Assembly (NCBI RefSeq): GCF_026341275.1
Contig: NZ_JAIFZO010000002.1
Span: forward strand, 508,361-572,360
Reading direction: 5' to 3'
From: Streptomyces ortus
Lineage (GTDB): Bacteria > Actinomycetota > Actinomycetes > Streptomycetales > Streptomycetaceae
Length of the DNA stretch: 64,000 bases
The notes under the pieces are model-generated. The model did no database searches. It saw only the letters and a program-made list of their open reading frames with translations, and was not told the origin of the DNA. Below are positions 1 through 64,000 of the stretch, in pieces. Within the stretch, counting starts at the first letter, position 1. Each line of letters opens with the position of its first letter. Both the position numbers and the translations under genes were made by a program.

Positions 1-701
1 TCACCGAGGACGAGTTCCTCGGTGCGGCCCGCGCGGGCCCGGGCGCCGCCGTCGGGTCCTGCCAGGGCGGAGAGCCCGACGAACTCGAACTCCCCTTCCG
101 TGCCGACCCGGTTCACGTACGCGACGTACAGCTGGTTCTCGAAGGCCCGCACGGGTACGACGGACTCGGCGACGAACTGGAACGGGTGCATCTGGGCCGT
201 GGGCACCACGAGCAGGTCGGTGCCGGCGAGGGCGTGCGCGCGGACGTTCTCCGGGAACTCCACGTCGTAGCAGATCATCAGCCCGACACGGAGACCGTCC
301 AGCTCGGCCTGGACGACCGGCTCGTCCCCGGGGGTGAACCACTCCCGCTCGAAGCGGCCGAAGAGGTGGGTCTTGCGGTAGTTCGCGAGGCGCGTGCCGT
401 CGGCGGAGATGAGCTGCGCGGAGTTGAAGACCAGGTCCGACGCGCGTTCCGGGTAGCCGTAGACGACGGCGAGACCGTGCCGGCCGGCGATCTCGGCGAT
501 CTCGTCCGCGGAGTCCCCGTCGGCGGGTTCGGCGAGTCGGCGCACGTCCGCGCCGATCGCGTAGCCGGTGAGGAACAGCTCCGGGGCGATCAGCAGCCCG
601 GCGCCCGCGGCGGCGGCGCGGCCCGCGGCCTCGTCGAGGACCTTGAGGTTCCCGACGACGGATCCGGGGCGGCCGGAGCTCTGGAGCAGGGCGGTGCGCA
701 T
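1..701 (-). CDS. Carbon-nitrogen hydrolase (nitrilase superfamily), 3' end cut by window edge
   Basis: Amidase/nitrilase fold enzyme that should hydrolyse an amide or nitrile; the substrate is not evident. The 233 visible codons carry the complete catalytic triad of the superfamily: Glu41 in APELFLTGY, Lys110 in NYRKTHLF and Cys144 in MICYDVEFPE. The later MHPFQFVAESVVPVRAFEN segment is also typical. The family usually runs to about 265 residues, so only the C-terminal end is missing beyond the window. ATG at 701 follows a GAGGAA ribosome binding site. The upstream MFS gene overlaps this start by 112 bases in another frame. Sequence upstream (about 790-852) carries direct repeats that could be an operator. 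Confidence 0.9.
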   Translation of the reverse strand, partial: MRTALLQSSGRPGSVVGNLKVLDEAAGRAAAAGAGLLIAPELFLTGYAIGADVRRLAEPADGDSADEIAEIAGRHGLAVVYGYPERASDLVFNSAQLISADGTRLANYRKTHLFGRFEREWFTPGDEPVVQAELDGLRVGLMICYDVEFPENVRAHALAGTDLLVVPTAQMHPFQFVAESVVPVRAFENQLYVAYVNRVGTEGEFEFVGLSALAGPDGGARARAGRTEELVLG

Positions 702-2035
702 GCGGATTCCTCATCGGGCGGAAGGACTGTGGGGGCCGGACCGGCGGCCAGATCGACGGTACGGGCAGGGGTATCGGGGGACAAGGAGGAGCCGTTGCGC
801 GCTGCTGTGCGAATCATTGCGTCCACCGGCGCTTCGGCGGCGATTCGTTGCGCGCTCCGGGCCGGAAAGGCCCTCCCGCCCCTGGCGAGGAGCAGCGCCG
901 TGACCAGGTAGGGCGCCGCCGACAGCGCGAAGGCGGTGGCGTGCGAGGCCGCCGACCCGACCACCGCGTAGGCACCGAACACGGCGACGGTGGCCAGGTC
1001 GGTGCCGACCCCGGCGACGGAGGTCAGGGTGGCCCGGCCGGTCGACTCGATGCTCTCCTGCAGCCGGGCGTCGGCCAGGACGCTCGCCAGCTGGAACCCG
1101 CAGAAGGCGAGGGCGACCAGGCCGATCCCGGCCGGGGTCCGCGTCACCGCGCCCACGGCGAGCGCCAGCGCGGAGCCCGCCAGGATCCCGGCGAACCCGC
1201 CCCTGCCCAGCCGCTGAGCCGGGCCGGCCAGCAGCCCGCCGGCCGTCGCCCCCGCCCAGATCAGCAGCAGCCAGTGCGACACGGCGTTCTCGCCGACCCC
1301 CGTGTCCCGGACGAGCAGCGGCGTGTACTCGTCGAGCGCGCCCCACACCGCCGTGACGGCCGGTACGAGCAGCAGGGCGGCGCGTACGGACCGGTCCGCG
1401 CGGGCCTCGGCGAGGCCGGCCCGCAACGGACCGGCCCACCCCTCACCGGGCTCGGCCCCCGCGTCCGCCGTCCGGTGCTCGGGGAACCGGGTCGCGGCGG
1501 CGGCCGTCAGCAGACAGGCCAGCACACTGGCGGCCCCGACGAGCGGGTAGCCGCCGTACGCGAAGACCGGTCCTGCCAGGCCCATGGCCGCCATCACCCC
1601 CACGAGGCCCGCCGCCCGGGCCCGGCCCATGGCACGTCCGTAGCGGTCGGCCGCGCCGAGCCGGTCGAGCTCCTCGTACACCAGCGCCTCCAGCGCGCCG
1701 GACCCGAGCGCTCCCTTGATGCCCCAGAGCACGAACCCGAGAGCGAACGCCCAGTACGAGGGCACGAGCACCCAGAGCGTGAATCCGGCGGCGGTGAGCA
1801 GCGGGCCGACCCACAGGAGCAGCCGCCGTGAGACGGCGTCGGCCCAGGCGCCGGACGGTATCTCCAGCACGACGCCGGTGACGGACCAGAGGGCGAAGAG
1901 TGAGGAGATCTGCCAGACCGTGAGCCCGCTGTCGGCGAACAGCAGCGCGTACACGGGATAGAGCAGCACGAAGTCGTCGAGGAACGCGTAGCCGTACAGC
2001 ACGGCGGTCAGCCGCCGCGCGGAGGAGAGTGTCAT
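590..2035 (-). CDS. MFS transporter with an unusual C-terminal tail overlapping the nitrilase gene
   Basis: Integral membrane transporter of the major facilitator superfamily; substrate unknown. Residues 1 to about 387 contain the expected run of hydrophobic helices, with an MFS-like loop after helix 2 (LEIPSGAWADAVSRR). ATG at 2035 is chosen because MTLSSARRLTAVLYGYAF begins a normal MFS N-terminus and GGGAAGG precedes it. After the last helix the frame stays open for about 94 more residues of Pro/Ala/Ser-rich sequence and ends 112 bases inside the nitrilase gene. That tail has no membrane segment and crosses the putative nitrilase control region, so it may come from a lost stop codon or a sequence error. 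The tight arrangement suggests joint function with the hydrolase, for example uptake plus hydrolysis, which is inference. Confidence 0.8.
   Translation of the reverse strand: MTLSSARRLTAVLYGYAFLDDFVLLYPVYALLFADSGLTVWQISSLFALWSVTGVVLEIPSGAWADAVSRRLLLWVGPLLTAAGFTLWVLVPSYWAFALGFVLWGIKGALGSGALEALVYEELDRLGAADRYGRAMGRARAAGLVGVMAAMGLAGPVFAYGGYPLVGAASVLACLLTAAAATRFPEHRTADAGAEPGEGWAGPLRAGLAEARADRSVRAALLLVPAVTAVWGALDEYTPLLVRDTGVGENAVSHWLLLIWAGATAGGLLAGPAQRLGRGGFAGILAGSALALAVGAVTRTPAGIGLVALAFCGFQLASVLADARLQESIESTGRATLTSVAGVGTDLATVAVFGAYAVVGSAASHATAFALSAAPYLVTALLLARGGRAFPARSAQRIAAEAPVDAMIRTAARNGSSLSPDTPARTVDLAAGPAPTVLPPDEESACAPPCSRAPAAPDPSSGTSRSSTRPRAAPPPRAPGC
809..852. promoter_or_regulatory. Pair of 13-bp direct repeats upstream of the nitrilase gene (possible operator)
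   Basis: GCGAATCATTGCG at 809-821 and GCGATTCGTTGCG at 840-852 differ at two positions and are spaced 31 bp apart, close to three helical turns. CGTTGCGCGCT also occurs twice nearby (about 793 and 847). They lie 110-150 bp before the nitrilase start. Reading this as a regulator binding site is inference; an Lrp/AsnC gene lies 1.5 kb away but no link is shown. Confidence 0.35.
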
Positions 2036-2447
2036 GGGGCCTTCCCGAAAGAACCACAAGAGCTCGGACACCGAAACCACGGCATCCGAGGCGGCCCTCG
2101 GGAGGCACAACGTCTAACTCAATGTCGCCACTTCACCCCCAAATGCTAACCCCACGACTCCCACCGGGGACCAGCCTTTCCCGGGGCGCCGCCCTTCCAG
2201 GGGCGCGGGGAACGGCGCAGTCTCTGCGCTTGCCGGGCGCGCGGCGAACGACGCAACCCTCCGCCCACCCAGGGGCGCGGGGAACGGCGCAATCTTTTGG
2301 CTTTTCAGGGGCGCGGGGAACGGCGCAGTCTTTGCGCCTGCCGGGCGCGCGGCGAACGACGCAACCCTTCACCCACCCAGGGGCGCGGGGAACGGCGCAA
2401 TGTTTTGGCTTTTCAGGGGCGCGGGGAACGGCGCAGTCCTTTCACTC
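2036..2447. other. 412-bp gene-free stretch: MFS promoter region plus repeat array
   Basis: The MFS-proximal part (2100-2160) is less GC-rich and probably contains the MFS promoter, though I cannot place -35 and -10 boxes with confidence. The rest is the tandem repeat array annotated separately, which sits directly after the stop codon of the Lrp-type gene. I see no coding gene here; open frames across the array only translate the repeat. Confidence 0.6.
2198..2436. repeat. Tandem array of seven ~36-bp GC repeats with 108-bp higher-order period
   Basis: Units begin at 2198, 2233, 2270, 2306, 2341, 2378 and 2414. Each has a core like CAGGGGCGCGGGGAACGGCG, or the variant CCGGGCGCGCGGCGAACGAC. 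The spacings 35, 37, 36 repeat exactly twice, so three different subunits form a 108-bp unit present twice, plus the start of a third copy. The same core recurs at 11280-11376, 33960-34082, 55295-55316 and 63705-63728, each time just after a gene's stop codon. Function unknown; it looks like a REP-like dispersed element. Confidence 0.85.
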
Positions 2448-2897
2448 TCAAGGGCGCCCCGCCGAAAACCTCCGCAGCAACGGCGAAAGCACCAACACGG
2501 ACTTCGTCCGCTCGACGAACGCCTCCCCCGCGATCCGCTCAAGCACCCGCTCGAAGTGCCGCATGTCGGAGGCGAACACCTGCACCACCGCATCCGCCTC
2601 CCCCGTGACGGTGGAAGCGGCCACCACCTCCTGATACCGCTCCAGCCCTCGCTGGATCGTCTCCGGCGAGGTGTTCCGGCGGCAGTAGATCTCGACGAAC
2701 CCCTCGGTCTCCCACCCGAGCGCCACCGGATCCACCCGCACGGTGAACCCGGTGATGGCCCCACTGGACCGCAACCGGTCCACCCGCCGCTTCACGGCGG
2801 GCGCGGACAGCCCGACCTCGTGCCCGATGTCGGCGTAGGAGCGCCGGGCGTCCGCGGCGAGGGCGCGCACGATACGTGCGTCGAGATCGTTCAGCAC
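2448..2897 (-). CDS. Lrp/AsnC family transcriptional regulator
   Basis: DNA-binding regulator of the feast/famine (Lrp/AsnC) family, 149 residues, the usual length. The N-terminal winged helix-turn-helix is seen in LNDLDARIVRALAADARRSY followed by the recognition segment HEVGLSAPAVKRRVDRL. The C-terminal half (about residues 60-145) matches the RAM ligand-binding/oligomerisation domain, with EGFVEIYC and VTGEADAVVQVFASD. The GTG start at 2897 sits directly before the first conserved helix. It lies 35 bases after the guaB1 stop on the same strand, so it may be co-transcribed with guaB1. The effector, probably an amino acid by family, is unknown. Confidence 0.88.
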   Translation of the reverse strand: MLNDLDARIVRALAADARRSYADIGHEVGLSAPAVKRRVDRLRSSGAITGFTVRVDPVALGWETEGFVEIYCRRNTSPETIQRGLERYQEVVAASTVTGEADAVVQVFASDMRHFERVLERIAGEAFVERTKSVLVLSPLLRRFSAGRP

Positions 2898-2932
2898 TGC
2901 GGGTGGATCACTCTCTTCGCTGTTCGCACCGG

Positions 2933-4441
<1,509 letters not shown>

Positions 4442-4494
4442 TCATTGTCCCATGTGCGGGGCCGTTCACGCCCTGGGCCGATCATCCAGGCTGG

Positions 4495-4869
4495 TCAGGG
4501 GCCCGTTGGTGGGATCCTCCCAGAGCCGTGGGCCCCCTCGGTTCCCAGCGCCAGTGCCACGGTGAGCGCGGGGGTGCGGTCGGCCGCCTGGGCGAAGACG
4601 TCCTCGGCGGTCTCCCACTCGTCGGGCCGCGTGCGCGCGTACGCCCGCCAGCCGGTGACGACGACCAGCAGCGGTCCCCGTTCGCCGACGGCCGCGGGCC
4701 ACACGGAGGGGTCGCTGAGGCTGTCGGCGAGCGCGTCCCAGTTCCGGCCGAACCACTCCGGCAGGTCCAGGGCGCGTACGCAGCGCTCCATGAAGTCCGC
4801 CTTGCCGGTGACCCCGTCGAGGTCCAGCGTGACCACGTGGCGGTTCCGTGCGGGCATGTCGTGCGTCAT
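4495..4869 (-). CDS. Barstar-family ribonuclease inhibitor
   Basis: Cytoplasmic inhibitor of a barnase-like RNase, 124 residues. The diagnostic segment WFGRNWDALADSLSD corresponds to the barstar helix that plugs the RNase active site with its acidic residues. Its ATG overlaps the stop codon of the upstream RNase gene (ATGA at 4866-4869), so it is translationally coupled to it. That arrangement fits an inhibitor made together with the enzyme to protect the cell until the RNase is exported. Confidence 0.9.
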   Translation of the reverse strand: MTHDMPARNRHVVTLDLDGVTGKADFMERCVRALDLPEWFGRNWDALADSLSDPSVWPAAVGERGPLLVVVTGWRAYARTRPDEWETAEDVFAQAADRTPALTVALALGTEGAHGSGRIPPTGP

Positions 4870-5324
4870 CTCAGCACCGCCCTGAACGAGTTGTAGTGAT
4901 CATCGGTGTAGTACACCTCGCCGTCCCGCCCGGTGACAATGCGCCGGGCCCCGCGATCCCGCTCGCCGGGCGTCCGTACGGTGTACTCGTGGTAGTGCCC
5001 GCGTTCCCGCCGCGGCAGCTCGCGCTCGAAGTTCCCGAAGACGCTGCCGTCCTTGGCGTACGGGAAGGGGCCGCCCGCGTCGATGAGGGCGAGCGTGCGG
5101 CGGGCCTCGGCGGGCAGTTCGGCCTGACGGACCGTGCCCATTCCGTCGGCCCAGCCGGGTGCGGAGGCCGCCGCGGTGGCCGTGCCTCTCCCGGTCTCCC
5201 CGGCCGTTCCGCCGGCCGTCTCCGCCGACGAGCAGCCGGCCGCCAGCAGGGCCACCAGGCACACCAGCAGCCCGCGAAACAGGTGGAACAGGTGGAACGG
5301 ACGGGGGACGGACCGGAGCGGCAT
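4866..5324 (-). CDS. Secreted guanyl-specific ribonuclease (RNase Sa/barnase family), predicted lipoprotein
   Basis: Small extracellular RNase of 152 residues. The N-terminus is a signal peptide ending in a lipobox, LLAAGC with Cys31, followed by a Thr/Ala/Gly linker to about residue 60. The C-terminal domain has the microbial N1/T1-family layout: FPYAKDGSVFGNFERELP, then Glu113 in YHEYTV, Arg127/Arg128 in GARRIV and His143 in DDHYNSF, matching the catalytic Glu, Arg and His of RNase Sa. The classical enzymes are released freely, so a lipobox suggests surface anchoring. It is coupled by ATGA to the downstream barstar gene. The ribosome binding site before ATG 5324 is weak. Confidence 0.9.
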   Translation of the reverse strand: MPLRSVPRPFHLFHLFRGLLVCLVALLAAGCSSAETAGGTAGETGRGTATAAASAPGWADGMGTVRQAELPAEARRTLALIDAGGPFPYAKDGSVFGNFERELPRRERGHYHEYTVRTPGERDRGARRIVTGRDGEVYYTDDHYNSFRAVLR

Positions 5325-5411
5325 GTCGTAGATGCTGCCACGGCCGTCCCCTCACGGCACGCTGCCGAACGCCGGGCGGATCACCCCGGACGACACCTGG
5401 GCCGGGGTGGC

Positions 5412-6431
5412 TCAGAGCCCGTCGGGGTCCGCCCGGTCCAGGGCGGGGCGCGGCGCGGGACCCGTCGACATCAGGGCGTCCGCCGCGGCCGTGTCCGTCA
5501 CCAAACTGGTCACGAGCCCCGACCGCAGCACCGCGTCGATGGCGCCCGACTTGCGCTGCCCGCCGGCGATCGCGACGACCTCGGGGATGCGCCGCAGCCG
5601 GTCGGCCTCGACGGTGATGCACCGCTCCCCCAGGTCACGCCCGACCCTGCGGCCCTCGACGTCGAAGAGGTGCGCGGACATCTCGGCCTCGACCCCGAGG
5701 GAGGCGTAGTGGGCGCGCTCCTCCTCGGTGAGCATGTCGTGCACCGTGGAGATCCCGGCCTCCCAGGACCCGATGGACACACAGGCCACCGTGACCTTGT
5801 CGAAGTACTCGAAGGCCCGCGCGATCCCCGTCTGGCTCCGCAGGGCGGCGGCGGTGGCCACGTCCGGCAGGAGCATCGGCGCGTAGATGGGGTGGGCGTC
5901 GCCGCCGGAGACCTGGGCGGCCCGGCGGACGGCCTCGACCGAACCGCGCTCGGCCGTCCCCGCGTCGTAGACACCCGTCAGCTGCACCACCGTGCACGGC
6001 GGCAGCCGGTCGAGCGCCGCGGCCATGTGGATGGTGGAGCGGCCCCAGGCGAGACCCAGCACATCGCCCTCGGCGACCAGCTCACCGAGCAGGTCCGCGG
6101 CCACCTCGCCGAGGTTCTCCGGGTCGGGCGACTCCTCGGCCTCGGCCGGGGACTCGACGACCACGGCGTGCCGCAGCCCGTAGCGTGCGCGCAGCGCGTC
6201 GGAGCGCTCCGCGTCCAGCTCCGCGGGGACACGGATCTCGATCCTCACGAGATCCCGTTCGAGGGCGGTCTCCAGGACCCGGGCCACCTTGAAGCGGCTG
6301 ACGCCGAACTCCTCGGCAATCTGGATCTTGGACTTGCCCTCAAGGTAGAAGCGGCGGGCCATGGCCGCCGCCTGCACCAGCTCAGCGGGTCCCATCCGCA
6401 TGGCTGACCGGCCCGCCGACATACCCGACAC
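5412..6431 (-). CDS. SorC/DeoR-family sugar-responsive transcriptional regulator
   Basis: DNA-binding regulator of about 339 residues. An N-terminal helix-turn-helix (KSKIQIAEEFGVSRFKVARV) is followed by a SorC-type effector domain related to sugar-phosphate isomerases (LGLAWGRSTIHMAAAL; VACVSIGSWEAG; VAIAGGQRKSGAI). Such proteins sense phosphorylated sugars. GTG at 6431 is chosen because GAGGAG lies six bases before it; GTG at 6455 is a longer possibility. The gene lies 102 bases downstream of the rpe stop on the same strand, which hints at regulation of pentose-phosphate or sugar genes; the target is not shown by sequence. Confidence 0.87.
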   Translation of the reverse strand: MSGMSAGRSAMRMGPAELVQAAAMARRFYLEGKSKIQIAEEFGVSRFKVARVLETALERDLVRIEIRVPAELDAERSDALRARYGLRHAVVVESPAEAEESPDPENLGEVAADLLGELVAEGDVLGLAWGRSTIHMAAALDRLPPCTVVQLTGVYDAGTAERGSVEAVRRAAQVSGGDAHPIYAPMLLPDVATAAALRSQTGIARAFEYFDKVTVACVSIGSWEAGISTVHDMLTEEERAHYASLGVEAEMSAHLFDVEGRRVGRDLGERCITVEADRLRRIPEVVAIAGGQRKSGAIDAVLRSGLVTSLVTDTAAADALMSTGPAPRPALDRADPDGL

Positions 6432-6533
6432 GGGGATCTCCTCACTGCTGTTCACACTCTGGATTCGCCGTTCATCCTTGCAGATCCGGCGTACTTGATC
6501 AGCCCTGAGGGGCGGCGTTCACGTTCCCTTGGC

Positions 6534-7220
6534 TCAGTGGCCGCATGCCCATGCTGCCTGGGCCGTCGCCTCCTCGGCCTGCGTGCGCAATGCACGTACC
6601 GCCTGGGCGGGGTCGGCGGCGCCGTAGACGGCCGAGCCGGCGACGAAGACGTCGGCTCCCGCCTCGGCGCAGCGCTCGATGGTGGAGGCGGAGACCCCGC
6701 CGTCGACCTGCAGCCACAGTTCGAGACCGTGCTTGTTGATCAGCTCACGGGTACGGCGGATCTTCGGAAGCATGATGTCGAGGAACGCCTGGCCCCCGAA
6801 GCCCGGCTCGACGGTCATGATCAGCAACATGTCGAGCTCGGGCAGCAGATCCTCGTACGGCTCGATGGGGGTCGCGGGCTTCAGCGCCATCGAGGCACGG
6901 GCGCCCTTGGCCCGGATCTCGCGGGCCAGCCGCACGGGTGCCGCGGCGGCCTCGACGTGGAAGGTGACGGAACCGGCACCCGCTTCTACGTACTGGGGCG
7001 CCCACCGGTCGGCGTCCTCGATCATCAGATGGCAGTCCAGCGGGGTGTCCGTCGCCCGTGCCAGGGACTCTACGACCGGCACGCCGAGCGTGAGGTTGGG
7101 GACGAAGTGGTTGTCCATCACGTCGACATGCAGCCAGTCGGCCCCTTCCACCGCCTTTGCCTCCTCGGCAAGGCGGGCGAAGTCGGCGGAGAGGATGCTG
7201 GGGTTGATCTGCGCGGCCAT
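6534..7220 (-). CDS. rpe: Ribulose-phosphate 3-epimerase
   Basis: Interconverts D-ribulose 5-phosphate and D-xylulose 5-phosphate in the pentose phosphate pathway. The 228-residue TIM barrel has every family landmark: [10 protein letters not shown] at the start, the metal/catalytic segment [37 protein letters not shown], and QVDGGVS with the catalytic Asp, ending with the phosphate site [11 protein letters not shown] at 7220 begins [10 protein letters not shown]; longer reading upstream has no homology. It is divergent from the MMPL transporter, with about 150 bp between the two starts. Confidence 0.97.
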
Positions 7221-7371
7221 GCCACAAGCCTGCCATGCCCGGAGCCGGTTGCCTCCCCGGTCCCGGGCCGGACCGGTCGGTATGTACCAACTCGTTCGGG
7301 TCGGGGGGCTGCACCGGCCGGACGGCCATGCCATCCTTGTCGGCCCACCGGCTCCATAAACGGCTACGGGG

Positions 7372-9720
7372 ATGGCCATGACGGACGCACAGGGAACGCG
7401 GGGAACACAGGAACCTCAAGGCTCTCGGGACTCTCGGGAATCTCAGGGATCCCGGGACGCTCACGGATCGCAAGAACCTCAAAGCTCTCCGACCTCTCCG
7501 ATCTCTCCGACCTCTCCGACCTCTCAGTCGTCCCAGGGATCGCAGGACTCTCAGAGGCCTCAGGGATCGCAGGGGTCTCAGGGGTCGGGGTCCGGGGGGC
7601 CGCGGCGGCGGGGGCTCGGGCGGCTGGTCTGCGGCCGGCGGTCCAAGTGGCTCGTGGTGGGACTGTGGCTGGTGCTGCTCGTGGCCATGGCTCCCTTCGC
7701 CCAGAAGCTCACCGACGCCCAGGACAACGACGCGGCCTCCTGGCTGCCCGGTTCCGCCGAGTCCACCCAAGTCCTGCAGAGTTCCGCGGACTTCAGGCCG
7801 GAACAGATCCCGGCGATCGTCGTGTACGCCCGCGCCGACGGCCTCACGGCACAGGACCGGACACGGATCGCCCGGGACGTACGGGAGCTCAGGGCACTGA
7901 GCGAGCACGGCATCCGCGGTGCGGAGACCCGCGGCCCCGTGTTCGACCGGCGGCCGGCCCCGCGGGCGGCCCAGGTCTCCGTGCCGATCACGATGGACGA
8001 GAAGGGCTGGGAGCGCATCGCGCCCGCGGTCGACGCGATCCGTGACGACGTCGGCAAGGGCGGGGACGGCCTCGCCGTGCACATCACGGGGCCGGGCGGT
8101 ACGTCGGCCGACTTCTCCGAGGCCTTCGAGGGCATCGACTCCACCCTGCTGCTCTCGGCGATGGCCGTCGTCGTCGTGATGCTGCTGCTCACCTACCGCA
8201 GCCCGACCCTGCTGCTGGTCCCGCTGATCGGTGTGGTCGCCGCGCTGTTCACCGCGCAGGCGCTGGTCTATCTCCTCGCGGAGCACGCGGGGCTGACCGT
8301 GAACGGGCAGAGCGCGGGCATCCTGACGGTCCTCGTCTTCGGCGCCGGAACGGACTACGCCCTGCTCCTGGTGGCCCGTTACCGGGAGGAGCTGCGCCGC
8401 CACGAGGACCGCCACGAGGCCATGGCACTGGCCCTGCACCGGGCGGGCCCGGCCGTCGTCGCGTCCGGCGCCACCGTCGTCCTGAGCATGCTGGTGCTGC
8501 TGGCCGCCGAGATGAACTCGACGCGCGGCCTCGGCCCGGTCGCCGCCCTCGGCGTCGCCGTGGCGCTGGTCGCGATGCTGACGCTCTTCCCTGCCCTGCT
8601 GGTGATCTGCGGTCGCTGGATCTTCTGGCCGCTGATTCCGCACTTCGGCTCCGAGGACCCGACCGAGCACGGTGTCTGGGCCCGAATGGGCAACCGTTTC
8701 TCGCACCGCCCCCGACTGGTCTGGGTCATCACGGCGGCGACGCTCGCGCTGCTGTCGCTGGGCCTCGTCCAACTGCGCGCGGAGGGCATCAGCAACGCCG
8801 ACTCCTTCACCGACAAGCCCGACTCGATCATCGGCCAGGAGGTGTCCGCACGGTACTTCCCTGCGGGCAGCGGCGACCCACTGGTCGTCGTCAGCGACCG
8901 CGGACAGGCAACGGAGGTCGGGCGGGCGGTCGCGGACACCCGGGGCGTCGTACCGGACTCCCTCGGCCTGCCGCCCGGCACGAAACCGGAGTTCGAGGGC
9001 AGGGTCCTCTTCGAGGCGACCATGACCGCCCCGGCGGACAGCGAGGCCGCCAAACGCACGGTGGAGCGGGTACGGGACGCCGTGCACGCGGTCCCGGACG
9101 CGAACGCCGAGGTCGGCGGCGGTACGGCGGCTCTGCTGGACATGGACAGGGCGACGACCCACGACAACATCCTGATCATCCCGCTGGTGCTGCTCGTGGT
9201 GCTGCTGATCCTGTGCGCCCTGCTCCGCGCCCTGATCGCCCCGCTGCTCCTGATCGGCACGGTGGTGCTGTCCTTCGCCGCCGCGCTGGGGATCAGCGCG
9301 CTCGTGTTCCGGCACCTCTTCGACTACGCGGGTGAGACGACGGACTTCCCGCTGTTCGTCTTCGTCTTCCTGGTGGCGCTGGGCATCGACTACAACATCT
9401 TCCTGACCACCCGGATCCGCGAGGAGGCCGGCCGACAGGGCACGCGCCCGGGGGTGGTCACGGGCCTCGCCGCCACCGGCGCGGTCATCACGTCGGCGGG
9501 GCTGGTCCTGGCGGGCACGTTCGCCGTCCTCGGGACGCTGCCGATGGTGGCCTTCGCCGAGATCGGGTTCACGGTCGCCCTCGGCGTCCTGCTCGACACG
9601 TTCATCGTGCGCTCGGTCCTCGTGACGTCCCTGTTCCTGGACGTGGGCCCGAGGATCTGGTGGCCGAACCGACTGTCCCAGGAGACGGGCCACACCCCCG
9701 CGGCCGGCCCTTCCGACTGA
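7372..9720 (+). CDS. MMPL-family RND-like transporter with repetitive N-terminal tail
   Basis: Large membrane transporter of 782 residues with two repeats of the MMPL/RND fold. Each half has one helix ([36 protein letters not shown]), an extracytoplasmic domain and a bundle of further helices containing GxxxDY segments ([34 protein letters not shown]) typical of proton-driven MMPL pumps. Substrate unknown; family members export lipids or drugs. The first ~75 residues are an unusual low-complexity tail of Ser-Gln-Gly and Ser-Pro-Thr repeats, reflected in DNA as tandem tctccgacc-type units (7388-7600). ATG at 7372 or 7378 follows a GGGG ribosome binding site. Confidence 0.9.
7388..7600. repeat. 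Short tandem repeats in the 5' end of the MMPL transporter gene
   Basis: Direct reiterations of CTCAGGGAT-like and CTCTCCGAC-like 6-9 bp words encode alternating Ser-Gln-Gly-Ser and Ser-Pro-Thr motifs. The array stays in frame. Such arrays can change length by slippage, which would alter only the cytosolic tail when units are multiples of three. Confidence 0.7.
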
Positions 9721-9768
9721 CCGGACCGACCGCCCCCTGCGGGCCGCGCGATAAAAGCCGCGGGCCGA

Positions 9769-11193
9769 TCAGCCGGTCCGGCGGATCAACGCCAGATACA
9801 TGGCGTCCGTCCCGTGCACATGCGGCCAGAGCTGAACGTCCGGGCCCTCGCCCAGGGACGGGACGTCCACGAAGAGCGGGCGGGCGTCGATGAGTTCGGC
9901 GTCCTTCTCCTTGAGTACGTCGTTGACCACGGCCCGGGTCTCGGCGAGGTGCGGCGAGCAGGTGGCGTACCCGACGACACCGCCGACCCGCACCGAGTCG
10001 AGCGCGGTGCGCAGCAGTCCGCGCTGCAACGGGGCGAACCCGTCCAGGTCGGCGGGCCGCCGCCGCCAGCGCGCCTCGGGCCGCCGCCGCAGGGCACCGA
10101 GCCCGGTGCACGGCACGTCCATCAGCACGCGGTCGAAGGTCCCCGGGCGCCACGGCGGCCGGGTCCCGTCGGCGGCGATCACCTGGTACGGCCCGGGGTT
10201 TCCGGCGAGCGCGTTCGCGACCAGTTTGGCCCGGTGCGGTTGCTTCTCGGAGGCGAGCAGCACGGCCCCACGCTCGGCGGCGAGCCCGGCGAGCATGGCC
10301 GCCTTGCCGCCCGGTCCTGCGCATCCGTCGAGCCATGCCCGGTCGGGTCCGTCGAGGGGCGCGTTCGCGAGAGCGATCGCCACGAGCTGGCTGCCCTCGT
10401 CCTGGACGCCGGCCCGTCCTTCGCGTACGGCGTCGATGGCGCCCGGTTCGCCGCCCTCGGACAGCCGCACCGCGTACGGCGACCAGCGGCCCGGCAGCGC
10501 GGCCTCCGCGCCGACCTCGCCGAGGATCCCGTCGGCGGTGGCGCGACCGGGCCTGGCGACCAGGGTCACCTCTGGCCGTTCGTTGTCGGCCTCCAGCAGA
10601 TCCTCGATGCCGGCGCGTCCGCCGCCGAGCGAGTCCCACAGCGCCGAGACGATCCACCGCGGATGCGAGTGCACGACCGCGAGGTGGTCCTCGGCGTCCT
10701 CGTCGTAGGGCGGGGCGACCTGCTCGATCCAGGCGTCCAGCTCCTGCCGGGAGATCTTGCGGAGCACGGCGTTGACGAACTTCGCCCGCCCGTCGCCGAG
10801 CACGATCCGCGCGAGGTCGACGGTCGCGGACACGGCGGCGTGCGTCGGGATCCGTGTCCCGAGCAATTGATGCGCGCCCAGGCTCAGGACGTCCAGGACC
10901 GGCGGGTCGACCTCGCGCAGCGGCCGGTCCACGCAGGCGGCGATGACGGCGTCGTACGTCCCCTGTCTGCGCAGTGTTCCGTAGACCAGCTCCGTGGCCA
11001 GCGCGGCGTCGCGGCCGTCGAAGTCGCCCTGCTCCCGCGCCTTGCGCAGGAGGGGCGGCAGTACGAGATTCGCATACGCGTCCCTCTCGTCCACCGCCCG
11101 CAAAGCATCGAAGGCAAGCATGCGGACCGGGTCCTGCTTCGGACGACGGTAGGGCTTGCCCTGCTGACGGGGCCGACGAGTCTGCTCACTCAC
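9769..11193 (-). CDS. rsmB: 16S rRNA (cytosine-967-C5)-methyltransferase RsmB
   Basis: SAM-dependent methyltransferase that modifies C967 of 16S rRNA. The 474-residue protein has the two-part structure of RsmB: a NusB-like RNA-binding domain (about 25-155, ARMLAFDALRAV-type start and LPPLLRKAREQGDFDGRDAALATELVYG) and a Rossmann methyltransferase domain. The latter shows the SAM motif LDGCAGPGGKAAMLA, the DVPCTGLG cysteine motif and the catalytic YATCSPH motif. GTG at 11193 has GGAG ten bases upstream; the frame opens further upstream only to a TTG. Downstream partner of fmt. Confidence 0.95.
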   Translation of the reverse strand: MSEQTRRPRQQGKPYRRPKQDPVRMLAFDALRAVDERDAYANLVLPPLLRKAREQGDFDGRDAALATELVYGTLRRQGTYDAVIAACVDRPLREVDPPVLDVLSLGAHQLLGTRIPTHAAVSATVDLARIVLGDGRAKFVNAVLRKISRQELDAWIEQVAPPYDEDAEDHLAVVHSHPRWIVSALWDSLGGGRAGIEDLLEADNERPEVTLVARPGRATADGILGEVGAEAALPGRWSPYAVRLSEGGEPGAIDAVREGRAGVQDEGSQLVAIALANAPLDGPDRAWLDGCAGPGGKAAMLAGLAAERGAVLLASEKQPHRAKLVANALAGNPGPYQVIAADGTRPPWRPGTFDRVLMDVPCTGLGALRRRPEARWRRRPADLDGFAPLQRGLLRTALDSVRVGGVVGYATCSPHLAETRAVVNDVLKEKDAELIDARPLFVDVPSLGEGPDVQLWPHVHGTDAMYLALIRRTG

Positions 11194-11535
11194 GAAAAAG
11201 GTGCTCCGGCTCAAGGTAGATACCCCTCCAGGTTACGCGCCTTTAACGCCCCCCAGCCCCCGGGCCCACTCCCACTTTCCAGGGGCGCGGGAACTGCGCA
11301 CGCCCACCACGGCAGGCCCCCACACCCTCAGACCCGCTCCCACCCCCACCACCTCCAGGGGCGCGGGGAACTGCGCGACTCCCACACCGAGCGACCCGCA
11401 CACCTCAGACCCCGCCTCAGCCCCATCACTCCAGGGCAACGGCACGTCCGCTACGGCAGGCCCCCACACTCCTGGCCCCGGGGCCCTGGCCTCGGCCCCA
11501 CATCCCCGACGGCCTTCGCCGGAGGCGCACGCCCC
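11194..11535. other. Gene-free stretch between fmt and rsmB
   Basis: 342 bp holding two intact copies and one decayed copy of the dispersed GC repeat and the short rsmB upstream region. Nothing else recognisable. The apparent C-terminal extension of fmt into this stretch comes from a one-base shift and carries no conserved sequence. Confidence 0.6.
11280..11480. repeat. Dispersed GC repeat, two clear copies and one degenerate
   Basis: Cores at 11280-11299 (CAGGGGCGCGGGAACTGCGC, one G shorter) and 11356-11376, with a decayed copy near 11431. Flanks are repeated as well: ACGGCAGGCCCCCACAC occurs at about 11309 and again at about 11454. Same family as 2198-2436, here just downstream of fmt. Confidence 0.8.
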
Positions 11536-12472
11536 TCAGCCCCCCCCCACCACCTTCGCCACCGAGGCAACGAACCCCTGCGCCCAGTCGGCCTGCCTGC
11601 ATCGGCTTCTTCCCCTGCGCCTGCACCCACACCAACTCGACGGCGTACGACCCCGTACCCACGTACACGTTGTTCTTCCCGACCTCCAGCGCCCCCGGCG
11701 CAAGCTCCGTCCGCCCGGGAACCGGCACGACCTGGATCAGCTTCAGCCGCTCCCCGCGGAAGACGGTCCACGCCCCGGGCGAGGGCGTGCACCCCCGTAC
11801 GACCCGGTCGACCCGCAGCGCCGGCGCGGCCCAGTCCACCCGCGCGTCCTCGACGCTGATCTTCGGGGCCAGGGTGACACCGTCGGCAGGCTGCGGCACG
11901 GCCTTCAGGGTGCCGTCCTCGATCCCGTCCATGGTCGCCGCGAGCAGCCCGGACCCGGCGAAGGCGAGCCGCGTCAGCAGATCCCCGCTGGTGTCGGTGG
12001 GCCGCACCTCCTCGGTGACGGTCCCGTACACCGGCCCGGAGTCGAGCCCCTCCTCGATGAGGAACGTGGACGCGCCGGTGATCTCGTCCCCCGCCATGAC
12101 CGCGTGCTGCACGGGCGCCGCCCCGCGCCAGGCGGGCAGCAGCGAGAAGTGCAGGTTGACCCAGCCGTGGGCGGGGATGTCCAGCGCGACCCGGGGCAGC
12201 AGCGCGCCGTAGGCGACGACGGGGCAGCAGTCCGGGGCGATCTCCCTCAGCCGAGCCAGGAAGTCCTCGTCGCGCGGCCGGGCCGGCCTGAGCACCTCGA
12301 TCCCGGCCTCCTCGGCACGCTGGGCGACGGGGCTGGCGACGAGCCTGCGCCCCCGTCCGGCCGGCGCGTCGGGCCGCGTGACGACGGCGGCCACCTCGTG
12401 CCGCCCGGAGGCGATCAGGGCGTCCAGAGCGGGAACGGCGACCTCGGGGGTACCGGCGAAGACGAGCTTCAT
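11536..12472 (-). CDS. fmt: Methionyl-tRNA formyltransferase, with an apparent 1-base frameshift near the 3' end
   Basis: Formylates initiator Met-tRNA using 10-formyl-tetrahydrofolate. ATG at 12472 begins [19 protein letters not shown]; the catalytic region reads [21 protein letters not shown], and the C-terminal tRNA-binding domain follows ([18 protein letters not shown]). After QGKKPMQA the literal frame changes into Gly/Arg-rich sequence running to 11426. Removing one base in the gcctgcct run at about 11590-11597 gives [19 protein letters not shown] and a stop at 11536-11538, for a protein of about 311 residues, the normal Fmt size. So either the assembly has an extra base or the gene is shifted. 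It precedes rsmB on the same strand. Confidence 0.9.
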
Positions 12473-12664
12473 GGGTGGCAGTCGGCCTCTCGGGCGAGTT
12501 CACAACGGGCAGCGCACCAGTCTATGGGGCGCGGTCCCGGAGGCTCCCCGGCCGGCCACGGAGTGGCGCCCTCCCGACCGCCGGGGGCGTACGGATCCAC
12601 CTCCACGCCCCTGATGCGTGACCACTCACCGCGAAACGCGTTGGTCAAGAAAGAGTTGACCTAA

Positions 12665-13276
<612 letters not shown>

Positions 13277-13608
13277 CGCCCACACCGAGCGGCCCCGAAG
13301 CGGTTCCTTGTCTGCCCCCGAGAAACGTCGGGGGCAGACGCACGTCTCCGGTCGCCACTCTCCCCCGCCCTTCCGGAGGTGGCTCGGAGAGCCGATGGGC
13401 CGACACATCGCCGGACCGGCGGGTCGGCAGACCAGATCGGCCGGCCGGCCGGCAGGTCAGCGGGCAGGCAGGTCAGCGGGCAGGGAAGCCGCTGAGCCGA
13501 CAGATCGCCGGGTCGTCAGGTCGGCAGGTCGGCAGGTCGGCAGGTCAACGGGCCAGCGGGTCGGCGGGTCGGCGGGTCGGCGAATCGGCAGGTCAGCGGA
13601 CCGGCAGG
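13277..13608. other. Gene-free stretch between convergent 12719 gene and priA
   Basis: 332 bp. The first ~130 bp hold nothing recognisable apart from an imperfect inverted repeat around 13312-13335 (TGCCCCCGAGAAACGTCGGGGGCA), a likely terminator for the plus-strand gene. The rest is the 8-bp tandem repeat array annotated separately. Confidence 0.6.
13313..13336. terminator. Hairpin downstream of the HTH-like gene
   Basis: TGCCCCCGA / TCGGGGGCA, a 9-bp stem around a GAAACG loop, about 35 bases after the stop codon of the plus-strand gene and before the repeat array. Likely a factor-independent type terminator, as commonly seen in Streptomyces without a U tract. Confidence 0.65.
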
Positions 13609-13610
13609 TC
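13411..13610. repeat. 8-bp tandem repeat array (GGTCGGCA/GGTCGGCG type)
   Basis: About 200 bp made of reiterated octamers such as GGCAGGTC and GGCGGGTC, best preserved at 13514-13545 and 13556-13582, with interspersed AGCGGGCA variants. The array runs into the priA stop codon (13609-13611). Its unit is not a multiple of three and it carries no gene. It separates two convergent genes. Confidence 0.85.
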
Positions 13611-15846
13611 ACCCGATATCCGGCGGATCAATCCGAATCCACACCGCATCGCCCCCGCCGCCGCCCAGGCCACCCCGGCCGCCCGGCCCTCCCGGGCCTC
13701 CCCGGCCGCCCCCACCAGCTCCGCCACCCCCACTCCCGCCGCGCGCGCTCCCCCCGCGAGCCATCCGCGCAGCCTGCGCATGCTTGAGCGCGGAGGCCAG
13801 TGCCGCTCCCTTTCCCGGGGGCACCCGGATGAGCGCCCGCTCCCACGGCTCGCCCGCAGGCGGTGCCCCGGCCCGCCGCGGCCTGCCGGGGTCCGCCGGA
13901 GGCACCGGCACCGGTCCCAGCAGCTCGGCCTCGCCGGGCAGTTCCACCGTGGCGAGGAACGCGGCGAGCGCCTCCGCCGTCCCGGACACGGACGCCATCC
14001 GCGACACCGGCGGGAACCCCAGCTCGGCCCGCTCGGCCAGCTCGCGCACCGCGTGCCCGACCGGGTCCCAGCGCACCAGCGCCTGCACGGGCCGCAGCGT
14101 CGGCTCGGCCACGACCACCACGGTCCCGCCGTCCCCCTGCCCCCGCACCAGCGCCGCCGCGTCGATCCACCGCCGCAGCGACTCCTCGCCGGCCCGCAGG
14201 TCCGGCCGACCGAGCATCGCCCAGCCGTCCAGTAGCAGCGCCGCCGCGTAGCCGCCCTCGGCCACCGGCTCCGCGCCCGGCGTGCTCACGACGAGCGCGG
14301 GCGACCCCGGCACCGTGTCCAGCACCTGTTCGCGGCCCGAGGTCCGCACGGGGACGGCCGGGAACGCGCGCCCCAGCTCCTCGGCGGTCCTTCGCGCCCC
14401 CACGACCTGGGCCCGCAGCCGGAACCCGCCGCACTCGGGGCAGTGCCACCTTTCCTCCTCCCGGCCGCACCACCCGCACCGCAGGACCCCGGCGTCCTGC
14501 CCCTCCAGCGGCCCGGCGCAGTGCAGGCACCGCGCGGGCGCCCGGCACCGCGCACAGGCCATACGGGGCACGTAACCCCGCCGCGGAACCTGTACGAGTA
14601 CGGGCCCGTGCTTCAGCCCTTCGCGCACGGCCTGCCAGGCGAGGGTGGGCAGCCGCGCGGCCCGTGCCGCCTCGTCACGCGCGAGATCCTGGTCGCCGAC
14701 GGTCCGTACGAGCGGAGCCGCCGCGCGCACCTGTGCCCGCTCGGCGACGAGCGGCGCCGCCCAGCCGGTCTCGACGAGCTGGGCGGCCTCGACGGTGCAG
14801 CTCCAACTCCCCAGCAGGAAGGCGCACTTGTCATGGGCGGCCCGCAGCAGCAGCACCTCGCGGGCATGCGGCTGCGGGGCGTGCGGTTCGCTGTGGCTGC
14901 CGTCCCCGTCGTCCCAGACGGCCACCAGCCCCAGATCCCGCACGGGTGCGAACATGGCGGCCCTGGTCCCCACCACGGCCCGTACGGACCCGCGCCGCAC
15001 GGCCAGCCACTGCCGGTACCGCTTCTCGGGCCCGGCCTCCGCGGTGAGCACGGCGTGCCGCCCCTCCCCCAGCACCGAGGTGAGCGCCGCGTCCACCCGG
15101 CTGACCGCCCGCCCGTCGGGCACGACGACGAGCGCGCCGCGCCCCGAGGCGAGCGTCGCTGCGACGGCCCGCGCCAGTTCCTCGGCCCAGCCGGGCCCCG
15201 GCAGCGCGTTCCACACGGCCCGGGGTGCCCCGCCGCCCGCGAGCGACTCGATGAAGGCGGGCCCGCGCGGATACCTGCCCCAGGACCCCACGGCCGGCAC
15301 GCCAGGCACGGGCAGCGGCTCGGGGGACGGCTTTCCTTCGGCGCGGGCGTTGCGCGGCGGGACGGCCAGTTGCAGGACGTCGGCCAGACTTCCCGCGTAC
15401 CGGTCGGCGACGGCGCGGGCGAGGCCCAGCAGCTCCTCGCTCAACACGATCTCGGGTGACACGACCTGGGCGAGTGCCGCCAGGGGGCCCGAATAGTCGG
15501 ACTCGGCCAGCCGCTCGACGAGGAAGCCGTCGATCAGCCCGCCGCCCTCGCGCCGCCCCTCCCGCACCCGGTGCCGTCCGGCCCCGAACCGTACGCGCAC
15601 CCGCACCCCGGGCTGGGCGTCGGCGTCCAGCTCGGCGGGCACGGCGTAGTCGAAGTAGCGGTCGAGGTGCAGCACGCCCTTGTCCACGAGCACCCGCGCG
15701 ACGGGCAGATGCTCGGCGACCGCGGCCCCGCGCCAGGTCCGCGGCTTGGCCCGCGGCGCCTTGCGCACGGCGTCCCGGATCAGGGCGAGCTGCTCGGGCG
15801 GCGCCCCGTCGGCCCCGCCACCCCTCTGCCCGTCGTCGCTGCTCAC
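13609..15846 (-). CDS. priA: Primosomal protein N' PriA, actinobacterial type without Walker A motif
   Basis: Replication-restart protein that recognises abandoned forks. The 745-residue protein has the N-terminal DNA-binding domain (ARVLVDKGVLHLDRYFDYAVP; VRFGAGRHRVREG) and the zinc-binding cysteine cluster (MACARCRAPARCLHCAGPLE; LRCGWCGREEERWHCPECGGF). The helicase ATP site is degenerate: where GSGKT is expected there is ASGRGALVVVPDGRAVSR, as in other actinobacterial PriA proteins, which are considered helicase-inactive. The last ~60 residues include a Gly-rich insert before AVWIRIDPPDIG. GTG at 15846 has AGGA nine bases upstream; upstream in-frame sequence lacks homology. Confidence 0.92.
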   Translation of the reverse strand: MSSDDGQRGGGADGAPPEQLALIRDAVRKAPRAKPRTWRGAAVAEHLPVARVLVDKGVLHLDRYFDYAVPAELDADAQPGVRVRVRFGAGRHRVREGRREGGGLIDGFLVERLAESDYSGPLAALAQVVSPEIVLSEELLGLARAVADRYAGSLADVLQLAVPPRNARAEGKPSPEPLPVPGVPAVGSWGRYPRGPAFIESLAGGGAPRAVWNALPGPGWAEELARAVAATLASGRGALVVVPDGRAVSRVDAALTSVLGEGRHAVLTAEAGPEKRYRQWLAVRRGSVRAVVGTRAAMFAPVRDLGLVAVWDDGDGSHSEPHAPQPHAREVLLLRAAHDKCAFLLGSWSCTVEAAQLVETGWAAPLVAERAQVRAAAPLVRTVGDQDLARDEAARAARLPTLAWQAVREGLKHGPVLVQVPRRGYVPRMACARCRAPARCLHCAGPLEGQDAGVLRCGWCGREEERWHCPECGGFRLRAQVVGARRTAEELGRAFPAVPVRTSGREQVLDTVPGSPALVVSTPGAEPVAEGGYAAALLLDGWAMLGRPDLRAGEESLRRWIDAAALVRGQGDGGTVVVVAEPTLRPVQALVRWDPVGHAVRELAERAELGFPPVSRMASVSGTAEALAAFLATVELPGEAELLGPVPVPPADPGRPRRAGAPPAGEPWERALIRVPPGKGAALASALKHAQAARMARGGSARGGSGGGGAGGGGRGGPGGPGGRGGLGGGGGDAVWIRIDPPDIG

Positions 15847-16017
15847 AGCAGCATTCCTACCAGACCGCACTGACACCGCCGCCCGCCCGGACCTGCCCGC
15901 CTGGTTCGGCCCGGCCCCTCCGGCCGCACGCTGTCGCGCGGCGCTCATCGGCCCGCCGACGACGCCCCGGACCCCCGGCCCTCTGGGGAACCCACCCCGG
16001 CGCCGCACCGTGAAAGG

Positions 16018-16057
16018 CCGAGGCCCGGCGCCCCATGAACGGGGGGCCGGGCCTCGG
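16018..16057 (-). terminator. metK terminator hairpin
   Basis: 17-base arms (CCGAGGCCCGGCGCCCC and its complement with one mismatch) around an ATGAAC loop, 65 bases after the metK stop and upstream of priA. Very stable and without a U tract. Confidence 0.75.
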
Positions 16058-16121
16058 TAGGTGCGCTGGAGCGGGGGCGCTGGACCTCCGCCGTGATGCG
16101 CGAACGCGCGAGAACGGGAGG

Positions 16122-17345
16122 CTAGAGGCCCGCCGCCTTGCGCAGCGCGTCCACCCGGTCCGTCTTCTCCCAGGTGAACTCGGGGAGCGCGCGCCCGAAG
16201 TGGCCGTACGCGGCCGTCTTGGAGTAGATGGGCCGCAGCAGGTCGAGGTCGCGGATGATCGCGGCCGGGCGGAGGTCGAAGACCTCGGAGATGGCCGTCT
16301 CGATCTTCTCGGCGTCGACCTTGGCGGTGCCGAAGGTCTCGACGAAGAGTCCGACGGGCTCGGCCTTGCCGATCGCGTAGGCGACCTGGACCTCGCAGCG
16401 GGAGGCGAGGCCCGCCGCGACGACGTTCTTGGCGACCCACCGCATGGCGTACGCGGCGGAACGGTCGACCTTGGACGGGTCCTTGCCGGAGAACGCGCCG
16501 CCACCGTGGCGGGCCATACCGCCGTAGGTGTCGATGATGATCTTGCGGCCGGTCAGACCGGCGTCACCCATCGGGCCGCCGATCTCGAAGCGGCCGGTCG
16601 GGTTGACCAGCAGGCGGTAGCCCTCGGTCTCCAGCTTGATGCCGTCGTCCAGGAGCGCCTTCAGCTCGGGCTCCACCACGAACTCGCGGATGTCGGGCGC
16701 GAGCAGCGAGTCCAGGTCGATGTCGGAGGCGTGCTGCGAGGAGACGACGACGGTGTCCAGGCGGACCGCCTTGTCGCCGTCGTACTCGATGGTGACCTGG
16801 GTCTTGCCGTCGGGGCGCAGGTACGGGATGGTGCCGTTCTTGCGGACCTCGGAGAGGCGGCGCGCGAGCCGGTGCGCGAGGTGGATCGGGAGCGGCATGA
16901 GCTCCGGGGTCTCGTCCGTCGCGTAGCCGAACATCAGGCCCTGGTCGCCGGCGCCCTGCTTGTCGAGCTCGTCCTCTTCCGCACCCGCGCCGGAACCCGC
17001 GACCCGCTTCTCGTACGCGGTGTCCACGCCCTGCGCGATGTCCGGGGACTGGGAGCCGATCGACACGGACACGCCACAGGAGGCGCCGTCGAAGCCCTTC
17101 TTGGAGGAGTCGTAGCCGATTTCGAGGATCTTGTCGCGCACGAGCTGCGCGATCGGCGCGTAGGCCTTGGTCGTGACCTCGCCGGCCACGTGCACGAGGC
17201 CGGTCGTGATCAGCGTCTCGACGGCGACCCGGGACGACGGGTCCTCACGCAGAAGCGCATCGAGGATGGTGTCGCTGATCTGGTCAGCGATCTTGTCGGG
17301 GTGACCCTCGGTCACGGACTCCGAGGTGAACAGGCGACGGGACAC
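16122..17345 (-). CDS. metK: S-adenosylmethionine synthetase
   Basis: Makes S-adenosylmethionine from methionine and ATP. At 407 residues it is full length and has the family signatures [18 protein letters not shown] at the start, [13 protein letters not shown], the second signature [19 protein letters not shown], and the conserved C-terminal ATP/metal segment. GTG at 17345 follows AGGGAG; the in-frame sequence further upstream is Pro/Ala-rich and not conserved. A terminator follows it. I looked for a SAM riboswitch in the 258-bp upstream gap and do not recognise one. In Streptomyces SAM supply also affects antibiotic production, which is family knowledge. Confidence 0.98.
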
Positions 17346-17603
17346 AACGCTCCCTGTGGTTGCAGCGGCTGCTGGCTGATCATTGGCGGACGGCCGGGAG
17401 CTGCGCCCGGCGTCGTCCGAGAACAGTTTATCGGTCGCACTCCGTCGCGGGGTCACTGTCTCGCCTCTCGGAAGCGCTGTGACCTGCGGCACGGGCATTC
17501 TGCGACACGATTCACCGTCTCCGCCAGGTTCCCACACCCGGGTGCGCCGGTGAAAAGGGGTGGGCGGAAGTGATAAAGGGGTCTCCGGAAGTCGCCAGGC
17601 CGT

Positions 17604-18806
17604 TCAGCCCAGTCGGCGCGCCACGAGATCCCACACGATCTCGGCCAGTGCCTCCTTGGGCCCGTACGGCACCGGGGTCTCGCTTCCGTCTGCGCCCAGC
17701 ACGACCGCCTCGTTCTCCTCGGAGCCGAAGGTCTTGCGCTCGCCGACCTCGTTGACGACGAGGAGGTCGCAGCCCTTGCGCAGGAGTTTCGCCCGGCCGT
17801 TGGCCAGTACGTCGTCGGTCTCCGCGGCGAAGCCCACGACGACCTGATCTGCGCGGGCGCGGTCCGCCGAGATCTCCGCGAGGATGTCCGGATTACGAAC
17901 GAGAACGATCGGCTCCGGTTCCTGCCCGTCCTTCTTCTTGATTTTTCCCGACGCGTATGCGGCGGGCCGGAAGTCCGCCACCGCCGCCGCCATCACCACG
18001 GCGTCGGCGTCCGGGGCGGCCTTGAGCACGGCCTCGCGCAGCTGCACGGCCGTCCCGACCTGGACGACGTCCACGCCCGCCGGGTCCGGCATCGCGGTGT
18101 TGGCGGCGATCAGCGTGACCCGGGCGCCCCGGGCGGCGGCGGTGCGCGCGAGGGCGTACCCCTGCTTCCCGGAGGAGCGGTTGCCCAGGAAGCGGACGGG
18201 GTCGAGCGGCTCGCGCGTGCCGCCCGCGCTGACGAGGACGTGGCGGCCGACGAGGTCCGGTTCGGCCGCTCCCCTGGCGAGCACGCGGCGGCAGGTCTCG
18301 AAGATCTCGGTGGGGTCGGGCAGCCGGCCCTTGCCGGTGTCGACGCCGGTCAGCCGGCCCACGGCGGGTTCGATGACGACGGCGCCCCGGCGGCGCAGGG
18401 TCGCCACGTTCTCCTGGGTGGCCGGGTGTTCCCACATCTCGGTGTGCATGGCGGGCGCGAAGACGACCGGGCAGCGGGCGGTGAGCAGGGTGTTCGTCAG
18501 GAGGTCGTCGGCCAGGCCGTGCGCGGCCTTCGCCAGCAGATCGGCGGTGGCGGGAGCGACGACCACCAGGTCGGCCCCCTGGCCGATCCGCACGTGCGGG
18601 ACCTCGTGCACGTCCGACCAGACCTCGGTCGACACGGGGTGTCCGGACAGCGCGGACCAGGTCGCGGCGCCGACGAAGTGCAGCGCGGACCCGGTCGGCA
18701 CGACCCGCACGTCGTGTCCCGACTCGGTCAGTCGGCGCAGCAGCTCGCACGCCTTGTAGGCGGCGATGCCACCGCTGACCCCCAGCACGACCTTCGGCTT
18801 GTCCAC
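17604..18806 (-). CDS. coaBC: Bifunctional phosphopantothenoylcysteine decarboxylase/synthase
   Basis: Two consecutive steps of coenzyme A synthesis: CTP-dependent joining of cysteine to 4'-phosphopantothenate (CoaB) and FMN-dependent decarboxylation (CoaC). The N-terminal CoaC half (about 1-185) shows VLGVSGGIAAYKACELLRRL, VVVAPATADLLAKAAHG and the substrate-recognition segment PAMHTEMWEHPATQEN. The C-terminal CoaB half begins with VLVSAGGTREPLDPVRFLGN and contains AAAVADFRP and the KIKKKDG lysines. GTG at 18806 has a strong GAGGAG ribosome binding site. Upstream neighbour is rpoZ; downstream is metK. Confidence 0.96.
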   Translation of the reverse strand: MDKPKVVLGVSGGIAAYKACELLRRLTESGHDVRVVPTGSALHFVGAATWSALSGHPVSTEVWSDVHEVPHVRIGQGADLVVVAPATADLLAKAAHGLADDLLTNTLLTARCPVVFAPAMHTEMWEHPATQENVATLRRRGAVVIEPAVGRLTGVDTGKGRLPDPTEIFETCRRVLARGAAEPDLVGRHVLVSAGGTREPLDPVRFLGNRSSGKQGYALARTAAARGARVTLIAANTAMPDPAGVDVVQVGTAVQLREAVLKAAPDADAVVMAAAVADFRPAAYASGKIKKKDGQEPEPIVLVRNPDILAEISADRARADQVVVGFAAETDDVLANGRAKLLRKGCDLLVVNEVGERKTFGSEENEAVVLGADGSETPVPYGPKEALAEIVWDLVARRLG

Positions 18807-18882
18807 GTCGCTCCTCGTCTCGCCCGGCACCTCGGAAAACCGACGACGCCTGACGGCTCCGTCCCGTACGCCCCATCACACA

Positions 18883-18917
18883 CCACAGGCCCGGCAGGGG
18901 CGCTGCCGGGCCTGTGG
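18883..18917 (-). terminator. rpoZ terminator hairpin
   Basis: Perfect 15-bp inverted repeat CCACAGGCCCGGCAG / CTGCCGGGCCTGTGG with a GGGCG loop, 26 bases downstream of the rpoZ stop and 77 bases before the coaBC start, so coaBC probably has its own promoter or depends on read-through. Confidence 0.8.
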
Positions 18918-18942
18918 ATAAACGAGCTGAAAGCAGAAAATA

Positions 18943-19215
18943 CTACTGAGCCGGGCCCTCGATGGCTTCCGACGTCAGCAGACCCGCGTTGATCTCCCGG
19001 AGGGCGATCGACAGCGGCTTCTCGTGGACGTGGGTGTCCACGAGGGGACCGACGTACTCGAGGAGGCCCTCGCCGAGCTGCGAGTAGTACGCGTTGATCT
19101 GGCGGGCACGCTTGGCCGCGTAGATCACCAGGCTGTACTTCGAGTCGGTAGCCTCAAGGAGCTCGTCGATCGGAGGGTTGATGATGCCCTCGGGCGCGGT
19201 GATGGAAGAGGACAC
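18943..19215 (-). CDS. rpoZ: RNA polymerase omega subunit
   Basis: Small RNA polymerase subunit that helps assemble the beta' subunit. The 90-residue protein has the typical actinobacterial sequence: [20 protein letters not shown] at the N-terminus, the central [18 protein letters not shown] helix that contacts beta', and the [16 protein letters not shown] segment. GTG at 19215 follows GGAAGG. It is 50 bases downstream of gmk and ends in a strong hairpin. Confidence 0.97.
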
Positions 19216-19265
19216 GCTCTGCCTTCCGAAAGGTGGAAATCGACCTTAAAGGTGATCCTGAAAGA

Positions 19266-19859
19266 TCAAACAACTTCCATCAAGGCTAGCAGCTCGCGCG
19301 CCACGTCCTCGACGGAGGTGTTGACCAGGGTGGTGTCGAACTCCGGCTCGGCCGCCAGCTCGGTCTTGGCGGCGTCCAGCCGGCGCTCGATCACTTCGGG
19401 CGGCTCGGTTCCCCGCCCGGTGAGCCGACGCACCAGCTCCTCCCAGGAAGGGGGAGCCAGGAACACCAGCAGGGCGGAGGCCATGGACTCGCGGACCTGC
19501 CGGGCACCCTGGAGATCGATCTCCAGGAGGACCGACTCGCCCGACTCCAGCCGTTCGAGCACGGCATCGCGGGGTGTCCCGTAGCGGTTGCCCGCGAACT
19601 CCGCCCATTCGAGAAGCTCGCCGTTGGCGATGAGCTTGTCCATCTCCTCGTCACTGACGAAGAAGTAGTGGACACCGTGCTTCTCCCCGGGGCGCGGCCT
19701 GCGGGTCGTCGCCGACACCGAGAGCCAGACCTCGGGGTGTTCCTTGCGCATATGAGCGACGACCGTGCTCTTGCCGACCCCGGAAGGGCCGGAGAGCACG
19801 GTCAGCCGCGGACCTACGTCCGGGGATACGGGGGTCGTCCCCCGGGGTGTTGCAGCCAT
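19266..19859 (-). CDS. gmk: Guanylate kinase
   Basis: Phosphorylates GMP to GDP with ATP. The 197-residue protein shows the P-loop GPSGVGKST, the GMP-binding [21 protein letters not shown] segment, FLEWAEF-like [16 protein letters not shown], and [13 protein letters not shown]. The first ~17 residues ([14 protein letters not shown]) precede the kinase core and are not conserved; the ribosome binding site before ATG 19859 is weak. It sits between sihF and rpoZ, the standard actinomycete order. Confidence 0.97.
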
Positions 19860-19897
19860 GCGGTGATTATCCAGGTTCTCAGGGGTGCCTGAGAACG

Positions 19898-20221
19898 TCA
19901 GGCCGCACCGCCGCCGAACTCGCGCTCCAAGGAGGCGATCTGATTGGAGCCAAGACCTCGCACACGGCGGCTCTCGGAGATCCCGAGACGCTCCATGATC
20001 TGCTTGGCGCGGACCTTGCCCACGCCCGGCAGGGACTCCAGGAGAGCGGAGACCTTCATCTTTCCGATGACGTCGTTCTCCTGACCCTGCTTGATGACCT
20101 CGTGGAGCGAGGCGCCGGAGTGCTTGAGTCGATTCTTGACCTCGGCCCGCTCCCGGCGAGCCGCGGCGGCCTTTTCGAGCGCGGCTGCGCGCTGTTCAGG
20201 GGTAAGGGGCGGAAGAGCCAC
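19898..20221 (-). CDS. sihF: Actinomycete integration host factor sIHF
   Basis: Nucleoid-associated DNA-binding protein that bends DNA and affects topology, replication and development in Streptomyces (established for the S. coelicolor protein). At 107 residues it matches the family length. The basic N-terminal helix ([24 protein letters not shown]) precedes a helix-two-turn-helix core containing [22 protein letters not shown], followed by [22 protein letters not shown] at 20221 has GAGGTG eight bases upstream; longer in-frame sequence is not conserved. Its gene starts the run sihF-gmk-rpoZ. Confidence 0.96.
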
Positions 20222-20330
20222 GCCTACGTCACCTCGGATGTCGAACTGTCGGATACGGACCGGTGAGGAACCTAATCGCCCCACACCTGGCGAGCAACGA
20301 ACAACACTTCTGCCCGTTGACTCTGGTCGG

Positions 20331-20359
20331 AGACTAGCGGGCAAGTCCGCCGGAGTCAG
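20331..20359 (-). promoter_or_regulatory. Candidate sihF promoter
   Basis: Reading the minus strand, CTGACT (20359-20354) and TAGTCT (20336-20331) are separated by 17 bases, fitting -35 and -10 boxes of a vegetative promoter. It would give a leader of about 100 bases before the GTG at 20221. Inferred from spacing and similarity only. Confidence 0.35.
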
Positions 20360-20476
20360 CGAGAACAGAGGAAAAGTCCTGGTCAGCCTCTGTCGAGTCC
20401 GACATTTACGACAAAACTCCCCGGATTTGAGCATGTATTCAGACGCTGGGCGTCCGGAAGACGCGCGCCGAAGCCG

Positions 20477-21346
20477 CTACGCCCCCTCGACCGCCGCCCT
20501 GACCTCGTCCGCGAAGCGGTCCGACGACGCGCGTAGCGCGCCGAGGTCCGGTCCGTGCCGCAGGACACCCCGGCTGACGTTCGGCACCACCTGGCGCACC
20601 GCGGCCCCGAAGACCCGGGGAAGATCGGCCGGGGTCGCACCCTGGGCACCGATGCCGGGGGCGAGGAGCGGACCGTTGATGGCGAGGTCGTACGAGGAGA
20701 GATCGCCGAGCGTGGCCCCGACGACCGCCCCGAAGGAGCCCATCGGGGTCTGTCCCGCGTTCTCCTCGGCGAGGTGCGCCAGCATGGTCGCGCCCACGTT
20801 CCGCAGGGCCGTGTCCTCCGGGCGCACCGCGTGCTGCACCTCGGCGCCCTCCGGGTTGGAGGTCAGGGCGAGCACGAAGAGCCCCGAGCCGCTCTCCCGG
20901 GCGAGCTCGACCGCCGGCTTCAGCGACCCGTAGCCGAGGTACGGCGAGACCGTCAGCGCGTCGGAGAACAGCGGTGAGCCCTTGTCCAGGAAGGCGGAGG
21001 CGTACGCCGCCATGGTGGAGCCGATGTCGCCGCGCTTGGCGTCCATGACGACCAGCGCCCCGGCCGCACGCGCCTCAGCCACCGACTTCTCCAGGACGGC
21101 GACCCCGCGCGACCCGAAGCGCTCGAAGAACGCGCTCTGCGGCTTCAGTACGGCGACCCGGTCGGCCAGTGCCTCGACGACGGTGCGGCTGAAGCGCTCC
21201 ATGCCCCCGATGTCGTCGTTCAGACCCCAGTCGGCGAGCAGGGAGGCGTGCGGGTCGATCCCCACGCACAGGGGGCCCCGCTCGTCCATGGCGCGGCGCA
21301 GACGGGCACCGAAGGACTCCGGGCCCTCACCGTTCAGCAGGCTCAT
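20477..21346 (-). CDS. pyrF: Orotidine 5'-phosphate decarboxylase
   Basis: Last step of UMP synthesis: decarboxylation of OMP. The 289-residue protein is the longer type found in actinobacteria, with [17 protein letters not shown] at the N-terminus, the catalytic [15 protein letters not shown] motif, and the phosphate-binding [18 protein letters not shown] at 21346 overlaps the pyrD stop as ATGA and is preceded by GAGGAG, so it is translationally coupled. It is the last gene of the pyr operon. Confidence 0.97.
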
Positions 21347-22458
21347 ACCGTGCTCCTCGTGTTCCTCACGTCGGCGCCGACCGCGTCGGCGAGGGTGGCG
21401 TACGGGCTCGTACGGAGGCGGGCGGCGAGGCCCTTGTGGATGCCGCGTCCCCACAGGGGTCCTTCGTAGACGAAGGCGCTGTAGCCCTGGACCAGCGTGG
21501 CGCCGGCCAGGATGCGCTGCCAGGCGTCCTCGGCGTTCTCGACGCCGCCGACGCCCACGAGGGTGATCCGGTCCCCCACGCGCGCGTAGAGGCGGCGCAG
21601 CACCTCCAGGGAGCGTGCCTTGAGCGGCGCCCCGGACAGGCCGCCGGTCTCCGCGACGACAGCGGCGTCGGACCGCAGGCCCAGCTCATCGCGCGCGATG
21701 GTGGTGTTCGTGGCGATGATCCCGTCCAGGCCCAGCTCGACCGCGAGGTCGGCGACGGCGTCCACGTCCTCGTCCGCGAGGTCCGGCGCGATCTTCACGA
21801 GCAGCGGCACGCGGCGCGCGGTGACGCTCCGGTCGGCGGCCTCGCGCACGGCGGTGAGCAGGGGCCGCAGCGACTCGGTCGCCTGGAGGTTGCGCAGTCC
21901 GGGCGTGTTCGGGGAGCTGACGTTGACGACGAGGTAGTCGGCGTACGGGGCCAGCCGCTCGGCGGACTTCACGTAGTCGGCGGCGGCCTCCTCCTCGGGG
22001 ACGACCTTGGTCTTGCCGATGTTGACGCCCACGACGGTCCTGAAGACGGGCGTACGGCCCCTCAGGCGCTCCGCCACGGCCGCGGAGCCCTCGTTGTTAA
22101 ATCCCATGCGGTTGATCAGCCCCCGGTCCCGCACGAGGCGGAACAGCCGCTTCCCGGGGTTGCCGGGCTGCGCCTCCCCGGTCACCGTGCCGATCTCGAC
22201 GTGGTCGAAGCCGAGCATCGACAGGCCGTCGATCGCGACCGCGTTCTTGTCGAAGCCCGCGGCGAGCCCGAACGGGCCGTGCATCCGCAGCCCGAAGGCC
22301 TCGGTCCGCAGCTCCTCGTGGCGGGGAGCGAGCACGGCGGCGGCGAAGGTCCGCAGGACGGGGATCCGGGCGGCCAGCCGGATCCAGCGGAAGGCGAGGT
22401 GATGGACCCGCTCGGGGTCCATGCGCGTGAACACGAGCCGGAAGAAGAGCTTGTACAT
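21343..22458 (-). CDS. pyrD: Dihydroorotate dehydrogenase, quinone-dependent (class 2)
   Basis: FMN enzyme that oxidises dihydroorotate to orotate at the inner membrane. The 371-residue protein has the class 2 N-terminal membrane-associating helices ([21 protein letters not shown]), the FMN-binding [10 protein letters not shown], the NRMGFNNEG segment, the catalytic Ser region [15 protein letters not shown], and TNTTIARD plus [11 protein letters not shown] at 22458 is preceded by GAGGAAA; in-frame sequence upstream is short. A hairpin separates it from carB, so its level may depend on read-through. Confidence 0.97.
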
Positions 22459-22507
22459 GGTGGGTTTCCTCGTCGAGAACCTCATGAGGACAAGAACCTC
22501 ATGAAGA

Positions 22508-22533
22508 GGGGGACACCGTTTCCGGTGTCCCCC
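22508..22533 (-). terminator. Hairpin between carB and pyrD
   Basis: Perfect 11-bp inverted repeat GGGGGACACCG / CGGTGTCCCCC with a TTTC loop, 9 bases after the carB stop. It lies inside the pyr operon and may reduce transcription of pyrD-pyrF. ACCTCATGA occurs twice just after it. Confidence 0.7.
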
Positions 22534-22542
22534 TGTGGGCTG

Positions 22543-25843
<3,301 letters not shown>

Positions 25844-25851
<8 letters not shown>

Positions 25852-27031
25852 GCTGGCCCTCCATCTGGGCTGTGTTCGTCGAAGCTGTGTTCATCAAAGA
25901 CGTGAAGCGGTCGAACAGGTAGGCGGCGTCGTGCGGACCCGCGGCGGCCTCGGGGTGGTACTGCACGCTGAACGCGGGCTGGTCGAGCAGCTGGAGCCCC
26001 TCGACGACCTGGTCGTTCAGGCAGACGTGGCTGACCTCGGCCCGCCCGTAGGGGGTCTCGGAGACCTGGTCGAGCGGCGCGTCGACGGCGAAGCCGTGGT
26101 TGTGCGCGGTGACCTCGACCTTGCCGGTCGTCCGGTCCTGCACGGGCTGGTTGATGCCCCGGTGCCCGTACTTCAGCTTGTACGTGCCGAAGCCGAGGGC
26201 GCGGCCGAGGATCTGGTTGCCGAAGCAGATGCCGAACAACGGCGTTCTGCGCTCCAGTACCGCCCGCATCAGGGCGACCGGGTGCTCGGCCTGCTCCGGG
26301 TCGCCGGGGCCGTTCGAGAAGAACACGCCGTCGGGGGCGACCGCGTAGATCTCCTCGACGGTCGCGGTGGCGGGCAGCACGTGCACCTCGATGCCGCGCT
26401 CGGCCATCCGGTGCGGGGTCATGCCCTTGATGCCGAGGTCCACGGCGGCGACGGTGAACTTCTTCTCCCCGACGGCCGGGACGACGTACGCCTCCTGGGT
26501 GGCCACCTCCTCGTAGAGGCTGGCGCCCTTCATCTCGGGGGCCTGGCGCACCTCGGTCAGCATGGTGTCCTCGTCCGGCAGGGCGCTGCCGGAGAAGATG
26601 CCGACGCGCATGGCGCCGCGCTCGCGCAGATGGCGGGTGAGTGCGCGGGTGTCGACACCGCTGATGCCCACGACGCCCTGTGCGGCGAGCTCCACGTCCA
26701 GCGAGCGCGTGGAGCGCCAGTTGGAGGGCACGCGCGCGGGGTCGCGTACGACGTAGCCGGAGACCCAGATCTTCCGGGACTCCATGTCCTCGTCGTTGAT
26801 GCCGGTGTTGCCGATGTGCGGGGAGGTCATCACGACGACCTGGCGGTGGTACGACGGGTCGGTGAGGGTCTCCTGGTAGCCGGTCATGCCGGTGGAGAAC
26901 ACCGCTTCGCCGAAGGTCACCCCCACGGCCCCGTAGGCACGGCCGCGGAAGATCCGGCCGTCCTCCAGAACGAGTACGGCGGGAGCCGCCTGCTGCCGCT
27001 GCGAGGCGGTTCCCTGGTCGGAGGTGGTCAT
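25844..27031 (-). CDS. carA: Carbamoyl-phosphate synthase small subunit (glutaminase)
   Basis: Glutamine amidotransferase subunit that feeds ammonia to CarB. The 395-residue protein has the N-terminal CPSase_sm domain ([37 protein letters not shown]) and a class I glutaminase domain with the nucleophile Cys in [16 protein letters not shown] and the His/Glu pair near the end in [16 protein letters not shown] at 27031 overlaps the stop of the membrane-protein gene upstream (ATGA). Confidence 0.98.
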
Positions 27032-27657
27032 CGTGCGCCTTCCGTGTCGTTGCTCTGGTCGATCATGTGGTTCAGGGTGTCGACCCATTCGTTGTGCTCC
27101 GCCGCGTGGTCGGAGCGGAACCCGGAGTCGATCAGCTTGTCGCCGTGTTCCCAGGTGACGACGAGCAGGCCGCCCTCGGAGAGGACCTTGCCCGCGATGC
27201 CCTTGTCGAGCCGGGCCTCGCGCAGTCGCCCGCGGGGGACGAAGAAGTCGGCCGCCCCGGGGCGTACGACGTCCAGGCCCGCGTCCGTCAGGGTCAGCTC
27301 GGCCCTGCTGCGGGTTCCCAGGCCGTGCGCCACGATGCGGTCGAGCCACTGCCCGGCCGTCGTCGAGCCGTGGTAGCGGCCGGTCATGGTCAGTCTGGCC
27401 GCACCGGGCTCACCCGGCGCGTCGGGCAGCTCGGGCAGGTCGCCCTGGAGGGTGCCGCGCCATTTCCAGCCCTCGCGCATCAGCCAGTAGACGAGCGCGA
27501 TGAACAGGGCGAGGCCCACGAGCCAGCCGATGCGGGCGGCCCAGTCGGTGACCTCGGCGGACTTCTGTTCCGCCGCGAGGCCCGTACCGAGGCGCGTGCC
27601 GAGGCCTGTCCCCAGGTCCGTGGCGATCTGTGCTGCAAGGGGGGTGAGTGATGTCAC
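27028..27657 (-). CDS. Membrane protein of unknown function inside the pyr operon
   Basis: 209 residues. One clear transmembrane helix at about residues 43-63 ([18 protein letters not shown]) is followed by a soluble domain of about 140 residues rich in beta-strand-like segments ([35 protein letters not shown]) that resembles a PH-like fold; this is a guess. No catalytic motif is visible. It starts with GTG overlapping the pyrC stop (GTGA) and ends overlapping the carA start (ATGA), so it is translationally locked between two pyrimidine genes. That context suggests a role linked to membrane placement or regulation of the pathway, but sequence alone does not show it. Confidence 0.85.
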
Positions 27658-28940
27658 GCGAGCTTCCCGTCGACGAGCGTGGCCCTGCCCCGCAGCCAGG
27701 TGTGCGTGACACGGCCCGGCAGCTCACGACCCTCGTAGGGAGTGTTGCGGCTGCGCGATGCGAAGCCCGCGGGGTCCACCTCACCACGGTATGCGGTGTC
27801 GACGAGCGTGAGGTTGGCGGGCTCACCTGCCGAGACGGGACGGCCGTGGCCCTGTGCCCCACCGATCGCGGCGGGCTTGAGGGACATGCGGTCGGCGACG
27901 CCGGCCCAGTCGAGCAGCCCCGTCTCCACCATCGTCCGCTGGACGACGGACAGGGCGGTTTCGAGGCCCACCATGCCCATGGCGGCGGCGGCCCACTCGC
28001 AGTCCTTGTCCTCGTGCGGGTGCGGGGCGTGGTCGGTGGCGACGATGTCGATCGTGCCGTCGGCGAGCGCCTCGCGCAGGGCCAGTACGTCGCGCTCGGT
28101 GCGCAGCGGCGGGTTGACCTTGTAGACCGGGTTGTACGAGCGGACCAGCTCGTCGGTGAGGAGCAGGTGGTGCGGGGTGACCTCGGCGGTCACGTCGATG
28201 CCGCGGGACTTGGCCCAGCGGACGATCTCGACGGAGCCTGCGGTCGACAGGTGGCAGATGTGGACGCGGGAGCCGACGTGCTCGGCGAGCAGCACGTCCC
28301 GGGCGATGATCGACTCCTCGGCGACCGCGGGCCAGCCGCCGAGTCCCAGCTCCGCGGAGACGACGCCCTCGTTCATCTGGGCGCCCTCGGTGAGGCGGGG
28401 CTCCTGGGCGTGCTGGGCGACCACGCCGCCGAAGGCCTTCACGTACTCCAGGGCCCGGCGCATGATCACGGCGTCGTCGACGCACTTGCCGTCGTCCGAG
28501 AAGACCGTGACGCCGGCGGCGGACTCGTGCATGGCGCCCAGCTCGGCGAGCTTCTTGCCCTCCAGGCCGACGGTGACGGCCCCGATGGGCTGGACGTCGC
28601 AGTAGCCGTGCTCCCGGCCGAGCCGATAGACCTGCTCGACGACGCCCGCGGTGTCGGCCACGGGAAAGGTGTTGGCCATGGCGAACACGGCGGTGTAGCC
28701 GCCGCTCGCCGCGGCGCGCGTACCGGTCAGGACCGTCTCGGAGTCCTCACGGCCGGGCTCGCGCAGATGGGTGTGCAGATCGACGAGGCCCGGCAGGAGC
28801 ACCCGGCCGTCGGCCTCGACGACCTCGGCGCCCTCTGCCGAGAGCCCCGTACCGACCTCGGCGATGGTCTCGCCGTCGATGAGGACGTCCTGCGGCTCGC
28901 CGCCGAGCACCTTCGCACCACGGATCAGGATCTTGGTCAT
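27654..28940 (-). CDS. pyrC: Dihydroorotase
   Basis: Zinc amidohydrolase that cyclises carbamoyl aspartate to dihydroorotate. The 428-residue class I enzyme has the metal-binding HTHLREPG motif near residue 60, HAQEPRLT, HICHLSTAGSVE, HHLLLTDEL and the catalytic Asp in VATDHAPHPHEDK. ATG at 28940 lies five bases after the pyrB stop, so the genes are co-transcribed and close enough for coupling. Confidence 0.98.
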   Translation of the reverse strand: MTKILIRGAKVLGGEPQDVLIDGETIAEVGTGLSAEGAEVVEADGRVLLPGLVDLHTHLREPGREDSETVLTGTRAAASGGYTAVFAMANTFPVADTAGVVEQVYRLGREHGYCDVQPIGAVTVGLEGKKLAELGAMHESAAGVTVFSDDGKCVDDAVIMRRALEYVKAFGGVVAQHAQEPRLTEGAQMNEGVVSAELGLGGWPAVAEESIIARDVLLAEHVGSRVHICHLSTAGSVEIVRWAKSRGIDVTAEVTPHHLLLTDELVRSYNPVYKVNPPLRTERDVLALREALADGTIDIVATDHAPHPHEDKDCEWAAAAMGMVGLETALSVVQRTMVETGLLDWAGVADRMSLKPAAIGGAQGHGRPVSAGEPANLTLVDTAYRGEVDPAGFASRSRNTPYEGRELPGRVTHTWLRGRATLVDGKLA

Positions 28941-28945
28941 GTGAC

Positions 28946-29923
28946 TTACTTCTCCTCGGTACGGGTGTGGGTGGCGGCGGGTTCGTTGCCACCGAGCAGC
29001 AGGTACAGGACGGCCATCCGGATCGAGACCCCGTTGGCGACCTGCTCGACGGCGGTGCAGCGGTCCGAGTCGGCGACCTCGGCGGTGATCTCCATGCCGC
29101 GGACCATCGGCCCGGGGTGCATCACGATGGCGTGCTCGGGCATCTTCGCCATGCGGTCGCCGTCGAGGCCGTAGCGCCGCGAGTACTCGCGCTCGGTCGG
29201 GAAGAACGCCGCGTTCATCCGCTCGCGCTGCACCCGCAGCAGCATCACGGCGTCGGACTTGGCCAGCGTCCGGTCGAGGTCGTACGAGACCTCGCAGGGC
29301 CAGGTCTCGACGCCGACCGGCACCAGGGTGGGCGGGGAGACGAGGGTGACCTCGGCGCCGAGGGTGTGCAGCAGGTCGACGTTCGAGCGGGCGACCCGGC
29401 TGTGCAGGATGTCGCCGACGAGCGTGATGCGCTTCCCGGAGAGGTCCTGGCCGAGGCCCTCGTCCCGGCCGACGAGCCGGCGCCGCATGGTGAAGGCGTC
29501 GAGGAGGGCCTGGGTGGGGTGCTGGTGGGTGCCGTCGCCCGCGTTGATGACGGCGGCGTCGATCCAGCCGGAGGTCGCGAGGCGGTACGGGGCTCCGGAG
29601 GCGCCGTGCCGGATGACGACGGCGTCGACGCCCATCGCCTCCAGGGTCTGGGCGGTGTCCTTCAGGGACTCGCCCTTGGAGACGCTCGATCCCTTGGCGG
29701 TGAAGTTGATGACGTCCGCGGAGAGGCGCTTCTCGGCGGCCTCGAAGGAGATCCGGGTCCGGGTGGAGTCCTCGAAGAAGAGGTTGACGACGGTGCGGCC
29801 GCGCAGGGTCGGCAGCTTCTTGATCGGCCGGTCGGCGACCCGGGCCATCTCCTCGGCGGTGTCGAGGATCAGGACGGCGTCGTCGCGGGTGAGGTCGGCG
29901 GCCGAGATGAGATGACGCTGCAT
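28946..29923 (-). CDS. pyrB: Aspartate carbamoyltransferase catalytic subunit
   Basis: Joins aspartate and carbamoyl phosphate. The 325-residue protein has the carbamoyl-phosphate site [15 protein letters not shown], the [16 protein letters not shown] substrate motif and [11 protein letters not shown] near the C-terminus. No pyrI regulatory subunit is present nearby, as usual in Gram-positives, so control is probably through PyrR. ATG at 29923 follows GGAG. It is 152 bp downstream of pyrR. Confidence 0.98.
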
Positions 29924-30075
29924 CTTTCAGGCTCCGTAAGGCAGAAGGCAGAAGACATGAAGGCAGGAGGCGGTTCAGGTCGGGAGGCGGGCGTCCGGGA
30001 GTGCCGGTGGGCACGGCCGGGGCGGGCAGGGGCGCGCGCGTGCCCGGTGCACGGCGACGGCCGTACGCCGGGAAG

Positions 30076-30666
30076 CTACGGCTGTCCGCCCTGAGGGGTC
30101 TGCTTCACACCGAGCAGCACGGTGTCCCGGCCGTCCTCTTCGGCGAGCTGGACCTTGACCGCCTCCCGCAGCGACGTGGGGAGGTTCTTGCCGACGTAGT
30201 CGGCGCGGATCGGGAGTTCGCGGTGGCCGCGGTCGACGAGGACCGCGAGCTGCACGGCGCGCGGACGGCCGATGTCGTTCAGCGCGTCGAGGGCGGCGCG
30301 GATGGTGCGGCCGGAGAAGAGCACGTCGTCGACGAGGACGACCAGTCTGCCGTCGATGCCGTCACTGGGGATGTCGGTGCGGGCCAGCGCTCGCGGCGGG
30401 TGCATGCGCAGGTCGTCGCGGTACATGGTGATGTCGAGGGAGCCGACCGGGATCCGGCGGTCGGTGATCTCCTGGAGCTTGACGGCGAGCCGCCGGGCCA
30501 GGTGGACGCCCCGGGTCGGAATGCCCAGGAGCACCACGTCCTCGGCACCCTTGGCGCGCTCGACGATCTCGTGGGCGATGCGGGTCAGGACCCGCGCGAT
30601 GTCGGGCGCCTCGAGAACGGGCCGCGCATCGGTCGCGTACTGCTGCTTCTGCTGTTCGGTGTCCAT
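30076..30666 (-). CDS. pyrR: Bifunctional pyr operon RNA-binding regulator / uracil phosphoribosyltransferase PyrR
   Basis: First gene of the pyrimidine operon. PyrR binds pyr mRNA in response to UMP/UTP and also has uracil phosphoribosyltransferase activity. The 196-residue protein has the PRTase fold with the PRPP loop [18 protein letters not shown], preceded by [16 protein letters not shown] and followed by the YVGKNLPTS flap segment. ATG at 30666 is served by AAGGAGG, which is buried in a hairpin that matches the PyrR binding loop (annotated). That arrangement predicts translational autorepression. The gene is divergent from bldD. Confidence 0.97.
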
Positions 30667-30674
30667 ACGAAACG

Positions 30675-30717
30675 GACCTCCTTCTCCGCCTCTCTGGACG
30701 GATCATTAAAGGACGTC
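30675..30717 (-). promoter_or_regulatory. PyrR-binding RNA hairpin sequestering the pyrR ribosome binding site
   Basis: On the minus strand, GACGTCCTT (30717-30709) pairs with AAGGAGGTC (30683-30675) at 8 of 9 positions. An upper stem TCCG/CGGA (30702-30699, 30688-30685) carries the loop TCCAGAGAGG. The loop and stem match the conserved PyrR-binding element (UCCAGAGAGGC type) known from pyr leaders. The lower stem contains the AAGGAGG ribosome binding site 10 bases before the pyrR ATG, so PyrR binding should stabilise the hairpin and block translation, as described in mycobacteria. Confidence 0.85.
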
Positions 30718-30732
30718 GGAATTGCGCCATCA

Positions 30733-30762
30733 ACGGTACCAGCCCGGCAATGCCCCTGATCA
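30733..30762 (-). promoter_or_regulatory. Weak candidate promoter of the pyr operon
   Basis: TGATCA (30762-30757) and TACCGT (30738-30733) read on the minus strand with an 18-base spacer. A start just downstream would place the PyrR hairpin at the very 5' end of the mRNA. The -35 box is a poor match, so this is tentative. Confidence 0.3.
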
Positions 30763-30820
30763 CCCCCCTCGTCCCGGCCGTGCTCCGCTTCCTCCGGGAG
30801 ACCGGTCCGGACCATTCGGC

Positions 30821-30850
30821 TTGACGAGCCAGAGTCACGCTGCGTAACCT
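30821..30850 (+). promoter_or_regulatory. bldD promoter
   Basis: TTGACG at 30821-30826 and TAACCT at 30845-30850 with an 18-base spacer fit a vegetative promoter. Transcription would begin near 30857, giving a leader of about 54 bases. The BldD box overlaps the spacer and -10 region, which fits repression by BldD. Confidence 0.7.
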
Positions 30851-30863
30851 CACAGTGAGTCAC
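30834..30863 (+). promoter_or_regulatory. BldD operator (one perfect box, one near-match)
   Basis: GTCACGCTGCGTAAC at 30834-30848 matches the BldD consensus nTnACnC(A/T)GnGTnAn at all defined positions. CTCACAGTGAGTCAC at 30849-30863 follows directly and departs at one defined position. Together they cover the spacer, the -10 and the likely start point, indicating autoregulation. Confidence 0.85.
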
Positions 30864-30910
30864 CAGCCGCGCGGCCGAGCCGCACGTCGACACAGTGTCC
30901 GGGGAGCTAT

Positions 30911-31411
30911 ATGTCCAGCGAATACGCCAAACAGCTCGGGGCCAAGCTCCGCGCCATCCGTACCCAGCAGGGCCTTTCCCTCCACGGCGTCGAGGAGAAG
31001 TCCCAGGGCCGCTGGAAGGCGGTCGTGGTCGGTTCGTACGAGCGCGGCGACCGCGCCGTGACCGTGCAGCGTCTTGCCGAGCTGGCGGACTTCTACGGCG
31101 TTCCCGTGCAGGAGCTGCTGCCGGGCACCACGCCGGGCGGGGCCGCCGAGCCGCCGCCGAAGCTGGTCCTCGACCTGGAGCGGCTGGCCCACGTACCGGC
31201 CGAGAAGGCGGGCCCCCTGCAGCGTTACGCGGCGACGATCCAGTCCCAGCGCGGCGACTACAACGGCAAGGTGCTGTCGATCCGCCAGGACGACCTGCGC
31301 ACGCTCGCCGTCATCTACGACCAGTCGCCCTCGGTCCTCACCGAGCAGCTGATCGGCTGGGGCGTCCTGGACGCGGACGCGCGCCGCGCGGTCTCCCACG
31401 ACGAGGGCTGA
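30911..31411 (+). CDS. bldD: Developmental master regulator BldD
   Basis: Represses sporulation and secondary-metabolism genes during vegetative growth; dimerises on binding a tetramer of cyclic di-GMP. The 166-residue protein has an N-terminal XRE-type helix-turn-helix (KLRAIRTQQGLSLHGVEEKS; SYERGDRAVTVQRLAELADF) and a C-terminal c-di-GMP domain with the bipartite RXD-X8-RXXD signature: Arg114-Gly-Asp116 and Arg125-Gln-Asp-Asp128. Both parts are intact. ATG at 30911 follows GGGGAG. It is divergent from the pyr operon and convergent with nusB, separated from it by strong hairpins. Confidence 0.98.
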   Translation: MSSEYAKQLGAKLRAIRTQQGLSLHGVEEKSQGRWKAVVVGSYERGDRAVTVQRLAELADFYGVPVQELLPGTTPGGAAEPPPKLVLDLERLAHVPAEKAGPLQRYAATIQSQRGDYNGKVLSIRQDDLRTLAVIYDQSPSVLTEQLIGWGVLDADARRAVSHDEG

Positions 31412-31443
31412 CCGCCACCAGCGCTGAGAAGAACAGCCACGGG

Positions 31444-31471
31444 GTGGCCGGAACCAATGGGTTCCGGCTAC
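31444..31471. terminator. Hairpin downstream of bldD
   Basis: GTGGCCGGAACC / GGTTCCGGCTAC, a 12-bp stem with one G-U pair and an AATG loop, about 33 bases after the bldD stop. Confidence 0.6.
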
Positions 31472-31502
31472 CCCGGCGGTACACCGGGCCGCTCGCCGGT
31501 AC

Positions 31503-31553
31503 AGGTACGCCGGAGGGCCCCCAGCAAGGCGCTGGGGGCCCTCCGGCGTACCT
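31503..31553. terminator. Bidirectional terminator between bldD and nusB
   Basis: A perfect inverted repeat with 23-base arms (31503-31525 and 31531-31553) and a 5-base AAGGC loop. It lies between convergent genes and would serve both strands. Confidence 0.85.
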
Positions 31554-31653
31554 CATGGGCGCGGGGCCGTGACGCAGTGCGGCGGCTCCGCCGCGTGGAA
31601 GCGGCCGGCCCCACCGGCCCGCACACGACGTCGCCCCGTGCGGAGCGGATCGT

Positions 31654-32088
31654 TCAGGACTCGTCCCGGCGCAAGGAGGACTTGAGCTCCTTGAACCGGC
31701 CGAGCAGCCCGTTCACGAAGGCGGGCGAGTCGTCCGTGGAGAACTCCTTGGCCAACTGCACCGCCTCGTCGAGCACGACCGCGTCCGGGGTCCCGTCCAC
31801 CCAGATCAGTTCGTACGCCCCCAGCCGCAGGATGTTGCGGTCGACGACCGGCATCCTGTCGAGGGTCCAGTCGACGGCGTACTGCGAGATCAGCTCGTCG
31901 ATGCGCCGCGCGTGCTTCGCGTAGCCCTCGACCAGCTCCATCGTGAACTCGCTCACGGGCGGCTGCCGGGTGTCGGTCCTGGAGTGCCGGATCCAGTCGG
32001 CGAGGACCGTCTGGACGTCGACGTCCCGCTGGTCCCCCTCGAAGAGGATCTGGAAGGCGCGCTTGCGGGCCGTATTGCGGGCAGCCAC
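31654..32088 (-). CDS. nusB: Transcription antitermination factor NusB
   Basis: RNA-binding partner of S10/NusE in rRNA antitermination. The all-helical 144-residue protein has ARNTARKRAFQILFEGDQRDV at the N-terminus, LVEGYAKHARRIDELI and the C-terminal RMPVVDRNILRLGAYELIW and VLDEAVQLAKEFSTDDSPAFVNGLL signatures. GTG at 32088 is two bases after the efp stop, so the two are co-translated. Confidence 0.97.
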   Translation of the reverse strand: MAARNTARKRAFQILFEGDQRDVDVQTVLADWIRHSRTDTRQPPVSEFTMELVEGYAKHARRIDELISQYAVDWTLDRMPVVDRNILRLGAYELIWVDGTPDAVVLDEAVQLAKEFSTDDSPAFVNGLLGRFKELKSSLRRDES

Positions 32089-32090
32089 GG

Positions 32091-32657
32091 TTAGCTGTTC
32101 ACCCGGCCGAGGTAGTCGCTCGTGCGGGTGTCGACCTTGATCTTCTCACCGGTGGTGATGAAGAGCGGGACGTTGATCTGGTGACCGGTCTCCAGGGTGG
32201 CGGGCTTGGTGCCACCCGTGGAACGGTCGCCCTGGACGCCCGGCTCGGTCTCCTGGACGACGAGCTCGACGGCGGCGGGCAGCTCGACGAAGAGCACCTC
32301 GCCCTCGTGCTGCGCCACGGTGGCGGTGAAGCCCTCGATCAGGAAGTTCGCGGCGTCGCCGACGGCCTTGCGGTCGACCATGAGCTGGTCGTAGGTCTGC
32401 ATGTCCATGAAGACGAAGTACTCGCCGTCCATGTACGAGAACTGCATGTCGCGCTTGTCGACAGTGGCCGTCTCGACCTTGACGCCGGCGTTGAACGTCT
32501 TGTCGACGACCTTGCCGGAAAGCACGTTCTTCAGCTTGGTGCGCACGAAGGCGGGGCCCTTGCCGGGCTTGACGTGCTGGAACTCGACGACGGACCAGAG
32601 CTGGCCCCCGTCGAGCTTGAGCACCAGGCCGTTCTTGAGGTCGTTCGTGGAAGCCAC
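32091..32657 (-). CDS. efp: Translation elongation factor P
   Basis: Relieves ribosome stalling at consecutive prolines. The 188-residue, three-barrel protein carries at the tip of domain I the loop KPGKGPAF with Lys33, the palindromic proline-containing variant typical of actinobacterial EF-P, in which the lysine is thought to work unmodified. No EpmA/EarP modification gene is near. The C-terminal [20 protein letters not shown] motif is intact. GTG at 32657 follows AGGAGA. It lies between the peptidase-like gene and nusB. Confidence 0.98.
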
Positions 32658-32761
32658 GGTTGCGGAATCTCCTGGACTGACGTGGACGACCCCGGTAACA
32701 CGCGCACTGCTCGAAGCTTTCGAAGCACTCGATACGGTCGAGGCTTGTGCGGCTTGCGAGA

Positions 32762-33886
32762 CTAGAGCGCGAGCAGTTCCTTGGTCGTGATGGTGAGTAG
32801 CTCGGGTCCGCCGTCCGCCTCAGGGCGCACGACGAGCGTGTCATCGATCCTGACACCGCCCCGGCCCGGGAGGTGGACCCCCGGTTCGACGGTGACCGGC
32901 ACGCAAGCGTCCAGTTTACCCATGGCCGCGGGGGCCAACTGCGGCTCCTCGTCGATTTCGAGCCCCACACCGTGTCCGGTCGACTCGGGAAGGCCCTCCG
33001 TGTACCCGGCGGAGTCCAGGACCTGACGGGCCGCGCGGTCCACGTCACGGTAGGCGGCGCCGGGCACGAGGGCCTGGCGGCCGGCCCGCTGGGATGCGAA
33101 GACGAGGTCGTAGAGCTCGATCTGCCAGTCCGCGGGAGAGGTGCCGATGACGAACGTGCGGCCGATCTCGCAGCGGTATCCGTGGTACGTCGCCCCGAGG
33201 CAGACGGAGAGGAAATCTCCCTCCTCGACCCGGCGGTCGGTCGGCCGGTGGTCCCGCCGGCCGGAGTGCGGGCCCGTGCCGACCGACGTCCTGAAGGCCG
33301 GTCCGTCGGCGCCGTGGTCGACGAGGCGGCGTTCCAGTTCCAGCGCGAGATGCCGTTCGGTGCGGCCGACCAGGATCGATTCCAGTAGTTCGCCCAGGGC
33401 CTGGTCGGCGATCTCCGCACCGATGCGCAGACAGGAGATCTCCTCCTCGTCCTTGATGACCCGCAGCTGTTCGACGGCTCCGCCGACGTCCGAGAGCCGC
33501 AGGGCGGGGGCCACGGAACCGATCGCCCGGTGGCGGGCCACGGTGAGGTGGTGCTCCTCCACGGCGAGGGAGTCGGCGCCCTGGGCCGCGGCGAGGTCCG
33601 CGGCGGCGACGGCGGGGTCGCCGCCGGGGGTCGGCAGCGGGTGGATCCGCAGGGCCTCGTCCGGGCGGCCGTCCGCGGCGGTGGTGGCGGTGGCCGGTGT
33701 CGTGCCGGGCACGGTGCCGTGTACGAGCAGGTCCTCGGTTCTGCCCAGGAGGAGGACCGCGCCGGGTGGGGCCACGCCTGTGAGGTAGCGGACGTTGGCC
33801 GGGCGGGTGACCAGCGCGGAGGCGCTGCCGCTGGCGTTGACGCGGTCTCTTAGCCGGGCTCGGCGGGTTTCGTGCACCTCTGGCAT
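32762..33886 (-). CDS. Xaa-Pro peptidase (M24) homologue with altered metal ligands
   Basis: Homologue of prolidase/aminopeptidase P, 374 residues, upstream of efp as in many bacteria. The N-terminal creatinase-like domain (about 1-140) is followed by the pita-bread domain. Of the usual five metal ligands Asp-Asp-His-Glu-Glu, the first is Cys ([12 protein letters not shown]), the second is Glu (YRCEIGRTF), the His is present ([11 protein letters not shown]), the first Glu is present (VEPGVHLPG) and the last is Asp ([11 protein letters not shown]). Activity is therefore doubtful or uses a different metal. The gene may be called pepQ or pepP by synteny; I leave the symbol open. Confidence 0.85.
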
Positions 33887-33959
33887 GGTTCGAGCGTAGG
33901 AGCTTCGCTCGGATTGTGCCGGTTTGAGGGGGCCGAGTGGGCGCGGGCTGGGGGCTGGT

Positions 33960-34082
33960 TGCGCAGTTCCCCGCGCCCCTGAAGAGCAAAGATTGCGCCG
34001 TTCCCCGCGCCCCTAAAAGCGAAAGACTGCGCCGTTCCCCGCGCCCCCAAAGACCAAAGACTGCGCCGTTCCCCGCGCCCCT
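33960..34082. repeat. Tandem array of four 34-bp GC repeats
   Basis: Units start at 33960, 33994, 34028 and 34062, exactly 34 bp apart. The core TGCGCCGTTCCCCGCGCCCC is the reverse complement of the element at 2198-2436. The linkers are A-rich (AAAAGCGAAAGAC type). It lies between the kinase stop (34095) and the peptidase start (33886), in the inverse orientation relative to the preceding gene compared with the other copies. Confidence 0.88.
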
Positions 34083-34094
34083 AAAAGGGGTGGG

Positions 34095-35021
34095 CTACCA
34101 CTGGGGTGGGCTTGCGATGGAGCGGGACAGGACCTCGTCCAGGACCTGGGCCGTCTGGGGGACGTCCAGTTGGGAGTTGTCGATGATGGGGAGGCCCGAG
34201 CCGTACCAGCCGGCCATCCGGCCGTGGATGCGGGCCACTTCCTCGTCGGTGAGGCGGCGGTTTCCGGAGCGCTCCGCGTTGCGCTCCAGGACTATCTCCA
34301 GGCCCGGCAGCAGGACGACCGGGAGCAGCCCGGGCCCGACATGCCGCTTCCAGCCGCCGAGGCCCACCACGGGCCGGTCGGGGAAGACCGCGTCGTCGAG
34401 GATGCAGGAGATGTTGTTGGCCAGGAAGTTGCGGGCCGCGAAGCCGCACGTGCGGCGGGCGAGCCGGTACTGGGCCTCCGACATGTCGTTCCACCCCGAC
34501 TGCGGGTCGGCGAAGCCCGAGCGCACCCATTCGCGGACGTCGTCCAGGCTGATGTGCGCCGTGGGCACCCTGCGGTGGTCGGCCCAGTACTTGGCGACGC
34601 TGGTCTTGCCCGCGCCCGCGGGTCCGATGAGCAGCACCGCGAGCGTCGTGGACGTCGGATCGGGGACGCCGGTCGCGGGCGGCGCGCTCGGCATCGGGAC
34701 GGGGCCGCCCGGCGGCAGCTGGACGTGCCCCGTGGTGTCCGGCGTCGGCGGTACGGGAGCGTGGTGCGGGACGGCGTGGTGCGGCGCGGGCGGGTGCCCC
34801 GGCTGATGCGGCGGAGCCGGCGGATGCGCGGGTCCCGGCGGGTGCGGGGCCGCGGGTCCCGGCTGCGCTCCGGCGAAGCCCGGCGGCGGGCCCGCGGGGG
34901 CACCGGCTTGCGCACCGGGGTGGTGCTGTCCCGGGTGTGGTGCGGCCCCCGACCAGCCGGCGGCCGGTCCGTGCCCCGGCTGATGGGGCGGCGGCAGCGG
35001 AGACCCCACTGCGTGCTGCAT
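34095..35021 (-). CDS. P-loop kinase-like ATPase with Pro/His-rich N-terminal tail
   Basis: 308 residues. Residues 1 to about 125 are a disordered Pro/His/Gly/Ala-rich tail. A nucleotide-kinase-like domain follows: Walker A GPAGAGKTSVAKYWAD, then ISLDDVREWVRSGFADPQSGWN, CILDDAVFPDRPVVG and a lid-like ERNAERSGNRRLTDEE. The layout resembles small-molecule or zeta-toxin-type kinases, but no antitoxin gene adjoins it. Substrate unknown. ATG at 35021 gives MQHAVGSPLPPPHQPGHG. It is the last gene downstream of aroB, past a terminator. Confidence 0.82.
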   Translation of the reverse strand: MQHAVGSPLPPPHQPGHGPAAGWSGAAPHPGQHHPGAQAGAPAGPPPGFAGAQPGPAAPHPPGPAHPPAPPHQPGHPPAPHHAVPHHAPVPPTPDTTGHVQLPPGGPVPMPSAPPATGVPDPTSTTLAVLLIGPAGAGKTSVAKYWADHRRVPTAHISLDDVREWVRSGFADPQSGWNDMSEAQYRLARRTCGFAARNFLANNISCILDDAVFPDRPVVGLGGWKRHVGPGLLPVVLLPGLEIVLERNAERSGNRRLTDEEVARIHGRMAGWYGSGLPIIDNSQLDVPQTAQVLDEVLSRSIASPPQW

Positions 35022-35095
35022 CCGGTGCCACTCCGTCTCGTACAGGCAATGGGCGCTGGCAGCGGGGCATCTGCCCCGCTCGCCTACCGAACGGT

Positions 35096-35135
35096 ACCGT
35101 CCCCGGCCGCTGTTTGGTGAACGGCCGGGGACGGT
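35096..35135 (-). terminator. aroB terminator hairpin
   Basis: Perfect 14-base arms ACCGTCCCCGGCCG / CGGCCGGGGACGGT around a 12-base loop, 52 bases after the aroB stop. Confidence 0.8.
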
Positions 35136-35187
35136 CCGAAGTGCCCGTCCGCGCAGGCGGATCGGCGCAAGTGCCGCCCCGGGGGAG

Positions 35188-37972
<2,785 letters not shown>

Positions 37973-38178
37973 CGGTGCTCCTCATGCTCGCGCCCTGGTG
38001 CGGTGTCCTGTTCCTGCGAACACGCTGCTGCGTACGCGCGTCCTCGCGTACGGCGACGGCGCGACCGGGTGCGCGGCCCTGGCCCGCCGCCTCCGATCCT
38101 CCCACGTCCGCGCTCTGCGCCCGGCCCCAGGTCCATCTGGCGGACGCGCCCCGCCCACGCCGTGGTACCCGGTCCGCG

Positions 38179-38448
38179 TCAGGCCGTGGTGTCGTCCCGC
38201 CGGGGCGGTGGGGCGTACGAGCCCAGGTGGTCGGCGCCGCGGCCCTGCGCGTACCGCGCCGACTCGGGGATGGGCCGCCCGGTGCGCACCGCCCGGTGGT
38301 AGGCGAGCCTGCGCTTCATCTTGAGGGCCCAGAGCGTCACGACGGCGAACACGAAGGCCCCCAGCGCGGTGCCCTGCGCCCAGTCCGGCAGGAAGCCCAC
38401 CACCGACTGGAATATCTCCGACTTCCAGGATGCCTGTGTGACGTACAT
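38179..38448 (-). CDS. Small membrane protein between aroE and aroC
   Basis: 89 residues with one hydrophobic helix at about 25-42 (WAQGTALGAFVFAVVTLWAL) and a basic, Pro/Arg-rich cytosolic tail (KMKRRLAYHRAVRTGRPIPES). ATG at 38448 gives MYVTQASWKSEIFQSVVGFL. It lies 63 bases after the aroE stop. A similar short gene is kept at this place in Streptomyces synteny; no function is evident. Confidence 0.7.
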   Translation of the reverse strand: MYVTQASWKSEIFQSVVGFLPDWAQGTALGAFVFAVVTLWALKMKRRLAYHRAVRTGRPIPESARYAQGRGADHLGSYAPPPRRDDTTA

Positions 38449-38511
38449 GGATGTGTCCCCCGATTTTTCCGGTACCCCCGACTCCGCCCCCGCGGAATCG
38501 AAAGCCGGATC

Positions 38512-39375
38512 CTAGCGGCCGTCCTGGCGGGCCGCGAGGGACTTCTCCCCGGCCGTCCGCATGGCGTCGACCGGCCCCGGAGCGAGGCCCGTCATCTGCT
38601 CGACCTGGAGGACCGCCTGGTGTACAAGCAGGTCGAGCCCGCTGACCACGGCGCCTCCGTAGGCGGACCAGCGGGCCGCAAGTTCGGTCGGCCAGGGGTC
38701 GTACAGGACGTCGAAGAGGGTGGCGGGCCGCTCGGGGACGGACGGGGCGAGGGCGTCGGTGGCGCCCGCCGGGGTGGTCGCGATCACCAGGGGCGCGCGC
38801 AGCGCCTGTCCGGCGTCCGCCCAGTCGGCCGTACGCACCTCGATGCCGAGCCGCTCGCCCCACTGCCGCATCTCGGCGGCGCGCGCCTCGCTGCGGACGT
38901 ACGCGACGACCTCGCCCGTGCAGACGCGGGCGAGAGCGGCCAGCGCGGAGGAGGCGGTGGCGCCCGCGCCGAGGATCGCCGCGGATTCCACTTGTTCGAT
39001 GCCGCGCTCGCGCAGTGCGGCGACGATGCCGGGGATGTCGGTGTTGTCGCCGACGCGGCGGCCGTCCTCGGCGCACACCACCGTGTTCACGGCCTCGACG
39101 GCGGCGGCCGTCTCACTGATGTCGTCGAGCAGCGGAATGACCGCCCGTTTGAGCGGCATCGTCAGCGAGAGGCCGGCCCAGTCGGGGCCGAGTTTCCCGA
39201 TGAATTCGGGCAGTCCCGCTTCGTCGATCTCGAAACGGTCGTACGACCAGTCGTGCAGACCCAGTTCCTCGTAAGCGGCGCGGTGCAGCACCGGGGAGAG
39301 GGAATGGCCGATCGGGGAACCGAGAACGGCGGCCCGGCGCCGCCGGCCTCCGTCAGTCCTTGTTGCGCCGCTCAT
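38512..39375 (-). CDS. aroE: Shikimate 5-dehydrogenase
   Basis: NADPH-dependent reduction of 3-dehydroshikimate. The 287-residue protein has the substrate site LGSPIGHSLSPVLHRAAY, the catalytic Lys in LSLTMPLKRAVIP, the Asp in VGDNTDIPGI, the dinucleotide-binding AILGAGATASSALAAL and the C-terminal SGLDLLVHQAVLQVEQMTG. ATG at 39375 lies 23 bases inside the end of mltG, in another frame; the ribosome binding site is weak, so coupling to mltG translation is likely. Confidence 0.96.
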   Translation of the reverse strand: MSGATRTDGGRRRRAAVLGSPIGHSLSPVLHRAAYEELGLHDWSYDRFEIDEAGLPEFIGKLGPDWAGLSLTMPLKRAVIPLLDDISETAAAVEAVNTVVCAEDGRRVGDNTDIPGIVAALRERGIEQVESAAILGAGATASSALAALARVCTGEVVAYVRSEARAAEMRQWGERLGIEVRTADWADAGQALRAPLVIATTPAGATDALAPSVPERPATLFDVLYDPWPTELAARWSAYGGAVVSGLDLLVHQAVLQVEQMTGLAPGPVDAMRTAGEKSLAARQDGR

Positions 39376-41170
39376 TGAATTTCTGAACCAACTTCTCGTG
39401 CTCGGCCAGGGTCTTGGTGAAGTCCGTCTTCTTGCCGTCGATGGAGATGAAGAACATCCACGCGCCGCCGTCGGGCTTCAGCGCCGCCCGCAGCGCCTCG
39501 TCACCGGGATTCCCGATCGGCCCGGGCGGAAGACCCTTGTAGAAGTACGTGTTGTACGGGTCGTCGTAGTTGCGGATCTCGGCGACCGAGATATCGATCT
39601 TGCTCTGACCCTTGAGGTAGTTGTACGTCGAGTCGAATTCGAGCTTCTGGTTGGTGACGTCGTTCGACGGCTTCAGCCGGTTGTAGACGACGGACGCCAT
39701 CTTCTTGAAGTCGTCGTGCGTGATGCCCTCGGCCTGGACGAGGCTCGCGACCGTGACGACCTGCAGCGGGTTCTCCAGACCGAGGTCCTTGGCCTTCGCC
39801 TCCAGGTCGTACTTCGCGTACTCCTTGTTGGCCTGCGAGACCATGTCCTTCAGGACGGTCTCGGGCTTCATGTTCTTGTCTGCGGGATAGGTCGCCGGAT
39901 AGAGGAATCCTTCCAGCGGGTCCTTGATGTCGCTGTCGTCGTTCGCCCAGTCCGGGAGCCCGAGGCTCCTGTACTTCTCCTTGGCGATCTTCGCGGTGGT
40001 TCCCTTGGAGAGATCGAGCTGCTTGTCGATCGCCTCGTACACCGTGACATTGCGCTGCCCCTCCCTGACGACCAGATTGTTCTGGCTCTTGGGATCGAGC
40101 ATCAGCGCGACAGCGCTTTCCGCGGACATCTGCTTCTTCAGCAGATAGGAACCCGCCTGGATCTTGTCGCCGTTCTCGTTCTGCGCCTGGGCCGCGACGA
40201 AGGCGTCCACGCTCTTGACGACGCCGGCCGCCTTCAGTTTCTGGCCGATCACCGATCCGAAGGCGCCCTTGGGAATCACGACGGTCACCTGACCGCCGGT
40301 TCCTTCGCCCGCGTAGTCGGGGGCCGAGCCGAAACGGCTTTGATAGAACTGATAGCCGAAATAGGTGACGCCCCCGCCCACCGAGAGGAGGACGAGGGAG
40401 ACCACGAGGCAGGCGCAGCCGTTCTTGCTCTTCTTCTCGCCTTTGCCCTTGCTTCCCTTACCGCCTTTGCCGCTCTTTCCACGCCGGCGGCTCTGCGGGT
40501 CGTCGTCGGTGTCGTCCTCGTCGTCGTCATCGCCCGCGAAGAACGCGTGCTCGCCCTGGTCGGGGCCCGGGTCCCAGTCGGTGCGCTGCGATTCCGGTTC
40601 CGCTTCGGGTTCCGGTTCGGCGCGTCGGCGGCTGGGCGGCTCCGGCGGCGGATAGGCGTCGGGCGTCCCGTAGTAGTCGGGCTGCTGTCCGTTGTACGCC
40701 ACGGCCTGGTTGCCGTAGGGATCGTTCGGGTCACCGCCGTACGGGACCTGCTGCTGCGGCTGCTGGTACTGCTGGCCCGTGTTGTCCCAGCCGCCGTTGT
40801 ACGGCCGGCCGTTCTGGTCGTACTGCTGCGCGTTCTGGTCGTACTGCTGACCGCCCTGGTCGGGGTAGCCCTGCCCACCCTGTCCGCTGTACTGCTGCGG
40901 AGCATGACCGCCGTACTGCTGCTGCCCCTGGACGTAGTGCTGCTGCTGTCCCTGGGCGTACGGCTGCTGCCCCTGGTCGTAGTCGGCCTGCTGGCCCGTG
41001 CCCCAGTCGCCGTACTGCGGCTGCTGCGGCTGCTCCGGATAGTGCTGCGGCTGGCCGCCGTAGGGGGACTGGGCCGCCTGGGCCTCCTGTCCTCCCCATC
41101 CGCCGTCCCCGTACAACGGGTCCTCGGGATGCCACGGTTCGGAGCCTGGGCCCCGGCCATACTCGGTCAT
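39353..41170 (-). CDS. mltG: Endolytic transglycosylase MltG with long Gln/Tyr/Gly-rich cytosolic tail
   Basis: Membrane-bound glycan-cleaving enzyme that ends nascent peptidoglycan strands. At 605 residues it is much longer than the ~340-residue enterobacterial form. Residues 1 to about 160 are a Gln/Tyr/Gly-rich tail (repeats of QQYDQN, GQQQYGG), followed by an acidic and then Lys/Gly-rich linker. A single helix (CACLVVSLVLLSVGGGVTYF, about 250-270) precedes the YceG/MltG domain, with LysM-like part, catalytic Glu in VTVASLVQAEGITHDD, VVYNRLKPSNDV, LEFDSTYNYL and LPPGPIGNPGDEAL. ATG at 41170. It lies between ruvX and aroE. Confidence 0.93.
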   Translation of the reverse strand: MTEYGRGPGSEPWHPEDPLYGDGGWGGQEAQAAQSPYGGQPQHYPEQPQQPQYGDWGTGQQADYDQGQQPYAQGQQQHYVQGQQQYGGHAPQQYSGQGGQGYPDQGGQQYDQNAQQYDQNGRPYNGGWDNTGQQYQQPQQQVPYGGDPNDPYGNQAVAYNGQQPDYYGTPDAYPPPEPPSRRRAEPEPEAEPESQRTDWDPGPDQGEHAFFAGDDDDEDDTDDDPQSRRRGKSGKGGKGSKGKGEKKSKNGCACLVVSLVLLSVGGGVTYFGYQFYQSRFGSAPDYAGEGTGGQVTVVIPKGAFGSVIGQKLKAAGVVKSVDAFVAAQAQNENGDKIQAGSYLLKKQMSAESAVALMLDPKSQNNLVVREGQRNVTVYEAIDKQLDLSKGTTAKIAKEKYRSLGLPDWANDDSDIKDPLEGFLYPATYPADKNMKPETVLKDMVSQANKEYAKYDLEAKAKDLGLENPLQVVTVASLVQAEGITHDDFKKMASVVYNRLKPSNDVTNQKLEFDSTYNYLKGQSKIDISVAEIRNYDDPYNTYFYKGLPPGPIGNPGDEALRAALKPDGGAWMFFISIDGKKTDFTKTLAEHEKLVQKFNERRNKD

Positions 41171-41286
41171 CGATCCCCTAGAGCCGCGAGGCGGTGGTCG
41201 CGCGGTGGCTGGGCTCCCGTCCGCCTCTCTCTGTGCGGTGGCTATTCGAACACCACCGCATCGCGCGGAACGTTACCGTACCGCGA

Positions 41287-41772
41287 TCAGATGACCACTT
41301 CGACGCCCTCGCCGGGGGATGTACCTGACGCCCGTTCGGACTCCAGTGCCTGCTGGAGGATGATCACGGCTGCCACCTGGTCGATGACCGATCTGCCCTT
41401 CTTGGACTTCACGCCCGAGGCGCGCAGTCCCTGACTGGCCGTCACTGTGGTCATCCTCTCGTCCACAAGACGTACCGGCACGGGTGCGATCCCCTGGGCG
41501 AGCGCTTGTGCGAACGCGCGGACCTTGACGGCGGCCGGGCCCTCGCCCCCCTTGAGGGAGCGGGGCAGACCGACGACGACCTCGATGGGCTCGTACTCCT
41601 CGACGAGTTGCCGCAGCCGCCGGTGGGCGGCCGGGACGTCACGTCCCGGCACGGTCTCCACCGGCGTGGCGAGGATCCCGTCGGGGTCGCAGGAGGCGAC
41701 CCCGATCCGGGCGTCCCCGACATCGATGGCGAGCCGCCGGCCGCGGCGCATGACCCGCTCGCCGTCGCTCAC
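41287..41772 (-). CDS. ruvX: RuvX/YqgF family RNase H-fold nuclease
   Basis: Putative Holliday-junction resolvase or pre-16S rRNA nuclease; both roles have been reported for the family. The 161-residue RNase H fold shows [16 protein letters not shown] with the catalytic Asp, [17 protein letters not shown], and the C-terminal [13 protein letters not shown] and [16 protein letters not shown] with the third acidic residue. GTG at 41772 overlaps the alaS stop (GTGA); ATG at 41751 would give a shorter protein. Confidence 0.95.
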
Positions 41773-44441
41773 TTGGCGGTCTCGGCCACGAGCCGCTCGA
41801 CGGCGTCGACGGCCTCGCCGATGGCGGCCGGGTGCTGGCCGCCGCCCTGGGCCACGTCGGGCTTGCCGCCACCGCCGCCACCGAGGGTCTTGGCGGCCGT
41901 GCGCACCAGGTCACCGGCCTTGAGACCGCGCTCGCGGGCGGCCTCGTTGGTGGCGATGACCGTCAGCGGTTTGCCGTTGACGGTGGTGAACAGGGCGACC
42001 ACGACGGGGCGTCCGCCCTGGATACGGCCGCGCACGTCGAGGACCAGCTTGCGCAGGTCGTCGGCGCCCGTACCGTCCGGGACCTGACCGGTGACAAGTG
42101 CGACGCCCTGAACGTCCTTGGCCGACCCGGCGAGACCGGCGGCGGCCTGGAGGACCTTCTCCGCGCGGAACTTCTCGATCTCCTTCTCGGCGTCCTTCAG
42201 CTTGCCGAGCATGGCCGAGACCTTCTCCGGCAGCTCCTCCGGACGGCCCTTGATCAGCTCCTGGAGCTGGGCGACCACCGTGTGCTCGCGGGCCAGGAAG
42301 TTGTAGGCGTCGACGCCCACCAGGGCCTCGATCCGGCGTACGCCCGAGCCGATCGACGACTCGCCGAGCAGCTTGACCAGGCCGAGCTGTGAGGTGTTGT
42401 GCACGTGGGTGCCGCCGCACAGCTCCTTGGAGAAGTCGCCGATGGTCACGACGCGCACGCGCTCGCCGTACTTCTCGCCGAACTCGGCGATGGCGCCCTG
42501 CTTCTTGGCCTCGTCGATGCTGAGGATCTCGGCGTGCACGTCGAGGTCGCGGGTGAGCACCTCGTTGATCTTCTGCTCGACGTCCGTCATCACGGCCGTG
42601 GGCACGGCGGACGGGGAGCCGAAGTCGAAGCGGAAGCGGCCGGGCTGGTTCTCGGAACCGGCCTGGGCGGCCGTCGGGCCGAGGGCGTCGCGCAGGGCCT
42701 GATGGGTGAGGTGGGTGGCCGAGTGGGCACGGGCGATGGCCGTGCGGCGGCGCACGTCGATGACGGCCTGGGCCTTGGCGCCGACGGTCACCTCGCCCAC
42801 CTGGACGACGCCCTTGTGGACGTACACCCCGGGGACGGGCTTCTGGCAGTCGCGGACCTCGATCACGGCGCCGGTGTCGATCCGGATGCGGCCGGTGTCG
42901 CCGATCTGGCCGCCGCCCTCGGCGTAGAACGGGGTGCGGTCGAGGACGATCTCGACCTCGTCGCCCTCGGTGGCGGCAGGCGAGGAGACGCCGTCGACGA
43001 GGATGCCGACGACCGTGGACTCGCCCTCGGTGCTGGTGTAGCCGATGAAGTCGGTCTCGCCGGCGGCGTCGGCGATCTCGCGGTAGGCGCCCATGTCGGC
43101 GTGCCCGGTCTTCTTGGCCTTGGCGTCGGCCTTGGCGCGCTCCCGCTGCTCCTTCATCAGGCGCCGGAAGCCGTCCTCGTCCACGGACAGGCCCTGTTCG
43201 GAGGCCATCTCCAGGGTGAGGTCGATCGGGAAGCCCCAGGTGTCGTGGAGCAGGAAGGCCTTGTCGCCGGAGAGAACCGTGCCGCCGGAGGCCTTGGTCT
43301 CCGTGACGGCCGTGTCGAGGATGTTGGTGCCGCCCTTCAGCGCCTTGAGGAAGGCGGCCTCCTCGGCGAGGGCGACGGTCTCGATGCGCTTGCGGTCGGA
43401 GACCAGCTCCGGGTACTGCCGGCCCATCATCTCGATGACGACGTCGACGAGGTCCTGGACGACCGGGCCGGTGGCGCCGAGCAGCCGCATGTTGCGGATC
43501 GCGCGGCGCATGATGCGGCGCAGCACATAGCCGCGGCCCTCGTTGCCCGGGGAGACGCCGTCGCCGATGAGCATCACGGACGTCCGCATGTGGTCGGTGA
43601 CGACGCGCAGCGAGACGTCGGAGTGCTGGGCGGCGCCGTACTCGACGCCGGTCAGCTCGGTGGCCTTCCTGATGACGGCCATCGAGGTGTCGATCTCGTA
43701 CAGGTTCTGCACGCCCTGCAGGATCATGGCGAGGCGTTCGAGGCCGAGGCCGGTGTCGATGTTCTTGCTCGGCAGCTCGCCGAGGATCTCGAAGTCCTCC
43801 TTCGAGGTGCCCTCGCCGCGCTCGTACTGCATGAAGACGAGGTTCCAGATCTCCACGTACCGCTCGTCGTTGACGGCGGGGCCGCCTTCGACGCCGAACT
43901 CGGGGCCGCGGTCGTAGTTGATCTCGGAACACGGGCCGCAGGGGCCCGGGACGCCCATGGACCAGTAGTTGTCCTTCTTGCCGAGGCGCTGGATGCGCTC
44001 CTTGGGGACGCCGACGACCTCGTGCCAGATGCGCTCGGCCTCGTCGTCCTCCAGGTACACGGTGATCCAGAGCTTCTCCGGCTCCAGGCCGTAACCACCC
44101 TTGTCCTGAGGGCTGGTCAGCAGCTCCCAGGCGTACTTGATGGCGCCTTCCTTGAAGTAGTCGCCGAAGGAGAAGTTGCCGCACATCTGGAAGAACGTGC
44201 CGTGCCTGGTGGTCTTGCCGACCTCTTCGATGTCCGGCGTACGGACGCACTTCTGGACGCTGGTGGCGCGGGAGAAGGGCGGCTTGACCTCACCGAGGAA
44301 GTACGGCTTGAAGGGGACCATGCCGGCCGGGACCAGGAGGAGAGTCGGGTCGTCCGCGATGAGCGACGCCGAAGGCACGACGGTGTGCCCGCGCTCCTCG
44401 AAGAAGCTCAACCAGCGGCGACGAATCTCGGCCGACTCCAT
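41769..44441 (-). CDS. alaS: Alanyl-tRNA synthetase
   Basis: Charges tRNA-Ala and edits mischarged Ser/Gly. The 890-residue class II synthetase has the aminoacylation domain ([57 protein letters not shown]-type), the editing domain with [16 protein letters not shown] and [13 protein letters not shown] metal-binding motifs, and the C-terminal Gly-rich C-Ala domain ending [21 protein letters not shown] at 44441 overlaps the upstream stop by one base (TGATG). Confidence 0.98.
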
Positions 44442-44809
44442 CAGTGGTCCTCATTCCGGTTGTACGAGTACGTCGGCCTCTCGACGTACGTCGGGTTCTT
44501 GCTGTCCTTCGGGTTCTTGCCGTACCGCGGGCCGTCGCCGCTCTCCAGGGCGGTGAGGCGGCGCGAGGAGGCCGGGTCGGGGTCGGCGTTCAGGCCGAGC
44601 GCCTCGCCGAGTTCCGCCTCGCGCTGGACCATTCCGTCCCGGACGTCGAGTGCGAAGTCCTTCATACGGTGGCCCGCCTCGATCGCCTTGTTCGCGGCCT
44701 GCGCCGCGAGGCTCTCGGGCGTCAGCTGCTTGATCTTGCGGTTGACCTTGGTGGTGGCCCACACACCGGCGGCTGCGCCCGCGGTGAACCAGAACGTACG
44801 GCGGAACAT
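44441..44809 (-). CDS. Small DUF6167-like membrane-associated protein
   Basis: 122 residues. An N-terminal hydrophobic stretch ([19 protein letters not shown]) could anchor it, followed by a charged helix ([26 protein letters not shown]) and a disordered Tyr/Asn-rich tail. The family is known in actinomycetes next to alaS; function unknown. It ends one base into the alaS start and begins seven bases after the DUF948 stop, so all three are one transcript. Confidence 0.8.
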
Positions 44810-44816
44810 CGCTGCG

Positions 44817-45251
44817 TCAGTCCTTCTTCCGCTTTCCCCGTCGCGCCGACGGGACGGTACGGCCCACGATCACGGTGCGCCGTGTGGGCTTGGCGGGCTC
44901 GTCCTCGCGGCGCCCGCCCATGGCCCGGCGTACGCCGTAGCCGAACGCCGCCACCTTCACCAGCGGGCCGCCGAAGGTCGAGGCGACCGTCGAGGAGAGC
45001 GCCGACGCGTTCGACGTGACCTCCTGGACGTCCGCGGCGATGGCGTCCACCCGCTCGATCTGGGTCTGTGCGGAGCGCACGGCCGCCGAGGCGTCCGCGA
45101 GGAGCGGGACCGTCTGTTCGGTCACGTCCGCGACGAGTTTGGTGGTCGCCCTGAGCGTCTGGGCCAGCCTCGCGAGTGCCACCGCGAGGAAGGAGACCAG
45201 GATCGCCCAGAAGACGGCCACCAGGATCCCGGCCACCTCACCACCGGACAC
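44817..45251 (-). CDS. DUF948 membrane protein
   Basis: 144 residues. A membrane helix at about 5-27 (VAGILVAVFWAILVSFLAVALARL) leads into a long amphipathic helical region (TLRATTKLVADVTEQTVPLLADASAAVRSAQTQIERV) that resembles methyl-accepting/coiled-coil DUF948 proteins, and a basic C-terminus (RRGKRKKD). First gene of the alaS operon. GTG at 45251. Function unknown; related proteins are associated with the cell envelope. Confidence 0.85.
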   Translation of the reverse strand: MSGGEVAGILVAVFWAILVSFLAVALARLAQTLRATTKLVADVTEQTVPLLADASAAVRSAQTQIERVDAIAADVQEVTSNASALSSTVASTFGGPLVKVAAFGYGVRRAMGGRREDEPAKPTRRTVIVGRTVPSARRGKRKKD

Positions 45252-45387
45252 TGCGCACCCGCTCCCTGAATTCGTGCCTCACCATCGAAAAGTCGTCCTG
45301 TGACCCTATCGCGCCGGGGCCGCGGCTCCGTACCGGATTACCACCCGCCCGCGCAACGGCCGCGCGAAGTGATTGTACGGAGTGCTC

Positions 45388-47598
45388 ATGGATCGGTACG
45401 CTCCGTTGCCCATGCGGTCTTCACAGGGTTCTGGGCCCTCCGGCGCGGGGGCGGGCGGTCGGCGGGCCGGCAATCTGCCCCTGGAGCTCAACGCGTTCGT
45501 GGGCCGCGCGGCCGAACTGACGCGACTGGACGCGGCCCTGGGAGCCGCCCGGCTGGTGACGGTGACGGGGCCCGGCGGCGTCGGCAAGTCGCGGCTGGCG
45601 GCGCACGCGGCGGCCCGGCTCCGGCCGGACGACGGGGTGTGGCGGGTGGAGCTGGTCGAGCTGCGCGAGCCGGAACTCGTCGCGTACGCGGTCGTGGAGG
45701 CGCTGGGACTGACGGATCACACCTCGCGTCCGCCGCGGCAGGTCCTGCTCGACCATCTCGCGGACCGGCACCTCCTGCTGGTGCTCGACGGGTTCGAGCA
45801 GCTGGTCGACGCGTGCGCGTCGCTGGTGGGCGAGCTGCTGCGGCGCTCGGCGGGCCTGCGGGTGCTCGCCGTGGGGCGCAGGCCGCTCTCGGTGGAGGGC
45901 GAGCGGGTGTTCCCGCTGGCGCCGCTGACCGAACCGGAGGCGGCCGAGCTGTTCGCGGACCGGGCCGCCGCCGGCGCACCGGGTTTCACGCTGCACGACG
46001 GCAACCGCGCGGACGTCCTGGAGATCTGCCGGCGGCTCGACGGGGTCCCGCTCGCCGTGGAGCTGGCCGCGGGACGGCTGCGGGCCCTGTCCCCCGCCCA
46101 GCTGCTGGCCCGGCTCGACGACCGTTTCCGGCTGCTCACCGGTGGGGGGCGCGACGTGCTGCCGCGCCATCGGACCCTGCGTACGGCGATCGGCTGGAGC
46201 CATGAGCTGTGCACCCCGCCGGAGCGGCTGATGTGGGCGCGGCTGTCGGTGTTCGCCGGTCAGTTCGACCTGGAGTCCGTGGAGTACGTGTGCGGGGGCG
46301 GCGGGCTGCACCCCGACAACATCCTCGACGTCCTCCACGAGCTGCTGGCCCAGTCGGTGATCACCCGCGAGGAGACTCCGGCGGGGGTGCGCTACCGGAT
46401 GCTGGACACGGTCCGGGCGTACGGCGCGGACTGGCTGGAGGCCACCGGCGACGGGACGCGGCTGCGGCGGCGCCACCGCGACTGGTTCATGGGGCTGGCG
46501 ACCTGGGGCGAGCTGGACTGGTTCTCGCCCCGGCAGCACGAGGTGGCCGCGCGGGTGGAGGCGGAACTGCCGAATCTGCGCCGCGCCCTGGAGCACTGTC
46601 TGAGCGAGCCGGACGACGGTCATCTGGGCCAGTACCTGGCGGGGACCCTCTGGTTCTACTGGGTGGGCTGCGGGCGGCTGTCGGAGGGGCGGCACTGGCT
46701 GGAGCGCAGCCTGGACCTGGACACCGAGCACGAGAGTTCTCGGCTGAAGGCGCTGTGGGTGCTCGGCTATGTGGCGGTCCTCCAGGGCGACACCGTGCCC
46801 GCGTTCGCCGCGCTCGGCGAATGCCGCCGGACGGCGGAACTCGCCGGGAACCGGACCGCGCTGGCCTACGCCGAGCACCGCACCGGCTGTCTGGCCCTGG
46901 TCACCGACGACATGCCCCGCGCGCAGACCCTGTTGCGCTCGGCGCTCGACCGCTATCACGAGATCGGCGAGCTCAACAGCAACGTCCTGATGGCGCAGGT
47001 GGAGCTGGCGATGGCGCTGGCCTTCCAGGGCGATCTGCCGGGTGCGGTGCGCCTGTGCGAGGAGGTGCGCCGGGTCTGCGTCGACCACGGGGAGCGCTGG
47101 TCGCTGGCGTACGCGCTGTTCGTGCTGGCGTACGCGGCCTGGACGGAGGGCGATCCGGTGGCGGCCCGGCGGCTGCTGACGGAGTGCCTGGACATCACCC
47201 ACACCTTTCGCGACCTGCTCGGCACGGTCCTGGCGGTGGAACTGCTCGCGCTGGTCACCGTGGCGGAGGGCGACGCGGCCGAGGCGGCGGTGCTCCAGGG
47301 CTGCGCCTCCCGGATGTGGCCGTCGGTGGGTCTGCCGCTGTTCGGCTCGGCCCACTACAACGCCCCGCACGAGCGGTGCGAGGCGATGGCCCGGGAACGG
47401 CTGGGCGACGAACGGTACGAGGAGTGCGTACGGGCCGGGGCGCGGCTGGGCCGGCAGGCGGCGGTGGGCCGGGCGCTGGGGCGCTCCCGCCCGGAGGCGC
47501 TGGGTCCGTCGGCCGCGCCGCGGGGCATCCCGGCACCCCCTGACATGCGAGAACCCGCCGCCTCGCCCACCCGCAAGGGTGGGGAGACGACGGGCTGA
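45388..47598 (+). CDS. STAND-type ATPase (AfsR/LuxR-related) without DNA-binding domain
   Basis: 736 residues. A nucleotide-binding STAND domain begins at the P-loop GPGGVGKSRLA (about 61-71), with Walker B LLLVLDGFEQLVDACASLV, RVFPLAPLTEPEAAELFADRA and the winged-helix-like GWSHELCTPPERLMWARLSVFAGQFDLESVE. From about 390 to 690 there are TPR-like helical repeats (LWFYWVGCGRLSEGRHWLERSL; ALGECRRTAELAGN). The protein lacks both the N-terminal OmpR-like domain of AfsR/SARP and the C-terminal LuxR helix-turn-helix of LAL regulators. ATG at 45388 follows GGAG. Divergent from the alaS operon and convergent with rpsD. Target or ligand unknown. Confidence 0.85.
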   Translation: MDRYAPLPMRSSQGSGPSGAGAGGRRAGNLPLELNAFVGRAAELTRLDAALGAARLVTVTGPGGVGKSRLAAHAAARLRPDDGVWRVELVELREPELVAYAVVEALGLTDHTSRPPRQVLLDHLADRHLLLVLDGFEQLVDACASLVGELLRRSAGLRVLAVGRRPLSVEGERVFPLAPLTEPEAAELFADRAAAGAPGFTLHDGNRADVLEICRRLDGVPLAVELAAGRLRALSPAQLLARLDDRFRLLTGGGRDVLPRHRTLRTAIGWSHELCTPPERLMWARLSVFAGQFDLESVEYVCGGGGLHPDNILDVLHELLAQSVITREETPAGVRYRMLDTVRAYGADWLEATGDGTRLRRRHRDWFMGLATWGELDWFSPRQHEVAARVEAELPNLRRALEHCLSEPDDGHLGQYLAGTLWFYWVGCGRLSEGRHWLERSLDLDTEHESSRLKALWVLGYVAVLQGDTVPAFAALGECRRTAELAGNRTALAYAEHRTGCLALVTDDMPRAQTLLRSALDRYHEIGELNSNVLMAQVELAMALAFQGDLPGAVRLCEEVRRVCVDHGERWSLAYALFVLAYAAWTEGDPVAARRLLTECLDITHTFRDLLGTVLAVELLALVTVAEGDAAEAAVLQGCASRMWPSVGLPLFGSAHYNAPHERCEAMARERLGDERYEECVRAGARLGRQAAVGRALGRSRPEALGPSAAPRGIPAPPDMREPAASPTRKGGETTG
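47554..47594. terminator. Hairpin overlapping the 3' end of the ATPase gene
   Basis: Arms at 47554-47572 and 47577-47594 around a GCAA loop pair over almost their whole length (CCCACCC/GGGTGGG at the top). The hairpin is inside the last codons of the ATPase gene, before its stop at 47596-47598, and faces the convergent rpsD gene. Confidence 0.7.
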
Positions 47599-47640
47599 CG
47601 CTCTGAGAGCGGGCGCGAGGCCGGTGCTACGTACGCCTGA

Positions 47641-48255
47641 TCAGCGGGCGTAGTACTCGACGACGAGCTGCTCGTCGCAGATCACCGGGATCTCCTTGCG
47701 GTTCGGCTCGCGGTCCAGGCGGAACGCCAGGGCGCCGAGGTTCACCTGGAGGTAGCGCGGAGTCTCACCGTCGGGGGCGAACCCACCGGCACGGGCGACC
47801 TCGAACAGCGTCTTGCTGCGGCTGCGCTCGCGGACCATCACGACGTCGTCCGGCTTGACGCGGAACGACGGCTTGTCGACCTTGCCGCCGTTGACCTCGA
47901 TGTGGCCGTGCACGACCATCTGGCGGGCCTGGTAGATCGTGCGGGCGATGCCCGAACGCAGCACCAGGGCGTCGAGACGACGCTCCAGCTCGATGACCAG
48001 GGCCTCACCGGTCTTGCCCTGCGTCTTGGCGGCACGCTCGTAGGCGCGGACGAGCTGGCGCTCGGACACGTCGTACTGCGCGCGCAGACGCTGCTTCTCC
48101 AGCAGACGGACCTTGTAGTCCGAGTTCTGCTTGCGGCCGCGGCCGTGCTCACCCGGCGGGTAGGGGCGGGCCTCGAAGTACTTGACGGCCTTCGGGGTCA
48201 GCGCGATGCCGAGGGCACGCGACTTCTTGACCTTGGGGCGGGACTGGTTCGTCAT
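47641..48255 (-). CDS. rpsD: 30S ribosomal protein S4
   Basis: Primary 16S rRNA-binding protein of the small subunit. The 204-residue protein has the N-terminal [22 protein letters not shown] of the actinobacterial form and the S4 RNA-binding domain ([42 protein letters not shown]). It lacks the four-cysteine zinc motif of some S4 proteins, which marks the zinc-free paralogue. ATG at 48255 has GAGGTG eight bases upstream. It stands alone, far from the alpha ribosomal operon, with a long leader. Confidence 0.97.
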
Positions 48256-48599
48256 GAACCAAACACCTCGTGATTTCTGATGTGAATACGGCTTCACCAG
48301 GGTTAGGGGAGGTCGCATCCGCAGCCAGGGAAACCCTTCGGATCCTGATACGGACCCGCTGGGCAGCCGCTCCCTGAGCTGGGCAACATGTGCAGCACGC
48401 GAGTGGCCCACCGACCGGTTCCCGGATACTTCCGGGAGGGTGATGGGCTGCCCGCGACACCTTCGACGGTGCGCGACGCTCCTGGATTCCTCACCCGGGG
48501 GTGAGGGCTCCGGCTGCATGTCCCGTTCTGGTGGTGCCGACTTCCTCGTTGAAGGAGGCCGGACACGGGACGCAGCGCTGCGGAGAGTCTACAGGGCGA
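48256..48599 (-). other. 344-bp leader and gap between rarA and rpsD
   Basis: No gene. It contains a rarA-proximal hairpin (48489-48506) and several smaller inverted repeats on the rpsD side, such as CCCGGATACTTCCGGG at 48421-48436. The rpsD promoter should lie here. S4 often represses its own synthesis by binding its leader RNA; whether this leader does so cannot be told from sequence. Confidence 0.5.
48489..48506 (-). terminator. Hairpin downstream of rarA
   Basis: CCTCACC / GGTGAGG with a CGGG loop, about 95 bases after the rarA stop. A possible rarA terminator or part of the rpsD leader. Confidence 0.45.
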
Positions 48600-49955
48600 T
48601 CAGGACCGCCCTCGACCGAGGTGTTTCCTGGTCCACTCCACCGCGTCCGCGTAGCGCGCCTCGGCGCCGTGCCGGGTCGGGGTGTAGTACTCCCGGTCCT
48701 TGAGCTCATCGGGCGCGTACTGCTGGGCGGCGATGCCCTCGGGCAGGTCGTGCGGATACACGTACCCCTGCGCGTGGCCGAGCTTGGCCGCGCCCTTGTA
48801 GTGCCCGTCCCGCAGGTGCGTCGGCACGGGACCCGCGTGCCCCTTGCGGACGTCCTCCATGGCGGCGCCGATCGCCGTCGTCGCCGCGTTCGACTTCGGG
48901 GCCAGGGCGAGGGCGATCGTGGCGTGGCTGAGGGTCAGGGCGGCCTCGGGGAAGCCGATCATGGCTACGGCCTGGGCGGCGGCGACCGCCACCGGCAGGG
49001 CGTTCGGATCGGCCAGGCCGATGTCCTCGCTGGCGGAGATCATCAGGCGGCGGGCGATGAACCGGGGGTCCTCGCCGGCCTCGATCATCCGGGCCAGGTA
49101 GTGCAGCGCCGCGTCCACGTCCGAGCCCCTGATCGACTTGATCAGGGCGCTGGCCACGTCGTAGTGCTGGTCGCCGTCGCGGTCGTACTTCACCGCGGCC
49201 CGGTCGACGGTCTCCTCCAGGGTCTGGAGGGAGATCTCGGTGTCCTTCTTGTCGAGCGCCGCTCCGGCGGCGGCCTCCAGGGCCGTGAGGGCACGCCGGG
49301 CGTCGCCGCCGGCGATCCGCAGCAGGTGTTCCTCGCTCTCCTCGGGGAGGGTGAGGGCCCCCTTGAGGCCGCGCTCGTCGGCGAGCGCCCGGCGCAGCAG
49401 TCCGCGCAGGTCGTCGTCCGTGAGCGGTTCGAGGGTGAGGAGGAGCGAGCGGGACAGCAGCGGGGAGATGATCGAGAAGTACGGGTTCTCCGTGGTCGCG
49501 GCGATCAGCGTCACCCAGCGGTTCTCCACGGCCGGGAGCAGGGAGTCCTGCTGGGCCTTGCTGAAGCGGTGGATCTCGTCGAGGAAGAGGACGGTCTCCT
49601 TGCCGTACCCCCCGGTGGCCCGGCGGGCGCCCTCGATGACCGCACGGACCTCCTTGACGCCCGCGGTGATCGCGGAGAGCTCCACGAAGCGCTTGTTCGT
49701 CGCCTTGGAGACCACGTACGCGAGGGTCGTCTTGCCGGTGCCCGGCGGGCCCCAGAGGATCACCGAGGAGGGTCCGGCGGGGCCGCCGCCGCCCTCGCCG
49801 ACGAGTCTGCGCAGGGGTGAGCCGGGCTTCAGCAGATGCTGCTGGCCCTCGACCTCGTCGAGGGTGCGCGGACGCATCCGGACGGCGAGGGGACTGCCGG
49901 AGGGGTCCTTCTCCTGGCGTTCTTCGGCTGCGGCGGTAAAGAGGTCGGGCTCCAC
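48600..49955 (-). CDS. rarA: Replication-associated recombination protein A (RarA/MgsA) AAA+ ATPase
   Basis: AAA+ ATPase acting at stalled replication forks. The 451-residue protein has [16 protein letters not shown], Walker [17 protein letters not shown], Walker [24 protein letters not shown], sensor 1 [13 protein letters not shown], the arginine-finger region PLLSRS, and the C-terminal oligomerisation domain ([57 protein letters not shown]). GTG at 49955 has no strong ribosome binding site. rpsD lies downstream. Confidence 0.96.
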
Positions 49956-50026
49956 GTTCGAAACCCTATGTCACGCCACTGACAACGCGGCCCGGCCCTT
50001 GTCCCGCAAGGGTTCCGCCGGTCGCG

Positions 50027-50665
50027 TCAGCTGGTCCAGAAGTCCCACCAGCGCGTCAGGATCAGCATGCCGATGATCCCGATGTGCAGGACCGGCAGCA
50101 CCCAGGCGAACTCGCCGAAGAAAGCCCTGAGCCAGCCGGGCGCGGGCAGGAAGCCGTGGCGGATGTTGTGCGCGGCCACCGACCAGAACATGACGATGGT
50201 CGCGACCCAGGCGAGGCAGCACCACAGGCACAGCGAGTTGATGTTGTACAGGGACTGGTACTGCAGCCAGGTCACGAAGCCGACGCCGAACAACATGCCG
50301 ACGTTCAGGGTCAGCCAGTACCAGCGCGGGAAGGTGGCCCGGGCGAGCAGGCTCACGCCGACGCAGATCACGACGCCGTACGCCACGAGGCCCAGCATCG
50401 GGTTGGGGAACCCGAAGACGGAGGCCTGGTCGCTCTTCATGATGTTGCCGCAGGAGACGACCGGGTTCAGGCTGCAGCCCGGCGTGAAGCCCGGGTCCTC
50501 GAGCAGCTTGAACTTGTCGATGGTGATGACCCAGGAGGCCAGCAGCCCGGCCGCGCCCGTGATCACCAGCAGAAGGGCGAGGAACGGGCCGCCGCCCACG
50601 GCCCGTGGGACTGCCGCGGCTCCCTGATCGGTGGAGACGCCTTCCCTGACTGTCGTCTTGCTCAT
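50027..50665 (-). CDS. Vitamin K epoxide reductase (VKOR) family membrane protein
   Basis: Quinone-linked thiol oxidoreductase that re-oxidises DsbA-like proteins during disulphide formation outside the membrane. The 212-residue protein has about five hydrophobic helices. The first cysteine pair is in CSLNPVVSCGNIM, and the quinone-site pair is in SLCLWCCLAW (CxxC) within a later helix. ATG at 50665 begins MSKTTVREGVSTDQG. It lacks a fused thioredoxin domain, so a separate partner is needed; none is in the window. Next to rarA and hisS. Confidence 0.93.
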   Translation of the reverse strand: MSKTTVREGVSTDQGAAAVPRAVGGGPFLALLLVITGAAGLLASWVITIDKFKLLEDPGFTPGCSLNPVVSCGNIMKSDQASVFGFPNPMLGLVAYGVVICVGVSLLARATFPRWYWLTLNVGMLFGVGFVTWLQYQSLYNINSLCLWCCLAWVATIVMFWSVAAHNIRHGFLPAPGWLRAFFGEFAWVLPVLHIGIIGMLILTRWWDFWTS

Positions 50666-50847
50666 CACGCCGTTTCCGTAGCTTGAGAGGACCTTCCGGG
50701 CACTCGTCATTCTGCCGCACACGCACGTGCGTCCACCGTTCGTTGGACATAAGGAAGTGCGTGCGGTCGTGCTCGTTCGCGTGACAGCACACGCGAACGA
50801 ACACACGGATCCGGTGAGTTGACGGCCCCTCGGCAGGGGCGGTCGGC

Positions 50848-52110
50848 TCAGCTCAGGCGGGACTCCAGTTCCGCCACGATCTCGTTCACCCCTACCGCCA
50901 CCTGCTCGCCCGACTCCATGTCCTTCAGCTGCACGACGCCCTCGGAGAGGTCCCGCTCGCCGGCGACCACGGTGTACCGCGCGCCACTGCGGTTGGCGTT
51001 CTTCATGGCGCCCTTCAGGCCCTTCGCCCCGTACGAGAAGTCCGCGGCGACGCCGTTGCGGCGCAGCTCGGTGACCACCCCGAAGAGCACCCGGCGGGCC
51101 TCCTCCCCGAGCGGCACCGCGAACACGCTGGTGGCGGAGGGGAGCTGGAGCGAGACACCCTCGGCCTCAAGCGCGAGGACGGTGCGGTCGACGCCGAGCG
51201 CCCACCCCACGGACGGCAGGGCGGGCCCGCCGATCATCTCGGAGAGGCCGTCGTAGCGCCCGCCCCCGCCCACCGCGGACTGCGAACCCAGACCGTCGTG
51301 CACGAACTCGAAGGTCGTCCGGGTGTAGTAGTCGAGCCCCCGGACCAGCTTCGGGTCGTCCTCGTAGGAGACGCCCGCGGCCGTGATCAGCCCGCGCACC
51401 TCCTCGTGGTACGCCTTGCACGCGTCGCAGAGGTAGTCCCGCAGGAGCGGCGCCCCGGCCAGCTGCTTCTGGACGTCGTCCCGCTTGTCGTCGAGGACCC
51501 GCAGCGGGTTGATCTCGGCCCGGCGCAGGGTCTCCTCGTCCAGGTCGAGCCCCCGCAGGAAGTCCTGGAGCGCGGCCCGGTAGACGGGACGGCACTCCTT
51601 GTCGCCCAGCGAGTTGAGCAGGATCCGGAACTCGCGCAGCCCGAGCGAGCGGTACGCCTGGTCGGCCAGGATGATCAGCTCGGCGTCCAGCGCCGGGTCC
51701 TCGGCCCCGATGGCTTCCGCGCCGACCTGGGAGAAGTGCCTGTACCGGCCCTTCTGCGGACGCTCGTACCGGTAGTAGGAGCCCGAGTACCAGAGCTTGA
51801 CGGGGAGGTTGCCGAGCTTGTGGAGGTTGGCCTCCAGGGCGGCCCGCAGCACGGAGGCCGTGCCCTCGGGGCGCAGCGCCAGCCGGTCGCCGCCCTTGGT
51901 CTCGAAGGCGTACATCTCCTTGGTCACGATGTCGGTGGACTCACCGACCCCGCGCGCGAACAGCTCGACGCTCTCGAAGCCGGGCGTCTCGATGTAGCCG
52001 TACCCACTGTTGCGCAGCGGAGCGGCGATCGCCTCGCGCACCGCGAGGTACTTCGCGCTGTCCGGCGGAATCAGGTCGTACGTGCCCTTGGGGGCCTTGA
52101 AGGTGCTCAC
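50848..52110 (-). CDS. hisS: Histidyl-tRNA synthetase
   Basis: Charges tRNA-His. The 420-residue class II enzyme has [15 protein letters not shown], motif 2 in [23 protein letters not shown] with the FxQ-like SQVGAEAIG, the histidine-binding [15 protein letters not shown] and [16 protein letters not shown], motif 3 [14 protein letters not shown], and the C-terminal anticodon-binding domain. GTG at 52110 follows GAGAG. It lies 13 bases downstream of the metallo-hydrolase gene. Confidence 0.98.
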
Positions 52111-52123
52111 GGGAATTCTCTCG

Positions 52124-52840
52124 TCACATTCCTCGTCGCGGGGCGGATGTCGGGTCCGCTCCCTGGCCGGCCGCCGCCACCTGCCGCAGATACGGGTTGG
52201 TGGCGCGCTCCTGGCCGATGGTCGTCTGGGCGCCGTGGCCGGACAGCACCACGGTCGAGTCGTCGAGCGGCAGGCACACACGTGCCAGCGAGCCGAGCAT
52301 CTCGTCCATGTCGCCGCCGGGGAGGTCGGTACGTCCGATGGAGCCGGCGAAGAGCAGATCCCCGGCGAAGAACACGGACGGGATCTCCGTGTTCTCGGGC
52401 ATCCGGAACGTCACCGACCCCTTCGTATGGCCCGGCGCGTGCGCGACGGAGAAGTCCAGGCCGGCGAGTTCCAGCGCGGCACCGTCCGTCAGTTCCCGTA
52501 CGTCGTCCGGCTCGCCGATGGTGAGCTCGCCCATCAGCGGCATGCCGATCGAGCGGCCGAGTGCCCGCTCCGGGTCGCTCATCATGTACCGGTCCGCGGG
52601 GTGGATCCACGCGGGTACGTCGTGCGCTCCGCACACCGGGACCACCGAGGCCACATGGTCGATGTGGCCGTGCGTGAGAACGACGGCGACGGGCTTGAGC
52701 CGATGCTTGGCGAGCGTTTCCTCGACTCCCTGGACCGCCTGGTGGCCCGGGTCGATGATCACGCACTCCTCACCGGCGGCGGGGGCGACCAGATAACAGT
52801 TGGTGCCCCAGGCCCCGGCGGGGAACCCGGCAATGAGCAC
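52124..52840 (-). CDS. Metallo-beta-lactamase fold hydrolase (glyoxalase II-like)
   Basis: Zinc hydrolase of 238 residues. It starts [20 protein letters not shown] and has the metal-binding THGHIDH motif, a later His in [11 protein letters not shown], Asp in [19 protein letters not shown] and the last His in [11 protein letters not shown]. This set is typical of the glyoxalase II-like branch; the substrate is not known. GTG at 52840 follows AAGGA. It lies immediately upstream of hisS in many actinobacteria and is divergent from the cyclophilin gene. Confidence 0.92.
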
Positions 52841-53031
52841 GTTCGTCCTTCGTATGTCGTGGGGATGTCGCGTCGGTAGGCGCACGGGGAATGGCTTCAC
52901 CGCGGTTCAGAGCCTACCGGCGCTGCCGGAACCACAGCGAACCCATATACGGTACGGGGCACACGCGGGCGGTCGGCTCACCAGACCCACGCGTCCCACC
53001 TGACGTACGAGACGCATGAGGAGATAACCCG

Positions 53032-53868
53032 GTGGTCACCCAGGAACAGCGGCGGCGTCAGCTCGCCCGGGAGAAGTTCTTGCGGCAACAGCAGCGGCGT
53101 ACGTCCGCTCGGCGCAAGGCCCACGCTCGTAACGCGGTGATCGCGTCGGTCCTCGGCGTGATCGTCGTCGGCAGCGTGGTGTCGTACGCGACCGGGGTCT
53201 TCAAGAAGGACGACGACAAGTCGAACGCCGCCGCGGAGGTCACCCCGAGCGCCTCCCCCAGCAAGGCTCCGGATCCCTGTGACAAGGCCGCCGCGGGCAA
53301 GGTGAAGTCGCTGACGTACAAGAAGGAGCCGGCGATCACCATCGACAAGTCGGCGGACTACACGATGAAGCTGCAGACGACGTGCGGCGCGATAGACATC
53401 GACATGCCGGCCTCGAAGGCCCCGCACACCGTGAACTCGTTCAATTACCTGGTGGGCAAGGGCTACCTGGACCACACCAAGTGCCACCGTCTGACGACGA
53501 ACGGCATCTATGTGCTCCAGTGCGGCGACCCGAAGGGCACCGGCATGGGTGGTCCCGGCTACACCATTCCCGACGAGAACCTCAAGGACAAACGCCTCAA
53601 GGGCAATGTGTATCCGGCGGGCACGGTCGCGATGGCCAACCAGTACAACGCGCAGACCAAGGAAGGCCGCGACAGCGGCGGCAGCCAGTTCTTCCTCGTC
53701 TACCAGGACAGCCAGTTGCCGGCCAACTACACACCGTTCGGCACGATTTCCGCATCGGGCATGAAGGTGCTGAAGAAAATCGCGGCCGCCGGCGAGAGCA
53801 CCGGCCAGGGCGACGGCACACCCAACGCGACCGTCGTGATCGACAAGGCGACCGTGACGAAATCCTGA
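53032..53868 (+). CDS. Membrane-anchored peptidyl-prolyl cis-trans isomerase (cyclophilin)
   Basis: Cis-trans isomerase of prolyl bonds on the outer face of the membrane. The 278-residue protein has a basic N-terminal stretch (REKFLRQQQRRTSARRKAHARN), one membrane helix (AVIASVLGVIVVGSVVSYATG, about 35-55), a Ser/Pro/Asp linker and a cyclophilin domain from about 110: APHTVNSFNYLVGKGYLDHTKCHRL with the catalytic Arg, CGDPKGTGMGGPGYTIPDEN, AMANQYNAQTKEGRDSGGSQFFLVY. GTG at 53032 follows GAGGAG. Confidence 0.93.
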   Translation: MVTQEQRRRQLAREKFLRQQQRRTSARRKAHARNAVIASVLGVIVVGSVVSYATGVFKKDDDKSNAAAEVTPSASPSKAPDPCDKAAAGKVKSLTYKKEPAITIDKSADYTMKLQTTCGAIDIDMPASKAPHTVNSFNYLVGKGYLDHTKCHRLTTNGIYVLQCGDPKGTGMGGPGYTIPDENLKDKRLKGNVYPAGTVAMANQYNAQTKEGRDSGGSQFFLVYQDSQLPANYTPFGTISASGMKVLKKIAAAGESTGQGDGTPNATVVIDKATVTKS

Positions 53869-54004
53869 CCGCAGGCAGCGAAAACTTCGGTCGCGCGGGA
53901 TGCGGACAGCCGCCCCGCCGGTCGCCTATGTTGGCCGTGACGAAATGTGGACGATGCCCGGGGGCCAAAGACGCCCCACGCAGGCATCATGTGGAGGAGG
54001 CGCT

Positions 54005-55234
54005 GTGAGCAGCGACCCGTGGGGCCGTGTCGACGAGACGGGCACCGTGTACGTGCGTACCACCGACGGTGAGCAGGTCGTCGGTTCCTGGCAGGCCGGC
54101 ACTCCCGATGAGGCACTGGCCTACTTCGAGCGCAAGTACGAGGGACTGGTCGTGGAGATCGGCCTCCTCGAACGACGGGTGAAGACCACCGACCTGTCCT
54201 CGAAGGACGCCCAGGTCGCCATCGCCCATATCCGCGAACAGGTGGACGCCCACCACGCGGTCGGGGATCTGGACGCGCTGAAGGTCCGGCTGGACAAGCT
54301 CGTCGAGACGGTCGACGCCCGTCGTGAGGAGCGCAAGGCGCAGCGGGCGAAGCAGTCCGACGAGGCCCGGCACTCCAAGGAGGCGCTGGTCGTCGAGGCG
54401 GAGGAGCTGGCCCAGTCCGACCAGTGGCGGGCCGCCGGTGAGCGGCTGCGCGCGCTCGTGGACACCTGGAAGGGCCTGCCGAGGCTCGACCGGAAGTCCG
54501 ACGACGAGCTGTGGCACCGCTTCTCGCACGCGCGCTCGGCGTTCTCCAAGCGGCGCAAGGCGCACTTCGCGTCGCTGGACGCGCAGCGCGAGGAGGCCCG
54601 CAAGACCAAGGAGAAGCTGGTCGCGGAGGCCGAGTCGCTCTCGGCCTCGGCCGACTGGGGTCCGACGGCGGCCCGGTACCGCGAGCTGATGGCGGACTGG
54701 AAGGCCGCGGGCCGTGCCCAGCGCGAGCACGAGGACGACCTGTGGAACCGCTTCCGCGGCGCCCAGGACGTGTTCTTCGCGGCGCGCAGCTCGGTCTTCG
54801 CCGAGCGGGACGCGGAGCAGACGGAGAACCTGAAGCTCAAGGAGGAGCTGGCCGAGGAGGCCGAGAAGCTCGTCCCGGTGCAGGACCTGAAGGCGGCCAG
54901 GGCCGCCTTCCGCTCGATCAACGAGCGCTGGGAGGCCATCGGCCATGTGCCGCGGGACGCCCGGCCGAAGGTCGAGGGGCGGATGCACGCGGTGGAGCGG
55001 GCGCTCCAGGAGTCCGAGGAGACCGAGTGGCGCCGGACGAACCCTGAGGCACGCGCGCGTGCGGAGGGTCTGACCGGTCAGCTGCAGGCGGCCGTGGACA
55101 AGCTCCAGGGGCAGATCGAGACGGCGCGCGCCCAGGGCAACAACGCGAAGGCCGACAAGCTCCAGCGCGAACTGGACGGGCGTCAGGCCCTTCTGGAGCA
55201 GGCACTCAAGGGGCTGCACGAGTTCGGCGGGTAG
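54005..55234 (+). CDS. DUF349 domain protein
   Basis: 409 residues, strongly helical. An N-terminal WGRVDETGTVYVRTTDGEQVVGSW segment is followed by at least three copies of the DUF349 helical module of about 70 residues, each with a W-x-A-x-G pattern (RWRAAGERLRALVDTWKGL; SADWGPTAARYRELMADWKAAG; ARAAFRSINERWEAIGH) and long charged coiled coils. The domain's biochemical role is not established; homologues sit near relA in actinobacteria, as here. GTG at 54005 has a strong GGAGGAGG site. It is convergent with relA, separated by a large terminator. Confidence 0.9.
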   Translation: MSSDPWGRVDETGTVYVRTTDGEQVVGSWQAGTPDEALAYFERKYEGLVVEIGLLERRVKTTDLSSKDAQVAIAHIREQVDAHHAVGDLDALKVRLDKLVETVDARREERKAQRAKQSDEARHSKEALVVEAEELAQSDQWRAAGERLRALVDTWKGLPRLDRKSDDELWHRFSHARSAFSKRRKAHFASLDAQREEARKTKEKLVAEAESLSASADWGPTAARYRELMADWKAAGRAQREHEDDLWNRFRGAQDVFFAARSSVFAERDAEQTENLKLKEELAEEAEKLVPVQDLKAARAAFRSINERWEAIGHVPRDARPKVEGRMHAVERALQESEETEWRRTNPEARARAEGLTGQLQAAVDKLQGQIETARAQGNNAKADKLQRELDGRQALLEQALKGLHEFGG

Positions 55235-55294
55235 CTCCACCGGGACGCTCCGCGGGACGGCCGGCTTGCCGTCTGCGGGTGCGTCGTGGCTGGG

Positions 55295-55316
55295 TGCGCA
55301 GTTCCCCGCGCCCCTC
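55295..55316. repeat. Single copy of the dispersed GC repeat
   Basis: TGCGCAGTTCCCCGCGCCCC and flanks, the same core as in the arrays at 2198 and 33960, 60 bases after the DUF349 stop. Confidence 0.8.
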
Positions 55317-55345
55317 AGGGAGGGCTGCGCCCTCTTCGGGGCGGT

Positions 55346-55402
55346 GCAGGACACGAAGGAGGGCCCCGTACGAACCGTACGGGGCCCTCCTTCGTGTCCT
55401 GC
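55346..55402. terminator. Bidirectional terminator between DUF349 gene and relA
   Basis: Perfect inverted repeat with 27-base arms and a 3-base AAC loop (arm 55346-55372, arm 55376-55402), which is the longest hairpin in the window. It serves both convergent genes and ends two bases before the relA stop. Confidence 0.9.
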
Positions 55403-55404
55403 TG

Positions 55405-58059
<2,655 letters not shown>

Positions 58060-58178
58060 GAGGGCTCCTCGTGCGCGATCCGGATCCCCGGTCAGGCTCC
58101 GGAAACCCCATGGTAGCGATGCCGACCCCGGGTCTCCCCTTCGGCCGGTGGGACGGGGTTCCACAGGAGAAACACGAG

Positions 58179-58210
58179 AGGCGGGTCCCGGATTCCTCCG
58201 GGCCCCGCCT
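58179..58210 (-). terminator. apt-relA intergenic terminator hairpin
   Basis: 14-base arms (AGGCGGGTCCCGGA / TCCGGGCCCCGCCT) pair except at one position, with a TTCC loop. Located 48 bases after the apt stop, before the relA leader. Confidence 0.75.
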
Positions 58211-58257
58211 GCGCGGTGTCCTGCGGGGTGCTGAGCGGTGTCGGGCGGTGGCCGCGC

Positions 58258-58806
58258 TCAGACCGTGAGCAGTGCCTCCAGCGGAACGCCGTCCAGAGCG
58301 GGCTCCAGACGGGCACGGCCGCCCAGGAAACCGAGCTCCATGAGGACGGCGACCCCGGCGACCTCGGCGCCCGCCCGGCGGATCAGCCGGAGCGAGGCCT
58401 CGGCGGTGCCACCGGTGGCGAGGACGTCGTCGACGACCATGACGCGGTCGCCCGGCGTGAGGTCCTCGGCGTGCACCTCGATCTCGGCGGAGCCGTACTC
58501 CAGGTCGTACGACTGGCTGAGGGTCGCTCCGGGGAGCTTGCCGGCCTTGCGTACGGGGATGAAGCCCAGTCCGGCGCGGACCGCGACGGGTGCGCCCAGG
58601 ATGAAGCCGCGGGCCTCCAGGCCGACGATCTTCGTGGCGCCGTTGCGGACACTGATCTCAGCCAGTGCCTCGGTGAGTGCCGTGAACGCCACCGGGTCCG
58701 CCAGGAGCGGGGTGATGTCCTTGAACATCACGCCCGGCTCCGGGTAGTCCGGCACATCACGGATCCGGCTGAGCAGCAGTGCCGTGGTGTCCGCGGGACC
58801 GGTCAT
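58258..58806 (-). CDS. apt: Adenine phosphoribosyltransferase
   Basis: Converts adenine and PRPP to AMP (purine salvage). The 182-residue PRTase has YPEPGVMFKDITPLLADP, the EARGFILGAPVAVRAGLGF segment, LPGATLSQSYDLEYGSAEIE, and the PRPP loop VMVVDDVLATGGTAEASL. ATG at 58806 overlaps the secF stop (ATGA). Purine salvage behind the Sec export genes is the normal actinobacterial order. Confidence 0.97.
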   Translation of the reverse strand: MTGPADTTALLLSRIRDVPDYPEPGVMFKDITPLLADPVAFTALTEALAEISVRNGATKIVGLEARGFILGAPVAVRAGLGFIPVRKAGKLPGATLSQSYDLEYGSAEIEVHAEDLTPGDRVMVVDDVLATGGTAEASLRLIRRAGAEVAGVAVLMELGFLGGRARLEPALDGVPLEALLTV

Positions 58807-59936
58807 CGGCGCTTGCCCGAGGGACGGCCGCGGCCCCTGCTCCGGGAGGACGGCTGGGCGCGCTGGGCACGGGGCCCGACGACCGCGGGGGTCGCCTCGT
58901 CGTCCTCGGGCTCCTCGTCGTCGTACGAGCGCTCGACGACCGGGGCCTCCAGTGACTCGCCCTTCGCCGCGGCGGCGGCCCGCTTGGCCAGGATGCGCTT
59001 CCTCAGTGCCTTGATCTGCGGCTCGCGCTCCTTGAGGTCGGCGACGAGCGGCGTGGCGATGAAGATCGAGGAGTACGCGCCGGCGGCGAGACCGACGAAC
59101 AGCGACAACGAGATGTCGTTGAGCATGCCCGCGCCGAGGACACCACCGCCGATGAACAGCAGGCCCGCCACCGGGAGCAGCGCGACGACCGTGGTGTTGA
59201 TGGAACGCACCAGGGTGCCGTTGATCGAACGGTCGGCGATCTCGCTGTACGTGTAGCGGGTCTGTTTGGTGATGTCCTTCGTCTGTTCCTTGAGGCTGTC
59301 GAAGACCACCACCGTGTCGTACAGCGAGTAACCGAGGATCGTGAGCAGACCGATCACGGTGCCGGGGGTGACTTCGAACCCGACGAGCGCGTAGACACCG
59401 ACCGTGATGGTGATGTCGTGGATGAGCGCCACGAGGGCCGCCGCCGCCATGCGCCACTCGAAGGCGATCGCCAGATAGATCACGACGAGGACCATGAAGA
59501 TCGCCAGGCCCTGCCAGGCCTTGTTGGCGATCTGTTCACCCCAACTGGGGCCGACCAGATCGGCGTTGATCTTCTCCGCGTCGACCTTGAGGTCCTTGGC
59601 GAGGTCCTTCTTGATCTGGTCGGACTTGCCGGTGTCGACACCGGCGACCTGGATGCGCAGTCCGCCGTTGCCCAGCTTCTGGACGATCGCGTCGTGGCCT
59701 GAGGCCTCTTCCGCGTACGTCTCGGCCTGGCTCACCGAGACGCTGGTGCGCTCGGTGGTGAAGACGGCGCCGCCCTGGAACTCGATGCCCATGTTCAGAC
59801 CGCGCACCGCGAGGCCCAGGATCGCCGTGATGGTGATCAGGATCGAGACGCCGTACCAGATCTTGCGCTTGCCGACGAAGTCGTAGCCGATCTCGCCGCG
59901 GTGGAGCCGGGCGCCGAGGGTGCCGAGTTTCGACAT
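58803..59936 (-). CDS. secF: Protein translocase subunit SecF
   Basis: Membrane partner of SecD, uses the proton gradient to help pull proteins out through SecYEG. The 377-residue protein has the RND-type six-helix layout with an extracytoplasmic loop after helix 1 (GIEFQGGAVFTTERTSVSVSQAE), and conserved VVIYLAIAFEWRMAAAALVALIHDITITVG and YSLYDTVVVFDSLKEQTKD segments. A basic C-terminal tail follows. ATG at 59936 follows AAGGAGG and is only one base after the secD stop. Confidence 0.97.
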   Translation of the reverse strand: MSKLGTLGARLHRGEIGYDFVGKRKIWYGVSILITITAILGLAVRGLNMGIEFQGGAVFTTERTSVSVSQAETYAEEASGHDAIVQKLGNGGLRIQVAGVDTGKSDQIKKDLAKDLKVDAEKINADLVGPSWGEQIANKAWQGLAIFMVLVVIYLAIAFEWRMAAAALVALIHDITITVGVYALVGFEVTPGTVIGLLTILGYSLYDTVVVFDSLKEQTKDITKQTRYTYSEIADRSINGTLVRSINTTVVALLPVAGLLFIGGGVLGAGMLNDISLSLFVGLAAGAYSSIFIATPLVADLKEREPQIKALRKRILAKRAAAAAKGESLEAPVVERSYDDEEPEDDEATPAVVGPRAQRAQPSSRSRGRGRPSGKRR

Positions 59937-59937
59937 C

Positions 59938-61689
59938 TCACGCCTCCTTCGTGTCGACGGGGGCGGACGCACGACGGGTGCGGCGCAGCGGCGGCTGCAC
60001 GCCCAGTCGCTTCGGGTCGAGGCCGGACCAGCTGTGGCCCTCCGCGAAGAACTTCCTGCGGGCCAGGAGCGTCATCAGCGGCTTGGTGAAGAAGAAGACG
60101 ACCACCACGTCGAGCACGGTGGTCAGCCCCAGGGTGAAGGCGAAGCCCTGGACCTTGCCGACGGTGACGATGAAGAGCACGGCGGCGGCGAGGAACGACA
60201 CGAAGTCGGAGACCAGGATGGTGCGCCGGGCACGCGGCCAGGCCCGCTCGACCGCGGGACGCATCCTCCGGCCTTCGCGGATCTCGTCACGGATGCGTTC
60301 GAAGAACACGATGAACGAGTCCGCCGTGATGCCGATGGCCACGATGGCGCCGCAGACCGCCGGCAGGTTCAGCGCGAACCCGATCGTCGGGCCGAGCAGC
60401 GACATGATCACGTACGTCATGACCGCGGAGACCAGCAGCGAGGCGATGGCGATGAGCGACAGGCCGCGGTAGTAGACCACCAGGTAGATGATGACCAGCG
60501 CCAGTCCGATGGCGCCGGCGATCAGACCGGCCTCCAACTGCTCGCCGCCGAGCGCGGCGGTGACGGTGGTGACGCTCGCCTCGGTGAAGGTGAGCGGCAG
60601 CGCGCCGTACGACAGCATGTTGGCGAGGTCCTGGGCCTCCTGCTGGTCGAAGCTGCCGGAGATCTCCGCGGTGCCGCCGGTCAGCGCCTGGCTGACGTAC
60701 GGGTCGGAGACGACCTCACCGTCGAGGACGATGGCGAACTGGTTCTGCGGGGACTGGTTCTGCGCCAGCTTGCCCGTGATGCTCGCGAACTTCTTGCCAC
60801 CCTTGTCCGTGAAGTCCATGGTGACTTTCCAGCCCGCGGCACCCTGGGTGTCGAACACGGCCGAGGCCTTGTCGACGTCCGTGCCCTCGACCTCGGCCGG
60901 GCCCAGGATGTACTTCTGCCACTGGCCCTGCGAGTTCTGGCCGCAGGCCACGGTCGGGTCGCCGGCCTTGACGCCGTCGCCGGCCTTGGCGCGGACCGTC
61001 TTCTTGCTGCAGTCCAGCGCGGTGTACTGCGCCTGGAGCTTGGCGGTCGCCGGGTCGGTGCTCGCGGACGCCGAGGGGCTGGCGGCGGCGGACTCGCTGC
61101 CCGTGCTGCTCCCCGAGGGAGTGGGGTCGGCCTTCAGCGCGTCGGTGACCGCCCTGCCCTGCGAGGTGGCGGAAGCGGAGGGCGACGAGGAGGAGGTGGC
61201 CTTCTCGCTCTCCTTGGCCGAGGCCGAGGGGCTCGCGGAGGAGCCGCCGGACGCGCTCGGGGACGGGGTCGCGGCGTCGGCGCCGGTGACCTCGGTGACC
61301 AGCACGGGGCGGAAGTAGAGCTTGGCGGTGGTGCCGACCTGCTCCCGGGCCTGCTCGGAGTTCGTACCCTTGGGGATGTTGACGATGATGTTGCTGTTGC
61401 CCTGGGTCTGCACCTCCGCTTCGCTGACGCCCAGACCGTTGACACGGCGGTTCATGATGTCGACCGCGGTGTCCATGTTGGTCTTGTTGATCGCGTTCTT
61501 CTGACCGGGCTCGTTCTTCGCCTGGAGCGTGATGCTCGTACCGCCGGCGAGGTCGATGCCCAGTCGCGGTGTCGTGTGCCCGGAGGCGAACATGCCGCCG
61601 GTGAGCGCCACGATGGCGATCAGGATCAGGGCCAACGTGCGCCCTGGCTTGCCCTGGGTGCCCTGTCGGCCCTTCTTGGGTGCTGCCAC
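59938..61689 (-). CDS. secD: Protein translocase subunit SecD with Ser/Ala-rich insert
   Basis: Large Sec accessory subunit. The 583-residue protein has helix 1 (LALILIAIVALTGGMFASG), a P1 domain (RLGIDLAGGTSITLQAKNEPG; MDTAVDIMNRRVNGLGVSEAEVQTQ), a second half with AAGWKVTMDFTDKGGKKFASITGKL, and the C-terminal helix bundle with ALVIIYLVVYYRGLSLIAI and the FIVFFERIRDEIREG motif. Within P1, about residues 140-210, is a low-complexity Ser/Ala/Pro/Lys insert, often seen in Streptomyces SecD and absent in E. coli. GTG at 61689 follows GGGAG. Directly upstream of secF. Confidence 0.97.
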   Translation of the reverse strand: MAAPKKGRQGTQGKPGRTLALILIAIVALTGGMFASGHTTPRLGIDLAGGTSITLQAKNEPGQKNAINKTNMDTAVDIMNRRVNGLGVSEAEVQTQGNSNIIVNIPKGTNSEQAREQVGTTAKLYFRPVLVTEVTGADAATPSPSASGGSSASPSASAKESEKATSSSSPSASATSQGRAVTDALKADPTPSGSSTGSESAAASPSASASTDPATAKLQAQYTALDCSKKTVRAKAGDGVKAGDPTVACGQNSQGQWQKYILGPAEVEGTDVDKASAVFDTQGAAGWKVTMDFTDKGGKKFASITGKLAQNQSPQNQFAIVLDGEVVSDPYVSQALTGGTAEISGSFDQQEAQDLANMLSYGALPLTFTEASVTTVTAALGGEQLEAGLIAGAIGLALVIIYLVVYYRGLSLIAIASLLVSAVMTYVIMSLLGPTIGFALNLPAVCGAIVAIGITADSFIVFFERIRDEIREGRRMRPAVERAWPRARRTILVSDFVSFLAAAVLFIVTVGKVQGFAFTLGLTTVLDVVVVFFFTKPLMTLLARRKFFAEGHSWSGLDPKRLGVQPPLRRTRRASAPVDTKEA

Positions 61690-61829
61690 CTTCTCGTTCT
61701 CCCTCTTCGTCCGCCCGGTCTCTCGGTACCTTCGCGGACGGGCATCAAATGGTGTGGAGGTTCCGCGCGAAGCCGGACGTCCGGGGACCGAGGCGCGCGA
61801 GCGGCGCACTGAGCGGTCCCCGGACGTGG

Positions 61830-62375
61830 CTACTTCGTGTCGGACTCGCCGTCGGACTTCTTCAGGTCTGCGGCGTCGGTCTTCTTCGGCTCCGCGGCGG
61901 CGGGCTCGTCGGCCGGCTCGACGACGGGCTGGACGGTCGGTTCGCCGACCGGCTCGGCGACCGGCTCGACGGCCGCGTCCTTCTTGCCGAGGTCGATGGC
62001 CTTGTCGTCGGAGGCGTCGACGGGCTCGTCCGTCCCGGTGAGGGAGGAGGCGTCGTCCGGCACGACCGATTCGTCGGACTTCAGGTCGTGCTCGATGCCG
62101 TGGACGATGCGGTTGTACTCGTCGTCGCCGAGGACCGCGCCGATGGCGTTCTTCGCGAAGAGCAGGTCGACGCCCGGGCCCGCGTCAAGAAGGACCGTCT
62201 CCTCGTTGACCTCCTTGACGGTCGCGTACATGCCACCGATCGTGCGGACACCGGTGCCGGGCTGCATCTCGTTGCGCATCTGCGCAGCCGCATTCTGCTT
62301 CTTCTTGGCCGACCGGGTCATCAGGAACATGGCCCCGATGAGCACGATGAACGGGAGGAGGGTCACGAGACTCAC
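61830..62375 (-). CDS. yajC: Preprotein translocase subunit YajC with extended acidic tail
   Basis: Small membrane protein associated with SecDF. The helix (LVTLLPFIVLIGAMFLMTRSAKKKQ) and the beta-rich domain (QPGTGVRTIGGMYATVKEVNEETVLLDAGPGVDLLFAKNAIGAVL) are standard. The rest, about residues 100-181, is an acidic Pro/Val/Glu repeat tail (VAEPVGEPTVQPVVEPADEP) not found in short YajC proteins. GTG at 62375 has AAGGAAG upstream. First gene of the yajC-secD-secF-apt transcript. Confidence 0.95.
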   Translation of the reverse strand: MSLVTLLPFIVLIGAMFLMTRSAKKKQNAAAQMRNEMQPGTGVRTIGGMYATVKEVNEETVLLDAGPGVDLLFAKNAIGAVLGDDEYNRIVHGIEHDLKSDESVVPDDASSLTGTDEPVDASDDKAIDLGKKDAAVEPVAEPVGEPTVQPVVEPADEPAAAEPKKTDAADLKKSDGESDTK

Positions 62376-62539
62376 GGGACGGAACTTCCTTCATTCGACC
62401 GCGATGGTGAGCGGCCTGATGGATGGGGGTATGTACGCCGTCGACAAGGGCGGCATCGGCGGAGTCTAAGCGAGTCCGCCGTCAAGGAACAACGCTCAGC
62501 ATGGCACCGGGGTTCCTGACCTCGCGAGCCCCCTCGCCG

Positions 62540-63610
62540 TCACGCCCCGAACAGGTCCCCTTGTCCGTTTCCACCCGTTGACGACCGGGGCGGGGTGAGG
62601 CCGAGATGCGCCCAGGCCGCCGGGGTGGCCACCCGCCCGCGGGGGGTGCGCGCCAGCAGCCCCTCGCGTACGAGGAAGGGTTCGGCCACCTCCTCGACGG
62701 TCTCCCGCTCCTCCCCCACGGCCACGGCGAGCGTGGAGAGACCGACGGGCCCGCCGCCGAAGAGCTTGAGCAGAGCTTCCAGGACGCCCCGGTCGAGGCG
62801 GTCGAGGCCGCGGCTGTCCACTTCGTACACGGCGAGGGCGGCCCCGGCGATGTGCCGGTCGATGACGCCGTCGGCCTTGACCTGGGCGTAGTCGCGGACC
62901 CGGCGCAGCAGACGGTTGGCGATACGGGGCGTGCCCCGGGAGCGGCCGGCGATCTCGGCGGCTCCGTCCGGGTCGATCTCCACGTCGAGCAGATGTGCGG
63001 ATCGGTGGATGACCCGCTCCAGCTCGGCGGGCTCGTAGAACTCCATGTGGGCGGTGAAGCCGAAGCGGTCGCGCAGCGGGGGCGGCAGCAGACCCGCGCG
63101 CGTGGTGGCGCCGACGAGTGTGAAGGGCGGCAGTTCGAGCGGGATGGCGGTGGCGCCGGGGCCCTTGCCGACGATGACGTCGACGCGGAAGTCCTCCATC
63201 GCCATGTAGAGCATCTCCTCGGCCGGGCGCGACATGCGGTGGATCTCGTCGAGGAAGAGGACCTCTCCCTCCTGGAGGGAGGAGAGGATCGCAGCGAGGT
63301 CGCCCGCGTGCTGGATGGCGGGTCCGCTGGTGATGCGGATGGGGGCTTCCATCTCGGCGGCGATGATCATCGAGAGGGTGGTCTTGCCGAGGCCGGGGGC
63401 GCCGGAGAGCAACACGTGGTCGGCGGTGGCGCCGCGCGCGCGGGCGGCGCGCAGGACGAGGTCGAGCTGCTCGCGGACCTTCTCCTGGCCGATGAACTCA
63501 CCGAGGTCCTTGGGCCGCAGGGCGGCCTCGACGGCCTGCTCCTCACGGTCACCGGCCGCGCCGACGAGCCGCTCGGCGCTGCCGTCGTCGGTCGTCTCGT
63601 CCCAGTTCAT
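62540..63610 (-). CDS. ruvB: Holliday junction branch migration ATPase RuvB
   Basis: AAA+ motor that moves Holliday junctions with RuvA. The 356-residue protein has [23 protein letters not shown], Walker [16 protein letters not shown], Walker [17 protein letters not shown], sensor [18 protein letters not shown] with the arginine finger, and the C-terminal winged helix ([41 protein letters not shown]). ATG at 63610 begins [10 protein letters not shown]. RuvA lies upstream. Confidence 0.98.
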
Positions 63611-63704
63611 TCGGTGTGCCTCGCGAGGTAGGGGTAGGGGTCGGAGTCGTACGGGCGTGGGGTCGTCTTTCGCCGGAGCGCGGACGCGTCAGTGCGCGCT
63701 CCGT

Positions 63705-63728
63705 CAGGGGCGCGGGGAACCGCGCGAC
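63705..63728. repeat. Single copy of the dispersed GC repeat
   Basis: CAGGGGCGCGGGGAACCGCG plus CGAC, 48 bases after the ruvA stop. Same family as 2198-2436. Confidence 0.8.
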
Positions 63729-63775
63729 CAGCCCTCATCGGCCCGCACGTTCATGACCGCGCCCCCGAGCGGAAC

Positions 63776-64000
63776 TCAACGCGCCCGGTTGAGGCTCTGC
63801 AGCGCGGCCTTGAGGAGCTGACCGACCTGCGGCGTCCCGCCCGCGGCCTCGGCCTGCGGCGCGACCGCGGAAACCGCTTCGTCGGCCTCCCGCGTCGCAT
63901 ACCCGAGCCCGATCAGCGCGGCGTGCAACTGCTCGCGCCATCCGGCGGCGACGGGCCGTCCGACGGCGGCGCCATCGGTGCCGAGGGGCCCCCCGAGGCG
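63776..64000 (-). CDS. ruvA: Holliday junction DNA helicase RuvA, C-terminal part only (window edge)
   Basis: The visible ~74 codons end with LHAALIGLGYATREADEAVSAVAPQA and VGQLLKAALQSLNRAR, the domain III that contacts RuvB in RuvA. The tetramerisation and junction-binding domains lie beyond the window. The stop is TGA at 63776-63778. It is directly upstream of ruvB, with 165 bp between that include one dispersed repeat. Confidence 0.93.
   Translation of the reverse strand, partial: RLGGPLGTDGAAVGRPVAAGWREQLHAALIGLGYATREADEAVSAVAPQAEAAGGTPQVGQLLKAALQSLNRAR

Follow-up and report, generated by a model that had tools for sequence, protein, structure and literature searches.

REP elements show a preference for the 3' ends of genes and for the gaps between convergent genes. 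Mycobacterial MIRU-VNTR loci are conserved intergenic sites made up of units of tens of base pairs; close relatives differ in how many units each site contains, and this copy number serves as a strain marker. REP, BIME and REPIN elements, with their RAYT transposases, are described in three reports (PMC2817692, PMC3733652, PMC3116915) as short sequences with hundreds of copies that occur singly, as inverted pairs or in arrays and are spread unevenly between relatives; the GTAG and CGTC tags of REPs come from one of these (PMC3733652). For hairpins at gene ends, PMC8269248 describes I-shaped (U-poor) intrinsic terminators of GC-rich bacteria, and PMC12207403 describes the intrinsic terminators of Streptomyces as stable hairpins with few Us at a median of 66-76 nt after the coding sequence.

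The window analysed here is a stretch of 64,000 nucleotides within an 8.6-Mb contig of the 9.29-Mb genome of Streptomyces ortus. We consider it likely that its array at 33960-34082 arose by local amplification of an extragenic Streptomycetaceae repeat that behaves like a REP/BIME element, with a copy number that changes from locus to locus in a MIRU-like manner. The repeat shares with the REP/BIME/REPIN class all the features listed above from the three reports: S. ortus has 832 exact 17-mer cores (422 + 410; reversed pattern 0 + 0), 58 of 60 sampled arrays are extragenic, gene 3' ends and convergent gaps are preferred, and inverted pairs occur. However, it differs from REPs in having no tag and a weak palindrome, with no Y1/RAYT gene detected in S. 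ortus by Pfam and no linkage to the Y1 genes examined. As tag, cognate transposase and linkage are all missing, the repeat is not filed with the RAYT-associated REPs. With MIRU-VNTR it has in common a conserved locus and a variable copy number, but its sequence and unit length are different, and its exact cores are dispersed on both strands. Open-licence PubMed Central papers contained no match to 15-17-base fragments of the core and no description of the repeat family.

Sequence and forms of the repeat

The family is defined by the core AGGGGCGCGGGGAAC[T/G/C]GCGC followed by a longer tail, the whole element measuring about 46 nt, and has the consensus AGGGGCGCGGGGAACTGCGCGACCAGCC[A/C]CnACGGnCCCGCAGCCG (one copy per locus, from 116 of 120 loci of other genomes among the matches listed). 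About 14 nt of the core are nearly invariant over 377 aligned copies, a figure that is inflated and partly built in because the loci of other genomes were picked by exact core match. In an 800-kb sample of S. ortus, made up of 400 kb around the window and four further 100-kb blocks, 141 copies with at most two mismatches were identified in 60 arrays, 26 of which are single copies, while the reversed control gave 7 matches. The Rfam scan of the window returned only a Streptomyces-metK RNA (17350-17464, - strand; 120 bits, gathering score 44.2), and the repeat is not covered by any family; at eight loci carrying the element, five matches up to E = 5 were obtained, none reaching the gathering score.

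The core is a partial palindrome (GCGC-N8-GCGC), and its commonest variant in S. ortus, G at position 15, disrupts one pair of the extended stem. Upstream of the core, an arm that pairs with AGGGGCGC is enriched above chance, a stem of at least 7 being present in 48/116 copies of other species (among the matches listed) vs 6% of shuffled upstream sequence, and in 19/56 S. ortus arrays vs 8%. Without the arrays that have an inverted copy upstream, the share in S. ortus falls from 34% to 23% (11/47 vs 7% shuffled), and that in other species is 46/114 vs 6% among the matches listed. No compensatory covariation was detected for either stem, tail pairing included, in the 377-copy alignment.

Copies are spaced at 28-29, 34-37, 41-43, 51-53 or 67-76 bp. 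The S. ortus sample contains ten adjacent -/+ pairs, nine of them with gaps of 2-8 bp; only one of 11 opposite-strand neighbours is converging, and single or same-strand arrays dominate. In another genome (G179, loci L191-L204), converging core pairs about 108 bp apart and with similar inner sequence are common among the matches listed. Their outer flanks are partly complementary in 7 of 14 aligned pairs, and therefore the core need not be the end of the element. A further form carries a module with its own GCGGCGGAGCCGC hairpin in place of the loop that reads AGTT on the opposite strand, and was seen at 10 places in nine of the collected loci (L254, L216, L217, L083, L084, L088, L132, L137 and L166). 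At the site orthologous to the array at 33960-34082, two sister genomes, G104 (L254) and G531 (L255), differ by just this exchange, with 29 nt and 4 nt, respectively, between identical stems.

The array at 33960-34082 and its orthologous sites

The array lies on the - strand, flanked by an AAA_33-domain gene (34095-35021, - strand; stop codon 34095-34097), whose stop is 12 bp before it, and a gene for an M24 peptidase with a creatinase N-terminal domain (32762-33886, - strand), whose start is 74 bp past it. Counted from the stop codon, unit 1 (34062-34082, - strand) has a G-type core, unit 2 (34028-34061, - strand) a G-type core with one mismatch, unit 3 (33994-34027, - strand) a G-type core (AACGGCGC), and the farthest, unit 4 (33960-33993, - strand), a T-type core (AACTGCGC) that is followed by AACCAGCCCCCAGCCCGC, similar to the tail consensus of the family. 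Mismatches to the 20-mer core on the - strand are 0, 0, 1 and 0 in the order of the coordinates, and the three G-type units are separated by short linkers. Core matching bears out the unit starts 33960, 33994, 34028 and 34062 and the exact 34-bp period of the initial annotation, and the linkers it had called A-rich are so on the + strand (GAAGAGCAAAGAT and similar). Folding predicts a short hairpin, CCCCTTTTAGGGG (34078-34090, - strand), in which an upstream arm pairs with the AGGGG start of the core. Compared with shuffles, the array folds better on the transcribed strand (z -2.19) and not on the other (z 0.15), and a scan for U-rich terminators had no match at the array.

Four other loci of the family were found in the window. 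A second array (2199-2434, + strand), which includes more degenerate units as well, lies 13 bp away from the stop of a gene that ends at 2448 on the - strand, and its 36/72-bp spacing agrees with the earlier remark that the two arrays differ in period. Two copies at 11280-11376 (+ strand), the one at 11280 with a 1-bp deletion and the second (11357-11376) exact, lie 49 bp away from the stop codon of a gene for a formyltransferase. The single copy at 55296-55315 (- strand) lies between the convergent genes DUF349 and RelA/SpoT, 61 bp from one stop and 89 bp from the stop of the convergent gene, and another single copy with a C-type core (AACCGCGC; 63706-63725, + strand) is 50 bp from a stop, with the start of a RuvB gene 95 bp away on its other side. 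All five loci are therefore just past stop codons, as had been noted, at distances of 13, 49, 12, 61 and 50 bp in the order of their coordinates. In total, 12 cores with no more than one mismatch were counted in the window, and the reversed window gave five matches with at most three. Two other tandem repeats, with periods of 8/16/24 bp (13511-13610) and 21/24/45 bp (40809-40997), were reported in the window by a tandem repeat finder.

For orientation, the initial annotation had described four loci as alike relative to the preceding gene and the array at 33960 as inverted. Four loci are indeed antisense and one is sense to the gene whose stop precedes, but the 55296 copy, being antisense to one convergent gene, is sense to the other. 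The comparison of 58 orthologous sites, S. ortus included and representing part of the genomes matched, gave 16 sites with a standard core (at most three mismatches), three with the loop-insert form and 39 with neither. In all 16 standard-core sites, S. ortus included, the strand is identical, sense to the upstream gene, so that the orientation described as inverted is the one normally found here. Among the 39 sites with neither form, the best match had at most six mismatches in 30, vs 15 in the reversed control, and some of these sites have therefore probably decayed rather than never been occupied. The presence of the element at the locus requires at least six changes on a quick tree of the upstream gene, in which 21 of 55 inner branches are poorly supported.

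The number of copies at the locus is four in S. ortus, three in G109 (90% identity) and one each in G604, G128 and G643 (95% identity), that of G643 being a single full-length copy. The S. ortus clade has the site throughout with differing copy numbers, which argues that the site is old and the array a local expansion; the 34-bp array looks like a recent one. Genome G061 (locus L262), which holds only 20 cores, has four copies at about 70 bp at its orthologous site, a local expansion that arose independently.

Placement, distribution and turnover

Of the 60 arrays in the 800-kb sample, 25 were located in convergent gaps, 32 in tandem gaps, one in a divergent gap and two inside called ORFs (26, 31, one and two in a separate round of assignment), vs 15% convergent, 52% tandem and 33% divergent expected by intergenic length. 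Both the convergent excess (p = 2.9e-7) and the divergent deficit (p = 2.6e-9) persist when the arrays of the window are left out (p = 1.6e-7 and 1.8e-8, respectively), and the deficit is weaker when gaps are counted by number (p = 0.0007). An array edge is at most 100 bp from a stop in 53/60 cases, and 27 of the 32 arrays in tandem gaps are nearer to the stop than to the next start. Genes were called by our own codon-usage caller with a coverage of 0.78-0.88 by block, and gene starts are approximate for this reason. Other genomes are similar among the matches listed: 135 arrays in 120 loci include 53 convergent, 53 tandem and 10 divergent cases, with 4 inside genes and 15 at a locus edge. The median distance to a stop is 40 bp.

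The placement rule at gene 3' ends that had been proposed from the window is thus strongly supported, 57 of the 60 arrays lying in tandem or convergent gaps. The single divergent case among 58 intergenic arrays speaks against a promoter role, which had been disfavoured at the outset. In contrast, a shared orientation does not hold as a rule of the family: arrays in tandem gaps of S. ortus and other species were antisense in 44, sense in 27 and mixed in 14 cases (two-sided p = 0.057), which amounts to a weak bias at most. A polarity by replichore was considered and set aside: among the matches listed, contig C2 has + copies only, but these omit the - strand array of the window itself, and stretches of genome G155 hold both strands. 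As for the proposed choice between a post-transcriptional role and an insertion-site preference, the placement behind it is supported, but placement does not settle that choice, since the same pattern would be expected if copies were selectively removed from coding and promoter regions. According to PMC1590033, stem-loops favour convergent over divergent gaps in all bacteria studied there, and the placement of the repeat alone is therefore not unusual for a hairpin.

The repeat family occurs in Streptomycetaceae among the genomes sampled. At least one core was present in 94 of 150 Streptomyces genomes, at least 10 in 66 and at least 100 in 21 (range 0-1045, the highest in G109); counts of 1-2 may be due to chance, because the reversed control reaches 1-2 in some genomes. 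Individual counts include 15 copies in S. violaceoruber NRRL S-981, 77 in S. viridochromogenes DSM 40736, 29 in S. seoulensis A01, 134 in S. lincolnensis L4 and 8 in S. anandii JCM 4720. Two genomes at similar distance from S. ortus differ more than 10-fold, with 57 copies in G087 (85% identity at the query gene) and 698 in G128 (87%). In the family sample, cores were identified in 55 of 81 genomes and 12 of 17 genera, and the loci of other genomes among the matches listed bear the names Streptomyces, Kitasatospora, Streptacidiphilus or Actinacidiphila. The phylum sample yielded 8 of 198 genomes, namely seven of the eight from the same genus and one single hit elsewhere; none of nine other genomes of the class had a core. 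The pattern search covered the genus, the family and this phylum sample. Fourteen of 72,556 plasmid records carry the core, all from Streptomyces; eight were inspected, and the seven annotated ones comprise two convergent gaps, four tandem gaps and one overlap with an annotated gene. The only phage match, weak and partial (E = 0.09), came from a Microbacterium phage with two records. In two zero-copy genomes (200 kb each), the top noncoding 14-mers occurred 5 and 6 times, vs 30 times in 200 kb of S. ortus; in these stretches the niche is filled by no comparable repeat.

Site turnover was followed between stretches of 400 kb from S. ortus, 160 kb from G643 and 240 kb from G109. All 11 mapped S. 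ortus arrays are present in G643, the other 12 of 23 being unmapped against its 160 kb, and 12 of 14 are present in G109 (9 not mapped). Conversely, 11 of 19 mapped G643 arrays are present and eight absent in S. ortus (1 of 20 not mapped), and 16 of 20 are present and four absent in G109; G109 arrays are present in 12 and absent in 7 of 19 mapped cases in S. ortus (3 of 22 not mapped) and present in 16 of 16 in G643 (6 of 22 not mapped). Sites are thus lost as well as kept between relatives; G109 has five of the eight G643 arrays that S. ortus lacks, which suggests losses in S. ortus. Where both genomes carry the element, the strand set agrees in 74 of 78 comparisons and the copy number differs in 57, a locus being able to enter these figures repeatedly, once per direction of comparison. 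There was one clean gain, a single full-length copy found only in G643 at a site that is empty in S. ortus and G109; it was placed beyond an existing hairpin, and no target duplication was obvious at it. The G643 array at 27054, missing from both other genomes, was rejected as another clean gain, G109 having a tail-like trace at the site.

Origin and possible roles

A REP of the classical kind known from Pseudomonas and E. coli, moved by a RAYT transposase (Y1 HUH), could account for the high copy number, the extragenic location and the inverted pairs and arrays, and Y1-positive genomes do have more copies (median 37 vs 1, p = 0.003, uncorrected for phylogeny or genome size). However, the linked RAYT-like gene that the initial annotation had in mind was not found by Pfam, either in S. 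ortus or in linkage with the repeat elsewhere. The Y1 family PF01797 had no match in the S. ortus genome, the E. coli control being positive, or in 13 of the 21 genomes with at least 100 copies. Around 21 Y1 genes among the matches listed (20 stretches, 67.5 kb, 12 genomes) there was no copy, vs about 1.4 expected by density, a difference that is weak by itself, and neither a GTAG nor a CGTC tag stands beside the palindrome in the consensus. Mobilisation by RAYT is largely refuted as a general rule, and we regard it as very improbable for this family. Reverse transcriptase was likewise rejected as a mobiliser: PF00078 had no match in S. ortus and a single one in G109, which has the most copies, and its presence in 59 of 150 genomes showed no association with copy number (p = 0.47). 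A third route, in which the core is the terminal inverted repeat of a MITE derived non-autonomously from a DDE insertion sequence, is improbable. The repeat is small and non-coding like a MITE, and the converging pairs of G179 fit that structure, but their partly complementary outer flanks extend past the core, converging neighbours are rare in S. ortus next to single copies and same-strand arrays, and the one clean gain differs from MITE insertion in having no obvious target duplication. It seems quite improbable that selection multiplied the repeat as a binding site for a nucleoid or regulatory protein: this would explain the near invariance of the core, inflated as this is by exact-core gathering, but not the avoidance of divergent promoter gaps, copy spacings without a single helical phase, or a range from 0 to more than 1000 copies between congeners.

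The strongest competitor is a functional 3'-end element under selection, i.e. a GC-rich hairpin terminator or RNA-stabilising stem that acts bidirectionally between convergent genes. The closeness to stops, the convergent excess, the enriched upstream arm and the strand-specific folding of the array agree with it, as do the published Streptomyces terminators (PMC12207403), which are likewise U-poor stable hairpins after coding sequences; the GC-rich stem after a stop also resembles the I-shaped terminators of PMC8269248. The 90 nt after the stop fold at -44.2 kcal/mol with the element vs -38.7 without it (p = 0.004; 48 genes with the element vs 120 sampled of 307 others), but GC content is 0.74 vs 0.71, and the difference is gone after correction for composition by mononucleotide shuffles (z -1.80 vs -1.40, p = 0.35). 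The repeat further differs from I-shaped terminators in its conserved primary sequence and variable copy number, and neither of its forms is present at 39 of the 58 orthologous sites, despite decayed traces in some. Many congeners have no copy at all, the two zero-copy genomes have no comparable repeat instead, the copy gained in G643 was added beyond a pre-existing hairpin, and the U-rich terminator scan was negative at the array. Selection for such a function is therefore rather unlikely as the explanation of the family, even if an effect on mRNA 3' ends, as a stabilising stem or by bidirectional termination, is plausible. The simplest reading is that the repeat is tolerated at 3' ends, where it may have side effects on the ends of mRNAs.

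Returning to the locally amplified REP/BIME-like repeat, the ancestor of the clade probably had one full-length copy after the AAA_33 gene. Slippage or unequal recombination would then have amplified it, as a tailless 34-bp unit, in the S. ortus lineage. New sites would have been reached through some trans-acting activity, with copies persisting mainly where they are least harmful, in the interval from a stop codon to the following promoter. As no mobilising gene was found, spread by transposition is something that we infer. Both Y1 and reverse transcriptase are absent in 12 of the 21 genomes with at least 100 copies, S. ortus included, and because hundreds of copies exist in genomes with neither enzyme, an undescribed activity comes into consideration. 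We propose, tentatively and at less than even confidence, that the family is a clade-specific REP-like class with an exchangeable loop, reaching high copy number without Y1 or reverse transcriptase and spread by such an activity.

Streptomyces are heavily mined and engineered, and in some species the repeat sits after many genes. Per-site differences in copy number could be used as strain markers. If the repeat shapes 3' ends, it would matter for the choice of terminators in expression constructs, and mobility without RAYT would mean that Streptomycetaceae possess an amplifying activity that is not yet known.
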